A stretch of 64,000 bases of DNA from Terebella lapidaria (Eukaryota > Annelida > Polychaeta > Terebellida > Terebellidae), in NCBI GenBank assembly GCA_949152475.1, contig OX424568.1, forward strand, positions 27,317,667-27,381,666, written 5' to 3'. Below, one piece after another: positions 1-64,000 of the stretch. The translations under genes and the position numbers were made by a program. Below the pieces are notes generated by a model. It was not told the origin of the DNA. It ran no database searches and was given only the letters and a program-made list of their open reading frames with translations. Positions within the stretch are counted from its first letter, which is position 1. Every line of letters starts with the position of its first letter.

Positions 1-32
1 AATATCAGGTCTGGTCTGGGGAAGTCCATTGT

Positions 33-428
33 GTGATTCAGATTTCTCCTGTCACACATTGCTTAGTGCAATTACACTGTGTGCAAGCAGTTTACGTTTC
101 ACATTCCAAACAGTTGGCACAGGCAATCCTTTTTATACTTGTATGTGGATTACTTTCTGTTGGAGGAATGTATAATATATTTGATCCGCATAGTAGGAAT
201 AAGGATGGGATGATGTGTCCTGATGGGACTGCTGTACTTACATGTCATACTCCTGTTCACAGTGTGCTCATGTTTGTGAGAAAATTGTGCAAGTCTTTGA
301 ATTTGATTGATGCAGAAAACGTTCTGTTTGAATGTGTCACATGTTCAGTATCCACTGACCATGGACAGATTGTTGGAAATGGAATCGTACAGCATGAGAA
401 AGAATGTCATTATTTCTGGAATAAGTGA
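33..428 (+). pseudogene. Cysteine-protease-like (C76/OTU-type) domain fragment
   Basis: The open stretch contains the segment GMYNIFDPHSRNKDG followed by PDGTAVL. From memory, a hydrophobic stretch ending in FD-[SP]-HSR-N with a downstream GTAV is the Asp-x-His part of herpesvirus-tegument-like (C76) or OTU-like cysteine-protease domains that occur in animal mobile elements. The catalytic cysteine region would lie upstream. The piece starts at the window edge, so the first codon given is not a real start. In the next frame the RRM-like piece begins within its last codons. It could be another domain sharing the same motif; I cannot search. Confidence 0.4.
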
Positions 429-735
429 ACCTAAACACGAAACAGGAATGCAAATTCGAGAAAAGCTACTTAAACTTATCCGTGGTGACCTGAAACTCAC
501 TGTCAGTATCCCCATGCTACGCTGTCACCGTGCAGGTCCATACAAAGATTCGTCTGAATCTGAATATGGCTCCAAACCCAGGGATATCATCATGAGGTTG
601 TCAAACACACGGACAAGAAAACAATACTCAGTGCCTGCAAAAATCTTGACAACAACCTACCTCCGATATATGTCGACGAACAATACCCTCGTGAAATTGA
701 CCAAAAGCGCCGTCGCCAAGTGTGCCAAGAAATGA
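385..735 (+). pseudogene. L1 ORF1-like RRM domain remnant
   Basis: The translation reads MRKNVIISGISEP, then REKLLKLI, then MLRCHRAGPY, and then SKPRDIIMRLSNTRTRKQ. This order (VxISGIPE, a helix, a RxHR patch, then PRxIIxRxxxxxxR) is that of the RNA-binding RRM of LINE ORF1 proteins (transposase_22 type). After about 650 the family-like reading YVDEQYPREIDQKRRRQ continues in another frame, so at least one frameshift lies here. The domain would bind the element's own RNA. It follows the protease-like piece and precedes the NADAR-like piece. Confidence 0.6.
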
Positions 736-859
736 AATACGTGCCAAGGCTTCTGTGATCCAGGATCGATTACTAGTCGACGGCACGTTTCACAGTAAGA
801 ATCAACAGGACCAGCTACCGTTTGACATCTCCCATGTGTCAAGCACCATCACTGACACG

Positions 860-955
860 ATGGTGCTGTTCAGCGGCCGCTTGTCACCATACAGGAACTT
901 CCATCCCCAGTCGTTCACTGTGGACGGGATCCAGTACTCGTGCTCCAAACAGTAG
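860..955 (+). pseudogene. NADAR-like (YbiA family) domain fragment
   Basis: The segment VLFSGRLSPYRNFHPQ followed by FTVDGIQYSCSKQ resembles the N-terminal part of NADAR domains, which typically read F-G-x-SPFSNFxP, then F-x-x-DG-x-x-Y-x-x-x-EQ. The family acts on ADP-ribose-related or riboflavin-pathway N-glycosides. The usual glutamate of the EQ pair is Lys here, and a stop follows at once, so only the first third remains. NADAR domains fused to LINE ORF1-like proteins occur in some invertebrate repeats as I recall, which fits the RRM-like piece just upstream. Confidence 0.5.
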
Positions 956-2946
956 CCCTCACAGACACCATGGTCGCCACCGGCTCCAGGAGATTCGTCG
1001 AGTGCAATCCACATTGACGCGCATGTTTATAATCTGAGCAAGTCATTATTGAGTTCATAGATGCTGTGCATGGGATTCGTTACCACTGCCATTAGAGTCG
1101 AATCGTCAGCATACAGGAGGATCGTTTAACTGCTATAATGCCAGTGATTATAAATCGAAAGACACAATTAAAAGATGTCGATATGAAATATTTTAACTGG
1201 GATACTCATTCGCATGTCTACATCAGAGGTACATCTTACACGTCATTGTTGCCCCCAAGATAGTGATGTATGTTTGTGCTCATCGTCGAGAGATGGAATG
1301 ATATTACACGGATATATTGTAATGATAATTACCGACTATACAATTATGTCCGTGTACATTGTTGCTTAGAATATTATTTAATAATTAAATATGATATATT
1401 ATTTTATTTTCGTGAAAATAAAATATATGGCGTGGTATTGGCGATCATTTATATCTATCTCAAGAGCAACACAATGTCTAAAAAAATATGTAAAAGCCTG
1501 CATACGAAACTATTCAGTATGACCTCGTCGCAATTGTTCAGTAAACAACTAATTTGGAGGTTCTACTCAAGTACTCTTTCAAACATGTATAATCGACCAG
1601 ATGTGGTCGAGGCTTTGTGACATTCTGAGAAGGAATAACCACTAAGCTTGAAGTTATGTGAACATTTTTGACACTTTGACAGGTATGAGAATCAGAATGA
1701 ATAACTAAAGAACCTTTCCTTGTCAGAGAAGCAAAGTTATTCATCACGGAACACTCTTACCTTGTCAGTTGTCAAACAAGTCTGGGAAATCATTTATCTT
1801 CCTCTGTCAACTTGTCAGCAATCTCCAGCATTTCATGTGATGTATCTTGGAAACAGCCCAAAATGGCACCACATTTGGAATGTCCCAATTTTCATATGAT
1901 TTTTCACGATTTATTTCTAGTAAAGCCTATGAGATCGGATTTCATAATGCTAAATGGATTCCTAATGACACATGTCAGTGAATTAATACGGATATGTTTT
2001 CAGACTGTTTCTCGTCAGCTCGTAGTTGACAATGAAGATACTTTTGAGGAAACAAACACAAAAGGTTGAGATTGAATATTTATTAAAATGGCTTGTTGTT
2101 AATCCATAGTCATGCCACAGATTTCTTATCATCTCGGTGTGGAACAGCTCCAGAACAAACTATGGACATTATCGAGACGATTGTTTTTGTCAATGGCATA
2201 GAGAATGACCGATATTTTACTGTGTGTAGATTTAGAGAACCAATTCCAAAAATAAAATGATAAACAATACATCTACTGCATAACATGGCTATAGTAGATG
2301 TTCTACCAGTCATAATTATTATGTAAAAACGTATATTGTAACAAAATCGGGAGGGTGCCAGGTCACCATTCCCAAAATAAGCAATCTTCAAATATTCTTC
2401 AGCAAAAAATCAGTTCACTCAAACGAACCAATCTGCCACAACATAGTCAACAAAACATCGATTACAACGTTTTCTCGTACAAGAGCAATTTCAGAGATTG
2501 TAGACGCGAATGTATTACACATCTCAACATCGTTACACTGTGTTGACACCATTTATTTCCTTGTATCAGATTTCCAACTCGGGTCATTTTGGGATAAGTG
2601 ACTTTCAAATGCTCTTTGGAACAGTGGCTCTCATGTTTAATCAAAGGAACCTTGTGTTACGAACTTAAGTGTTCCAAAGTCACAGTGTAGCAAAGACACA
2701 GGTGAAAATAACATAAACAGATCTGACACAATATTGGCATCACAAACCACAGCAGGCAGAATATTGAATATTTTTCCATCAAATTAGTGTCACGTCACCG
2801 CTGGCTTGACTGCAGCTCATCACCGCTATCGCTACAAGATCTCGATGATGACAACCTCAACCTGGTTCACAATAATTTGGGCTGAAAAAAAACCGACTTT
2901 ATATTCATATCCAGAGCCTTACCGGTGGCATCATGGCCACAGGGTG

Positions 2947-3018
2947 TGTAAGTTAGTATCAATCTATTACCAATGATACAACTAGATTCAATGAGTGAAT
3001 AACAAACTTAAAGAGCAT
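2947..3018 (+). repeat. Family A repeat, 5' fragment
   Basis: AGTATCAATCTATTACCAAT followed by AATAACAAACTTAAA matches the start of family A. The same fragment lies at 18668-18740 in copy 2, so it was inserted before the large duplication. Confidence 0.6.
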
Positions 3019-3274
3019 ATTTTTGGCACGAACATTGGGAATTGTTTTTTTTTGGTGGGGTATGTGAAAGCACTATTTGAACTGAACAAAACGGTCTTCA
3101 CAGCATATTCATATCATGTTTTCTTCCAAAGTTATGGCATTTCAAACATGTACATATTCACATAATCTGTCAGCTGATCAATATGCCAATGAGATGTTTG
3201 ACGTGATTGACGGACTAGTTTTTTTAAATAGACATTTTAAAATGGATTAAGGAGAATGTTTGTATTCTTATAGT

Positions 3275-4140
3275 TCACCAGAACCCACTTCGGGTTGCAC
3301 TTCTAATAAAAATATTGTAATAATATTGTGCGGACAATTTGAATGTCTGCCCGCATGTGCATGCGACAGTTATTCTCTGTGAATGTCCATCCTGTTGATG
3401 CCACTTCAACGAATCTTTCCTTCCGAATATCTTCTTGCACGTGATACATTGAAGTCTGTCCCTGGCAACCTTCTGGTGTCGTAGCAGGCTCGACTTGTAG
3501 GCAAAGGTTCTGTCACATGAACACTGGAACGGTTTGACATTAGGGTGTCGATTCATGTGACCAACATAATGAGGTTTTGACATAAAAATCTCGACCCTGA
3601 CACATGTTTCATCTTCATGTGCAAGCACAAACGGGATATGGTACAAAATTCTTTGGCACACTGGATACATAGGAATCTTTCCACATTGTGGACGGCGCTG
3701 ACGTACGTTGACATTTCATACTTGCAAGTGAACGTCTTTGGCACTTTATGGATTTATGGCACTTTATGGATCCTGTGTGTTTGAGCCGTCTGTGACGTGT
3801 CATAACGGAGCTACTTGTGCTCCTGAACGAACAGGTCTTACATCGACGTACAGTAATTCCCTTCTTCTTGGCAACTTTTCTTGGTGTGCTAGTGATATGA
3901 ACAATGGACCACCTTCTGATGTTGATGGCTGAAGCTCCAGAACGCTTTCATTCGCAGACACATTGAGGTCGTCAGACACTATCACATCACAGTGTGCACT
4001 GGCATTGTCTACATGGTCTATATCGTATGCAAACCCTTCCAGTCCTACTACCGCGTCGATGACACTTTATCTCATAGTGGTATATCTGCTGCCGATTACT
4101 GGAACGAAAGTAATAACGTCATTTAGGTACTTGTGAATTA
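3275..4140 (-). pseudogene. C2H2 zinc-finger gene remnant, copy 1
   Basis: Read on the minus strand, the product starts with an acidic, Ser-rich leader (near 4130-3800, including ELQPSTSEGGP) and continues into C2H2 fingers with Cys-x2-Cys-x12-His-x3/4-His spacing. Clear ones include FLCIQCAKEF...CLHMKMKH and LQCITCKKIFGRKDSLKWH; a CSCDRTFAYKSSLLRH finger has one residue between its cysteines. Such proteins bind DNA in the nucleus. It is broken: frames change between leader and fingers, a short duplication around 3740-3770 disrupts the second finger, and part of the fourth finger is missing. The paralogue at 18977-19851 is damaged at other places. It may be a host gene or one captured by a repeat. 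Confidence 0.65.
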
Positions 4141-4189
4141 CTCTTCCAGGCGCAACAGGCAGACGGGATGCACTTGCAGATAGATCCGT

Positions 4190-5200
4190 TCTGTTTTTGT
4201 TGCCCGTGTGCGGCAGTCGGTGCGCGTGCTGGTGTGTACATGTTCATGATGTTTGTGTGAGGTGGGTGCTGAGGCAGAGAGTGTTAGTATGGGGCGTCAA
4301 AATGTAAATTTTACCGTTACACTGCAAATGGTGTGTAAAGTTATGTCAAAGAATTTCTATGTGTGAACATACATGTCGATGGAGTGACTGTCATATTAAC
4401 TAATAGAGTGGTTGTCACTTGTCTTTATGATGACCCTCTTCAATTATATTTCCCAATCTCTATCTATTGCCGATTGATTGCACAGTCTACATTTGGATTT
4501 GAAAACACACGGACCCATGCAATCACGTAGTATTTGATTAAAAGAAGCTACCTATGTATTCCCCATATTTGTTTGTTTCCTATATGTGTTCCCAATTCGT
4601 ATAATGGCCATAAAATGTGACCTTTGATTTTTTTTGTTTTTTTGGCCGACGTTGAACCGACGTCACAAAAAATGGCCGTCGAGTAACCGCTGTTGTAATA
4701 ATTGGGCCGACGACAAACCGCTGTATTTTAACTTTGTAAACCTTAACAACCTCACTTTGCATTTTAAAATAAATATGAGTAATTTCCGTCAGTCTGGGGG
4801 ATTGAATCGAGGGATTCACTGCATAGAATGCTAAATAACTAATATTGGGCTCTTTCTGCCCATTTCATGTTATATTTCGTATACAACCATATTTAGGTTT
4901 CATGGGTATTTGACTGACCCCTTATGTTATTATAAGTTTTTATTGTGTAACAAGGCTGTATAGCAAGAACTACTCATCTGCTGAGACACAAAACCATACC
5001 TACCTCGTTTCGACCGACGACAAACCACATCGACCGTCAATAAATAGTTTAGGCAAGGAAACACTGGCTTCATCAGGTTCAGACAGTGTGTGAAATGTAG
5101 TTGTTCACCAGATGGAATTAGTATAAATTATAAATAGGTGTATGACCAGAACACAGTATGCATATCTTATTATTCAGATTGGGTGGAATGAAACACCTTA
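4190..5200. repeat. Non-coding part of copy 1, nearly identical to 19910-20935
   Basis: No protein-coding signal was found. The stretch holds a GC-richer block near 4200-4290 and a GGCCGACGTT/GGCCGTCGAG/GGCCGACGAC series near 4645-4715. A fragment of family A (AAACACTGGCTTCATCAGG) follows near 5060. Its partner in copy 2 differs by only a few substitutions and one short indel in the T-run near 4630. Confidence 0.7.
5040..5130 (+). repeat. Family A repeat, 3' fragment
   Basis: AAACACTGGCTTCATCAGG, CAGACAGTGTGTGAAATG and CAGATGGAATTAGTATA match the middle and end of family A. The partner is at 20765-20870, which keeps the TTTCTACTG that this copy lacks. Confidence 0.6.
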
Positions 5201-5203
5201 GTG

Positions 5204-5402
5204 TAAGTATCAATCTATTACCATCACTATAGCCAAATTTTGATGATTCTTATAACAAACGTAAAATACAACATTTCGCAATAGAAACAAAGCCCGACCA
5301 AATACCTTATCAAAAGACACACTGGCGTCATCAGGGGCAGACAGTGTGCTAAATATAGTTGTTTCTACTGTACACCCGATAGAATTAATATACAATGCCC
5401 AT
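5204..5402 (+). repeat. Family A repeat, near full-length core
   Basis: This copy contains the family core in order: GTAAGTATCAATCTATTACC, AATAACAAACGTAAAATACA (here with TTATAACAAACG), CAATAGAAACAAAGCCCGAC, CACACTGGCGTCATCAGGGG, GACAGTGTG, GTTGTTTCTACTGTACAC and a GGAATTA-like end. I see no long ORF and no terminal inverted repeat, so it could be a SINE or a MITE. Confidence 0.75.
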
Positions 5403-5489
5403 ACTTACATACTATTGCATACTAATGCTACTAATAATTTATACTAATACTGAAACCCTTTAGTGCGATACTAATCAACTCAAATATTA

Positions 5490-5778
5490 ACTTAGTAGCC
5501 TCTTGGCTTGTGATGGGGGTACTTATGAACTTGTCATACACCTATTTCACGGGGTTTATTTCCGTGAATTGTTTTGATTTTTGTTGGGCAGTTGTGCACT
5601 AATTCCATCTGGTATACAGTAGAAACAACTATAATTATACACTGTCTGTTCCTGATGACGCCAGTGTGGCCAGATATTCATGTTTGGTTGGGCTTCGTCT
5701 CTATTTTGAAAGTTCTTGATGTTAGGTTTTTTTTATCGGTATCATCAAAACCTGGTTATCAGCGGCGATAGGTGGATT
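5490..5778 (-). repeat. Family A repeat, long form
   Basis: Reverse-oriented copy with the extra tail that reads CTTGGCTTGTGAT, ACTTGTCATACACCTATTTC and GTTGGGCAGTTGTGCACTAA before the core. This long form of about 290 bp recurs at 9765, 21222, 26745 and 59842, and in the other orientation at 61374. Confidence 0.7.
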
Positions 5779-6399
5779 CACTTAAACACTACTGCAAAAT
5801 TATGCATCTCTAATGTCCTTTCGTCATGTCACTGTTGACTGAACACTTAACGTCAGATAGTAAACCTTTCAGTACACTAGATTATCTGCTTGTGTAGTCT
5901 GATAAACTGGTCTCATGGTTTATCGTCCGCTCACATTCCCAAGGTGTAAGGGTTAAAAATAGTTCACAAACGCTGGTATTTTGTTTCATGAAGAAAACAC
6001 TAATGTAATGGGAATCGCGCGATATATGTAAGTCCACAAATAGCAGTACAATCAAGGTGGCTGCGTCATACTGCTGACAAAAATGACCACACCGTTGGTG
6101 ATAGAAAAGTCCGTGCACGTCTACGAGAAAGGCTGATCAACACAAATGGCCAGCCCCGACTCGGTGTCTACATTACAAGGGAGATGGGCGTCATAATTTG
6201 GGAGATTTTCCTCTCTGACTGAGATTGATTTCCTGGCCCATTGATCTACCGAATTGTAAAACGGAACCGAAATTTATATGAGGGGATTACTGCTATAAGC
6301 ACAGAAAGTGGGTTTCCTTACCAGTTTAAAGATACGAGAAGGGATTGGTAATCCATCAAAATCCGCCTTGACATCCTATCTGAGTTATTTCTAATGGTA

Positions 6400-6472
6400 T
6401 ATTTTACGTTTGTAATTGGCATCATCAAAATCTGACGGTATTGGTGGTAATAGATTGATATTTACATTGAAT
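6400..6472 (-). repeat. Family A fragment inserted in one paralogue only
   Basis: ACGTTTGTAATTGGCATCAT and GGTGGTAATAGATTGATAT match the family A start in reverse. The corresponding sites in T2 (near 10925) and copy 2 (near 22990) lack it, so it was inserted here after the duplication or lost from both of the others. Confidence 0.6.
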
Positions 6473-7249
6473 TAAATAGCCAGTATACAATATGATAAAT
6501 ATCAAGTTGTCCCATGTAGACGTTCACTCTTCTTCATTTCATAATATTCAGTTAGTCTTCCAAAAAGTGTATTTATATAGCCTAAGTTGAACCCTCTCCA
6601 GATGCAATAGACAGTTAATGATAATGTGCACTCATACCTGGACAGTAGTAATACTATTGTATCATAACCAGATAACATAATTAACTAGATCTACAGTGGG
6701 GTTCTTTAGTCTCAGACCACCCTAAAAATATCACCTTTTTAAAAACACTAAAATATAATTTCATCTAAGTTATCTGTTATTTGTTCTTTCAGCCACTTTC
6801 GTGCATGTATGCACAAGTAGTATCAGAAATTCAGAACATCGATTTGTGCAACATCAGAATATTTTTTTTATTAATTTTGGGCAAAAAACATTAAATTTGA
6901 AATTTTTCAAATTTGCACGGGAAAAATTATTGAATGCAAACAATAACACATCTAGGGCGCAATAAGGTTGGTGAAAAAAGCAAACGATACGAGACCATTC
7001 ATTTGCCATATTAACTAACATGTTTACATCTCAAATATCATAATGGTTCATGTATGTATCACAAATATCATAAAAGTTTTTTTTTTTCCAAAATGATATT
7101 CATAAATATTGGTTGCAAACTTATGTTTGTTTTTATAATGTTGGCCATAATAAAGAGTTGTCGTATGGACTATAATACAAAAAAATACACATCACAAAGG
7201 TACATAAAGAGAATCTTATACATGATTTTGAGAAAAACTGTCTGAATAG

Positions 7250-7735
7250 ATCCAAAATATAATAAGTCCAATAAATTTTTCAATGGCCAAAAAAAAAAAA
7301 TTCTTGTTTTCTTTTGCTGGAAATGGCTCAAAACGAATAGTGACTTGATTTTGGAAAAAAAAAATTTTTTTGCCGACCCGTCAGAAAATAAAAATGGCCG
7401 CCACACGCAGACCGGCGATTCAAGGGCAACAAAACTTATACACGTCATAGAGGTACATGAGGAGAAATGTTTTAAAACCAAAATCTCAAAACTGATCAGA
7501 CCGTTTTTGAGAAAATGGCCTCCAACGTCCAAAATTGGCAATTTTTCGTCAAAAATGGCCGCCAAATGGGCAAAAACGATTCAATCAAAAAAAATTTGAA
7601 AAAAACGTCTGCAGATACTGGCCAAAGGTATGTTCTGACAAATTTATGGGGAAATTCATCATGTCAGACCCGAACGGACGACGGACGAAATACCACGACA
7701 ATAGCTTATCGGCCCAAAGGGCCGTTAAGCTAATA
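7250..7735 (+). repeat. Dispersed repeat with ATGGCCGCC blocks and a 3' hairpin
   Basis: Tandem-like pieces reading AAAATGGCCGCC and TTTTTCGTCAAAAATGG are followed by CGAACGGACGACGGACG and then the hairpin at 7702-7732. The same order occurs at 51840-52280. The resulting open frames are low-complexity by-products and not genes. The element is absent from the equivalent places in copy 2 (near 27060) and T2 (near 13610), so it was inserted in T1 alone. Confidence 0.65.
7702..7732. other. Hairpin at the end of the ATGGCCGCC repeat
   Basis: TAGCTTATCGGCCC, a three-base AAA loop and GGGCCGTTAAGCTA form an almost perfect stem with one mismatch. The same form, with a different loop, occurs at 52338-52369. 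Confidence 0.75.
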
Positions 7736-8099
7736 AACGAGACTTCAAAAGTGAGATCATGGTACCACGGTGTTGGTTATTCCATGGACCATCTACACCT
7801 ATTGCAAGCAAGATCAACGCAATTCTTGAGAGAGTATGTATCAACACGATATGAACAGTAAAGGGGTTGAGTACGTGGACACGTAAAATATAGTACATAC
7901 CACACCGATAACAAGAGGTCAAGGCAAAATTTGGAACAAAAATATAGTTGCCCTCTATGTCGCATGCAGCATTGATTCATCATTCAGTGATTTTCGTATT
8001 CAAGTTGTGTCTCCTTTAATGTATTCCAGTTCAGCTGTGTCCCCCGAGTTTAATCCATGATCATGAACTCCAGTATAGGAACGTAATGCCAGATCACAT

Positions 8100-9690
8100 T
8101 CACGGTTCCTTTTTTAATTGTTCATTAGGCATTAGTGCTTGATTCGTGTAGGTACACAAAGAGGACGACCATTGCGGCTGAATGATATTAACGACTAAAA
8201 AGTTGCTTTGTTGGGGATCCCAAGAGAATCCCAAGCACGCTTGTGCACTGGTTTGGTGAGAACGGGCCTGATCGATATAAGTTGCCAGCGTCAACTCCGT
8301 CTACATCACAAGGGAGAAATTGGCATCATAATTTGGGAGATTCTCGCGCCTGTCTGAGATTAATTTACTAGCCGATCTACGAAACTGAAACATGGAGCCA
8401 AGTTCATAAGGCGGAGTAACCACTAAACTCCGGCCGGGCCTGGAAATTTCTCACTAGGTGAATGATAAGAGGGAGCTGAAACCGTACTGAGTGAAAACGT
8501 ACTGCAAATATGCTAAACGTCATTGTCGATCATGTATGAATTCACTTTTTATTACATGTATATTAATTTTATGCATTGCTTTGTCTAACATTGATAATAA
8601 GAACGTGATATGTGATGAAATGGCGCATGGGTCCTTAATACACAACTAGAGAATTCGTTTCACAACCAATTGTTAGCTTCCTACCCTTTGTACCAATCCA
8701 GATGCAATAAATAAAATAGGCAACGTTCCAGGCGGGAAATAATATAATACTTGATATATGGGTAGAGTCTTTGCCACTCGCCCCTAAGTTAATATTCATA
8801 GCAAATAAATTGTCTAATGAAAACGAATCGCCTTCACCACTACCAGTAAAATGGTTATTTACGTATGCTTTTCTAATCTTGTTACTATCGAGTTTCTTGA
8901 TTAATTACAAATTTCTGATCCACTTTATTTTCATTACTGTATCACAGTAGACACATCAGCGTGAACCTCTAATCATGTATATATGAAATATACATCGAAA
9001 ATACAAGTTTTAATGTTTTAGTTTATTTAGTATTTGTGTATCTTTGTCCATCTTCTTATCGTAATTCTCTCATAATTTTACGGTATCTCATTCCACATGG
9101 GAGTAAACTAATGGAAACGATTGCAAACTAATGCAGATTTTCTGCTGGATTTGATTATAAATGTTTCTATTTTACTATGTGCTATATTCTTTTCGAACCT
9201 TCACGAACGTAAATTAGTATGTATATCTCCGACCCTGTCAGCGCCTAAAGAGTGATGGAACTATCTTGTGTGAATGAGACTATGTTTTTTTACATGTTAT
9301 TTTATTTCTGTAATCTGTATGTTTTTATACAACTCATATTTATTGTAGGTGTCTATGTACCATGGTGTCTGAAATAAAAAACGAACAAACAAAGTAGTGA
9401 TAAAATGAAATCATACATGTACAGTAGTGAAACTGTAGATACTGTATAGTAGCGATAATATGACCTAGACCTTGGGGTCTATCCACTGATTAATTATCAC
9501 CGTTGAATTAATTTTCAACAAAATGGAAAAGGTTTCCATTATTCGTAATTTTGTGCTCACAAGTGTTTCATGCCAGAATAATTACTCCGATGTCAATTTT
9601 AAAATCTTGTTAGATATTTTAGATTGTCATGGTTTAAGGATTATTAGGATTTTCATGTTTTCGTCTCTCCTGCGAACGGTAATGAAACAA
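8100..9690. repeat. Block y, right part (partner 27560-29040)
   Basis: The stretch aligns with copy 2 from CACGGTTCCTTTTTTAATTG (8101 and 27568) to the AAAAAGGTACATG end (9690 and 29030). It includes a TTTGGGAGATTCT element that recurs in six other places in the window, and an AT-rich stretch near 8900-9450. No gene is seen. Confidence 0.7.
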
Positions 9691-9764
9691 AAAAGGTACA
9701 TGCTTGCATATTTTCGCATACTAATTGCTACTAATGCTGAAACACTTTACTGCGATACTAATCA

Positions 9765-10050
9765 ACTCAACCATCAGCTCAGTAGCATTTTGGCTTGTGG
9801 TTGGGTATATATGTATTTGTCATACACTTATTTCACGGCGGTTATGTTGTTGGGCAGTCGTACACTAATCCCATCTGATGTACAGTAGAAAGAATTATAA
9901 TTACACACTGTCTGCCCCTGATGACGTCCGTGTGGCTTCAGATATGAATGTTTGGTCGGGCTTTGTTTCTGTTCCGAAAGTTTTTATTGGTAGGTTTTTA
10001 ATTGGCATCATCTAAATCTGGTTATCAGCGGTAATAGGTTGATACATACA
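9765..10050 (-). repeat. Family A repeat, long form
   Basis: GGCTTGTGGTTGGGTA, ACTTATTTCACGGCGG, GTTGGGCAGTCGTACACTAA, CTGTCTGCCCCTGATGACG and TTATCAGCGGTAATAGGTTG follow in family order. It corresponds to the copy at 5490 in T1. Confidence 0.7.
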
Positions 10051-10198
10051 CTTTGTCCATTATATCACTGTTCACTGAAATCTCGACGTAAGATAGTAAA
10101 ATTCCCAGTACACTAGATTATACCTGCTTGTGTATTCTGATAAGCTGGTGTCATGGTTTATCGTTCGCTAAACGACGATAAACGTGTAATGGTTTGAA

Positions 10199-10357
10199 TG
10201 TAAGTATCAATCTATTACCACCAATACAATCAGATTCTGATGATGCCAATAACAAACGTAAAATACAACATTATGCAATGGAAACAAAGCCCGACCAAAT
10301 AGTTTATCCAAAGACACACTGGCGTCGTCAGGGGCAGACAGTGTGTTAAATGTAGTT
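10199..10357 (+). repeat. Family A repeat
   Basis: GTAAGTATCAATCTATTACC to GACAGTGTGTTAAATGTAG is intact. The copy then runs directly into the 25-bp minisatellite, so its 3' end is missing. Confidence 0.7.
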
Positions 10358-10507
10358 GTTGTTAGAATAGAAAATAGTCACCGTTGTTAGAATAGAAAAT
10401 AGTCACCGTTGTTAGAATAGAAAATAGTCACCGTTGTTAGAATATAAAATAGTCACCGTTGTTAGAATAGAAAATAGTCACCGTTGTTAGAATAGAAAAT
10501 AGTCTAT
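10358..10507 (+). repeat. 25-bp minisatellite, about six units
   Basis: GTTGTTAGAATAGAAAATAG plus TCACC repeats with exact 25-bp spacing from 10358 (10383, 10408, 10433, 10458, 10483). The fourth unit has one base change. Part of the unit resembles the single AAAATAGTCTACAAAC at the matching place in copy 2 (near 22576). Confidence 0.9.
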
Positions 10508-12693
10508 AAACACTGGTATTTTGTTTCATGAGAAACAATAATGTACTGGGAATCGCACAATTTACGTAAGTACACAAAGTAAGAGTACAATCAGGGTGGC
10601 TGAGTTATGCTGCTAACAAAATTGACCACTTCGTTTGTGATGGAGAATTCCGTGCACGTCTATGAGAAAGGCTGATCAATACAAATGACCATCCCGGACT
10701 CTGTGTCTACATTACAAGGGTAAATGGGCGTCATAAGTTGAGAGATTCTCCTCTCTCACTGATATTAATTTCCTGGTCCATAGACCTTCTACCAAACTGT
10801 AAAGCGGAACCCAATTTTATATGGTGGGATTACTGCTTAACACAGAAAGTGGGATTCACTACCGATTTGAAGGTAGTCGAAGGGACTAATAATCCAGCAA
10901 AATCCGTCTTGACAACATGAGCTGAGTTGTTGAGTTAAATAACCAGTATACAATATGATAAATGTCAATTCATCCAATGTAGAGAGTTTCATCCTTCTTT
11001 AAATTATATTTAATCTGTTTAATTAATCTTTCAAAGAATGGTGTATTTTATGTGGCTTAAGTTGACCCCACTCCAGATGCAATAGTGAAAATTGCAAAAG
11101 TGAAAAAAATATCAGCATCTATACATTTCAGTGGAGTACAAGTATATAGAACTGATACAAGAGAATAGTGCCCAAGCCATTCACATCTATTTCATGAATG
11201 TGTTTCATAATGAAACCACCTGTGACCTAAAGCAGAATCACGCACAGACACTGAATAGAAGTGTTTCTATTCCATTGTGTGCTAAATTCTTTGACAGCTT
11301 TCACGAACGTAAATTAGTATTTTATCTTCGACACTGTCATCGTTTAAAATGTAATCTAGCTACCAAGCTGTGATAATGTGGACACATACATGGACGGTAG
11401 TGATACCACTGTATTATAGTATTACACTTAACTAGATATAGATCTGTCGTATTATAATTGAGTAGATCTCTGTTCTGTCTATAGAATATGCTCATTATTG
11501 ATTCACTTTGTAAACACTTATTGAGTCTGCAACTCTGATTCAAGTATTGATTAATGACCTTGATATTTAACACTCCGCCCAGGAAAAATATCCTTACTGC
11601 CTACTTGATTTGCAGTGTCACAAATAAAGACATTTTATGTGACTCGGATATGTGCTTGGAACATGATGTTTGAAATATATATATATATATAACAAATTTA
11701 TTTGTACATGATTACATTGAAACACTGCTTACGGTGATTAGAGTATACTGCTGTGTATATGACATACATTTTGTGCTATTTTTATTTATAACCAGTCCAT
11801 GACTGAACGTTTCCTGATTCATCAAGTGCTAAACTTGATGAAGCGTCCAAGAACATAAATCGACCCTACGAACCACCTGCCACGATAGCCTGAGATGCCA
11901 TTAAAACTTCTAAACTCTTGAGACGTTGCTAGAAAACCTCGCTAAGTAGAATAATTCAGTGAGGATATAACACCGAGGCAGGAACTTGAGTAGACTCAAG
12001 TTGTCCTGACCACGGAGATCCTGAGATGTTGTTTTGACCACTAAAGCAGAAAAATGTCCTGCCGAGAGTGTTGCCGGTACAATGATATGCAGTGCTAGTT
12101 TTTCTTTTAATCAGATTGGAATATGATATACGTATTACGTGTATATTTATATATAAAGATGATTAAGCTTGAATTTATTTGATGTATTATTAAGGACATA
12201 TTCGAAACTAAATTTTGGCATGAAGCTGGAAACTACGTTGAATAAAGGTTGTTGACAATGACAACTTAAATACTTTTTGGAATAAAAAATAAAGCCCCAC
12301 CAAACATTTAAAACCAAAGCCACACTGGCGTGACATCCCAATAATCACCAAGCTTATGACTATTCGTTGACAATATACATTAGCCATGTGTCGAAACTGA
12401 AATTAAATTTTACTATGTTGTTAGATCATCGTTGCAGATGTTGGATGAAATCTGATTCATTTGAAATCAAGAAAACGTTTACCGCAAATGGTTCACCGTT
12501 TTTGCCCCACTGGAATACCACACTATTATATAACGATGTATTGAACTATTCCACCTCAGTGTCAGTGTTCCTTCTTCAGTGTTAACTTGCGATATACACG
12601 TCATATATTATCACTGAATAAAAACAGATATGTACCGACCTATCACTGTTAATATAAGATTCTGATTCTATTTATCTTTCTATTTGTCTATTG

Positions 12694-12772
12694 CAAAATG
12701 TTGTATTTTACGTTTGCTATTGGCATCATAAAAATTTAGTTGTATTGGTGGTAATAGATTGAAACTTACATT
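12694..12772 (-). repeat. Family A 5' fragment
   Basis: TATTGCAAAATGTTGTATTT, TTGGCATCATAAAAAT and GGTGGTAATAGATTG match. Partner at 24684-24766 in copy 2. Confidence 0.6.
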
Positions 12773-14127
12773 GTGATGATAACAACCCAAAACCTAATAT
12801 TAATGTTTTTTGGGGAATAAAACCAAAACCCGGTCCTATTGACGCTAGTAAACAAGAATTGTTTCTACCATGTTTGTTGATCATTAGAATATGATATATT
12901 CTAATTCATTTTGACTCATAAATAGTGTAGATGGAAAGTAAGGGTTTTATTGCCGTGTCATCATGTGCATGATACTGGAAGGTTATTTTTCGCAGTAACA
13001 ATACTTGATATACCATTTCTTTCAGTACATAGACGTAGAATCAATATCCAATTCGTTATCCAATCTCATAGTTCAGGGACAGAGAGTCATATCAGGCATA
13101 CGAAGTGAGAGAAAACAAATATGACAGGGAAACTCATGAACCCCCAAAAATGGAAAAATAAATAAATCTGATGAATTCGTCGCACAGCAATTTTGCAGCT
13201 GCAGTGTTGCTCACTGCCACCAAGTCTGTTTGTATAATAATAAATCTGGAGGCAACCATCGGTAGTGTGTATGTCATTGTTATATACAGCAAACGTTTTG
13301 ATGCGTTGTTGATGCAAATATCATTTGATGCAGTTCGAAGGCTTAATTATCTATTAAATGCCTGAAAATGCCTGTGCGTGTTTAGTCTCGTTATGTAGCA
13401 TCGAATCACAAATATCTTCCTATTGATAAAACATGTTTCACTGAAAAAAGCAAACGATACGACCCCATTCATTTGATATATTCACTAATATGTTTACATG
13501 AGTGGTGATTCACAAATATCATTAAAAAAAATCAAAAATGATATTCATAAATATTGGATGAAAACTTATGTGTGTGCTTATACTGTTGGCCATAATAAAG
13601 AGTTATGGTACATTTACGGTATTTCCTAGATACATGACATTGTCTGCATTTATTTGACGTGATATTGATCGAACAGGTCAATCCATATACACACGATGCT
13701 TTGTATTGGTCGAATAAACAAGACTTCAAAAGTGATATCAGAGTACCACAGTGTTCGTTATTCGGTGGATCATCTACACCTACTGCAAGCTTGATCAACG
13801 CGATAAAAAGAGAGTTTGTACTAACACGATATGAACTGTAATGAGGTGACTACGTGGACACGTATAATCTAGTACATACCACACCGATAACAAGAGGTCA
13901 AGGCAAAATTTGGAACAAAAATATAGTTGATCTCTATGTCGCGCGCAGCATTTATTTATCATTCAGTGATTTGCCTATTCGAGTTGTGTCCCCTGTAAAG
14001 TATTCCAGTCCAGCTGGGTCTCCCGAGTTCATGGTCATGAACTCCAGTATAGGAACGCATTCACATTTCCCTTTATAATTGTTCATTAAGAGTAATTGTA
14101 TTCATTGTACTCGATTACACATTCGAA

Positions 14128-14240
14128 ATGTAAGTATCAATCTATTACCACCAATACAATCAGATTTTGATGATGACAATAACAAACGCAAAATACAACA
14201 TTTTGCAATAGAATCAAAGCCAGACCAAATAGTTTAGTTT
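14128..14240 (+). repeat. Family A repeat, 5' half
   Basis: GTAAGTATCAATCTATTACC runs to AAGCCAGACCAAATAG, where the similarity stops. Confidence 0.65.
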
Positions 14241-14500
14241 CGAATCAGTAATCATGTAATCAAAATAGGAATTATAGTAATTGTTATCAATTACTTTCAC
14301 AAAGTAATCAAATATTTGATTAAATTTCAATTACATTTTGATTACTAGCACATGGACACACACCATAACTCAATGAAAATATTTACACCCGGACAAAGGT
14401 TACCGGGTATTTGATAAGCGACAAGGAATTGGGGTTCAATTACAGCGGCCACCTTTCATGACCAGAAACACTCAACAGACGGCATTCTTGTGTCATACAA
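14241..14500. other. AT-rich spacer with ATTACTTT/AAAGTAAT inverted motifs
   Basis: AATTACTTTCACAAAGTAAT and several GTAATCAAAAT/ATTTTGATTAC pairs make short inverted repeats between 14245 and 14345. Such strings are common in hAT-like non-autonomous elements, but I cannot set ends. No gene is seen. Confidence 0.35.
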
Positions 14501-14501
14501 T

Positions 14502-14664
14502 ATGTAAGTATCAACCTATTACCACCGATGCAACTAGATTTTAATGATGACAAAAGCAAACTAAAATACAACATTTTGGAAGAGAAATAGCCCGACCAAA
14601 TAAATCATCTGAAGACATACTGGCGTCATCAGGGGCAAACAGTGTGTGGAATGTAGTATGTTCT
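14502..14664 (+). repeat. Family A repeat, diverged
   Basis: GTAAGTATCAACCTATTACC, TAGCCCGACCAAATAAATC and CATACTGGCGTCATCAGGGG are in family order with more substitutions than most copies. Confidence 0.6.
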
Positions 14665-14792
14665 GTGTCTATGTTGGTTGCTGACAGCGATTAAGTACAT
14701 ATATGTTCTTCCTTCACCCATGCCTCCACCATACCCCCTACCTTTCTTGCAACATACAGAAATTGGATCAAAATATAAAATTTTAACTGTAC

Positions 14793-15231
14793 AGACCACA
14801 CATGCGCAAATGGGTCACATCCGGTAACACACGATTTTGTAAATAAACAAAAACACGTGGCTTCCGCATGGTCACGGTGAGGATACGCTTTGCCAATATC
14901 AGTGAGTAATGTATAGTATATGTGTGAATGGACGATGTAAACTTGAAATGTAAGCGATATATTCGTACTGCACTTGAAAAAATGTCCTGTGAAAACTGGC
15001 ACACGAGGTAGTGGTTGACCAATATATTAGGTAATTTCCAACAAACTGTAGCAAAAAACTGAATCTGTCGATCCATAATGAAATGTACATTTTTTGTTAG
15101 GCACATTGGTGGGGCATTTGTGGGATTTTATCGCTAAGCCCCAAGTATCGCAGGGAATGCTGTAAATCGTTCATCGTAAGGTAGGTTTAACATGGGGAGT
15201 GAATGTAACTCGAAATTGTGTCTTATGCCCT
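14793..15231. repeat. 439-bp direct repeat, left copy
   Basis: The stretch from AGACCACACATGCGCAAATG to TTGTGTCTTATGCCCT recurs at 16095-16533 with the same length and only about two differences by eye (near 15173 and 15212). I see no TG...CA ends, primer site or polypurine tract at either side, so it is not a recognisable LTR pair. Minus-strand ORFs of 103-107 codons in each copy resemble no family that I know. Confidence 0.9.
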
Positions 15232-16094
15232 CAATGCAGAAATTTATTTTCCCCATTTTGTACATTTTTAACATAAATATGATTTAGTTTTCAAGGTATA
15301 GTAGTTATTTGATGTCTGAGATGAATAATAAATCATTTTACTGTGATCAGGGTGCTAACTTGGGAATATGATTAAACATATATGAAAAGAGCTATAGTTA
15401 GCGATGAAATATTTCATTAGGCAATATAGTGTGGGGTTTGCCATCTAAAATATATCAGAATTACCTCATGGATTCATTTTATTATAGTTTCATTCAAAAT
15501 ATCACCAAAACAAATCAGAATTTCTCCTTTATTGGATGAAAGCTGCAGTGGCAAGGTGCTGATTTTTCACGCCTCGTTTGAGTATTGGGTGGTTATTGCA
15601 ATTAACAACCCTTGATCCTGTCAGTATCCAATCGTCATTGACATTATTTTGTTTCATATTGCTCCATAGATATCAAATTAGCCAAAAATTACGTTTTTGT
15701 TGAAATTCAAATAAATTTTGTGACTGTTTTCATACATGATCAGACTGTAATTGAATTTGCGTTTTTCAATTATTAATCAATCTTACCTTACATTAATCAT
15801 ACTAAGGTCACTGATCACTGATATATCACTAAATTTAGATGGATAATTATTCAAAAAGGTATTTATAGTCATGTTTACCACCAATCTGTAAATTAGAACT
15901 TCTAAATATATCGATTGTGGGTGCTTGTGCAGTTCACATGTGCATTTAGTGCATGTGGGAGGGTCAATTTCAAAGTTGTACTGAGAGTTCAGGATAGCTC
16001 TGAGAGAGTTACAACTTCACATACAGAGTATCATATACAGGTAGTTTGATAATATGCAGTTGCATTAGAAGATTTTTAAAAGTTGTCCTATTGA
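15232..16094. other. Spacer between the 439-bp direct repeats
   Basis: About 0.86 kb of AT-rich sequence without a long ORF. I see no protein-like segment, tRNA or inverted repeat, and no similarity to the rest of the window. Confidence 0.5.
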
Positions 16095-16533
16095 AGACCA
16101 CACATGCGCAAATGGGTCACATCCGGTAACACACGATTTTGTAAATAAACAAAAACACGTGGCTTCCGCATGGTCACGGTGAGGATACGCTTTGCCAATA
16201 TCAGTGAGTAATGTATAGTATATGTGTGAATGGACGATGTAAACTTGAAATGTAAGCGATATATTCGTACTGCACTTGAAAAAATGTCCTGTGAAAACTG
16301 GCACACGAGGTAGTGGTTGACCAATATATTAGGTAATTTCCAACAAACTGTAGCAAAAAACTGAATCTGTCGATCCATAATGAAATGTACATTTTTTGTT
16401 AGGCACATTGGTGGGGCATTTGTGGGATTTTATCGCTAAGCCCCAAGTATCGCAGGGAATGCTGTAAATCGTTCTTCGTAAGGTAGGTTTAACATGGGGA
16501 GTGAATGTAACTCAAAATTGTGTCTTATGCCCT
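16095..16533. repeat. 439-bp direct repeat, right copy
   Basis: Partner of 14793-15231, same orientation and almost identical. It is followed by TACAAGGTAGCG, which does not match the left copy's flank in a convincing target duplication. Confidence 0.9.
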
Positions 16534-18667
16534 ACAAGGTAGCGGGACTTATCTAACGAGAATGTCGAGAGAAGATACAATTATCATGCAATTCTTACTA
16601 TTCTTTGACTCCCATTATTTTTGCAAAAATCTACTGCTAAATCAAAAGAACATATATACGTCCTGCCATGTTCGTTTGAAGGGAATAACTGTGCGGTAGT
16701 AATACCAATAATGAATCACCAATATCTTGAAATTAATCTAGATCGAAAAACTACTGTTAATGCCAGTGATTATAGGTCGAAAGATACAATTAAAATCTAT
16801 GAATATGAAATAATTTAACTGGGCTAATTATTCGCTTGTCTACATCAGAGGTACATCTTACACGTCATTTTACCATGTTAATAAAAAGACAGGATAAACA
16901 TGGTTATATGAGGCGACATATATGAGGCTATCTATCTTAAAAAAGATAGTGATATATGCTCGGGGTCATCGTCGAGAGAGTGAATGATATTACACGGATA
17001 TATTGTGATGATAAATACCGACTACACAATTATGTCCGTGTACATTGTTGGTTAGAATATTATTTTTTAATATAATATATATTATTTCATATTGATCAGA
17101 GAGGTCGATCAAATAGTCACCCTATTTGTTATGTGATTATCGCTGATCACACAAAAACTACGCCTGGTGGACTCACAGCGCCACAGTGTTGGTGATGTCC
17201 TAGATCATCTACATCTCAAGAGCAACACAATGTCTGAGAAATATGTAAAAGCGTACATACGAAGATATTCAGTATGACCTCGTCGCATTTGTTCAGTAAA
17301 TAACAAATTTGGAGGTTCTATTCGAGTACTCCTTCAAACATGTATAATCGACCAGATCGAGGCTTTGTGACATTCTGAGAAGGAATAACCACTAAGCTTG
17401 AAGTTATGTAAAAATTGTTGACACTTTGACAGGTATGAGAACCAATATGAATAATTAAAGAACCTTCCTTTGTCAGAGAAGCAAAGTTATTCATCACGGA
17501 ACACTCTTACCTTGTCAGTTGTCAAACAAGTCTGGGAAATCATTTATCTTCCTCTGTCAACTTGTCGGCAATCTCGAACATTTCTCGTGATATATCTTGG
17601 ATACAGCCCGGAATGCATTTTGAATGGCACCACATTTGGAATGTCCAAATTTTCATATGATTTTCTATCATTTATTCCTAGTAAAGTCTATGAGATCGGA
17701 ATGTTAAATTGATTCGAAATGACAATATGTCAGTGAATTAATACGGATATGTTTTCAGACTGTTTCTCGTCAGCTTGAAGTTGACAATGAATATACTTTT
17801 GAGGAAACAAACACAAAATTAAACCTCATCGTTCCTTGAGAAGTTGAGATTGAATATTTAATGAATGGTTTGTTGTTATTTTATAGTCATGCATCAGATT
17901 ACCTATCATCGCGGTGCAAAACAGCTCCAGAACAGACAATAGACATTAACGAGACGATTGTTGCGATATATACTTTGTTTTCCCTTGCTTGTGTTTAGAT
18001 TTTGAGAACCAATTCCAAAAATAAAATGTTAATTAACACATCTACTGCATAACATGGCTATGCAGTAGATAACCTACCAGTGATAATGATTATGTAAATA
18101 CGTATATTGTAACAAAATCCTTCAGCAGAAACTCAGTTCACTCAAACGAACCAATCCGCCACAACGTAGTCAACAAAACATCGATAACAACGTTATCTCG
18201 TACAAGAGCAATTTCGAAGATTGTAGACGCGAATGTATTACACATCTCGACATCTTTACACTGTGTTGACACCATTTAATTTCTTGTATCAGATTTCCAA
18301 CTCGGGTCATTAGCGACTTTCAAATGCGTTTTGGAATAGTGGCTCTCTATGTTTAATCCAAGGAACCATGCGTTGCGAACATAAGTGTTCCAGGCACAGT
18401 GTAGCAAAAAGACACCTGGAATTAACATAAACAGATCCGACACAATATTGGCATCACAAACCACAGCAGGCAGTGTATTGAATTATTTCCATCAAATTCC
18501 TGTAAAGTAACCGCTGGCTTGACTGCCGCTCATTACCGCTATCGCCACAAGATCTTGATGATGCCAATCTCAACCTGGTTCACAGTAGTTTGGGCTGAAA
18601 AAAGAAAACCGACTTGATATTCATATCCAGAGCCTTACCGGTGGCATCATGGGCAGAGGGTATGTAC

Positions 18668-18740
18668 GTAAGTGAATATCAATCTATTACCAATGATACA
18701 ACTAGATCCAATGACGTCAATAACAAACTTAAAGAGCATA
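18668..18740 (+). repeat. Family A 5' fragment
   Basis: GTGAATATCAATCTATTACC and GTCAATAACAAACTTAAAG. Partner of 2947-3018. Confidence 0.6.
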
Positions 18741-18976
18741 TATGTCACGAAAATTGGGAATTGTATTTTTTGTGGTGTATGTGGAAGTACTATTTGAACT
18801 GAACAAATTTTCATATCATGATTTCTTCCAGAGTTATGGCATTTCAAACGTGTACATATTCACAGAATCTGTCAGCTAATCAATATGCCAATGAGATGTT
18901 TGACGTCATTGACGGACTACATTTTTAATTAGACATTTTAAAATGAATTAATGAGAACGTTTGTATTCTCATCTGT

Positions 18977-19851
18977 TCACCAGAACCCACTTCGGATTAC
19001 ATTTCTAGTATTAATATTGTAATAATATTGTGCGGGCCACTTGAATGTCTGCCCGCATTTGCACGCGACAGTTATTCTCTGTGAATGTCCATACTGTTGA
19101 TGCCTCTTCAACGAATCTTTCCTTCCATATGTCTTCTTGCACGTGATACATTGAAGCCTGTCCCTGCCCTGGCACACTCGCTGGTGTCGTAGCAGGCTCG
19201 ACTTGTAGGCAAAAGTTCGGTCACATAAACACTGGAACGGTTTGACATTAGTGTGTCGATTCATGTGACCAACATGATGAGGCTTTGACATAACAGTCTT
19301 CTTACATATACTGCACGAAAATCTCGACCCTGATGCATGCTACATCTTCATGTGCAAGCACAAACCGGATCTGATACGAAATTCTTTGGCACACTGGATA
19401 CATAGGAATATTTCCGCATTGTGGACGGCGCTGACGTGCGTTGACAGTTCATACTTGCAAGTCAACTTCTTTTTACATTTATGGCACTTCATGGATCCTG
19501 TGTGTTTGAGCCGTTTGTGACGTGTCATAACGGAGCTACTTGTGCTCCTGAACGAACAGGTCTTACGTCGACGTACAGTAATTCCCTTCTTGACAACTTT
19601 TCTTGGTGTGCTGGTGATATGAACATTGGACCACCTTCTGATGTTGATGGCTGAAGCTCCACGACGCTTCCATTCGCAGACCCATTGAGGTCGTCAGACA
19701 CTATCACATCACAGTGTGCACTAGCATTGTCTACATGGTCTATATCGTATACAGACCCTTCCAGTCCTACTACCGCGTCGATGACACTTTCTCTCATAGT
19801 GGTATATCTGCTGCCGATTACTGGAACGAAAGTAATAACGTCATTTAGCAT
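18977..19851 (-). pseudogene. C2H2 zinc-finger gene remnant, copy 2
   Basis: Read on the minus strand it is better preserved than copy 1. A leader of about 108 residues (ending GAQVAPL) is acidic and Ser-rich. Then follow a half finger ending MTRHKRLKH, and fingers CHKCKKKLTCKYELSTH, CIQCAKEF...CLH, CSICKKT...HMNRH, CLCDRTF...LLRH and CITCKKTYGRKDSLKRH, mostly with Cys-x2-Cys-x12-His spacing. The leader and fingers are in different frames, overlapping at an ATGA. An in-frame TAG replaces the lysine between the last two histidine positions of the third finger. A splice at the leader boundary is possible instead of a frameshift. The product would have been a nuclear DNA-binding protein of about 290 residues. 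Confidence 0.7.
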
Positions 19852-20764
19852 TTAGGTACTTGTGAATTACTCTTCCAGGCGCAACAGGCAGACGGGATGC
19901 ACTTGCAGATAGATCCGTTCTTTTTTTGTTGCCCGTGTGCGGCAGTCGGTGCGCGTGCTGGTGTGTACATGTTCATGATGTTTGTGTGAGGTGGGTGCTG
20001 AGGCAGAGAGTGTTAGTATGGGGCGTCAAAACGTAAATTTTACGGTTACACTGCAAATGGTGTGTAAAGTTATGTCAAAGAATTTCTATGTATGAACATA
20101 CATGTCGATGGAGTGACTGTCATATTAACTAATAGAGTGGTTGTCACTTGTCTTTATGATGACCCTCTTCAATTATATTTCCCAATCTCTGTCTATTGTC
20201 GATTGATTGCACAGTCTACATTTGGATTTGGAAACACACGGACCCATGCAATCACGTAGTATTTGATTAAAAGAAGCTACCTATGTATTCCCCATATTTG
20301 TTTGTTTCCTATATGTGTTCCCAATTCGTATAATGGCCATAAAATGTGACCTTTGATTTTTTTTTTGGCCGACGTTGAACCGACGTCACAAAAAATGGCC
20401 GTCGAGTAACCGCTGTTGTAATAATTGGGCCGACGACAAACCGCTGTATTTTAACTTTGTAAACCTTAATAACCTCACTTTGCATTTTAAAATAAATATG
20501 AGTAATTTCTGTCAGTCTGGGGGATTGAATCGAGGGATTCACTGCATAGAATGCTAAATAACTAATATTGGGCTCTTTCTGCCCATTTCATGTTATATCT
20601 CGTATACAACCATATTTAGGTTTCATGGGTATTTGACTGACCGCTTATGTTATTATAAGTTTTTATTGTGTAACAAGGCTGTATAGCAAGAACTACTCAT
20701 CTGCTGAGACACAAAACCATACCTACCTCGTTTCGACCGACGACAAACCACATCGACCGTCAAT

Positions 20765-20870
20765 AAATAGTTTAGGCAAGGAAACACTGGCTTCCTCAGG
20801 TTCAGACAGTGTGTGAAATGTAGTTGTTTCTACTGTTCACCAGATGGAATTAGTATAAATTATAAATAGG
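20765..20870 (+). repeat. Family A 3' fragment
   Basis: GGAAACACTGGCTTCCTCAG to AGATGGAATTAGTATAAA. Partner of 5040-5130. Confidence 0.6.
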
Positions 20871-20935
20871 TGTATGACCAGAACACAGTATGCATATCTT
20901 ATTATTCAGATTGGGTGGAATGAAACACCTTAGTG

Positions 20936-21133
20936 TAAGTATCAATCTATTACCATCACTATAGCCAAATTTTGATGATTCTTATAACAAACGTAAAATA
21001 CAACATTTCGCAATAGAAACAAAGCCCGACCAAATACCTTATCAAAAGACACACTGGCGTCATCAGGGGCAGACAGTGTGCTAAATATAGTTGTTTCTAC
21101 TGTACACCCGATAGAATTAATATACAATGCCCA
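20936..21133 (+). repeat. Family A repeat, near full-length core
   Basis: Identical by eye to 5204-5402 over most of its length, as expected for the recent-looking part of the large duplication. Confidence 0.75.
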
Positions 21134-21221
21134 TACTTACATACTATTGCACACTAATACTACTAATAATTTATACTAATACTGAAACCCTTTAGTGCGA
21201 TACTAATCAAATAGTGCGATA

Positions 21222-21532
21222 TCAATCAAATATTAACTTAGTAGCCTCTTGGCTTGTGATGGGGGTACTTATGTACTTGTCATACACCTATTTCACGGGG
21301 TTTATTTCCGTGAATTGTTTTGATTTTTGTTGGGCAGTTGTGCACTAATTCCATCTGGTATACAGTAGAAACAACTATAATTATACACTGTCTGTTCCAG
21401 ATGACGCCAGTGTGGCCAGATATTCATGTTTGGTTCGGCTTTGTCTCTATTTTGAAAGTTCTTGATGTTAGGTTTTTTTATTGGCATCATCAAAATATGG
21501 TTATCAGCGGCGATAGGTTGATACACTTTAAC
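21222..21532 (-). repeat. Family A repeat, long form
   Basis: Partner of 5490-5778. It keeps TTATTGGCATCATCAAAATA where copy 1 has a T-run and a shortened form. Confidence 0.7.
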
Positions 21533-21572
21533 ACTACTGCAAAACAAGAAAATGAGGTTAACTGCGGGAGAC

Positions 21573-22417
21573 GACATTAGAGCTCGAGCACACCATCAGC
21601 ACCACGAGACCTGAATATATCTTACACAACGTCCGCCCCCCCCCCCTCACAAAAAAAGAAAATTGAAACATATCATGTCCCACATGATTCCAATTCATTC
21701 CCGTATATTATGATGAAACACATAGGCCTACTTCAATCATATTCCTAATGAGTAAACATAAAACCCCTGATAAAATGATATTGAACCTCAATAAAATATC
21801 CTTAAAATATTGGAAACTACGAGAAATATCTGCATCTGATATCATGATATAAATAAAACATGCATACTGAGCAAATTAAAAGACCAGTTTCAAATAAAAA
21901 GGTTTCGCAACCCAGTATGGAACACCTTGTCATGTGATAAAATATGTCCAATTACGGTAAATGTAGTCGTGGTACCGCAGACGAATCGTTGTGTTTACTT
22001 CATGACGCCAAAGAAGGCCACATGCAAGGTTACATGTACATGCATGCACAAAATGCTGCACAGAAAATTGTGCGTTCCAAAGTACGCGTCATAGCGGTAA
22101 AATTTGCTTTGCATTCTGGGAACGTGAATTTCCATCGGCTCCGCCATTTTGACGTTTTCCAGACGAGCTGACCATTTTGCGTAATTTTCTCGAACCTAAC
22201 ACATCGATTTATGCATTATATATCTGTGGAATATTCAAAGCTTGCCATCAAATCGAGAGATTTTATGTCAAGGACGAAGAAAATCCTCATTTGAAGTAGG
22301 TGTACAAAGGTTTACATGCGAAAACGGGCGTCGATAGGTTGGCATGAAACCTCCATAAAAAAGTCAGCACGTAGACATGTAGAGAGTTGGGGGCTTCGCC
22401 CCCAACGCTCTAATGTC
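21573..22417. mobile_element. Inserted element with 11-bp inverted ends and a 3' hairpin, copy 2 only
   Basis: Copy 1 reads straight from CACTACTGCAAAA to TTATGCATC (5790-5805), while copy 2 has about 870 extra bases here. The insert has GACATTAGAGC at 21573 and its inverse GCTCTAATGTC ending at 22417. Just inside the right end lies GTTGGGGGCTTCGCCCCCAA, a GC-rich hairpin. A 3' hairpin with short ends resembles Helitron2/Helentron-type elements, but a short TIR transposon is equally possible. The extra 28 bases at 21545-21572 are unexplained. No transposase or Rep-like ORF is seen, so it would be non-autonomous. Confidence 0.6.
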
Positions 22418-24683
22418 AATTATGCATCTATAATGTCTTTCGTCATGTCACTGTTGACTGAACACTAAACGTCAGATAGTAAACCTCCCAGTACACTAGA
22501 TTATCTGCTTGTGTAGTCTGATAAGCTGGTCTCATGGTTTATCGTCCGGTCACATTCCCAAAGTGTAAGGGTAAAAAATAGTCTACAAACTCTGGTATTT
22601 TGTTTCATGACAAAAACACTAATGTAATGGGAATCGCGCGATTTATGTAAGTACACAAAATAGCAGTACAATCAGGGTGGCCGAGTCATACTGCTGACAA
22701 AAATGACCACACCGTTGGTGATAGAAAATTCCGTGCACGTCTATGAGAAAGGCTGATCAACACAAATGGCCAGCCTCGACGCTGTGTCTACATAACAAGG
22801 GAGATATGGGCGTCATAATTTGGGAGATCTCCCTCTCTGACTGAGATTAATTTCCTGGCCCATTGACCTTCTAACTGTAAAATGGGACCCAATTTTATAT
22901 GGTGGGATTGATGCTAGACACAGAAAGTGGGATTTATTACCGGTTTGAAAGTACGAGAAGGGACTAGTAATCCAGCAAAATCCGTCTTGACAACATATCT
23001 GAATTGTTGAATTGAATAACCAGTATACAATATGATAAATGTCAATTTATCCCATGTGGAGATTCATCCTTCTTTAAATTATATTTAATCTTTTTAATTA
23101 GTCTGAATGGTGTATTTCATATGGCTGAAGTTGATCCCACTGAAGAAGCAATAGTGAAAAAAAATATCAGCACCTATACATTTCAGAGGAGTACAAGTAT
23201 ATAGAACTGATGCAAGAGAATAGTGCCGAAGCCACTCGCATCTATTTCATGAATGAGTTTCATCATGAAACCGCGTGTGACCTAAAGCAGGTTCACGCAC
23301 ATACACTGAATAGTAATGTTTCAATTTCACTGTGTGCTAAATTCTTTGACAGCCTTCACGAACGTAAATTAGTGTCTATATCTTCGACACTGTCATCGTT
23401 TAAAATGTAATCTAACTACCAGGCTGTGATAATGTGGACCCATACATGGACGGTAGTGATGCTACTGTATTATAGTTTTACACTTAACTAGATATAGATC
23501 TGTCGTAGTATAATTAAGTAGATCTCTGTTCGGTCTATAGAATGTGTCATTGTTGACTCACTTTGTAAAGATGACTATGACTGATTATGACTGGCATTGA
23601 CTAATGACCTTGATATTTCCACTCCGCCTCAGGAAAAATATCCTTACTGACTACTTGATTTGCAGTGTCACTAATGAATACATTTTATGTGACTTGAATA
23701 TGTGCTTAGAATGAGATGCTTGAAATATATATATAACGAATTTATTTGTACATGATTACATTGAAACATTGCTTACGGTGATTAGAGTATACTTCTGTGT
23801 ATATGACATACATGTTGTGCTATTTCTTTATTTATAACCAGTCCATGACTGAACGTTTCCTGATTCATCAAGTGCTGAATTTGGGATGAAGCGTCCAAGA
23901 ACATAAATTGACCCTACGAACCAACTGCGAGGATAACCTGAGATGCCATTAAAACTCCTAAACTCTTGAGACGTTGCTAGAAAACCTCGCTAAGTAGAAT
24001 AGTTCAGTGAGGATATAACGAACACGCAGGCAGTAACTTGAGTAGACTCAAGTTGTCCTGACCACGGAGATCCTGAGATGTTGCCCTTACAATGATATGC
24101 AGTGTCAGTTTTTTTTTAATCAGATTGGAATATCATATACATATTACGTGTATATTTTTATATAAAGATGATTAAGCTTGAATTTATTTCATGTATTATT
24201 AAGGACATATTCAAAACTAGATTTTGGGATGAAGCTGGAAACTACGTTGAATATAGGTTGTTGACAATAACAACCTGAAATACATTTTGGAATAAAAAAT
24301 AAAGCCCCACCAAACATTTAAAACCAAAACCACACTGGCGTGACATCCCAATAATCACCAAGCTTATGACTATTCATTGACAATACATCAGCCATGTGTC
24401 GGAAACTTTACTATTTTGTTAGATCATCGTTGCAGATGTTGGATGAATTCAGAATCAGATTCATTTGAGTTCAAAAAAGGTCTATGGCAAATGGTTCACC
24501 GTTTTTGCTCCGCTGGAATACCACACTATTATATAACAATATATTAAACTATTCCACCTCAGTGTCAGTGTTTGTTCAGCATTGTCAGCTTGCGACATAC
24601 ACGTCGTACATTATAAATGAATGAAAACAGATACACCGACCTATCACTGTTAATATAAGATTCAGATTCCGTTTGTTTTTTTT

Positions 24684-24766
24684 CTATTGCAAAATGTTGT
24701 ATTTTACGTTTGCTATTGGCACCATCAAAACTTAGTTGTATTGGTTGATATTAGATTGATACTTAC
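24684..24766 (-). repeat. Family A 5' fragment
   Basis: CTATTGCAAAATGTTGTATT and TTGGTTGATATTAGATTG. Partner of 12694-12772. Confidence 0.6.
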
Positions 24767-24965
24767 ATTATGATGATAACAACGCAAAACGTAATATTAA
24801 TGTTTTTTTGGGAATAAAACCAAAACCCGGTCCTATTGACGCTAGTACAACAAGAATTGTTTCTACCATGTTTGTTGATCATCAGAATATGATATATCCC
24901 TGAATACAATAGTATCCCCTGAATGTCCATCTGTTTATATTTACGGTTAAATGTGGAGGTGTTTG

Positions 24966-25782
24966 AAGGATTCTGTCAATTAGATCTTACCACGAGTGTG
25001 AAGGGTTGAGTGTTTTCATAATCAACTTCTCTTGCCGATAATATTGCTCACTAACATTACTCACCTGTACTTGATTGTTAAACACATCGACCCCGTGACA
25101 ATGGTCCTTTTCACAGACCCCTCCTAGAAGTCGGCAAACTCCGTAGTTCAAACTGACCAATCACAGCTGCGCGCAATCTTCGGAAATCTGGAGGAAATCC
25201 CAGCCTGACCACGTGTAGCGAAACCACTCAAAATGTCGTGTGACACGCATGATAAAGGGTTTTGACCAAAAAGAAACCTGACATTATGTGACAATCGCAT
25301 ATATATCGAGAAAAAAATACCCGTAAACCCATCCCTTCCCCCGTTGAGACCAACCTTGCCCGTAAAATCATTTTACTGAGTAGCCAGAACTATCTGTTTA
25401 CAAACACAGCGCGAGGATCACCATGGTCACTCGCCCGTGTTTCCCTCACTGGGATTTCCCCAATACTGTGTTGACATTCTGACCAAACTCGCATCGCCCG
25501 TTTTTGGTGATCAATTGGCTAAGAAATCCTTATTTCCATACAGCCGTGTTGCAGATAATAGGGCATCTGGGTTAAATATAATCTGTACTGCCGTCTATGA
25601 TGAGAAAATGTGCGATAAACTGAACACTGCGGATTTGCTTACTGCCGTTACTGCGCGCAGCTGTGATTGGTCGGCACTCTCGTGACCAGTGGCGGGAAAT
25701 TCTGTGACTAGGACCATTGTGCAGCAAAATATGTGTTACTCGTTTTTGGGATAAGAAATTATTGCTCCTTGACAGAATCCCT
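24966..25782. mobile_element. Foldback / long inverted-repeat element, about 0.8 kb, copy 2 only
   Basis: The arms share GGATTCTGTCAA (24969 and inverse 25780), ACAATGGTCCT with nearby TCACAGA (25099 and inverse near 25720), and a perfect 21-bp inverted repeat GACCAATCACAGCTGCGCGC(A) at 25155-25175 and 25652-25672. The arms are about 210 and 130 bases with unequal spacing. The matching place in T2 (near 12897) lacks this sequence and about 200 flanking bases. The 82-codon ORF at 25437 lies in the middle and resembles nothing I know. Confidence 0.6.
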
Positions 25783-26502
25783 ATTTTATTTTTCAATCGC
25801 TTGGAATGTCGCCTACTCGGTGGAGGTATCTGCTTTTGTGTCTGTGTGTAAAATAAATGTCGTCAACTGTACCTAATAATAGACCAGTTGTGACCGGGTC
25901 AACATCCAAACATAGAGCAAAGATTCAATTATGATACCATTGTTAATCAGCCTTCCCGGCATTCGTTTCAATCGACTGACTTTTATGTTGTGGCCATTCA
26001 TTTTGACTTATAAATAGTGTAGATGGAAAGTAAGGATTTTATTTATTTTTCGCAGTAACAATACTTGGGATACCATTTCTTTCAGTACAAATTCGTCCCA
26101 CAGCAGTTTTGCAGTTGCAGTGTTGCTCACTGCCACCAATTATGTTTTTATAATAACAATCTGGAGGCTATAACCATCGATAGTAAGTGTATATGTCATT
26201 ATTATATACAACAAAAGTTTTGATGTGTTGATGAATATCATTAGATGCAGTTAGAAGGCTTACTTCTCCATTAAATGCCTGAAAATGTAAGTGCGTGTTT
26301 AGTCTCGTTATGTAGCATCGAATTACAAATATCTTTCTGTTGATAAAACATGTTTCACTGAAAAAAGCAAATGATACGAGCCCATTCATTCGGCATATTC
26401 ACTAATATGTTTACATGAGTGATACATCACAAATATCATAAAAGTTTTTTTTCCAAAATGATATTCATAAATATTGGATGCAAACTTATGTGTGTCTAAT
26501 TC

Positions 26503-26692
26503 CATCCGGTGTACAGTAGAAACAACTACATTTAACACACTGTCTGCCCATGATGACGCCACTGTGTCTTTCGATAATCTATTTGATCGGGCTTTGTTTC
26601 TATTGCAAAATATTGTATTTTTCGTTTGTTATTGGCATCATTAAAATCTCACTGTATTTGTGGTAATAAATTGATACTTACATTCATACCAC
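26503..26692 (-). repeat. Family A repeat
   Basis: TAATTCCATCCGGTGTACAG, CTGTCTGCCCATGATGACGC and GGTAATAAATTGATACTTAC. It lies at the boundary of blocks x and y in copy 2 and is absent at the same boundary in T1 and T2. Confidence 0.7.
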
Positions 26693-26744
26693 TGAGTCGG
26701 TGTCACTGCTGGCGGACGTTAAATCTGTCCCCGAGGATACCATC

Positions 26745-27050
26745 AACTCAGTAGCCTTCAGGCTTGTGATTAGGTACTTATGTACTTGTCATAAATCTGT
26801 TCCATGGGGTTTGTTTCGGATTTGTAAATTGTTTTCATAGGTTGTTGGGCAGTTGTATACTAATTCCATCAGGTGTACAGTAGAAACAACTACATTTAAC
26901 ACACTGTCTGCCCCTGATGACGCCAGTGTGTCTTTGGAAAATCTATTTGGTCGGGCTTTGTTTCTATTGCAAAATATTGTATTTTTCGTTTGTTATTGGC
27001 ATCATTAAAATCTCACTGTATTGGTGGTAATAGATTGATACTTACATTTG
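26745..27050 (-). repeat. Family A repeat, long form
   Basis: Follows the previous copy after a CATACCACTGAGTCGGTGTC linker. The same pair of copies with the same linker occurs at 59728-60145, so the pair moved or was copied as a unit. Confidence 0.75.
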
Positions 27051-29200
27051 TAATATTGGCCATAATAAAGAGTTCTCTTACATTGACGGTATTTCCTAGT
27101 TATATGACGTTGTCAGCGTGTATTTGCCGTGGTATTGAACTGGAATCCATATACACACGATGTTTCGTAATGATCGAATAAACGAGACTCCAAAAGTGAG
27201 ATCATAGTACCACTGTACCACGGTGTTGGTTATTCCGTGGATCACCTACACCTATTGCTAACTAGATCAATGCAATACTTGAGAGAGTATGTATCAACAC
27301 GATATGAACAGTAATGGGGTTGATTACGTGGACACGTATAATACCACCTCCTAATACCATGTACATACCACACCAATAACAAGTGGTCAAGGCAAAATTT
27401 GGAACAAAAATATAGTTGGTATCTATGTCGCATGCAGCATTGATTTATCATACAGTGATTTTCGTATTCAAATTATGTCCCCTTGAATGTATTCCAGTTC
27501 AGTTGTGTCCCCCGAGTTCGAACCATGATCATGAACTCCAGTATAGGAACGCAATGCCAGATCACATTCACGGTTCCTTTTTTAATTGTTCATTAAGCAT
27601 TAGTGCTTGATTCGTGTAGGTACACAAAGTAAGAGGACGATCAGCGCGGCTAAATGATAATAACGACTAAAACATTGATTTGTTGGGGATTGAGAATTCC
27701 AAGCATGCTTGTGCACTGGTTTGGTGAGAACGGGACTGATCAATGTCAGTTGCCAACGTCGACTCTTGTCTACATCACAAGGGAGAAAATTGCATCATAT
27801 TTTGGGAGATTCTTACACCTAACTCAGACTAATTTAGCCGATCTACGAAACTGAAACATGGAACCAAGTTTTATAAGGCGGAAACCACTAAACACCGACC
27901 GGGCCTGGAAATTTCTCACTAGTTGAATTATTAGAGGGAGCTTCACGCTTTGAAATCACAGCTGTTTTTTCTCGAATGAAAACGTACTGTAAATATGCTA
28001 AACGTGATTGTCGTTCATGTATGAATTCACTTTTTATTACATGTATATTATTTTGTACATGTTTTTTGTCTAACATTAAAAATAAGAACATGATAGGTGA
28101 TGAAATGGTGCATGGGTCCTTAATACACAACTAGAGAGTTCGTTTCCTAACGGATTGTTAACTTATCCTTTGTATCAATCCAGATGCAATAAATAAAATA
28201 GGCAACGTCCTCTAAATTTCCAGGCAGGAATCAATATAATACTTGATATAAGGGAACAGTCTCTGCCACTCGCCTCCAATTCAATATTCATAGCAAATAA
28301 ATTGTCTAATGAGAACGAATCGCCTTCACCACTACCAGTAAAATGGTTATTTATGTATGCTTGTCGGATCTTGTTACTCTCGAGTTTCTTGATTAATTAT
28401 GAATTTCTGATGCATTTTATTTTCCTTTCTATATCACATCTGACATGTCAGCGTGAACCTCTAATTATGTATATATGAAATATACATCAAAAATACAATT
28501 TTGATGTTTCAGTTTATTTAGTATTTGTTTAATTTTGTCCATCTCCTAATCGTTATTCTCTCATAAATTTACGGTATCTCATTTTACATGGGAGTAACCT
28601 AATGGGCATGTTTGCAAACTAATGCAGATTATCTGCTGGATTTGAATATAAATGTTTCTATTTTACTATGTGCTATATTCTTTGAGAACCTTTACGAACG
28701 TAAATTAGTATGTATATCTCCGACCCTGTCAGCGCCTAAAGTGTGATGGAACTAATAAAGTAGTGATAAAATGGAATCATACATACAACAATGAAACTGT
28801 ATATACTCTAGTAGCGATAATATGAACTCGATATTCGGGTATATCCACTGACTAATTATCACTGTTGAATTAACTTTCAACAAGATGGAAAATGTTTCCA
28901 TTATTCGTAATTTCGTGCTGACAATTTTTGTATGCCAGAATAATTAATATGATGTCAATTTCAGAATCTTTTTAGGTATTTTAGTTTGTTATGTTGAAGG
29001 ATTTTCAGGTTTTCGTCCCTCATGTGAACGAAAAAGGTACATGGTTGTGGAGCATTAAAAGTCGCGTCCACATTATGAAAAAATGTTATAACATACTATG
29101 TAGAAATCCAAGGTGGCGCACATAAGTTCCATGCATGGGTATAGACTTGTGGACTATTGGAAATGTTTTGACAAATCACACAGATATGCCTATTCATCCT

Positions 29201-29770
29201 TTAGGCTTCCTGCGTATCTCGTAAACGGTGCTTAGATAAAAAAAAAAACTTTTTCAGACTATTCACCATAGACAAACACGTTTTAAGGGTATTCGGGATG
29301 AATTTGGACTTGATTTTGATTGTTTTTGCTGAGCTTTTTTTAATGTTTTTTCCTTGACTTGCTCTGAAATTGACCAGAGTCAGCATTTTTTAGTCGCTAT
29401 CTCTGACGTGGTAAAACGTCATTTATAGACGTAATTTTTGGACCGAACTAGGTTTCTTTTGTTGGTAAAAGTATAATATAGCGGGCCGGATTGAAAGTTT
29501 AGTTGGGACCACATTTTTACATAAAGAGGGCGAAGATGTGGTCCCTAACTAAATTTCAGTACATAATGTACCTTTTGTAATAAACTAAACTTACCTACAT
29601 GTGACTTGAACATCAATTCCATATACATGAATATCCGTTCTTCAGAAAAAAAAACTTTTGGGACCACATTTCCAGAATCTATGCGCTACACGTCATCAAA
29701 ATGTGTACACAGTTATTGAGATCGAGGCTTCTGACGACGTATGCCATGCTTTCCCATGACGTCATATGTT
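29201..29770. other. AT-rich stretch, no recognised gene, with GGGACCACA motifs
   Basis: A minus-strand ORF (29201-29386) is lysine-rich low complexity and is not credited. Two GGGACCACA motifs occur (near 29509 and 29661), and an inverse TGTGGTCCC near 29536 makes a hairpin with the first one. Confidence 0.5.
29490..29550. other. Hairpin built on GGGACCACA
   Basis: TTTAGTTGGGACCACAT and ATGTGGTCCCTAACTAAA are inverse to each other except for one inserted base, with a loop of about 20 bases. Confidence 0.7.
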
Positions 29771-29896
29771 CTGTGTGTTATTTTTAAATTTCCCGCCATT
29801 CATTGTTATTCATAGCAACCACAAACTATTTTGGAAACGGACGTTTCAATCAATATATTTCATTAGGGATCATCTCAAAATATACATATACAAAAA

Positions 29897-30256
29897 AACA
29901 ATGTCGAACTTATATCAAACATGGAAGCTCATTCAAGACATAATCGGGGATGCTTCCAAGTGGCCACAGAATGTGAGATGCTTGTTTTGGTCCAAGAACA
30001 TCAAATATTTCCAGAGGATAATTTTATGTTCATTCTGTTATGTTAATCGACTCAATGTTGATCTCCTGTTGGAATGATGCAGGCTGTATGGGTGCTTGAG
30101 AGATGATGCTGCAATCGCACATTTGGAAAATTTATACAAACTCTTCGACGAAGGCAAATATAGACGTGCATTATATGCCTGGAATGTGTCCATGTGTAGA
30201 TATGAACATCTAGATGGCAGCATGAGTATATACCAACATAAATCTTTGAGGAAATA
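29897..30256 (+). pseudogene. Unidentified protein-coding remnant, one internal stop
   Basis: From ATG at 29897 the frame gives MSNLYQTWKLIQDIIGD, then WPQNVRCLFWSKNIKYFQRI, then LCSFCYVNRLNVDLLLE. A TGA follows at 30074, and the same frame continues as CRLYGCLRDDAAIAHLENLY, KLFDEGKYRRALYAWNVSMC and RYEHLDG to a TAA at 30254. The codon choice and the mix of Trp, Cys and charged residues look like real coding sequence, and TGA could be a changed TGG. Total length is about 119 codons. I do not recognise the family. The ATG has an A at -3 (ACAATG). Neighbours are repeat-derived, so it may be an accessory protein of an unclassified mobile element. Confidence 0.45.
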
Positions 30257-30621
30257 AAATGTTTTCATGCTATTTCTTGTCATGTTGAATTACACATCAT
30301 ACATTACATGACATTTACATTTGATAACTATCAATAATATATTATTCCATATCTAGAAAATACATGTAAAAAACATTTACATCGATTCATTTTGACATAA
30401 TTTGTTTTGAAAAGTACATATTCACAATTACATGGGAACAATTTTGTATTCATTTAGTATAATATAAAATAAAATATATCAACATCATTAAATTTCTAAA
30501 TAATAATAATTATATACAACACAGAAATGTGGTCCAAATAAAAATATTAAATGAGTACATTTCCTTTTGTGAATTTTGAGTTGGTCCCTAATTTACTGGT
30601 TTTAAAATTCAAAATAGTATG

Positions 30622-30745
30622 TAAGTAAGTATCAATCTATTACCACCGATACAGCCAAATTTTGATGATTCCAATAACGAACGTAAAATACAAAATTGTG
30701 AAATAGGAACAAAACCCGACCAAATACTTTATCAAAAGACAGTCA
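30622..30745 (+). repeat. Family A repeat, 5' half
   Basis: GTAAGTATCAATCTATTACC to CCAAATACTTTATCAAAAGA, after which the core stops. Confidence 0.65.
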
Positions 30746-30986
30746 AATTAGTATTTTAGACAGAAACGTTATTGACATTAAAAATTATTTCATTCAAAAG
30801 TAAACATAAATTCCAAATAGCTGAGAAATACTGAGGAAAAAAATGAATATTATTTTTTTAATGAATTTTGGAAAACAAAATTCAAACAAGTTACAACATT
30901 GCTTCATTTTTCAATTTGATTTCTTGTCAAATTCATTTTTTCCAAACTTATATTTCAATATATATATATATAATATTATACATACT

Positions 30987-31111
30987 TCCAATGATACAAG
31001 AACCTCAATTTGTTGAATTTGTAGCCTTCCTTGTTCAAATGTACACTTCTTCAACTGACTAAATTCTCGTGAGAGACATGCTCGTGATAGATAAACATCA
31101 CATGTTTCCAT
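30987..31111 (-). other. Possible minus-strand coding exon
   Basis: From ATG at 31111 the frame reads METCDVYLSRACLSREFSQL, then KKCTFEQGRLQIQQIEVLVS, LE, and is then followed by GAA-GTATGT, a good splice donor. Helix-forming residues dominate. The family is not recognised and the next exon cannot be placed. Chance remains possible. Confidence 0.25.
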
Positions 31112-31416
31112 GGAGTAATAATAGCGACCTACTTAATTGACCACAAGAGCTGGGCCGCCTCCCTCTGATAATTGCTTGACCTTGGATCGACATCATTTAA
31201 AACACAACTTTTATGAATCCTGAATATAAACACTTTTGATATTAATAAGTGTAAGTCTTCTTTCATTATAATTTATCAACATTCAATAAATAGTGTATAA
31301 TCAACTATAGTTTCTTTGCAGATTCCATCAATAATTGAATGAAAAGTAACAAAAAGTTGAGAGTATAACTGATGACGTCATTGATCAATTTTTTTTAACA
31401 ATGACACCAAAATTCA

Positions 31417-31922
31417 TCATTTGAGACTGGATGCAGCCATGCCTGCTGCTTGTTGAGCAAGGTCCTGCAATACAACCAAAGGGAGTGAACAATAAGAAAA
31501 GGTTAAATGGATACGACAGTAACAGTTGAACTGAGGAAAAATGTTGAAGATAGAAATGATATTCCGGCGACACCTCCCAGTCAGTTTGTTGTGAGAGCAC
31601 GCTCTGATGGCCACCAGTGTGCAAACTATGCATCCTCCACCTGCAAAGATGTAGGAAAAATGTATGAAATTTTTTGTGGGACCACATTTTTGGTACATAT
31701 GAAAGATTGTGGTCCCAAACAATTAAATATTGAATGAAAATATATTTATTTCAAACATATATTGTTTGACAAGGTGAAATTATAATAATCAAGTCATATA
31801 ATATAATTATTCATATTTTATTGTATAGTATATACCGCATGAATGATTCTCTATCGCATATCTTTTTTCTTCCATTTCCTGGGTCCTCTCCGCAACAATT
31901 TGTCTGATGTAATCTTCTGATG
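31417..31922 (-). other. Possible exon series of an unidentified gene
   Basis: Three minus-strand stretches look like exons. 31836-31922 follows a TTTTTTTTCAG acceptor, encodes SEDYIRQIVAERTQEMEEKR and ends at a GTATAT donor. 31574-31640 follows ATCTTTGCAG, encodes WRMHSLHTGGHQSVLSQQTD, and ends at GAG-GTGTCG. 31417-31464 follows TTGTATTGCAG and encodes DLAQQAAGMAASSLK then TGA. The last two join in phase, but the first does not join the second in phase, so an exon is missing or one call is wrong. A rival plus-strand ORF (31507-31737, 76 codons) overlaps. Not recognised. Confidence 0.25.
31670..31725. other. Hairpin built on GGGACCACA
   Basis: TTTGTGGGACCACATTTTT is followed after about 15 bases by GATTGTGGTCCCAAACA. 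A single GGGACCACATTTTT also occurs near 31970, and a TGTGGTCC near 30527. Confidence 0.6.
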
Positions 31923-32139
31923 CTGAAAAAAAATCATAAATTTATCCATATTTAAAAAATAACATTTAGTGGGACCACATTTTTAGCTATATAGGGAGAA
32001 ACTGTGTTGACAGGAAAAACAGTCTAATCTACATCTATAATATAATACCTTTACCAAAGAAATGTCAATATAAGACATTTGTCCATGGATTTTGAGTTTA
32101 GTCTTGCGGATTATTTGATGTTTGGTATCACACTTGTCT

Positions 32140-32500
32140 TACCGTTCCTGCACCATATTCAATTGTTCTCCTCACCACTATCAAAGAGGTTCGTCCTGGT
32201 ACGCCAGCATGTCCACACATTCCTGGATGACTTCACTGCATTTCTTCCAAGTGGTTTCTTCCCACAGACATTGACACAGTCTTCGAGATATTCTGCTTGA
32301 AGAATAAACCGCAGTGCTTCATTTTGAAAATGTGAAATTTAGTCTGGATTTTTTCCATTTATTTCCAGAATAGTTTTGTTTCGTAAACTCTCATATCGTG
32401 CTTGCTCATTCGGGGTATGAACAACAGTGGTTCCTTTTGAATTCTTGTCGTGCTCTGGCTGGATCGCATATTTAGAATGAACATATCAAGGAACTTTGAT
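32140..32500 (-). pseudogene. Decayed coding sequence downstream of the piggyBac remnant
   Basis: The minus strand reads KYAIQPEHDKNSKGTTVVHT, then PNEQARYESLRNKTILEING, then, after a stop, AEYLEDCVNVCGKKPLGRNA. The residue mix is protein-like, but the family is unknown. It could be the C-terminal part of the neighbouring transposase, or of a second gene. A CATTTGCAG acceptor followed by ATCATGGCGGC at 32530-32550 may mark a separate start. Confidence 0.3.
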
Positions 32501-32506
32501 CGCTTG

Positions 32507-33690
32507 TCATTGCAGATTCAAATGCCGCCATGATAATCTGCAAATGAAATAATACAAACGACGAGTATTCATTGGCAAGTGGCAGAGCTCAGCGGTGTCA
32601 ATAATCTTAGGGAGGTCATGCTTCCGCTTTTGGGCGAAGTCCCTGATCATCTGGTGAGTCAGAGCCTCGCAAAACTCCAACTGCGTACGAACACAAACCA
32701 CTGCGGGCCACTGCGGGTTCTCAGCTTGTGATACTCATCAGAATGTAGGCATTGGTAATGCATGAATCAAGAAGAATGAAAAAGAGATATTTCCACCATT
32801 TTGTGGATTTCCGACCTAGGGGATAGGCAGCGCGAAGTTGGTCATCATGGTCAACGCCATTCATGCACATGCAGAATAGTCAATCAGGACAGCTGGACAA
32901 GGCACCTCAATCTTCCGTCCGTTCTTCTGTTATCTTGGAACAGTGGTCTGCCCTGCTGGAGTAACCTGGTTTGCCGACAGGAGGGTGACAGGTCTCACAC
33001 TGTGGCAACAAGTTGGCCTTGTTGCCGCTGATAACTCTCGTACTTGTAATTCAACTTTGTTAATCAGCAGGGAAGCCCTCAGGACTCGTCCTCCCCGTCC
33101 CACCGTAAATCACATCGTTCACAAAATTATTGAACGAAGGGGGGGGGGGGGGTGAAAAAAATATCCATGTAGATGTGATAGAAATGGCCCTGCAAAGATC
33201 GAGAAAGATCTTTGACAACCCTGGCGCCAAGGTTACGCTACACCTGGTTTTTCGATTTTCCCGGTGTTAACCTGGATCTGCTGGATATAGCCAGAAGGGG
33301 CAATGTAGGGGCATCTGCTCGAACACACACATTTATCCCACGCTGTGTTGGCTTCATCATCATATATTGCTTGAAAGAAAGTCGGCCGGTGAGGCCCACA
33401 ATTGCCTAGTCGATGGACTGATCATGATGTGGATGGTATGCCTGAGGGAATGTGGTATCCACCAACCAAGCCACGTTGCGAGAGTAGCAACCTTGTCATG
33501 TCCAGGTTGATTTCGGACAGGGTTATCGTGTACATCATTCACATGGAAATACTGGGACAGCTTCTCGAACCGAAATTGGTTGATCCGCTCGGGCAGACCA
33601 GAAGCGTGGAAGAGAGGATCCCGAGACCAGTACATGCCCTGCGTCGACAGCTTCATCACGCCCATCAGCACATGCATATTAATGTTTCGT
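32507..33690 (-). pseudogene. piggyBac transposase remnant
   Basis: Three signature parts occur in family order on the minus strand. Near 33677-33480 is MGVMKLSTQGMYWSRDPLFH, RFEKLSQYFHVND (start of the DDE_Tnp_1_7 domain). Near 33400-33180 is the KPTQRGINVCVRADAP and LGARVVKDL region. Near 32890-32760 is DYSACMNGVDHDDQLRAAYP followed by GRKSTKWWKYLFFFLLDS, which holds the last catalytic region. 32701-32507 gives a plausible C-terminal helix (EALTHQMIRDFAQKRKHDLP). The parts lie in different frames, so at least two frameshifts and several stops exist. A transposase of this family is about 550-600 residues. The N-terminal part is absent. No TTAA-flanked ends were found. Confidence 0.85.
33139..33152. 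repeat. Poly-G tract
   Basis: An uninterrupted run of about a dozen G within the piggyBac remnant. Its length in the assembly may be uncertain and it may account for one of the frame changes. Confidence 0.8.
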
Positions 33691-33752
33691 GTGCATGATT
33701 CTGTTCAGTGTGTAATAAAAAAATCTCGAACATTTTGTATTATTTTACCTAG

Positions 33753-34299
33753 TGTAATAGCGGTGGTGTTGTAATAACAAACACTTGCTTGATTCGATTC
33801 GAGGGTTTATTCGTGTATAATACAGCCTGCAATGAAATAATGCAGAATGGTTGATAATCGAACAACCACTACACATATAAATGAAATCTAATTCCCCTAA
33901 CCTTCTACGAGTAAAATATGATAATGAATAGCATTAAAATACATTATGAGCATGAGAATGAACTGACCTGATCAAACGTGTGATGATCCAAATAAAGATG
34001 AATGAAGTAATGATCAATGATGTAATGATCGTTGATGGTTTGTAAAATGATGGCGCAGTGCAACATATAAAGTAACGAGGAAAATCGATCAGATGTTTCC
34101 TCTCTGACTTTCAAAGTGCAAGTGAACAAAGTAAAAACTCCCGCCAAAATATCACATAGTCATGTGATCAACAATAAACAAACAGTAACTAAGTAAAAGT
34201 GAGACCAGACACAAACATTCACTCTACAGGTGGCAGCACGCACACACATTCATACACATTCAAAACCACTAGGTGGCAACACCAACACTCACTGTCACA
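33753..34299 (-). repeat. 3' LTR, 547 bp
   Basis: On the minus strand it starts TGTGACAGTG and ends GCTATTACA (TG...CA). An AATAAA poly(A) signal lies at 33806-33811 (minus), about 55 bases before the LTR end, and a TTTATATG box is near 34060. A CTCF-like CCACTAGGTGGCAA is at 34266-34279 on the plus strand. Confidence 0.92.
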
Positions 34300-34310
34300 T
34301 CCTCCCTCAC
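34300..34310 (-). promoter_or_regulatory. Polypurine tract
   Basis: Minus strand GTGAGGGAGGA directly precedes the 3' LTR, the usual place for the plus-strand primer. Confidence 0.8.
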
Positions 34311-34399
34311 CAAATTAAATCTTAATTACATATTCCCATAATAAATGAGAATTAAGATTAACCCTGAAGTAACGATGCCAATATGTTAGTCGCAAAAAC

Positions 34400-37300
34400 C
34401 TATGTGCCCTTAACCATGGAAATAACTTCCAACAACACCGATTCAGGCAAATGTGAGTAGTTAATGGCAACATTTAAAAGAAATTGTGCTTTCTGCATCC
34501 ACTCAGGAGCAGAAGGTGCCGAAGTGTTAGTGTGGTTTAAAATCCATCCATCCGACTGGAACCGTGCTGGTGGCTTACGCTCCCGGACACTACAACGAGG
34601 TTGTGGAATTGGGACAGGACTGTCCTCTGGATCAGACTGCTGATCGACCAGTTGAGGTGAAGCCACACTGCCAACAGGGCTAATATCGACCAGCTGTGGT
34701 GAAGCCACACTGCCGACAGGGCTATCCTGAACTAAAGGAACTGGTGAAAGCTGACCATCTGACAACACAGGATCCTCAATCAATTCGGACTCTGAGTTAG
34801 AAGACTCAAGTCTGGCCTCATCTGCTGGAGCAACCACAGGAAGCAGAACAACAAAATCTTCGTCTGACGATTCAGACTCAGAGGACTCAGATCCTGAACC
34901 GACTAATGGAATAGACTGCCTGGTCTTACGACGGGTAACACGTGGAGTAGCGATGGGTCTTGTCCCGATTTCCACCTTAGAAGAGATGGGAAGCAATAAA
35001 TTCCGATGTAAAACCTTACACTTTCCTCCCCCCTCTGGAGAGACACGGAACACAGGGATCTCAGAATTTGGTTGCCCTTGCACAACATAGACCACATCCT
35101 GCCACTTATCCGCAAGCTTGTGACGACCTTTCAACCCAACATTCCTGATGAGAACCCGATCACCAACGTGCAGCATAACACCACGTTGTTTCTGATCATA
35201 GTGATCCTTCTGTCTACCCGACGCAACCTGCTGATTCTTTGCTGCCAATTCCCAGGAATACCGTAACTGCTCATCCAGATCTTCCACAAACTTGCTGAAA
35301 CTCTGGGTTTCACCATCCGGAGACAAACCGAACTGAAGATTGACAGGGAGCTTAGGGTCACGACCAAACATAAGTTTGTAGGGAGAAAAACCCGAAGATG
35401 GGTGTTTGGTACAATTGTACGAGTGTACGACAGATGGTAGGTAGTCCTTCCAGTTCTTCTTCTTGTCGGACTCCAATGTACCAAGCATTTGCAACAAAGT
35501 CCTGTTGAACCGTTCAACGATACCATTCCCCATGGCATGATATGGAGTAGTCCTGGATTTACTAATGCCCATAAGGTGACGCAACTCCTTGATCACTCGG
35601 GATTCAAAATTCCGTCCTTGATCACTGTGCAACTTTGCAGGAACACCATAATGCACCACGAACTGATCAAACAGAACCCGAGCTGTTGTCTTGGCTGATT
35701 GATTTCTTGTTGGGTACGCTTGAGAAAACTTCGAGAAGTGATCAGTCATGACCAAGATGTTTTCGTACCCCTTGGAAGGTTCTACAGTCAAGAAATCAAT
35801 ACAGACCAACTCCATAGGGTATGAAGAAGTCATAGAAATCAACGGAGGCTTATCACCAGGAACCTTACGACATATACACCGAGTACAGTTCTTGACATAC
35901 TCCTCGACATCCACAAACATACCAGGCCAGTAGAAACGGGATCGGAGCAAATCTGCAGTTCTGTCTCTTCCAATATGAGCCATGTCATCATGCAAAGATC
36001 TCAAAACCATTGATCGACACTGACGTGGGACCACAAGCTGATCCATCCCATGGCCTTCATTCTGAATTGTACGAAACAGAACACCATTCCGAAGATGCAA
36101 CTTGTCCCATTGACGCAATAACAAAACAACATCCTTATCCAGTTGTGTCAAGTCCAAATCAGAAGGTTTTTCACTGGATGTCTCCAGGAACCCAATAACC
36201 TTCCCAAGAACTGGGTCTTCATGCTGGAGCTTCAGAACATCGACTGAATCCATAACCGGGATTTCACCGAGAACCTCAACCACCGAACCACTGACACACA
36301 AGGAGTGAACATAGGCCTCCTGATCCTTCAACTGCATGACAGCCCGAACAACCTCTTCTGAATCCTCCTGCCTCGGCAGCCTGGACAACATATCTGCATC
36401 ACAATTGTGAGCTCCTGGCTTGTACGACACAGAGAAATCAAAAGCAGACAACGCAGCCAACCACCGGTGACCTGTCGCATCCAACTTGGCTGAAGAAAGG
36501 ACATACGTAAGAGGATTGTTGTCAGTCCAAACTTTGAAGGTATGACCATACAAGTAGTCATAAAACTTGTCTGTTACTGCCCATTTCAGAGCAAGAAACT
36601 CCAACTTGTGTATAGGATATCTGGACTCAGAAGGTGTCAAACCTCTACTTGCATAGGCGATAACTCGACGCTGACCACTCTGGGACTGATACAAAACAGC
36701 ACCCAAACCAGACATGCTGGCATCCACGTGGAGTTCAAAAGGAAGGGAATAATCTGCATACGCCAAAATTGGAGCAGAAGTACAAAGTTGGATCAGCTGT
36801 TCGAATGCGGATTGCTGCGAATCACCCCAAACAAATGGAACAGGACTCACAACCTTACGTCGATGTTTCTTTGTCACATCATGGCCTTTCAGAAGATCAG
36901 TCAAAGGTTTGGCCACTTTGGACAGGTTGGGAATAAACCTCCTCTGGAAACCAATGAATCCGAGAAACCGTTGTAGCTCCTCAATGTCCTTTGGGGGTTT
37001 CATGTTCCTGACGGCCGAAACCTTGTCTGGATCAACCTCGATTCCAGCGGCGGACACGACATGACCAAGATATTTGACCTTCTTCCGCAAAAACTGACAT
37101 TTTTTGGGATTCAATTTCAAACCGAACTCCCAAAGCCGATCGAAAACTTTACCGAGCCTGACAAGATGATCCTCGTATGATGATGAGTAGACAATAATGT
37201 CGTCTAAATACATTAGGCAATTGTCCACATCATGCATGCAGAGATGCATGAGCCTCTGGAAACTAGCTGGAGAGTTACACAAACCGAAAGGCATCACATT

Positions 37301-37800
37301 AAACTCAAAAAATCCCAAGGGACCTGCAGTAAATGCCGTTTTCTCCTTGTGACCTTCCTCAACCTCCAGTTGCCAGTACCCAGCCTTGAGATCTAATGAT
37401 GTAAACAAACTAGCCCCTTGAAGAGTATCCAGGGTCTCATCAATACGTGGCAATGAATATGCATCACGCTTGGTAACCCGATTCAAAGCCCGATAGTCAA
37501 CACACATACGAAGCGAACCATCCTTTTTCCTGACTAATACCATCGGAGCTGAATACGGACTCCGATGGACGAATCACACCTGTATCCAACATCTTATCCA
37601 ATTGAGCCTTCGTTCCTTCACCATGGCAGGCGGAATTCTGCGATGGGGTAGCTTAATTGGAGTATCATCCAAAAGATTGATAGAGTGCTTGACCGCATCT
37701 GTGTGACCAATATCGAAATCACTCTGGGAAAATATTGACTTCCAGTCAATCAAGAACTGTTTGAGTGAACCAATCTGTTCCGGAGAACCACAACAACCAG
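34400..37800 (-). CDS. pol: pol region: reverse transcriptase, RNase H, integrase
   Basis: The long open stretch begins inside the RT domain and contains, in order, RT with MPFGLCNSPASF and YLDD, RNase H starting FELHVDASMSGLGAVLYQ, an integrase zinc-binding HHCC domain (HDDMAH, then CTRC), and the integrase core with the Asp, Asp and Glu of the D-D-E triad (CIDF, SDQG, NGIVERFN). The N-terminal edge of the RT (DDTPIKLPHRRIPPAM) lies just upstream. The C-terminal tail is Ser/Asp/Glu-rich (SESSDEDF) and carries a 13-residue repeat, SPVGSVASPQLVD, twice. No chromodomain is seen. RT, RNase H and integrase would make and insert the cDNA. Treated as a fossil; the frame structure is not described further. 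Confidence 0.92.
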
Positions 37801-38139
37801 ACAAATCAGGAAATCCTTGTCCAGAGAACCACCGAGGGCACTACTGGGAACCAAATCGTCTGAATTGGTAAGTTCCACCCTATTCAAAGAACAAAGAACA
37901 GATTTCGCAGGAATTGTGACTGTCTTCAAACTGAAATTCTGGACCTGAACTTGGATTCTAGCTGTAGAATGCTGACCTGTATTCGGCATTTCCAACAATG
38001 AAGGCGTGACACGAACCCCACCTGGTAGCATTGCAAGTGCAGGCTCTCCGACTGCTTCAGCGACTACCAAACCACCATGATCACCAACCCATGGCCGTGT
38101 AATACCCTTCACCAGAACAGATGAATTAGGGGGTATCAC

Positions 38140-38620
38140 CTCGGGTCGTGTTGTCCGGACCACCTTACCACAACCTTCACTGAGACTATTACAAATGAGC
38201 GGCTTGAGAACATTTGTACCGACCAATACAGGAACATCCAAGTTGTACGATGTCGAGGGCACAACCAGAGCCAAAACTGTTTCCTCCTGTTCAACTCCAT
38301 CCAACGCAGGATAGACTAGATTCAACTCAACAAATCCAAGATACCTAAGTCGATGGCCAGTTGATCCAAAGATATCCAATCGAGAAGTAACTGGTTGCAG
38401 AGGAACATCACGCAGATGCGTTCTGAAGAAATCCTCACTGATGTTTGTAATCTGTGAACCAGTATCCAACAAGGCCTTGCAAGGAACACCATTTACCTTG
38501 ACACTCACCTCGCACCCTTTACCAACCAAAGTTGAACCAGCAAAAACATCACCATTAGGAGCAGTGGGACCAAGACCGTCAACGTCTAACTTCGGTCCCC
38601 TGAAGTTGACGCTGCTGCGT
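38140..38620 (-). CDS. Aspartic protease region
   Basis: CKALLDTGSQITNIS carries the D-T-G motif of retroelement aspartic proteases near 38466, preceded by a GCEVSVKVNGVP strand. It lies between gag and pol, as in Ty3-type elements, and would cut the polyprotein inside the particle. The open stretch extends at both sides. Confidence 0.85.
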
Positions 38621-39565
38621 TTCCCGACTTTGACGGACAATCCCGAGCAACATGACCGGGCTGAGAACACCGAAAACAGACAGGAACACGACCTTTCGAG
38701 AAACCTGAACGTCGGTTCTCGATCTTGCTGATCCTTGACTCCATCTTCTCTTGGAAAGCAAAGTGTCAAACTTGTCGTTAATCGTGGGGGAATCAGATGC
38801 AACAGCAGCAGTCTGCTGACAACTTCCTTTTGATGACCGCCTTGAGAAATCAAACTCAATAGCCCGAGCTTCCAACAAAAGATTGTTGTATGACATACCA
38901 TTATCAAAATGGTGTCTGAGGGCTTCCTGCAGCTTGGAATCGGAAATACCACTCCAAAACCTGGAACGAAGACGTGTAGGAGCAGTGTCCTCAGAGATCG
39001 CACCACGTTGTCTGGCTTTGTCAAGCAGTTCCTCCAACCGACATCCCCAAGAAGCTATTGACTCAGAAGGCTTCTGTGAAGAACTGTAGAATTGCTCAAG
39101 CAACTGCTCTGGACTGAACACAATCCCAAAGACGACATCAAACTTGACAAGCAGGTCGTGAACAGAAACTTTCTCCCCAAGGTGAAGTAACACTTCAGAA
39201 GCAGTACCCTTCAGAGATCTGCGAACGACATTCAGAATTGTAGACTCGCTGTATTCCCCCATCAAACACTTGACACTATACCTCCAATGAGCATAGGAGA
39301 CATCACCTTTGGAGTTATCACCCGAGAAGCTGGGCAACTTGGGAGAATTCAAAGGAACCTGTGACGGAGCAGCTGGAACAGAACTAGGAGTCTCACTCTT
39401 GACCTGGGAAACACCACTACCACCTTCCCCTCTCAGCTTGAGAGTATCTGCGTACTGGACCTCCATCCATTTCTCCAACTCAGAAGCAGAATACTCCGGC
39501 TTGGCACCCAAAGCATAGAAAGCAGCACCAAGTTTGGCCAAGTCTTCCTCTGATGGATCCGACAT
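38579..39565 (-). CDS. gag: gag region
   Basis: The open stretch starts with MSDPSEEDLAKLGAAFYALG. A Ser/Pro-rich part (residues about 50-75) leads to PKLPSFSGDN, the usual start of the retrotransposon gag capsid domain, and SIASWGCRLEELLDKAR, typical of its second half. The capsid resembles the PNMA/Ty3 class. The start is the first ATG after a leader of about 1.3 kb. Capsid protein would package the element RNA in cytoplasmic particles. Confidence 0.85.
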   Translation of the reverse strand: MSDPSEEDLAKLGAAFYALGAKPEYSASELEKWMEVQYADTLKLRGEGGSGVSQVKSETPSSVPAAPSQVPLNSPKLPSFSGDNSKGDVSYAHWRYSVKCLMGEYSESTILNVVRRSLKGTASEVLLHLGEKVSVHDLLVKFDVVFGIVFSPEQLLEQFYSSSQKPSESIASWGCRLEELLDKARQRGAISEDTAPTRLRSRFWSGISDSKLQEALRHHFDNGMSYNNLLLEARAIEFDFSRRSSKGSCQQTAAVASDSPTINDKFDTLLSKRRWSQGSARSRTDVQVSRKVVFLSVFGVLSPVMLLGIVRQSRETQQRQLQGTEVRR

Positions 39566-40901
39566 GATGGATTACAATTAAGTCCACCCCGGTAAATAAA
39601 CAAACCAGGTGTAAAGTGTTAAACTCGATATCAGTACACTACAAGTGTTGAATGCAAAAGGTGGCAATCATGCAATGGTAAACAGCAAACACTGTTGTAT
39701 ATATTCACACGTTATTTATGTTAAGTACACTTATACATTCACACACCACACAACAAGCACACCTCAGTTACACAACACACTGTCAATCAATACACACAAC
39801 AATTTACTCAGTCAACAGACACAAAGTCCAAAAAGACCAAAGTTCTGACCTTGAATATTTGACTTGTGAAAAACCTTGAAGTCCAAATTTCGCAAAGGCG
39901 AAAATCAAAACCGACTCCAAAAAACAACAAAGTTGAAATCAAGTACCAATCCAAGAAAACAATTAGTATGATTAAAAAAAATAACAATGACAAGTCAGAA
40001 ATGATAACGAGTCAATGACAATGATTGATATGAAATGAATGAAGTGATATGATATGACTGAATACTGAGTGATGAATACCTATGTCCTATCCACACGACT
40101 ATAACAGGCTCACACACACACTGTGTGTACAATGACCAATCACAAATATACACCCACAATTGAATATGTTTAAATATATTACCACAAGTCACCCAACAAT
40201 TGAATGACAAATAATGTTCAACAAAGTATGTGTATATCAAATGCAATTGTATACACACGTAAATATTGTGAAATACTAGACAATGATAAATATAACTTGT
40301 TACAAGTAAACGAAACTGACACTGTCAAAATTACAGTGGCAATTTACACAAGTGATTTCAAAAACTAATTCCCAAATTCCTGTATACACTGTGAATAACT
40401 GGACAGTTACAAACTGTAAATTGAATTGGCAGATATACTGCGATCAACTTTGACTAAATATATGACAGTGTCAATACACAGAGATAATTAACTACACGTT
40501 GAAATGCACTCACAGTATTGTCAAAGTTGACACATTTTGACGTTTGTGACTTTGATCTTCGTGCACATATTCGCGTGGTGGCGCCACCGTAGACGATGGA
40601 AAAGCACTGTAGTTCACCGAGGATGGAGATGAACGACGTGAAGCATAGCGACGCGCGCAGAATGGATCAGGGCAACAATCACGAGGCGATGAACAACAGG
40701 CGTGATGACTGGAACAAGAGCTCTCACCCACGGCGATCTGTGTAGCAGAACGGCGAATTGCGGCTGCTCCTAGGCCTACCCCAACGACCACACTGTCGGC
40801 GTCGACACGGCTGTGGCTTTCAGAGCCTATACTGGGTAGCGACTATCACGCTGGCCTCAGGGCTGCCTCAACACGCTGATCAGGCTTACAGCTACACGAC
40901 T
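39566..40901 (-). other. Leader between primer site and gag
   Basis: About 1.3 kb without a convincing coding region. The part near 39970-40330 is AT-rich with ATGA-type repeats. A 93-codon ORF at 40510-40791 is rich in Ser, Cys and Arg and is not credited. Long leaders in this family can carry packaging signals, but none was identified here. Confidence 0.6.
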
Positions 40902-40915
40902 CACATTGGGCGCCA
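40902..40915 (-). promoter_or_regulatory. Primer binding site for tRNA-Lys
   Basis: Minus strand TGGCGCCCAATGTG starts two bases (AC) after an LTR end and is complementary to the 3' end of tRNA-Lys(CUU) with CCA. The match is 14 bases, then it stops. Confidence 0.85.
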
Positions 40916-40917
40916 GT

Positions 40918-41138
40918 TGTAATAGCGGTGGTGTTGTAATAACAAACACTTGCTTGATTCGATTCGAGGGTTTATTCGTGTATAATACAGCCTGCAATGA
41001 AATAATGCAGAATGGTTGATAATCGAACAACCACTACACATATAAATGAAATCTAATTCCCCTAACCTTCTACGAGTAAAATATGATAATGAATAGCATT
41101 AAAAAACATTATGAGCATGAGAATGAACTGACCTGATC
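40918..41138 (-). repeat. Extra LTR fragment, 221 bp (LTR positions 327-547)
   Basis: Matches the last 221 bases of the LTR with about one difference by eye, keeps the CA end and the AC spacer before the primer site, and starts at GATC. It contains the poly(A) signal and so probably the R-U5 part. Confidence 0.92.
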
Positions 41139-41182
41139 TCTTAATCCCAGGGTCGTGGGTTCGAGCCCCACATTGGGCGCCA
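41139..41182 (+). other. 44-nt segment matching the 3' part of tRNA-Lys(CUU), between LTRs
   Basis: Plus strand starts TCTTAATCCCAGGG and continues through GTGGGTTCGAGCCCCAC, a canonical T arm (GTGGG stem, TTCGAGC loop), into ATTGGGCGCCA, the acceptor end with CCA. It corresponds to tRNA-Lys(CUU) from U33 to the 3' CCA, with CTT as the anticodon. A tRNA gene would not encode CCA and would have the 5' half, which is missing. The segment joins the LTR fragment at GATC/TCTT, with one shared base. It is a copy of the primer, not a gene. One position (ACATTGGG against ACGTTGGG) differs from the vertebrate form that I remember. Confidence 0.85.
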
Positions 41183-41184
41183 GT

Positions 41185-41731
41185 TGTAATAGCGGTGGTG
41201 TTGTAATAACAAACACTTGCTTGATTCGATTCGAGGGTTTATTCGTGTATAATACAGCCTGCAATGAAATAATGCAGAATGGTTGATAATCGAACAACCA
41301 CTACACATATAAATGAAATCTAATTCCCCTAACCTTCTACGAGTAAAATATGATAATGAATAGCATTAAAATACATTATGAGCATGAGAATGAACTGACC
41401 TGATCAAACGTGTGATGATCCAAATAAAGATGAATGAAGTAATGATCAATGATGTAATGATCGTTGATGGTTTGTAAAATGATGGCGCAGTGCAACATAT
41501 AAAGTAACGAGGAAAATCGATCACATGTTTCCTCTCTGACTTTCAAAGTGCAAGTGAACAAAGTAAAAACTCCCGCCAAAATATCACATAGTCATGTGAT
41601 CAACAATAAACAAACAGTAACTAAGTAAAAGTGAGACCAGACACAAACATTCACTCTACAGGTGGCAGCACGCACACACATTCATACACATTCAAAACCA
41701 CTAGGTGGCAACACCAACACTCACTGTCACA
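41185..41731 (-). repeat. 5' LTR, 547 bp
   Basis: Same ends and length as the 3' LTR, with about one difference (near 41523). It carries the same CTCF-like site at 41698-41711 on the plus strand. Followed on the plus strand by the CTAG target duplication. Confidence 0.92.
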
Positions 41732-41735
41732 CTAG

Positions 41736-42090
41736 TAAAACGTTAACATAATTGTAGAGGTGTATTTTTTCATGTGAAATATGCATTATAATGTTCCCAA
41801 ATATCTCATTAAAAAAAAAAAGATGTCCTCTGATACTATACTATATTTTGTATGGTAAGAATAGTCATATATCCACTGATGGAATAAAACAGAATTTGAA
41901 TGAAATTGTGTGACCGATGGGGAATAATATATATGCACATTATGATCTCATCATAATACACAACATTCTTCATTTAGGACTGAATTAATACTTCGATTTG
42001 TGAAGCTAGATAGTTTTCCAAATTGTCTTTATAATATTAGTGACATATAAATTACATAAGAACATAAAAGAGACACTTGAATGCTTAGTT
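41736..42090. other. AT-rich spacer
   Basis: No ORF of note or repeat similarity, with an A-run near 41810. Confidence 0.4.
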
Positions 42091-42093
42091 TGT

Positions 42094-42101
42094 AATTTAT
42101 T
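42094..42101 (-). terminator. Poly(A) signal AATAAA after the 99-codon ORF
   Basis: Minus strand GGAATAAATTAC directly after the stop codon. No downstream GT-rich element was checked. Confidence 0.35.
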
Positions 42102-42107
42102 CCAAAT

Positions 42108-42407
42108 TCAAATAATATATTTGCTCATGGAGAGAACACACCTGAATTCGTCTCCAAAGCTTTTTACGAATATCGTGGAGTCAGTTGTTCGTACATAGGA
42201 ATAATATCCCAAATAGATTAATTCCTTCTTTTCTGCTGCTAAGATGACAGCTGGACCAGTTGGTCTGGTGAAGTGGTTGATCGCGTACAGGTGGAGATTG
42301 GCTTGCCGAATACGACCCCGGTCTCTTGGAGTGTGGCCCCCCTCGTCATCGCTCGTCCCTACTTCACTGGTTTCCCCGCCACTCGATGACAGGTCGATGG
42401 TGTTCAT
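42108..42407 (-). CDS. Candidate small gene or first exon, unknown protein of 99 residues
   Basis: ATG at 42407 opens MNTIDLSSSGGETSEVGTSD, acidic and Ser-rich, then TPRDRGRIRQANLHLY, and a mixed hydrophobic region including ELIYLGYYSYVRTTD and FVKSFGDEF. The G+C is higher than in its surroundings, and the codons look used rather than random. The stop is followed after about 7 bases by AATAAA (minus, 42095-42100). Alternatively, translation may leave at GAATTCAG-GTGTGT near residue 88, a good splice donor, making this a first exon. No family is recognised. It may also be a repeat-derived remnant. Confidence 0.4.
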   Translation of the reverse strand: MNTIDLSSSGGETSEVGTSDDEGGHTPRDRGRIRQANLHLYAINHFTRPTGPAVILAAEKKELIYLGYYSYVRTTDSTIFVKSFGDEFRCVLSMSKYII

Positions 42408-42409
42408 GG

Positions 42410-43015
42410 AGCTCTGACTCGAAATATCCGATTAATTTCGATCAGAAAAACATTGAGTGTCATCATTGTCAAACCCTGGAAAACTATCCTCACTTTCTTA
42501 TATTTTAGCACAGTATTAATCACAAAAACCAGGCAAGAGTTGGAAAAAAATCAGCAGCAAACAATGCGGGGGTCGTCTGCATGCCGGTTTGTTATGATCC
42601 TAAAACCACGCATATATTTACACGCTTGTAAAGATCTTGTTTTAACTACCATATTAATGAGGTAAATCTCATTATTATTCACGAGGTGTGGCCGGAACAA
42701 ATCTGTAAAACCTAATCTCATTGGCTATGGAAACATATCATAAATTCTACCAATGAAACACAATATAACATTGAACATGATCCACGCCTTTTGTTTTGAT
42801 TGGGTGCTGCACGATGAGGATTCTATGTGTCGAAAGACGTGATCGGTTTCTTGTATATCCCATAACATACTAGTTGTTCAACCTCCTGTGGCATACACTC
42901 CATCATGATGTCGTCATGAGCTGCGAGCTGTTGATACTACGGATGAGGTCGGGCACTCCACAATGCAGAGATCCCAGTTCGGAATCCATTAGATGTACAA
43001 ACCCAGCCTGGTACG
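42410..43015. other. Intergenic stretch upstream of the 99-codon ORF
   Basis: No coding signal. Three CCAAT-like boxes (CATTGGCT near 42719, CCAATGAAA near 42751, GATTGGGTG near 42799) lie 310-390 bases upstream of that ORF. They could be promoter elements, but chance is possible. Confidence 0.3.
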
Positions 43016-43019
43016 GGAA

Positions 43020-43510
43020 TTATAGACTACACAGCTCAGGAATCAATTGTGCACATATAGGAAATGACGTAGGCCGAATATTCTGATGACCTTGAATTAG
43101 ACCTTTGATCTCAGTTTCAAGGTCAGAGCACAAAATGGCTAATATCTCACTTATTATCGACTTTACAGCTTGAGATTAAATTGTGGATGAATAGGAAATG
43201 ATGTATGCCGAATGTTTTGATGACCTTGAAATTGAGCTTTGACCTAACTTTCAAGGTCACAGGACGAAATGTTCAATATGTCATTTATTATCGACTTTAC
43301 AGCATACGAATCCATTGTGGACTCGTAGGAAATGATATATGATGAATATGTTTCCATGAGCTTGAGCTTTGATCTTATCTTCAAGGTCTCAGTACAAAAT
43401 GGTTAAATTATCGCTTGTTTTCGACTCAAGACCTTAGGAATCAATTGTACACATATAGGAAATGATATATGCTGAGTATTTTCATGACCTTGGACTTTGA
43501 CCTTATTGTC
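43020..43510 (+). repeat. Minisatellite array, unit about 140 bp, about four units
   Basis: Each unit carries GGAAATGA(C/T)(A/G)TA, ATGACCTTGA, TTTGACCT, TTTCAAGGTCA and AAAATGG(C/T)TAA in this order, then TTATTATCGACTTTACAGC. The units are clearly diverged. The same array lies inverted at 51300-51830. Confidence 0.8.
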
Positions 43511-43849
43511 TGGAAACCTTCCTTAGCCCTTGGGCTAATATTTCCATTAGCATTATCACAAATCATTTGCCACCAAAAATATATACGTGTATAGTAATAT
43601 TTCTGAATTGTAATCATTGTGAAATACATCAATGATACTAGATTGTATCGTCTGACATTATATGTGTGTTTCCTCTTGAAATGTTGCAATACTGATGGTT
43701 TATAGGTTGATGATACATACAGTCATAATATGCGGATATAATACGATTTACACACGCCATTGTACCACCAAGATGATGATATCGATTCCGGTGCTAATCT
43801 GGAAAAAGTGAATGATATATACACGGATATAATGTGATGCTTTTCATGT

Positions 43850-44040
43850 ATAGACGTGGGATCAATTCCCAGTATTAAGTATTCCAAGCAAACAAAACAG
43901 GGTCCGTTATCCAATCTCATAGTCCGGGGACAGAAAGTCATATAAGGCATACGAAGTGAGAGAAAACAAAAATGACAGGGAAACTCATGAAAACAAAAAT
44001 GACAGGGAAACTCATGAACCCCAAAAATGGCCATTAGGGG
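43850..44040. repeat. Dispersed copy of part of block x
   Basis: TTATCCAATCTCATAGTCC to ACTCATGAACCCCAAAAATG matches about 13050-13150. It contains a 27-bp direct duplication of GAAAACAAAAATGACAGGGA plus AACTCAT. Confidence 0.7.
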
Positions 44041-45050
44041 GTGAAATCAGGTGTTCCGGAAAGAGTGAGCATTTCCTGCCCCACTAGTGGCACTCGTCAT
44101 GAATTCGCCAAAATTAACATGAAAATAGATCTAGTTGCCTGGCAGACATGGATTTGTTGTATTTATCAACCAGATTATGATGACGTCCATAGAATTTCTT
44201 AAACGCTCTTTATTGACTTAAACGTATTTATTGACTGTACGATTCTACTATCCTGGTCTACGATATTGTTAAGATATTGCACCCTCTTGCATTGATGATG
44301 TTGCGAAGATTTGTGTTATTAGAATACATTTGCCATTTGAGGTTAATCCTGAGAGCTACGCAATTTTGTATGTAGGCATCATATAAAATACGCCTCGAGG
44401 GTGAATTCACATTAACACAGTCCTTGTTATCTATTGCACGATCAACACAATAGGCGAGGTAAAAAAATAAAGTGCTAGTTTTCACTTAAGGGTGGATAGT
44501 AACACTGGTGTTAAACTGATATGTGCTTTTGACCTACACATAAATGTTGAGATTTGACCATCTTTCAAGGGTTTGACAGTATAATTTGACATTGGAGTAC
44601 AGGGATGTTACTCGAGAGGTTATGACTTCTGAAAATTTTCCCTGTACTGTTAACATATGCTGGAACACTAAACACTTGAAAAAACAAAAGAAATCAGAAC
44701 TTCATGTTACTGCGTTTGAAAAACGAAACAGGTCAACACTCCAAGTTACAGTGGTGTTACAGGAGCGCAACAGGAGTCGCCATACTTACTCAAACCATTC
44801 AAAGTGTTTATAGTATGGATTTACAATAACGCTAACACTTCCAGTGAAACTCCATACTAACACTTAGTTCTGACCTCATCTAATGTCTGAGGAAAGTACG
44901 TTTTAGCACAGATGATGTATATGATACAACAGTGATGGACTGAATATGATTCATAGATAATGGGCTACAGACCTGTCACTAAACTGGTGATGGAAGGTTG
45001 AGGCAAGATCTGTATCTTAGTTTTCTGGTCGCATCCGGTGCAATACCGAT
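44041..45050. other. Stretch with no recognised feature
   Basis: Only short ORFs (75 codons at 44258 and 44586), none protein-like. No repeat similarity to the rest of the window was noticed. Confidence 0.4.
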
Positions 45051-46070
45051 GTAATAAGAGGTCAGTCACACCGGGTTTACGACCAGGTTAAGACCTATCT
45101 ACCACCAAAAATTTTGAGGATCTGTGGTAGATCGTAGAAATAGGACATCACTGCTCCCAAAAATTGTGGGTTACGTGAGCACAATTTGTCGCAGCAAGAA
45201 TTTAAATCAATTTTAAAAAAACTCCGAACCGTCGATTTCCAGTCCCGAGGTTGCAGATAGATCGTAGGATTACTCGTGCATCGTCGTATGAATAGTCATA
45301 CATATTCGTGTCAAAAATGATATGTGATTACTTGTGAGATTGGTCATACAATCCACACAGTTGGTTGTACAAAGTTTCGAGCAACCTCACGATCGCTAAA
45401 GGCCCAGTCACACTGGCAATGCGACCAAGTACGACCATGCTGCGACCAAATTTTTTTGTAATCGTGAACATATCGTGACACGAACGTACGACCGGTCGTA
45501 GAGGTCGTGAATGGTAGAGAAACTTCTAACCTACGATCTTTGGTCGCACGTTGGTCTTGTATAATCACACCACCAGTCTGGAAAGGTGGCACCACCAACC
45601 AGACCTTGTCGCGCGTTATTGACTGACCAATATTTCGTGCCACTAATCGTACAACCTGGCGACTAGTGGTGAATCAGTCGTACAACTTCACGATCAGTGG
45701 TGCGATTATATACGACCTGTATTGACTGGTAGTATGACCTTACGATTGGTGGTACCACTCATTCGCACCTGTACAAACGGGGATGAACATACACTTGAAC
45801 ATGTTTCAGCATTTTACTAAACTATACCACTGCAAAATATTTTTCCTGTTCAAGTCTTGTGCCCTTGTATCTAATCACAAGGACGGACGTGCTTCCAGCC
45901 CTACGACTGGTCATTGGTCGCAACGACTGGTTTAACGACAGGACGGTGGTCACTATGACTGATGGTACGACAGGTTGATGGTACGAGTGAAGTTACGACA
46001 GGTCGCTGCCACTGGTCATATGACTGCCTGTGATCAATCTTTTCCATTCTTTCAGTGACCATACAACCAA

Positions 46071-47144
46071 GTGTACCACCAATTTTCTAAAATATTAGAA
46101 AAAATTATGTTTATCAAAATTATTGGATTTTTCAACAGTCAAAGTTTATTCTATAAACACCAATATGGTTTTCGTGCTAAACACAGCACAATACACCCGG
46201 TTATACATCTACTAAATGCATGTGCTGAAGCTCATAATTCTTCTCCGAAACAATTAACACTGTCCATTTTCTGTGACCTCTCTAAGGCCTTTGATGTGAT
46301 AAATCATGACATATTATTAAGAAAACTAGAAATTTACGGCCTTAGGGGGGTTGCAAATCAATGGATAGAGAGCTATATGTCTGATAGAAAACAATTTGTC
46401 GAATTCGAAATTGTTAAATCAGATGTTGTTCCAGGACTACTTCTCTATCTAATATATGTGAATGATATTCCTAACTCTACAGATGCCAGTATACTTTCAT
46501 ATGCTGATGATACTTCCCTGTTTATATCTCATAGTGATATCAATACTCTGTTTGATGAGGCTAATTCAGAAATTAATAAATTGTACAAGTGGTTTTGTGC
46601 CAATAAACTATCATTAAATGCCAAAAAGGCTAAATTTATTGTATTGAGAGCCCCGAATCAGAAATGCAATATCCGCAATTTAAAGGTATTGATTAATGGA
46701 ATACCCTTGTCTCAAATTGGATCAGATTTTGAAGAGAAGAACACTAAATTTCTAGGCTTGATTATTGATGAAACTCTTTCGTGGAAGTATCACCTCATCC
46801 ATGTAAACAACAAAATATCCAAAGCCCTATACCAAATTAAACAAGTAAAAAATCAATTAACAACCGAAAACTTGATAACACTATATTGTGCAATGGTACA
46901 CCCATATATTACATATGGAATTACAGCGTGGGGAAATGCCACAGCCGCAAATTTAAACAGGACAAATATCTTACAAAAACGTACCATAAGAACTGTGCAT
47001 AAAGTTAAATATAATAGTCACACTGAACCACTTTACAAAAGCTTCAATATACTGAAGGTAAATGATCAATACAAATATGAAGTTTGCATGTTCATGCACG
47101 ACTTTGCAATGTCTAAGTTACCTATATCATTTTCAAACGTCTAA
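46071..47144 (+). pseudogene. LINE reverse transcriptase fragment
   Basis: The open frame has no ATG at its start. It includes QYGFRAKHST, FCDLSKAFDVINHDILLRKL, IESYMSDRKQF, then LIYVNDI and SYADDTSLF with the catalytic YADD at residues 144-147 of the frame. The usual GVPQGSILGP before LIYVNDI is lost (reads VVPGLLLY). The thumb region (NKLSLNAKKAKFIV, KFLGLIIDETLSWKYH) follows. The frame stops at 47144, and the C-terminal part continues in two other frames (KSRIIKFNKHILRDNL near 47145, then LYNFPVIWNSIVQQIGNYDF near 47240). It would have primed and copied the element RNA at the nick. Confidence 0.85.
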
Positions 47145-47814
47145 AAGTAGAATCATTAAATTCAACAAACACATATTACGCGACAATCTAAGGAACTATG
47201 TGAAAAAAGGTGCAATTCTAGTTTTGCAAAAAACTTCCATTATATAATTTCCCTGTCATTTGGAATTCAATTGTACAGCAAATTGGCAATTATGATTTCA
47301 AACATACTTTCAAAAAAGTGTTAAGAAATTATATGACGTCTTTCTACTCTTCAACCATAAAATGTACAAATGTTTTTTGTACAATGTGTCGCACTTGACT
47401 GATAGTTTGAATTGGACTACACGGACCTTTTATTCCACTAGAGCCTGGTTATGGTCACGGTATGATGTATTCCTCTCCTCCTCTCCACTGGTGTTTCCTT
47501 GTCAGACCGGGCAAGCCTTACAAATTAAAACAATCAACTCAACTTTAGTATTATTCATATCTATAATATAAATATTATACACCAATATACTTATATTTGG
47601 TATATGTGTTATGTTTTTTTGTAAATGTTAACATTGTTTATTCCAAATTATGTTATTTTTTTCTAAGGGACCAAATGGAAGACAGCAGATGCTAATTTGG
47701 TACCCTTGTTTTCCATCAAACCCTGAAAATTTTTGCACATATCTGTATATATATTGACATGTACTGCTGATGTGAAAACGAAAATAAATTCTATTCTATT
47801 CTATTCTATTCTAT
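46077..47814 (+). mobile_element. CR1/L2-type LINE, 5'-truncated
   Basis: The insertion starts within the reverse transcriptase, has a (ATTCT)n tail at 47787-47814 and is bordered by TGTAC at 46072-46076 and 47815-47819, a likely target duplication. It lies within the inner inverted-repeat element. The short tandem tail and RT type fit the CR1/L2/Crack group. Confidence 0.8.
47787..47814 (+). repeat. LINE tail, (ATTCT)n
   Basis: About five TTCTA units after AAAATAAA. This is the 3' end of the LINE. Confidence 0.85.
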
Positions 47815-48234
47815 TGTACATTCACTTGATAACTGTCGTATACACAGTCGCCACTTGCGATTGTAGTGGCGTTCACTGGTGATCAGTCGTAAGCAAAATT
47901 GAAACTAATCGTGCCACCATAAAATCGTACGACTCAATGTGACTAGCCTTTAATGCGACTAGATATGAGATGTTTTATTAATTTATTTGATGCAGCACCT
48001 ACGAACAAGTACAACGCTGATCATTGGCTTCATATATAGGCACCCCGGTGTGGCAGTTGGAGATATACCGCTGGAAATTATAACAGTATAATTCTCTAAT
48101 GACAGAGCAAGAGACAATCTACCAAGGAACCCAGTCTAGAGCAGTATACATACGAAACTGATCAGTCGCACAAGAGGCTGCGAGTGATAGCCAATACCCA
48201 CGAATAGTTCATGATTCTTTTGTCATGGCCAAGT

Positions 48235-48306
48235 CCCTATTTTTAATAGGAACCTCTCAGGCAGGTTCCTATCTAGATAGGAACCTGAGAGAAATATAAA
48301 AATAGG
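48235..48306. other. Palindromic hairpin
   Basis: A perfect 24-base palindrome is centred on TCTAGA (48263-48286; half site AGGTTCCTATCT). It is extended by CCTATTTTTA on the left and TAAAAATAGG on the right. It lies in the right arm of the outer element. Confidence 0.8.
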
Positions 48307-49065
48307 AAAGACTACGAGTGTACAAACAGTGTATGCCAAAAACTACACATGTTTGTTCACTTGAGTCGTTTCGTCATTGCCAAAATTTAATCCGGATGAC
48401 GTCTTAGACTGCACGCTGTGCCGGACTATGTAGATACCAGGTCATGCAATGTTGATGGTGTTCATATTGAATAACACCAACATTTGGCGACAGGTGGCAG
48501 CACACGAAAATGAAATGTAGTGGCGATTCATTTTGAACTGGATGATCGTATTGACAACAACATTGTCCCATTAGAATGGCTTGCCTCATCTACGATCCGA
48601 GAACGGAACACAATTATCTGTCCTCCAGTCAGTGAGGAATGTATGCAAAAAACATAAAATCTTTCATGTACAGGGACAGTACACAGCCAGGGCTTTAACC
48701 AAAAGTGTCACGGTACTGGTAATCACTATAAATTCGTCTCTCATAGCCAGGATACCAAATATGTGAATGGTGTCGATACTGTGATGCATGGCATGACATA
48801 TTGATATTCGTTTGTTTATACCCATGTTAGCCACTGAGTTCATTCAAGTGTGACCACGTTTAGTTGTATGACTCGCATATAGACTGGGTTGACATTTAGT
48901 GCTTGGAGTAATATTGTTGACACTGGTACGCTGGAGAACTCAGCGATTGTATGCAATGCAATACACGTGCATTCTTTCCCGGTTTTTGCAAAATAACAAC
49001 AACTGTAGCGAGAACATGAGAGGAGCAGCTACTTCGAACTGGCAACACAGACATGCATCGGCGGA

Positions 49066-49083
49066 GGGGGGGGGGGGGGGGGG
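49066..49083. repeat. Poly-G tract
   Basis: Eighteen G in a row, followed by a G-rich tail to 49138. Small ORFs around it are by-products. Confidence 0.85.
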
Positions 49084-49326
49084 TAAAGGGGAGGGGATTT
49101 GTATGGGGCCAAGAGGGTGGGGGTGGGGTGGTGTAGTGTGACTAGCTGTCGTGAACCATGTGAACAAATGCAACTAATATATGCATGGCTTTTGGTTAGT
49201 AGGAACAATTGTATATCATGAATATACAAAATTAATTCTATTAAAAACGTATTTGATTGGTGAAACAGATATTCCATGCAAACTCTGTTTGTGAAAAGTA
49301 TCATTGGGAGAATCCTGAACTATGTC

Positions 49327-49424
49327 GGATAGGGCCCATGGCTTCTGATCTATTGTAGATAGGACCCTCCGGCTTCGCCGTCGGGTTCCTATCTGCAATA
49401 GATCCTCAGCCTGGGGCCCTATCC
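49327..49424. other. Long imperfect hairpin
   Basis: GGATAGGGCCC at the left and GGGCCCTATCC at the right close a stem that also pairs GATCTATTGTAGATAGGA with TCCTATCTGCAATAGATC. The loop CGGCTTCGCCG is itself a small hairpin. Arms are about 45 bases with about 80 percent pairing by eye. Confidence 0.75.
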
Positions 49425-49674
49425 TATACATAATTGCATGAGAGGTCGCCAAGATCACGACTGATCGTACTTGCGGTAACAACAAGCCGCGATTGATGGT
49501 ATGCTTCGTTTCCCGCCTGATCTCTCACTCGCTTCAACAATCGTTGCATGACCCACCATCAGATGTAGGAGCAAGCGTAACATGCGACGGCAATTTTGGC
49601 TCCTAACAACCGTCACTGATCAGTCGCAATTAACCAGAATCGTCAACAGTGTATCTGGTGTGACCAAGGCTTAA

Positions 49675-51299
49675 GATTCAGAAATACCCACCATTTTTTT
49701 GTGTAGCACAGTAAATATTGCAGCATTGAATATTACTAAATTATTTTTATCAAACCCAATATGGGGAAAAAGGCCTAGAAATAGCATTTGAGCAAGCAAT
49801 ATTATATTAAAGAAGAATTTTGAAGTATTTAATCAAATTTTAGGATGCCAAATGACAAAGTTAAATTACACAATTTTACGCGTCACCGTTCATATAAAAA
49901 TATACATTAACAAATCTGCTAACTATTTTTCCAACAATTGCCACATACCCAAGTCTATGAGCCGAGCCTTACTTTTTTAGATTTCCCCCTCAAAACCATA
50001 CAATGGATTTTTGAAGTTGACTCTGCTGTGAGAACTGAACAACAAATCCATCATGGCTACAGGTTCACTTCCAAGGGGACTACTTTTTTAACCCTTGTAC
50101 ACCTATGGAACATTCATTCATTGTCTGGAAGGGGAAGATGTATGACAAATAAGTTGAATAAGTGAGAACAAGCAGATATACTTTGTTTACAGGAATCTTG
50201 TGTGCTACATGCTACAGGCACCTGCCTGGACTGTGTGTGCAGTCATGTGTAACACACCTGCAAGGTGCACACTGCTTCCCTCATGTTCATAGAAGCTCAA
50301 ATACTGTACATGATGTGCATGTCAAAACCAATTCAGTATACTGCTCAAGCTCTCATATTAATCTGCAATACTGAGGTTAAATACTACTAATAAATATCTG
50401 AATACACAACATATTTTCAGAACATATATATTTTTCATTATTAATATTGTAAATGGTTCAATTCTGCCATGCCAACACATACAAGAGCATGTACAAGTGG
50501 AATTTATAAAAGTGATTAATTAAAAAATTTCATTTACAAAATTCAGTAAATTAATATACCTAGTATTACCTACCAAGCATGAAACACAAGTATTAAAACC
50601 ATCGTTAATTTAATTCTTGACTACAAGTTGTTTGACATTAGTTTCATTTATTGATTCACTTTTATCATAGGCACACACACTTATCCAATTGGTCAGTTCA
50701 TTCTTTTCTCTATATTAGTTGCCAAGAAAGTGGCTCAGAATAACTGACATAAAAAATACCAGCATTTGTACATAACCATAATGACATCATGCTAGGTCAT
50801 GATGCAATCAGGCTGTTTCTCAATAAATGTATTTACCATATATGTTCAATATTTCAATAGTTTCCTGTATAATAGAAAAACAGTACTCAAATGCTCATAT
50901 GAAAATTGTATACTATGGGAAGAAGTACATATAAATTACCATGGTCACAAAAAGTGAAATGAACATGGTCAGACATCTAATAACTAACATACTGTACATG
51001 TTTCACAATACTTTTTGTTTTGGCCATACACACACCAAAAAATCAAATGTATGAACTATTTTGGCCTTCATCTGAGTGTCCCTGTCACCATGGTTACTGT
51101 ACATCATGATGAATTTGCTCAAGGAATGCCAGGACTGGGCAACCATCAAACCCTACTACAGACATTGAATGTGCATGGAAATACATGTACATCCAAAATA
51201 CAGGGATCAATTTATCCAAGTATGTAGAAAAAAATAGCCCAAGGTCTAAGATAGGTTACCGGACAATATATAATACTAGTAGCTGTATTTTGTCCCTTT
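49675..51299. other. AT-rich stretch with no recognised gene
   Basis: Short ORFs only. GAGCCGAGCCTTACTTTTT near 49959 is inverse to AATGTAAGGCTCGGCTC near 54784. Near 50740-51000 the sequence is AT-rich with no repeat that I can name. Confidence 0.4.
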
Positions 51300-51830
51300 G
51301 TCTTAGAAATAAGGTCACTGGTCAAACTTAAAGTCACGAGAGTGTTCAGCATATTTGATTTCCTATACGTTCACAATTGATTACTAAGCTGAGAATTCAA
51401 TAATGAGAGAGATAATAATCATCATGTCCTGTGACCTTGAAAATCAAATCAAATGTCAAATTAAAGGTCTACAGAATATTCAGCATTTATGATTTGCTGT
51501 ATGTCAACAATTGATTTCTAAGATGTAAAGTCGATAATAAGCGAGATAATAGCCATTTTGTGCTTTGACCTTGAAAAGTAGGTCAAAGGTCAATTTCAAG
51601 GTCATCAGAGTATTCGACATATAACATTTCCTATATGTCCGCAATTGATTCCTAAGCTGTAAAGTCGATAATAAGCGAGATATTAGCCATTTTGGGCTCT
51701 GACCTTGAAAATGAGGTTAAAGGTCAAATTCAAGGTCACGAGAATATTCAGCATATATCATTTCCTATATGTCCACAATTGATTCCGAGTCTCTAATCTC
51801 AATATTAAGTGAGATATTAGGCTTAATGTG
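51300..51830 (-). repeat. Minisatellite array, inverted relative to 43020-43510
   Basis: About four units carrying CAATTGATTCCTAAGCTGTA, AAGTCGATAATAAGCGAGAT, AGCCATTTTGTGC, GACCTTGAAAAT and TCAAGGTCA in reverse order to the first array. Unit length is about 140-150. Confidence 0.8.
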
Positions 51831-51839
51831 TCCCATTAT

Positions 51840-52280
51840 GAAGCATAGGAGAGTTTAACATGGGAAAGTCCCATCTGGGCCGAGTTTGGGCCAAAATGGC
51901 CCACTTCGAGCGATTCAAGCGCAACGAAACTGATACACATCACAGGAGTACATATGAGGAGTGTTATGTATCAAAAAGAAAAAAAGTTACTGAACAGATT
52001 TTGAGAAAATGGCCGCCAAAGTCCAAAATCAGACATTTTTCGTCGAAAATGGCCGCCATTTTGAAAAAAAATGCGGAAATCAGAAAACTAAAAAAAACCT
52101 TTCCTGGGAATATTTTTAGGTATTTTTGTGCAAAATTTCAGAAAGATCGGACCGTATACTTTAAAGATAAAAATGTGAACGTACGGACGACGGACGGACG
52201 GACGGCTGGACGGACGACGGACGACGGACGCAACGCCATGCCAATAGGTTATCGGACCATAGGTCCGGTAACCTAAAAAT
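51840..52280 (+). repeat. Dispersed repeat with ATGGCCGCC blocks and a 3' hairpin
   Basis: AAAATGGCCGCC, TTTTTCGTCGAAAATGGCC, AAATTTCAGAAAGATCGGAC, then a run of GGACGGACG and the hairpin at 52245-52275. It resembles 7250-7735. The 138-codon ORF here is a by-product of the repeat (Lys/Arg-rich, then a (DGR)n-like tail). Confidence 0.7.
52245..52275. other. Hairpin, end of the ATGGCCGCC repeat
   Basis: TAGGTTATCGGACC, loop ATA, GGTCCGGTAACCTA, one mismatch. Confidence 0.8.
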
Positions 52281-52337
52281 GTTAACAGATAATGTGGCGG
52301 ACGACGACGACAGACAACGCACGAAAAACCACGACAA

Positions 52338-52369
52338 TAGCTTATCGGCCCTTATGGGCCGGTAAGCTA
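52338..52369. other. Hairpin
   Basis: TAGCTTATCGGCCC, loop TTAT, GGGCCGGTAAGCTA, one mismatch. The stem is the same as at 7702-7732. Confidence 0.8.
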
Positions 52370-52406
52370 AAAATATGGACGGACGGCGCCGACGCTGACG
52401 ACGACG

Positions 52407-52429
52407 CGGACCATAGGTCCGGTAACCTA
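52407..52429. other. Partial hairpin
   Basis: CGGACC, ATA, GGTCCGGTAACCTA: the right half matches the hairpin at 52245, but the left arm is truncated to six bases. Confidence 0.6.
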
Positions 52430-52444
52430 AAAACATTGTCATTC

Positions 52445-53030
52445 AATTCAGCCTGTTTGCAAAAGTTCATGCAACTGCTGGAGGCATAGCATCCCAGGTC
52501 CAAACATGATATTGTCAGGCATTACATGGAAATACAAACTCTCCACATGATATCTAAACCAGATAATAATGTTCACATCTCGGTATGCAAGCCACAGTAT
52601 ATCTATGTAAATTAGTACTCACAGTATATCTGCAGCACAGAGTAGGTCTTCTAGCACATATCGACTTGCCGATATGTCCAATTTCGGTAGATACATATGA
52701 CACAGTTTTCTTCGTCGCTTCGGAGACGATGTTGCTAGTCAGACCCACAATTTCAATCTCTGTAGCAGCACACACTTATCCAGTTAGTGAGTATATCCAA
52801 CTGGGGATCCACTTCATGTGGCACCAATCAAACAGCTGAATCACATCACAGTGATTAGCTGTTATCAACATCATCAATAATACGGGTAAAACACGTAGCA
52901 ACACATCCATAATATCCATTCTGTCATCTGGTGACAGAATCTGTAATCTGGTGCTCTGGTGATTGCATGTGTTCACATGACATGATGCAAGATGCAGGAT
53001 TTAGAGACGTGGGTGGGGTTCATTGTCCTC
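52445..53030. other. Stretch with no recognised gene
   Basis: An inexact inverted CTGTCATCTGGTGACAG occurs near 52921. ORFs are short and overlap on both strands. Confidence 0.4.
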
Positions 53031-53046
53031 GGGGGGGGGGGGGGGG
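53031..53046. repeat. Poly-G tract
   Basis: Sixteen G in a row. Confidence 0.85.
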
Positions 53047-55230
53047 CTGAACATCCCCCTTCCCCTAATTGTCATGTGGTAGAGGCCTGCAAATAAAAAA
53101 GTAAAGTGAACGTGTAATTTGTGAAATATTCATAAGTAAATTTTGGGTGTACAGTATGCTAGACTGGGTACATGTAGGATTGAAACCTGCAACCTCTGGC
53201 ACGGCAGTGGAATATTGACACATAATTTTGACACACAAAACTTGACACACAATTTAAGTAGTGGCGGAATGACTGAAGTAGGAACCAATTATTCGTGTCA
53301 TGGGAATCAAACCGAACAGGTACTCGTCTGTGATATTAGATAATTAGTTAGAAAGTTTTGGCTGTTTTCTATGCTGGTACTATGTTGTAGGAACTAAGTA
53401 TCGGAAATAACGAGAAGTACAGTTAATTTCAACAGCATTTTCCATGGATTCGATGAAGCTAATGTAGTTTAATGTCAATATTTCATGACACATTTCGGGC
53501 CAATTTTTTGTCCATAACGAATGTTCAAATAGTGAAATATGAACCGAATAATAGCAATTTTTGATGCTTCAACGAATAATCCCTAAGTACTAGTTCTGGA
53601 AATAAATTTAAGACATACTAGTACCAGTAGATGGTCTACCCATATACTGTATTGTACCGGCAGTTTAAATTATCAACAACATGTTCATTATTCAGTTCCT
53701 GTGCTTTTCTGTGTAAACAGACCGCCTGTCCTAATCAGTATCAATAATAAACAAACACTGTTTGTTGGTATAAAAAATAAACAAATACTAACCTGTTGCA
53801 CTGGCCAAAATGTGTGCATGTCCCTGAGTTGACAGACCAATTGCAAATTCTACAAATGGGTGGCATCGAACCTTCCCATGTGCCGGACATGGCAAATGAT
53901 AGGGTTAACCACACACGTGACCCGCATATCAGTGTTGTTTACATGCTGGTCAGCTGTTGATGCACATGGGCTTGCATGTGATTTTTGTGACAAATGTTTA
54001 CTTCCGATCGGTTCCGAGTCGGATTGAAGGGCAAAGCACATGTGTCCTGGAATGGGTTGCGTACGTGATATATTCACCTGCAGACGTTGACAGTTGTTGG
54101 ATCGTTGTAACTCATTGGCGTATAACATTCCTGTATCTAAATCAGTCATTTTGGACTATCTCAAGTGTTTTGATTGACGACAGTGCCTCAAAACTTTTTT
54201 GTTGTTTGGGAAATTCCTGGAAACATTCAATGCGCCATCTGGCGAATAGAAGTCCTGAGTCATTCCTTGCCCAATTACGTGTGCGGCAGCATTGCAAATA
54301 GTCCCATATTATTCGGTATTGTCGCATTGAAGAAATGTTATTTATCTGTGTATTACTTGAATTTACTTAGAGCATCTCCATTACAGCTTGAAAAGTCGAT
54401 TATTATACTATTATTATTCCTGTTATAATGAGGCACCGATCAGCTGTTGGGATGTGTAATGATACAATGACGTATCATCTTGATCACGTGATTTAGGAAT
54501 ACAAACATGCCGTTTTGCCAAAACTGTTTTGAAATGTTATCATTTGGATTGTGTTTTTAGAACAAAATAACGGAACAACTGTTGTAATGGATATGTACAG
54601 ATGAAGAATACATCCCAAGGATTAATAGTAAGTGCCACAAACTATGCATTGTCGCCTATTTCAATGCAGATTTGTTACAGCAATGTTGCCCCCAAAACGT
54701 GCTGAAAATGAAAAATGGCGGTTTTCTTGAAAATGCAGTGAGAACGATGACAATTTCTCACGTACCTATAGAGAAAGTCAAAAATGTAAGGCTCGGCTCG
54801 AATATTACACAGATATAACTTTCTAAACACTGAGGTCCCTAGGGACCTGTCTTCACTCAGTTTGAGAACCGCTACGCGTAAAATTGGGTTTTGATCCGGA
54901 TGGATCCAGACCCACATGGGTTACCAACATATTTTTTAAATGTTGAGAACTGACTAATCTGCTACCACAACCTGAAATTTTAGACCTAGTATTACTCAAT
55001 AATTCATAACAAATGACTCCTTTTTGGTGCGGTTCTGCCCTGAGCAAAAAATGGCTTCCAAGATGGTGGGTCTCACTGCATCTTAAGTTATTTTCTGATT
55101 CCAGAATATAAAATCCAGACTATAAACGTCACACAAAATACCGGCGTTTTGATACTCACATTTCCTTCTATACCTTCATGTTCATGAAACAGTGCAGTTC
55201 AATGAGAATCTCATGATTCGTGTGAGATTA
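53047..55230. other. Stretch with no recognised gene
   Basis: ORFs up to 114 codons (53957) overlap ORFs on the other strand and show no family motifs. AAAATGGCGG and CAAGATGG pieces near 54713 and 55058 resemble the ATGGCCGCC repeat only weakly. A GGATTGAAACC near 53181 is B-box-like but has no A box or stems. Confidence 0.4.
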
Positions 55231-56110
55231 CGAATAGCGTGGCTAAAGGATATTGACGACACAAATGATTACTTTCTTGGGGATTGAGAATTCCAAGCAC
55301 ACGTATGAGAACGGAGCTGATCGATACAATTTGTCCCGTCTCTGTGTCTACATTACTGGGGAGAAATGGGCGTCATAATTTGAGAGATTCTCGTCTCTCA
55401 CGGAGATTAATTTCCTGGCCCATTGACCTTCTACGGAACTGGTAAACGGAGCCCAGTTTTATGGAGTGGGGGTGGGGGGGGGGGGGGTAACACTAGATAC
55501 AAAGAGTGCGTCACTGAATCCAGGGGAGTAAGAACGACTGAGAGACAAATTTTCGACATCTTAGCTGAATTACTGAAGTAAGAATATGGCTATACCTAGT
55601 ATGATAAATACCATTGTGTTTCTGGTATGAAGTTATCCTGCCAAAAAATAATTCATGATATATCCTTCATGACCCTTCAAATATCCTTCATGATACAAGA
55701 ATCGTTGGCGCATCAGACCTTTATACTCATCTCGAAGAAATGTTTCACAATCCATGTTTTCTTCCATGTAACTAATTTACTCCAGGTGCAAACGTAATAG
55801 CCTCCAAGCAGGAACCCGATATATGGAGCTGATAGATCGGGTTGTGAGCATGCCCCTCATACCCCTCAATTGTCTCTGCTACTATTGGAATATAATGGTT
55901 ATTTATGTATGCTCGCCAAATCTTGTTGCACATTTTTAGTGAGACTTGATATTCTGAAGCATGTCATATTCACTTTTTATGGCTTTTACACGAAGTTTGG
56001 CACTAACACATACAGGAAATATTGGTCATTAAACGATAAAAAATCAAATTTTTTAGGTCGTGGTTCTTCAAAATTCTATTGCCTACAATGTCGGATAATT
56101 AAATGAACAA
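55230..56110. repeat. Diverged copy of block y
   Basis: TTGGGGATTGAGAATTCCAA, GAAATGGGCGTCATAATTTG, TTAATTTCCTGGCCCATTGA and AATGGTTATTTATGTATGC follow in the order of 8210-8860. It carries a poly-G run near 55474. Confidence 0.65.
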
Positions 56111-56385
56111 TAAAACAAAAATTTTCTTTCAAACATATCGTGCAGAGTTTATTCCTTTGTTCTGGCGTTGATAGAACAGGTTTCCACTTGAGATGTACCC
56201 AAGAATATATGGGTTGTACGTTGTAAATTGGCTTGTGTTAAAATTTGTGTGTGTGATAATATTTCGTGCTGCCTGATATCATTTCGAATTCTGGCGGACG
56301 CTAAACAAAGTTCTAACTCAACACGGCCTAATGCGCTTCTTAAAGTGAAGATATAACAATAGACATGATTGACCGCATGCTGAGA

Positions 56386-56455
56386 TTATTTCACACACAC
56401 AAGATCATCATTCTCGGTAACCGTTATGAATGATGATTTTGTGTGTGTGAAATAA
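56386..56455. other. Hairpin with 28-base arms
   Basis: The left arm 56386-56413 (TTATTTCACACACACAAGAT...) and right arm 56428-56455 (...GTGTGTGTGAAATAA) pair with one mismatch over 28 bases, with a 14-base loop. Confidence 0.85.
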
Positions 56456-56459
56456 TGCA

Positions 56460-57170
56460 CTTCGTTGATCGGACATAACAAAAGATCGACTGACTCGGTT
56501 CAAGATCAATACATACAGCAGATATTGATTCATAATACCATTGCCATCATCCCTCGCCATTAGTTGGTGCGTACATGTTTGTTTGATCACCTGACAACCT
56601 TGAGGCTAACATACATGTTTTCATGAAAAAGACAAGTTGTCTCTTTTGCATGAATCTACTGCAAGAATAAGATATTATGTATGGACAAAAGTCCAGCCAT
56701 GTTTGTTTAGTGCAACTGATTTCGGTAGTATCCTTTATTGTTAAGTGCCCATAAATCCTAATCAAATTGATGCAAAATAAACAAAGATTTTACTATGCAC
56801 ATGAAATATTCGCCGCTTTAGTTATCCCATACAATTCCGCTATTTTTATCACACTCGTTGTTCGTGTAATCTGGAATGAACATGGGGTAATCTTGCCGAT
56901 CGTTCTCATGTAGTTCAATTTCCTTGAATATGCTTCCATGCTTCCATGATCTTTCCATGATGCATAGATTCGCCTAGAAATTTGTTGTTTTTGACTTTCA
57001 CACACTTCTCATAGCCTACCTACCTAGCCTACCATAGGGCTGGTACGTCACGTGCTCTCATTGTGTGATTCTGGTGACGAACAAACATACACATTTTGTC
57101 TAATAAGAATAGTACTCAGTCTAGAACTCAAAATACTCATGTAACACAAAAACTGTCTGTCTGTTTCACA
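56460..57170. other. Stretch with no recognised gene
   Basis: Short ORFs on both strands only. A repeated CTTCCATG (near 56934-56958) is the one local repeat noticed. Confidence 0.4.
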
Positions 57171-57269
57171 ACAGGATCACACTATGACGAAATATGACTT
57201 ACCATTCCTATTTACGACGCCTAGAATACTCACTCCCACACGTGATTACAAAAAGTAAGCTGACAATGC

Positions 57270-57640
57270 GGTGGTTTGATGCTAACGATAGTACAGCACA
57301 CGAAAGAGAAGGTTCTGACCAATGCATTCTGCGAGCCCAGACCCTGTGTCTACATTACAAGGCATTAATGGGTGTCATAATTTGGGGGATTCCCCTCTCT
57401 GACCGATATTAATTTCCTGGCCCATTGACCTTCTACTGAACTGTAAAACGGAGCCCATGTTTATATGGTGGGATTACTACGGACCACAGCGAGTAGGATT
57501 CTTCACTTGGAAGAACAGGCGGAGAGACCAAAACACCCAGTTATACTGCTCGACATCATAGCTTAGTTGCTGAAGTAAATATCCAGTACTAACTATGATA
57601 ATTGGTGTCTTTCACGCATAGGAGTATCCGTCCATTTTCA
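57270..57640. repeat. Diverged copy of the block x/y core
   Basis: GTGTCTACATTACAAGG, GGGTGTCATAATTTGGGGGA, ATTAATTTCCTGGCCCATTG and TATATGGTGGGATTACT are in the order of 10700-10840. Confidence 0.65.
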
Positions 57641-58530
57641 TTAGTTATCGCCAATTGTGATTTTTAATGTGCTCCAAAAAAAGTCTCGCTAATCATCGTG
57701 CCTTGGTGTCCTACGGAATCTCTCGTTGTTGGGTACATCACACCTCAGTACACTTCATTTTTTCGTAGTGGTTATTGCGTCGTTGCTGTACTCATGACAT
57801 TTAATCTATGTATAGAAACGTCATGCCCGCGGTAAATTTATGCGCAGTTGTGATTATCAGATTTGAAGTCCTCAGATACCCAACTATTCACTATTCTGTA
57901 AAATATCTCATCACTTCACTGTCTTGATGTGTTGCATATTAGACGAGACGCGAGCAACAGGCGTGAGTCAAAAAGTGTTTGGAGAATAAATTAAACGAAA
58001 ACAAATACATTTACACACGGTGACAGTTATGTTAGCAACATTGGTCACCAGCTAGATACGACCTTCGTTTTTTTCTGGTGTCCATCACATGTCATGTAAT
58101 CATGTTGTTTGTTCATGTCTGTAATGTTGAGGTGTGAAAAATAAACTATCTATCTGCTATATTGAGAGGTTTCAAGAAGATTTATTGTGCTATTAGCTGA
58201 ATCGGTGCTATAAATCACAGTGTTTAATCCGTAATTTGTTATGTGGATATCACCTTACCCCGAAATCACACCAGTTGGGCAATATTCTGGACAGTGGGCA
58301 AAGGCCATTATATGCATTAATAGTATGAAGGTGTGAGAATATAGGCAACAATTCTGGTATACCTGATGTTTTACTGCAATCACTAACTTCATAGAACCCA
58401 AACTAGTGAAACATACCTCGATGTTGTACAGTAGGAAAAGTTTTACATAGAAGCAGGATTTCACTGCATCAAGCCGTTACACTGACATGGATTGCTGATG
58501 ATAACTCTATGCCAAATAGCCTGATTGCTT
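57641..58530. other. Stretch with no recognised gene
   Basis: No ORF over 70 codons, no repeat similarity noticed. Confidence 0.4.
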
Positions 58531-58533
58531 TGA

Positions 58534-58621
58534 AACTTGACATGCCCATAGGAATTTACATGTTGGAGAAAAAACATTCGCATCTGTATTCACTCTTGAC
58601 AAGCCGACAAAGAAACATTCA
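58534..58621 (+). repeat. Inverted repeat partner of 61701-61785
   Basis: ACTTGACATGCCCATAGGA, AAAACATTCGCATCTGTATT and CACTCTTGACAAGCCGACAA occur here and as their complement at 61701-61785, 3.1 kb away, with a gap of a few bases. Confidence 0.8.
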
Positions 58622-58959
58622 AAGCTCGCGGTAATGTGCTTAATGTGCCTTGGGAATGCATGTCACTGGATACATCAAGAGAAACTGCAGCATTACCGTC
58701 TTGTGAAAGACGTGATAGCGGTGATTCTCACATTGGCTTGACTGCTGTACGGGTTATATGGCTTACTGTATGGAACATTTATCAATAGTGTCAGTTTGCC
58801 GGAAGCATGCATCACAATTTACGCTATCACTGAAGTTGTTAGCCTATTTAATCAAGGTCTAGTCCCATGAGAAATACATCCAGATAATGATTGAAACTTC
58901 GAAGAAAACATTTTGTGTACAATCAGTATGATTGAATGATATTCACATAAATGTAAGGG

Positions 58960-59115
58960 TGTGAATTCCAAGCACGCAGTGAGAAGGGATCTGATCAATA
59001 TAGATTTTTCAGTCTGGACCTTGTCTACATTACATGGGGAAATTGCGTGGTAATTTTGGAGATACTCGTCTGTGAGTGACATTAATTTCCTGGCCCCTTG
59101 ACCTGATAACGAAAT
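58960..59115. repeat. Short diverged copy of the block x/y core
   Basis: GTGAATTCCAAGCACGC, ACATTACATGGGGA and CATTAATTTCCTGGCCCCTT. Confidence 0.55.
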
Positions 59116-59727
59116 GCTCCCGAACCACTAGGTGATATTGACATCTTTAACATGGCGTGCTTGTGCGTTACTTGTGCGCGGTCATGGCTCACTGAAAGGT
59201 CATATCAAAGTGTCATGAGTAGAAATGATAAAACAACAAAAATGCTTTGAATCGGGAAAATATCGCAATATTCGTATGGATTATAATGCAATTTCATTCC
59301 CTGTGTGTCAGTTTCATTTTGCAGTAGATTTCGGAAGTTCTAATATGCCACAATTTGTCTCCAATATACAACTGTGATACGACTATCCTGATACTGCGAC
59401 TATACCGGGAAATTTCATGGCCATACGACTATCACGGGAAATCGCGACTATCTCAGGAACGACTGTGACAATCCCGGGAACCCGTTAACATATTATATGT
59501 AACCATACACTACGCATATCACAGCTTTGAGCGGTAACACCACCATATAACTTCCCTAATTTTATATAAACAAAAATGTAAGCCTAGCTCTTGGCTTTCA
59601 ATACATTAATACAGGAAAGTGTGATCCATATCCTAACTATAATCCCACCATAGAACTTCCCAAGTTTTGTATAAAAAAAAATGTAGGCCTAGTTTTTGTC
59701 TCTGAATACATTTGTATAAACTATTTG

Positions 59728-59782
59728 GTCGGGCTTCAAAATCTGACTGTATTGGTGGTAATAGATTGATACCCACATTCAT
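59728..59782 (-). repeat. Family A 5' fragment
   Basis: GGTCGGGCTTCAAAATCTGA and GGTGGTAATAGATTGATAC with an internal deletion. It is followed by the ACTGAGTCGGTGTCACTG linker that also follows the copy at 26503. Confidence 0.65.
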
Positions 59783-59841
59783 ACCACTGAGTCGGTGTCA
59801 CTGATGGCGGACGTTGAATCTGTCCCGGAGGATACCATCAT

Positions 59842-60145
59842 CTCAGTAGCCTTCTGGCTTGTGATTAGGTGCTTGTATGCTTGTCATATATCTATTCCAT
59901 GGGGTTTGTTTCAGATTTCTAAATTAATTTTATAGGTTGTTGGGCAGTTGTATACTAATTCCATCAGGTGTACAGTAGAAACAACTACATTCAACACACT
60001 GTCTGCCTCAGATGACGCCAATGTGTCTTTGTATAAACCATTTGGTCGGGCTTTGTTTCTATTGCAAAATGTTGTATTTTACGTTTGTTATTGGTATCAT
60101 CAAAATCTGACTGTATCGGTGGTAATAGATTGATACTTACATTAT
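59842..60145 (-). repeat. Family A repeat, long form
   Basis: CTCAGTAGCCTTCTGGCTTG, GTTGGGCAGTTGTATACTAA, GTAGAAACAACTACATTC, CTGTCTGCCTCAGATGACGC, GGTCGGGCTTTGTTTCTATT and GGTAATAGATTGATACTTAC. This is the most complete copy in the window with 26745-27050. It sits inside the 1.73-kb inverted-repeat element. Confidence 0.8.
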
Positions 60146-61373
60146 TACAGGAAAGTGTGATCCATGTCTTAACTATTTACATGTGCTACACTTCAAGTCA
60201 CCAGGGCCGTAATCTCGCCCATTTCCAATATAAACCCCATAATTACACATCTTTTTCCACTGTGAAAGATACATACAATTAAAGCAAAACACATAGATAA
60301 TGTTGTATAATACACCATATACCCGATGCCAAGGTATTGAAGAAGAATTTAAATCGTGTCACAGAATAAACTATTATATTTTATTATATGATTATTATAT
60401 TCTAATTAATTTTGGAGTAAGACCTATTAACATGATTAAATGACCAAGTTTAGCACGTTCCCATTTACTAGGTTGTGACCAACCCCAATCATCATGGTAT
60501 CTTTCGCCTATGTGAGCAAGCAAATAACTATTATACCAAAGATTTCAAGTGGAATCTTTGATTTTCCAACTTCAGCTCGTTTGACACAGCTTGAAGTTAA
60601 TTTTTTTTTTCACAAAAGACACGTAACTTTGATCAAGTAATTCTGCCATGAATGTATTTTATATAGGGGCCTACCACAGATATCAATATATATCCTATAC
60701 TGTATATCTAGTTTACATCAAGTTCACTATATTTTGTGCTCTTCAATGTATCCTTTATTATATGTACATTATTATGTTGGAATACATGTACTCTTGTCAG
60801 CCTATCTTTCATATGGATGGCATTTTATAAGAATACGCTCTTTGAATAGATAAGTGGTTATATTTGGGCTTTTATTTTATGTATTCCTACAATATCTTAA
60901 TTTTATCAATACTAACGTTACAACTGCATGTTAGTTCTGTCAATGAACAACTCACTTCTCGGTATTATATTTCACGATTCCCGAGTCCAATTTCCCGACC
61001 TAGTCGTATGAGGGGGTTTATTTTTCCCGGGATAGTCGCCGTTCCTGGCATAGTTGCACCCAGATTCCCGGGATAGTTGCAGTCCCGGGATAGTCGTATC
61101 ACATACGACTCAATGACTGGATGACCCTTTACTGCTAAATAAATATCAACTATTCTGTGGTGCCAAGAAACAATAGTTGTACATGTATGAACTGATGCAA
61201 GGGTACTGATTTGCTGGATGGATTGTGCAGTATATCATATCCGTAGATCATTGGTTCTCATTAAATGGCAATGTTTATCCTCCTCCTCTAAGTGAGTGAT
61301 GCTGTTACGATTTAAAATCTAAATTGTGAATGTATGTTTCATTCTCATTTGTTCGTCATGAGGTACAGAGTTT

Positions 61374-61676
61374 GGATGTAAGTATCGATCTATTACCACC
61401 AATACAGCCAAATTTTGATGATTCCAATAACAAACATACAAAATTTTGCAATGGAAACAAATCCCGACCAATTACTTTATCAAAAGACACACTGGCGTCA
61501 TCAGGGGCAGACACTGTGGTAGATGTAGTTGTTTCTACTGTACACCTGATGGAATTAGCATACAACTGCCCAACAACCTATGATAATAATTTAGAAATCC
61601 GAAACAAACCCCATGGAATAGATATATGACAAGTACATAGTACCTAATCACAAGCCAAAAGGCTACTGGTATACTC
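61374..61676 (+). repeat. Family A repeat, long form
   Basis: GTAAGTATCGATCTATTACC, ACACACTGGCGTCATCAGGG, GTACACCTGATGGAATTAGC, ACTGCCCAACAACCTATGAT, CCCATGGAATAGATATATGA and AATCACAAGCCAAAAGGCTA. Opposite orientation to 59842. Confidence 0.8.
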
Positions 61677-61700
61677 ACATTGTTGATGGTATACTCATAT

Positions 61701-61785
61701 GAATGTTTCTTTGTCGGCTTGTCAAGAGTGAATACAGATGCGAATGTTTTTTCTCCAATGTTAAGTCCTATGGGCATGTCAAGTT
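61701..61785 (-). repeat. Inverted repeat partner of 58534-58621
   Basis: TTGTCGGCTTGTCAAGAGTG, AATACAGATGCGAATGTTTT and CTATGGGCATGTCAAGT. Confidence 0.8.
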
Positions 61786-62417
61786 GATGGTATACTCATA
61801 TGATGGTATAATCACAAGCCAAAAGGCTACTGAGTTGAAGGATGTTGACCGTCGTGTTCATACTGTGAACTTAATCGACAGCACTAAAAATATTGGAACA
61901 GCACTATATATTTACAGCACTAAAAATATAACTATAGGAACCATTACCACGATACGACACCATCATATGCGCGTGTGATCAGATCACTGGATGCGTTTAT
62001 TAGAAAATAAATTTGTCTGTTCTGCGAAATATGACGATGCTGGGCTATATTTTCAACTAGATACATTTATTAATAGAACTGCAACCACAAAGGTTCTGAT
62101 GACCCTGTAACAAAGGTTGAGCTCCTACCAGAAGCATTCAAAGTCTGAGCTCTCGACATCAATGCCTAGTTGTGGAGGATTTTCGACATCTGATGACAAC
62201 AAGTTAATGGTACACATCCTGGTTCCGCTAAGACGTCTCGGCCAGATTCAGTCTTTTCGAAGGCATTTCCTTCCGAGCGTCTTCGGTTGAATTTTCGTTG
62301 CTAAATTCCCGCTGGCGGCGCCTCGACACATTTGCTTCTCCTCCGGCTATTCAGCTTTCACTACCGCTGGAGTCTTCCAGACGTCAACCATGGCAATATA
62401 CTCTGATTTTTATAACT

Positions 62418-62919
62418 TGTTCACAACGGTTTTTGACGATATTTTTGCGATGCTAAATGTTATCGTTCTGTAACTTGGTATACTTCACCTGGTAGCCAAA
62501 AGACAATTTTCTATCAAATTTCAGGCTTCTGTCACAATAATTGAAGAAATTGGTCATCTACTCCAATATTCGATGTTTGAGCATATTCGATGATGTGGTC
62601 CTGTTTCAATCCATCAGGATTCGAAGTATTATTGTAATTTTTACCAGAAAATACAGTGCGTGTATTCTACACAAACATGTTGGTTTCAGAAGATTGTACT
62701 GCCACAAAACCGAGCAAGTGCACAAAATTGTGTGCGGACCCAGAAATTTAATGACAGGGCTAAATTTAACATTGGGGTAGATTGCCAACTTTTTTCAATT
62801 TTCACGATGGAAGTCTGAAATTCGGTAAATTTGCCGTTTGACCCCAAGGTGAAGTATGCCAAGTTATATAACGTAACTGTTTAGCATCGCAAAACTATCA
62901 GCGAAAACAGTGTAAACGA
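62418..62919. mobile_element. Foldback element, arms about 145 bases
   Basis: Left TTTTGCGATGCTAAATG, TAACTTGGTATACTTCACC and AAATTTCAGGCTTC are inverse to right GAAGTCTGAAATTCGG, GGTGAAGTATGCCAAGTTA and TTTAGCATCGCAAAAC. The arms continue with a weaker match to about 62563 and from about 62770. The interior has no protein-like ORF. Confidence 0.7.
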
Positions 62920-64000
62920 TTTAGAAAATGTATAATTTTTTTTTGCTCAGATACTTTGAGAGACCTCATTCTGCCTTCCAGCTGTTTGTGAGAACCAGTT
63001 TTATAGACAGTTTGTACATCTTCTGGGAGCTGGTACGTATGAATGGCGGACACGATATCCGCCCATCAGCAGGGAAATGTTGTTCAGTTCGATGCTTTTC
63101 CATACAATTAATAATATCATATTTGGCCAATTTATATGTATTGTGATGTCGATATGTTCTCGAAAGGGGCTTGCAGGCTGTCCGATTTCCTACCACTCGA
63201 GCTCAGAAACACACAATTCCAGCGTCTAGTCACAAAAATAAACTAATATTGTTATATTGTGAAATACAATGACAACCAGATGACTCGGTCACCGACGACT
63301 GCTGGCCTTATCTTCCCGATATTTATTATGGTAAATAATAGACTTAACCAGTAGACCTAAAGTTAACTTATTCGGTAATATTGTTCTATTATCACCAGCA
63401 ACATCAATTCTGAATTCTGAACAAGAACTCAGTGCCAGTTGCTTTTTAGCACAGGTTATCGATGTTATCACAGATGTGAAAGTGAGTATTGTAATGGTCG
63501 TAATAAGTAAACCTGTTAACTAATTAATATTTATTTCATCAATCTGAAAAAAAAGGTTTCGTGTGACTCTTTTTCATCAAGCGTGTGTGATTTAATCATC
63601 ATTCGTTGAAAACTTGCACCCGTAGGGCGTTCACAAACCATGTGTGCTAAACAGACAATTTGAGCACATGTGTCACCCATCGGCCATATTGGTTGCTATA
63701 GTAACCAAAATTGATTGGTGTCGTGACCTTACTACAAGACATATCCCTGTAAAAAATTATCAGATTTTGCACACTTGCAACCTGTGGACGTTCACAAGAT
63801 AGTGTCTGCGAACGTGGCACGACGATCGCAAATCCATAGTATCCGCTGATCTTCGTTCGGGGGAAACAATGATAATAGCATCGTTTGTTGCAAGATATGC
63901 AAGGATAATCGAGAATTATATGAACATGTATACACATATTCCTACATTATGCCATATCATTGAGTGCATACATTTTAGAACTTATATGACAAGTATATCC
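62920..64000. other. Right end of the window, no recognised gene
   Basis: Short ORFs on both strands. A weak direct repeat (ACTTGCACCCGTAGGGCGTT near 63613; ACTTGCAACCTGTGGACGTT near 63773) is the one structure seen. Confidence 0.4.

Follow-up and report, generated by a model that had tools for sequence, protein, structure and literature searches.

An LTR retrotransposon insertion in the window (the whole 64-kb stretch of DNA analysed, on contig C15) carries, between its 5' LTR and a fragment of a second LTR copy, a copy of the tRNA-Lys(CUU) primer that runs from the CCA end into the anticodon loop; comparable read-through copies are found at no fewer than 35 independent places in the genome. 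We propose that a plus-strand strong-stop DNA extended into the tRNA, a dead end of the Ty1/Ty3 type, sometimes jumps to another template and is then integrated, and we consider this account probable. The parts of the window insertion are as follows.

33753-41731, minus strand: LTR retrotransposon insertion with LTRs, gag and pol
41732-41735, no strand: CTAG, target site duplication flanking the 5' LTR
41185-41731, minus strand: 5' LTR, 547 bp, TG...CA
41183-41184, minus strand: spacer AC between the 5' LTR and the tRNA copy
41139-41182, minus strand: antisense copy of tRNA-Lys(CUU), CCA76 to U33, 44 nt, identical to the species' tRNA-Lys genes plus CCA
40918-41138, minus strand: LTR fragment of a second copy, LTR bases 327-547, 221 bp
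40916-40917, minus strand: spacer AC between the LTR fragment and the primer site
40902-40915, minus strand: ordinary primer-binding site with a 14-nt match to tRNA-Lys(CUU); the family leader AGTCGTG comes next
37753-39565, minus strand: PNMA-like gag in two overlapping ORFs (PNMA, 2.5e-10)
36047-37543, minus strand: RT and RNase H part of pol (Pfam: RVT_1, 4.7e-37; RT_RNaseH_2, 3.7e-31; RT_RNaseH, 1e-29)
34400-36046, minus strand: integrase part of pol (Pfam: Integrase_H2C2, 7.2e-19; rve, 9.5e-13)
34300-34311, minus strand: purine-rich tract GGTGAGGGAGGA adjoining the 3' LTR, a candidate PPT
33753-34299, minus strand: 3' LTR of the same insertion
33749-33752, no strand: CTAG, target site duplication flanking the 3' LTR

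Within pol, RT and RNase H precede the integrase, which is the order of Ty3 and not of Ty1, and on its domains and their order the element is a Ty3-like LTR retrotransposon; additionally, the gag region contains a weak match to an aspartyl protease (gag-asp_proteas, 1.4e-4) that lies under the Pfam cut-off. Because the 5' and 3' LTRs differ at only one of 547 positions and CTAG stands on both flanks, the insertion looks like a recent one made by integrase. The arrangement described in the earlier note, namely a 547-bp LTR, AC, the tRNA segment, the last 221 bases of an LTR, AC and the primer site, was recovered in full on the minus strand. The same note had the two parts joined at GATC; the homology at the junction is in fact only one base, G41138, which may be read either as the complement of C32 of the tRNA or as LTR base 327, and the tRNA copy is hence 44-45 nt long. 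A single private difference marks the LTR fragment, A to T at LTR position 360; this is absent from all of the other LTR copies examined, and is therefore uninformative as to which RNA served as template. The candidate signals in the window LTR (TATA at 231, among other TATA sites; CAGGT at 330; TCAGT at 334; AATAAA at 489) yield no unique placement of the R/U5 boundaries. The LTR also contains a splice-donor-like sequence, CAGGTCAGT (LTR bases 330-338), and an acceptor-like one, TTTCATTGCAGG (about 461-472): the window fragment starts 6 bases ahead of the donor-like cut, and a further LTR fragment, at C6:632049, starts at about base 472, beside the acceptor-like site. Just past the element, at 43019-43482, there are three to four tandem copies of a repeat of 130-134 bp. 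Elsewhere in the assembly, a mitochondrial COX1 uses TGA for Trp and has AGA where serine would usually stand, to judge by eye, in keeping with an animal code of the invertebrate type.

The inserted segment is a copy of mature tRNA-Lys(CUU). The run of 45 nt has zero mismatches to the species' tRNA-Lys, and in the tRNA-Lys(CUU) genes examined the sequence agrees with that of the copies, A66 included, except that TAA stands where the copies have TGG; since the genes lack CCA and the copies possess it, the template was the mature tRNA. The segment had been read in the earlier note as the complement of tRNA-Lys(CUU) from U33 through CCA, and as naming the primer directly; the comparison with the species' own genes upholds both statements. 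ARAGORN called four tRNA-Lys(ctt) genes in a fetched stretch of the C4 array, which is a long tandem array of tRNA-Lys(CUU) genes at C4:27.54-27.59 Mb; a second long tandem array, at C1:92.587-92.700 Mb with a unit of about 1.1 kb, probably consists of tRNA-Pro genes, judged by look. With tRNA-Lys genes so abundant, one might suppose that a genomic tRNA gene, or a tRNA-derived SINE, had been captured beside an LTR. However, the copies carry TGG and begin at CCA on the LTR edge (TTG in L091 and L092), the genes have TAA, the joint is recurrent, and ARAGORN found no tRNA gene in the 64-kb window, so that a nearby gene was rejected as the source; the probability of such a capture is vanishingly small.

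Recurrence was assessed by a pattern search of the 761.6-Mb genome for CCA-anchored tRNA-Lys sequence extending past A58; because this pattern extends as far as position 52, strands with endpoints of 52-59 are under-sampled. It gave 221 matches, gene array included, and the reversed-pattern control gave 0. Among the 100 matches listed of these 221, 64 belong to the gene array (TAACGCC) and the other 36 were all read, giving at least 36 read-through loci, each with a repeat end directly before the tRNA copy. They represent 35 independent events, as L092 shares one joint with L091 and was dropped from the counts as its duplicate. The copies begin at the LTR edge with TGG, the complement of CCA, with the exception of this pair, which has TTG instead. 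A control search with tRNA-Lys(UUU) returned 0 matches, not even a gene, and is uninformative since the pattern followed mammalian tRNA. That with tRNA-Pro returned 106 matches, of which 100 were listed: nearly all of these belong to one gene-like array, and none begins with TGG; it is a weak control, no Pro-primed family being known in this genome.

Seven of the 36 loci belong to the window family (family 1), 26 to family 2, two to family 3 (L034 and L055, which have in common an upstream repeat of several hundred bases with a TG start and a CA end) and one to family 4 (L058 alone, distinguished by look only on a 49-base, 78% match to the family-1 LTR). In family 1, read-through is seen in at least 7 of the 19 insertions with an LTR-primer-site junction (there are 20 junctions, the window being counted once, and some of the 12 others are partial LTRs), and in family 2 in at least 24 of 113 junctions, the L091/L092 pair included. 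What had been presented as a read-through fossil is thus real, but it is no one-off: the search for further LTR-tRNA junctions that the earlier note called for reveals a genome-wide class in several tRNA-Lys-primed LTR families. Family 2 has an LTR of 171 bp with a tRNA-like sequence (its boxes judged by eye) and a noncoding inside of 62 bp with a primer site and a purine tract, features that fit a TRIM of the Helenus type; it is present at C3:20513340-20513960 (L096) and at about 100 other junctions, with several LTR-inside-LTR-inside tandems.

The breadth of this class also bears on the idea that all copies received a long tRNA-like primer site from a common ancestor, or that the window was misassembled. 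L091 and L092, with their identical joint, are what inheritance would produce. The other continuations and endpoints differ, each of the seven family-1 read-through insertions is joined to different DNA, and the window structure occurs once among the 20 family-1 junctions. The differing continuations rule out an ancestral long site; misassembly is very unlikely given the many other loci with the same LTR-CCA-tRNA joint and different continuations, and together we accord these two explanations a negligible probability.

That the primer-site bases of the read-through copies derive from the tRNA, rather than from element RNA, follows from two contrasts. In the tandem insertion L057, both internal primer sites depart from the tRNA at nt 4, 13, 16 and 17, whereas the read-through site agrees with it at all four positions and has its mismatch at nt 10. 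Moreover, among 100 listed sites, T13, as in the tRNA, is present in 24 of 24 read-through sites (one of them from family 3, and one, C7:29361910, known only as a 32-base match) versus 28 of 63 ordinary sites (Fisher, 2.8e-7, a value that ignores relatedness and LTR subfamilies). Two loci carry a stutter: L055 copies the tRNA to position 17 and then recopies 31 to 13, and at L090 the first copy stops at 52 and a second one covers 66 to 54, patterns to be expected from slippage of the reverse transcriptase on the tRNA template.

The ordinary primer sites, classed among 100 listed of 119 junctions (two being classed as 'other'), look different. The window element's own site had been described as complementary to tRNA-Lys, and this applies to 14 nt (TGGCGCCCAATGTG), which are the same in the tRNA segment; beyond these it reads AGTC, as against GGGC in the tRNA copy. 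Among ordinary family-1 sites, AGTC is found in 12 of 13 and AGGC in one, and GGGC followed by the leader in none; 34 of the 63 ordinary sites retain G13, where the tRNA has T, and 63 of the 100 listed sites, nearly all from family 2, have a non-tRNA A at nt 17. Ordinary copies thus mostly lack inherited tRNA bases in the primer site, which is at odds with the rule, assumed in the earlier note, of a stop after about 18 nt followed by transfer. They argue likewise against a purely retrovirus-like transfer, in which strong-stop DNA normally ends at m1A58 and is transferred by way of the primer site, the fossils record rare loss or bypass of m1A58, and there is no dead end of the Ty type. Such a scheme is in keeping with the behaviour of the HIV-1 enzyme, which copies unmodified tRNA to its 5' end with a minor stop at ms2t6A37 (PMC13191261), and with 11 of the 100 listed sites, which resemble short tRNA-copied ends (to about 56-60) transferred near the correct place; these 11 make it look as though a retrovirus-like route also operates. 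The window acceptor, however, requires minus-strand DNA that continues past the primer site into an LTR, as in the Ty model, and as the sole explanation we judge the retrovirus-like one rather unlikely. One extra G precedes the leader in 6 of the 100 listed primer sites (among them, in family 2, C2:2628080, C6:12331060 and C12:28191501), as if the tRNA-copied end had slipped by one base during transfer.

The endpoints of the 35 independent events range from tRNA position 55 to 1, with one reaching G1, so that 22 to 76 nt of tRNA were copied; as chance matches lengthen them, these are upper bounds. The contention that copying had passed A58 and entered the anticodon loop is strongly supported. 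The alternative that would have refuted it, a neighbouring tRNA gene or SINE unconnected with CCA, is contradicted by the position of CCA directly against the LTR spacer and by the recurrence of the joint with many different endpoints. The endpoints are unevenly spread: of the 33 below 52, 14 lie at 32-38 and 11 at 21-26, where 4.5 and 3.9, respectively, are expected if they were uniform over 1-51, and only three lie at 1-20 as opposed to 12.9 expected. The excess at 32-38 is what might be anticipated if a tRNA severed in the anticodon loop had supplied only its 3' half as primer, and the strand ran off the end of that half. Against this, 14 of the 35 strands pass beyond the loop, to 26 or lower and in one case to G1, and the most frequent single endpoint is 32, which, to our knowledge, is not a typical anticodon-loop cut site; we find priming by tRNA halves improbable.

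A58 is read as T in 34 of the 35 events, the sole exception being L090, which, apart from T58 sites, was also the only hit in a search for a non-T base at 58 with at most one mismatch; across all 35 events, 29 of 1637 tRNA positions differ. As m1A is described as usually causing both arrest and misincorporation by reverse transcriptases, with the right base sometimes inserted (PMC4787781), the simplest reading is that the copied primers would mostly have lacked m1A58, the alternative being accurate reverse transcription at m1A58. The peaks at 32 and 21-26 differ from the known HIV-1 stops, which would give endpoints of 59 and 38.

Beyond the tRNA copies, five family-1 loci (the window, those on C15, C6 and C1, and one on C2) continue, directly or past short fillers, into family sequence in sense orientation. 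In the coordinates of the window element, the acceptors are LTR 327 at the window joint, 2388 at C1:34634956 and, after a short filler, 6073 at C2:27759213. C15:7797666 has a stretch, TGTAACTC, then a 16-base piece inverted from 7259-7244 and then pol from 4447; C6:632049 enters base 472 of a diverged LTR, followed by 3675 in sense, 2602-2194 inverted and 4957 in sense, and both of these joints thus have inverted pieces beside sense ones. C2:15657044 begins with an inverted piece (2128 to about 2072) and goes on at 2032, and at C8:38619403 no acceptor was recognised. In family 2, L051 provides a second case of an LTR, a tRNA copy and an LTR fragment, with a 15-base filler; L036 (C4:42365781) closes, on its far side, with an LTR start in inverted orientation and therefore has two U3 ends; L031 (C2:7219057) passes from the LTR and tRNA into an inverted LTR start, also with two U3 ends; and L045 continues to the purine-tract side. 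In most family-2 loci the sequence that follows the copy could not be assigned. At L042 (C9:25110856), L050 (C16:917083) and L055 (C5:32577653), stretches beyond the copy are 65-75% alike to window pol, suggesting possible jumps between different element families.

An exact 4-bp target duplication, the mark of integration of a finished molecule, flanks 6 of the 11 insertions with both ends seen, namely the window (CTAG), C1:34634956 (CATA), C2:27759213 (TTTA), L036 (CACA), L045 (AAAA) and L051 (TGTA), of which CACA and AAAA sit in simple sequence. It is absent from the remaining five (C15:7797666, C6:632049, L031, L044 and L053). For family 2 the count is three of six, read-through copies only. 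The LTR-end matches at L035 (where the second LTR is truncated), L056, L057, L091 and L092 did not enter this count, being either spurious or of no use for it, and inspection by eye of about eleven family-2 loci without a second LTR revealed no duplication directly after the tRNA end.

How the strands acquired their continuations is less clear-cut. Host end joining could have linked tRNA-ended strong-stop DNA to broken cDNA or host DNA, with no switching by the reverse transcriptase: the three family-1 joints without filler (the window, C6 and C1) share just 1, 2 and 1 bases, respectively, and the others have short fillers; many family-2 continuations are without assignment and may represent joins to host DNA; and C6:632049 has pol attached to an LTR end, an arrangement known from autointegration. 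Set against this are the family-1 continuations, most of which are sense copies of the element's own minus strand, the recopying of part of the tRNA at L055 and L090, and the joint at C15:7797666, with its 16-base reverse-orientation copy from a distant site; the last two suit template switching. Polymerase-theta repair is also able to make templated fillers. On the strength of the sense-orientation acceptors, the fillers and the slips, we favour switching by the reverse transcriptase; end joining is a serious contender that we nonetheless place below an even chance, and the two could both be mixed.

The route that we prefer, tRNA extension followed by a jump to another template, would proceed as follows, the tRNA segment being a product of the element's own reverse transcriptase. 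The plus strand would begin at the purine tract, copy the LTR off the minus strand and run on into the tRNA primer still attached to the latter; in the absence of a stop near A58, as would apply if the primer often lacked m1A58, copying would reach the anticodon loop. In the norm of the Ty1/Ty3 type, this first, tRNA-extended strand would be discarded, and productive transfer, onto the R-U5 complement at the minus-strand 3' terminus, would fall to a later strand ending at U5. At the window, the 3' end of the dead-end strand, with about one base of pairing, would have been joined to, or extended on, minus DNA carrying the leader, the primer site and LTR 327-547, and the molecule would then have been completed and integrated with its 4-bp target duplication. 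Two observations lead us to interpret the window joint as the rescue of a dead-end strand at the end of a minus strand: the ordinary sites are mostly not rewritten by the tRNA, and the acceptor minus strand, past leader and primer site, returns to the LTR. The same kind of escape would have occurred dozens of times in the genome, with other endpoints and acceptors.

A plus-strand read-through known mainly from the laboratory is here frozen, dozens of times, in the insertions of an animal genome. From this record one can map endpoints and acceptor sites of retrotransposition as it happens in a living animal, and measure how often modified bases are misread. It names the primer directly, accounts for one origin of partial LTR tandems and of elements with internal deletions, and makes testable both the state of m1A58 on primer tRNAs in particles and the use of a yeast-type dead-end and R-U5 route by Ty3-like elements in animals. 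More tentatively, and with rather less than even confidence, we suggest that tRNA-Lys(CUU) primers are commonly unmethylated at A58 in the Ty3-like particles of this animal and that dead-end strands are routinely rescued by template switching, so as to make up between a fifth and a third of the insertions in some families. If so, the genome would be a readable map of primer modification and of Ty-type transfer, and routine rescue a regular source of deleted, chimeric and LTR-tandem elements.

In the open-licence literature, judged mainly by titles and abstracts, we found no report of integrated LTR-tRNA read-through copies; within that compass the biochemistry is known, and the genomic record, its abundance and the endpoint pattern appear new. 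The description of the animal Helenus TRIMs (Kojima 2024, PMC10886601), which are reported to make 4-bp target duplications, agrees with family 2 in the short LTR, the tRNA-like sequence, the primer site and the purine tract; tRNA read-through goes unmentioned in the portion of that description available to us.

Of the systems in which plus strands enter the primer, HIV-1 offers a close enzymatic parallel. As reported in PMC13191261, on native tRNA-Lys3 its reverse transcriptase has its main stop at m1A58 and a weak one at ms2t6A37, over-extension on the tRNA is seen in TRMT6-mutant cells, and tRNA-Lys3 without m1A58 is read past A58 to the anticodon region or the 5' end, much as here; however, those products are cDNAs made in vitro or in cells, of which only the shorter are usable for transfer, whereas ours are integrated in an animal genome.

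Elements of the copia type use half-tRNA priming, which employs the anticodon region of the primer tRNA. That region is involved here too, but priming is at the 3' CCA end and the anticodon region is only template.

The proposed pathway is close to the recycling model for Ty1 and Ty3 (Lauermann and Boeke, as presented in PMC5371799), in which the initial plus strand, extended into the tRNA, is a dead end; once the tRNA has been removed, a second strand ending at U5 transfers via R-U5 at the minus-strand 3' terminus. In line with that model, ordinary progeny primer sites here are mostly without tRNA bases; in contrast to it, the yeast strands are stated to stop after 12 nt of tRNA (PMC5371799), where ours continue for 22 to 76 nt and seem to have been rescued from the dead end into integrated insertions.
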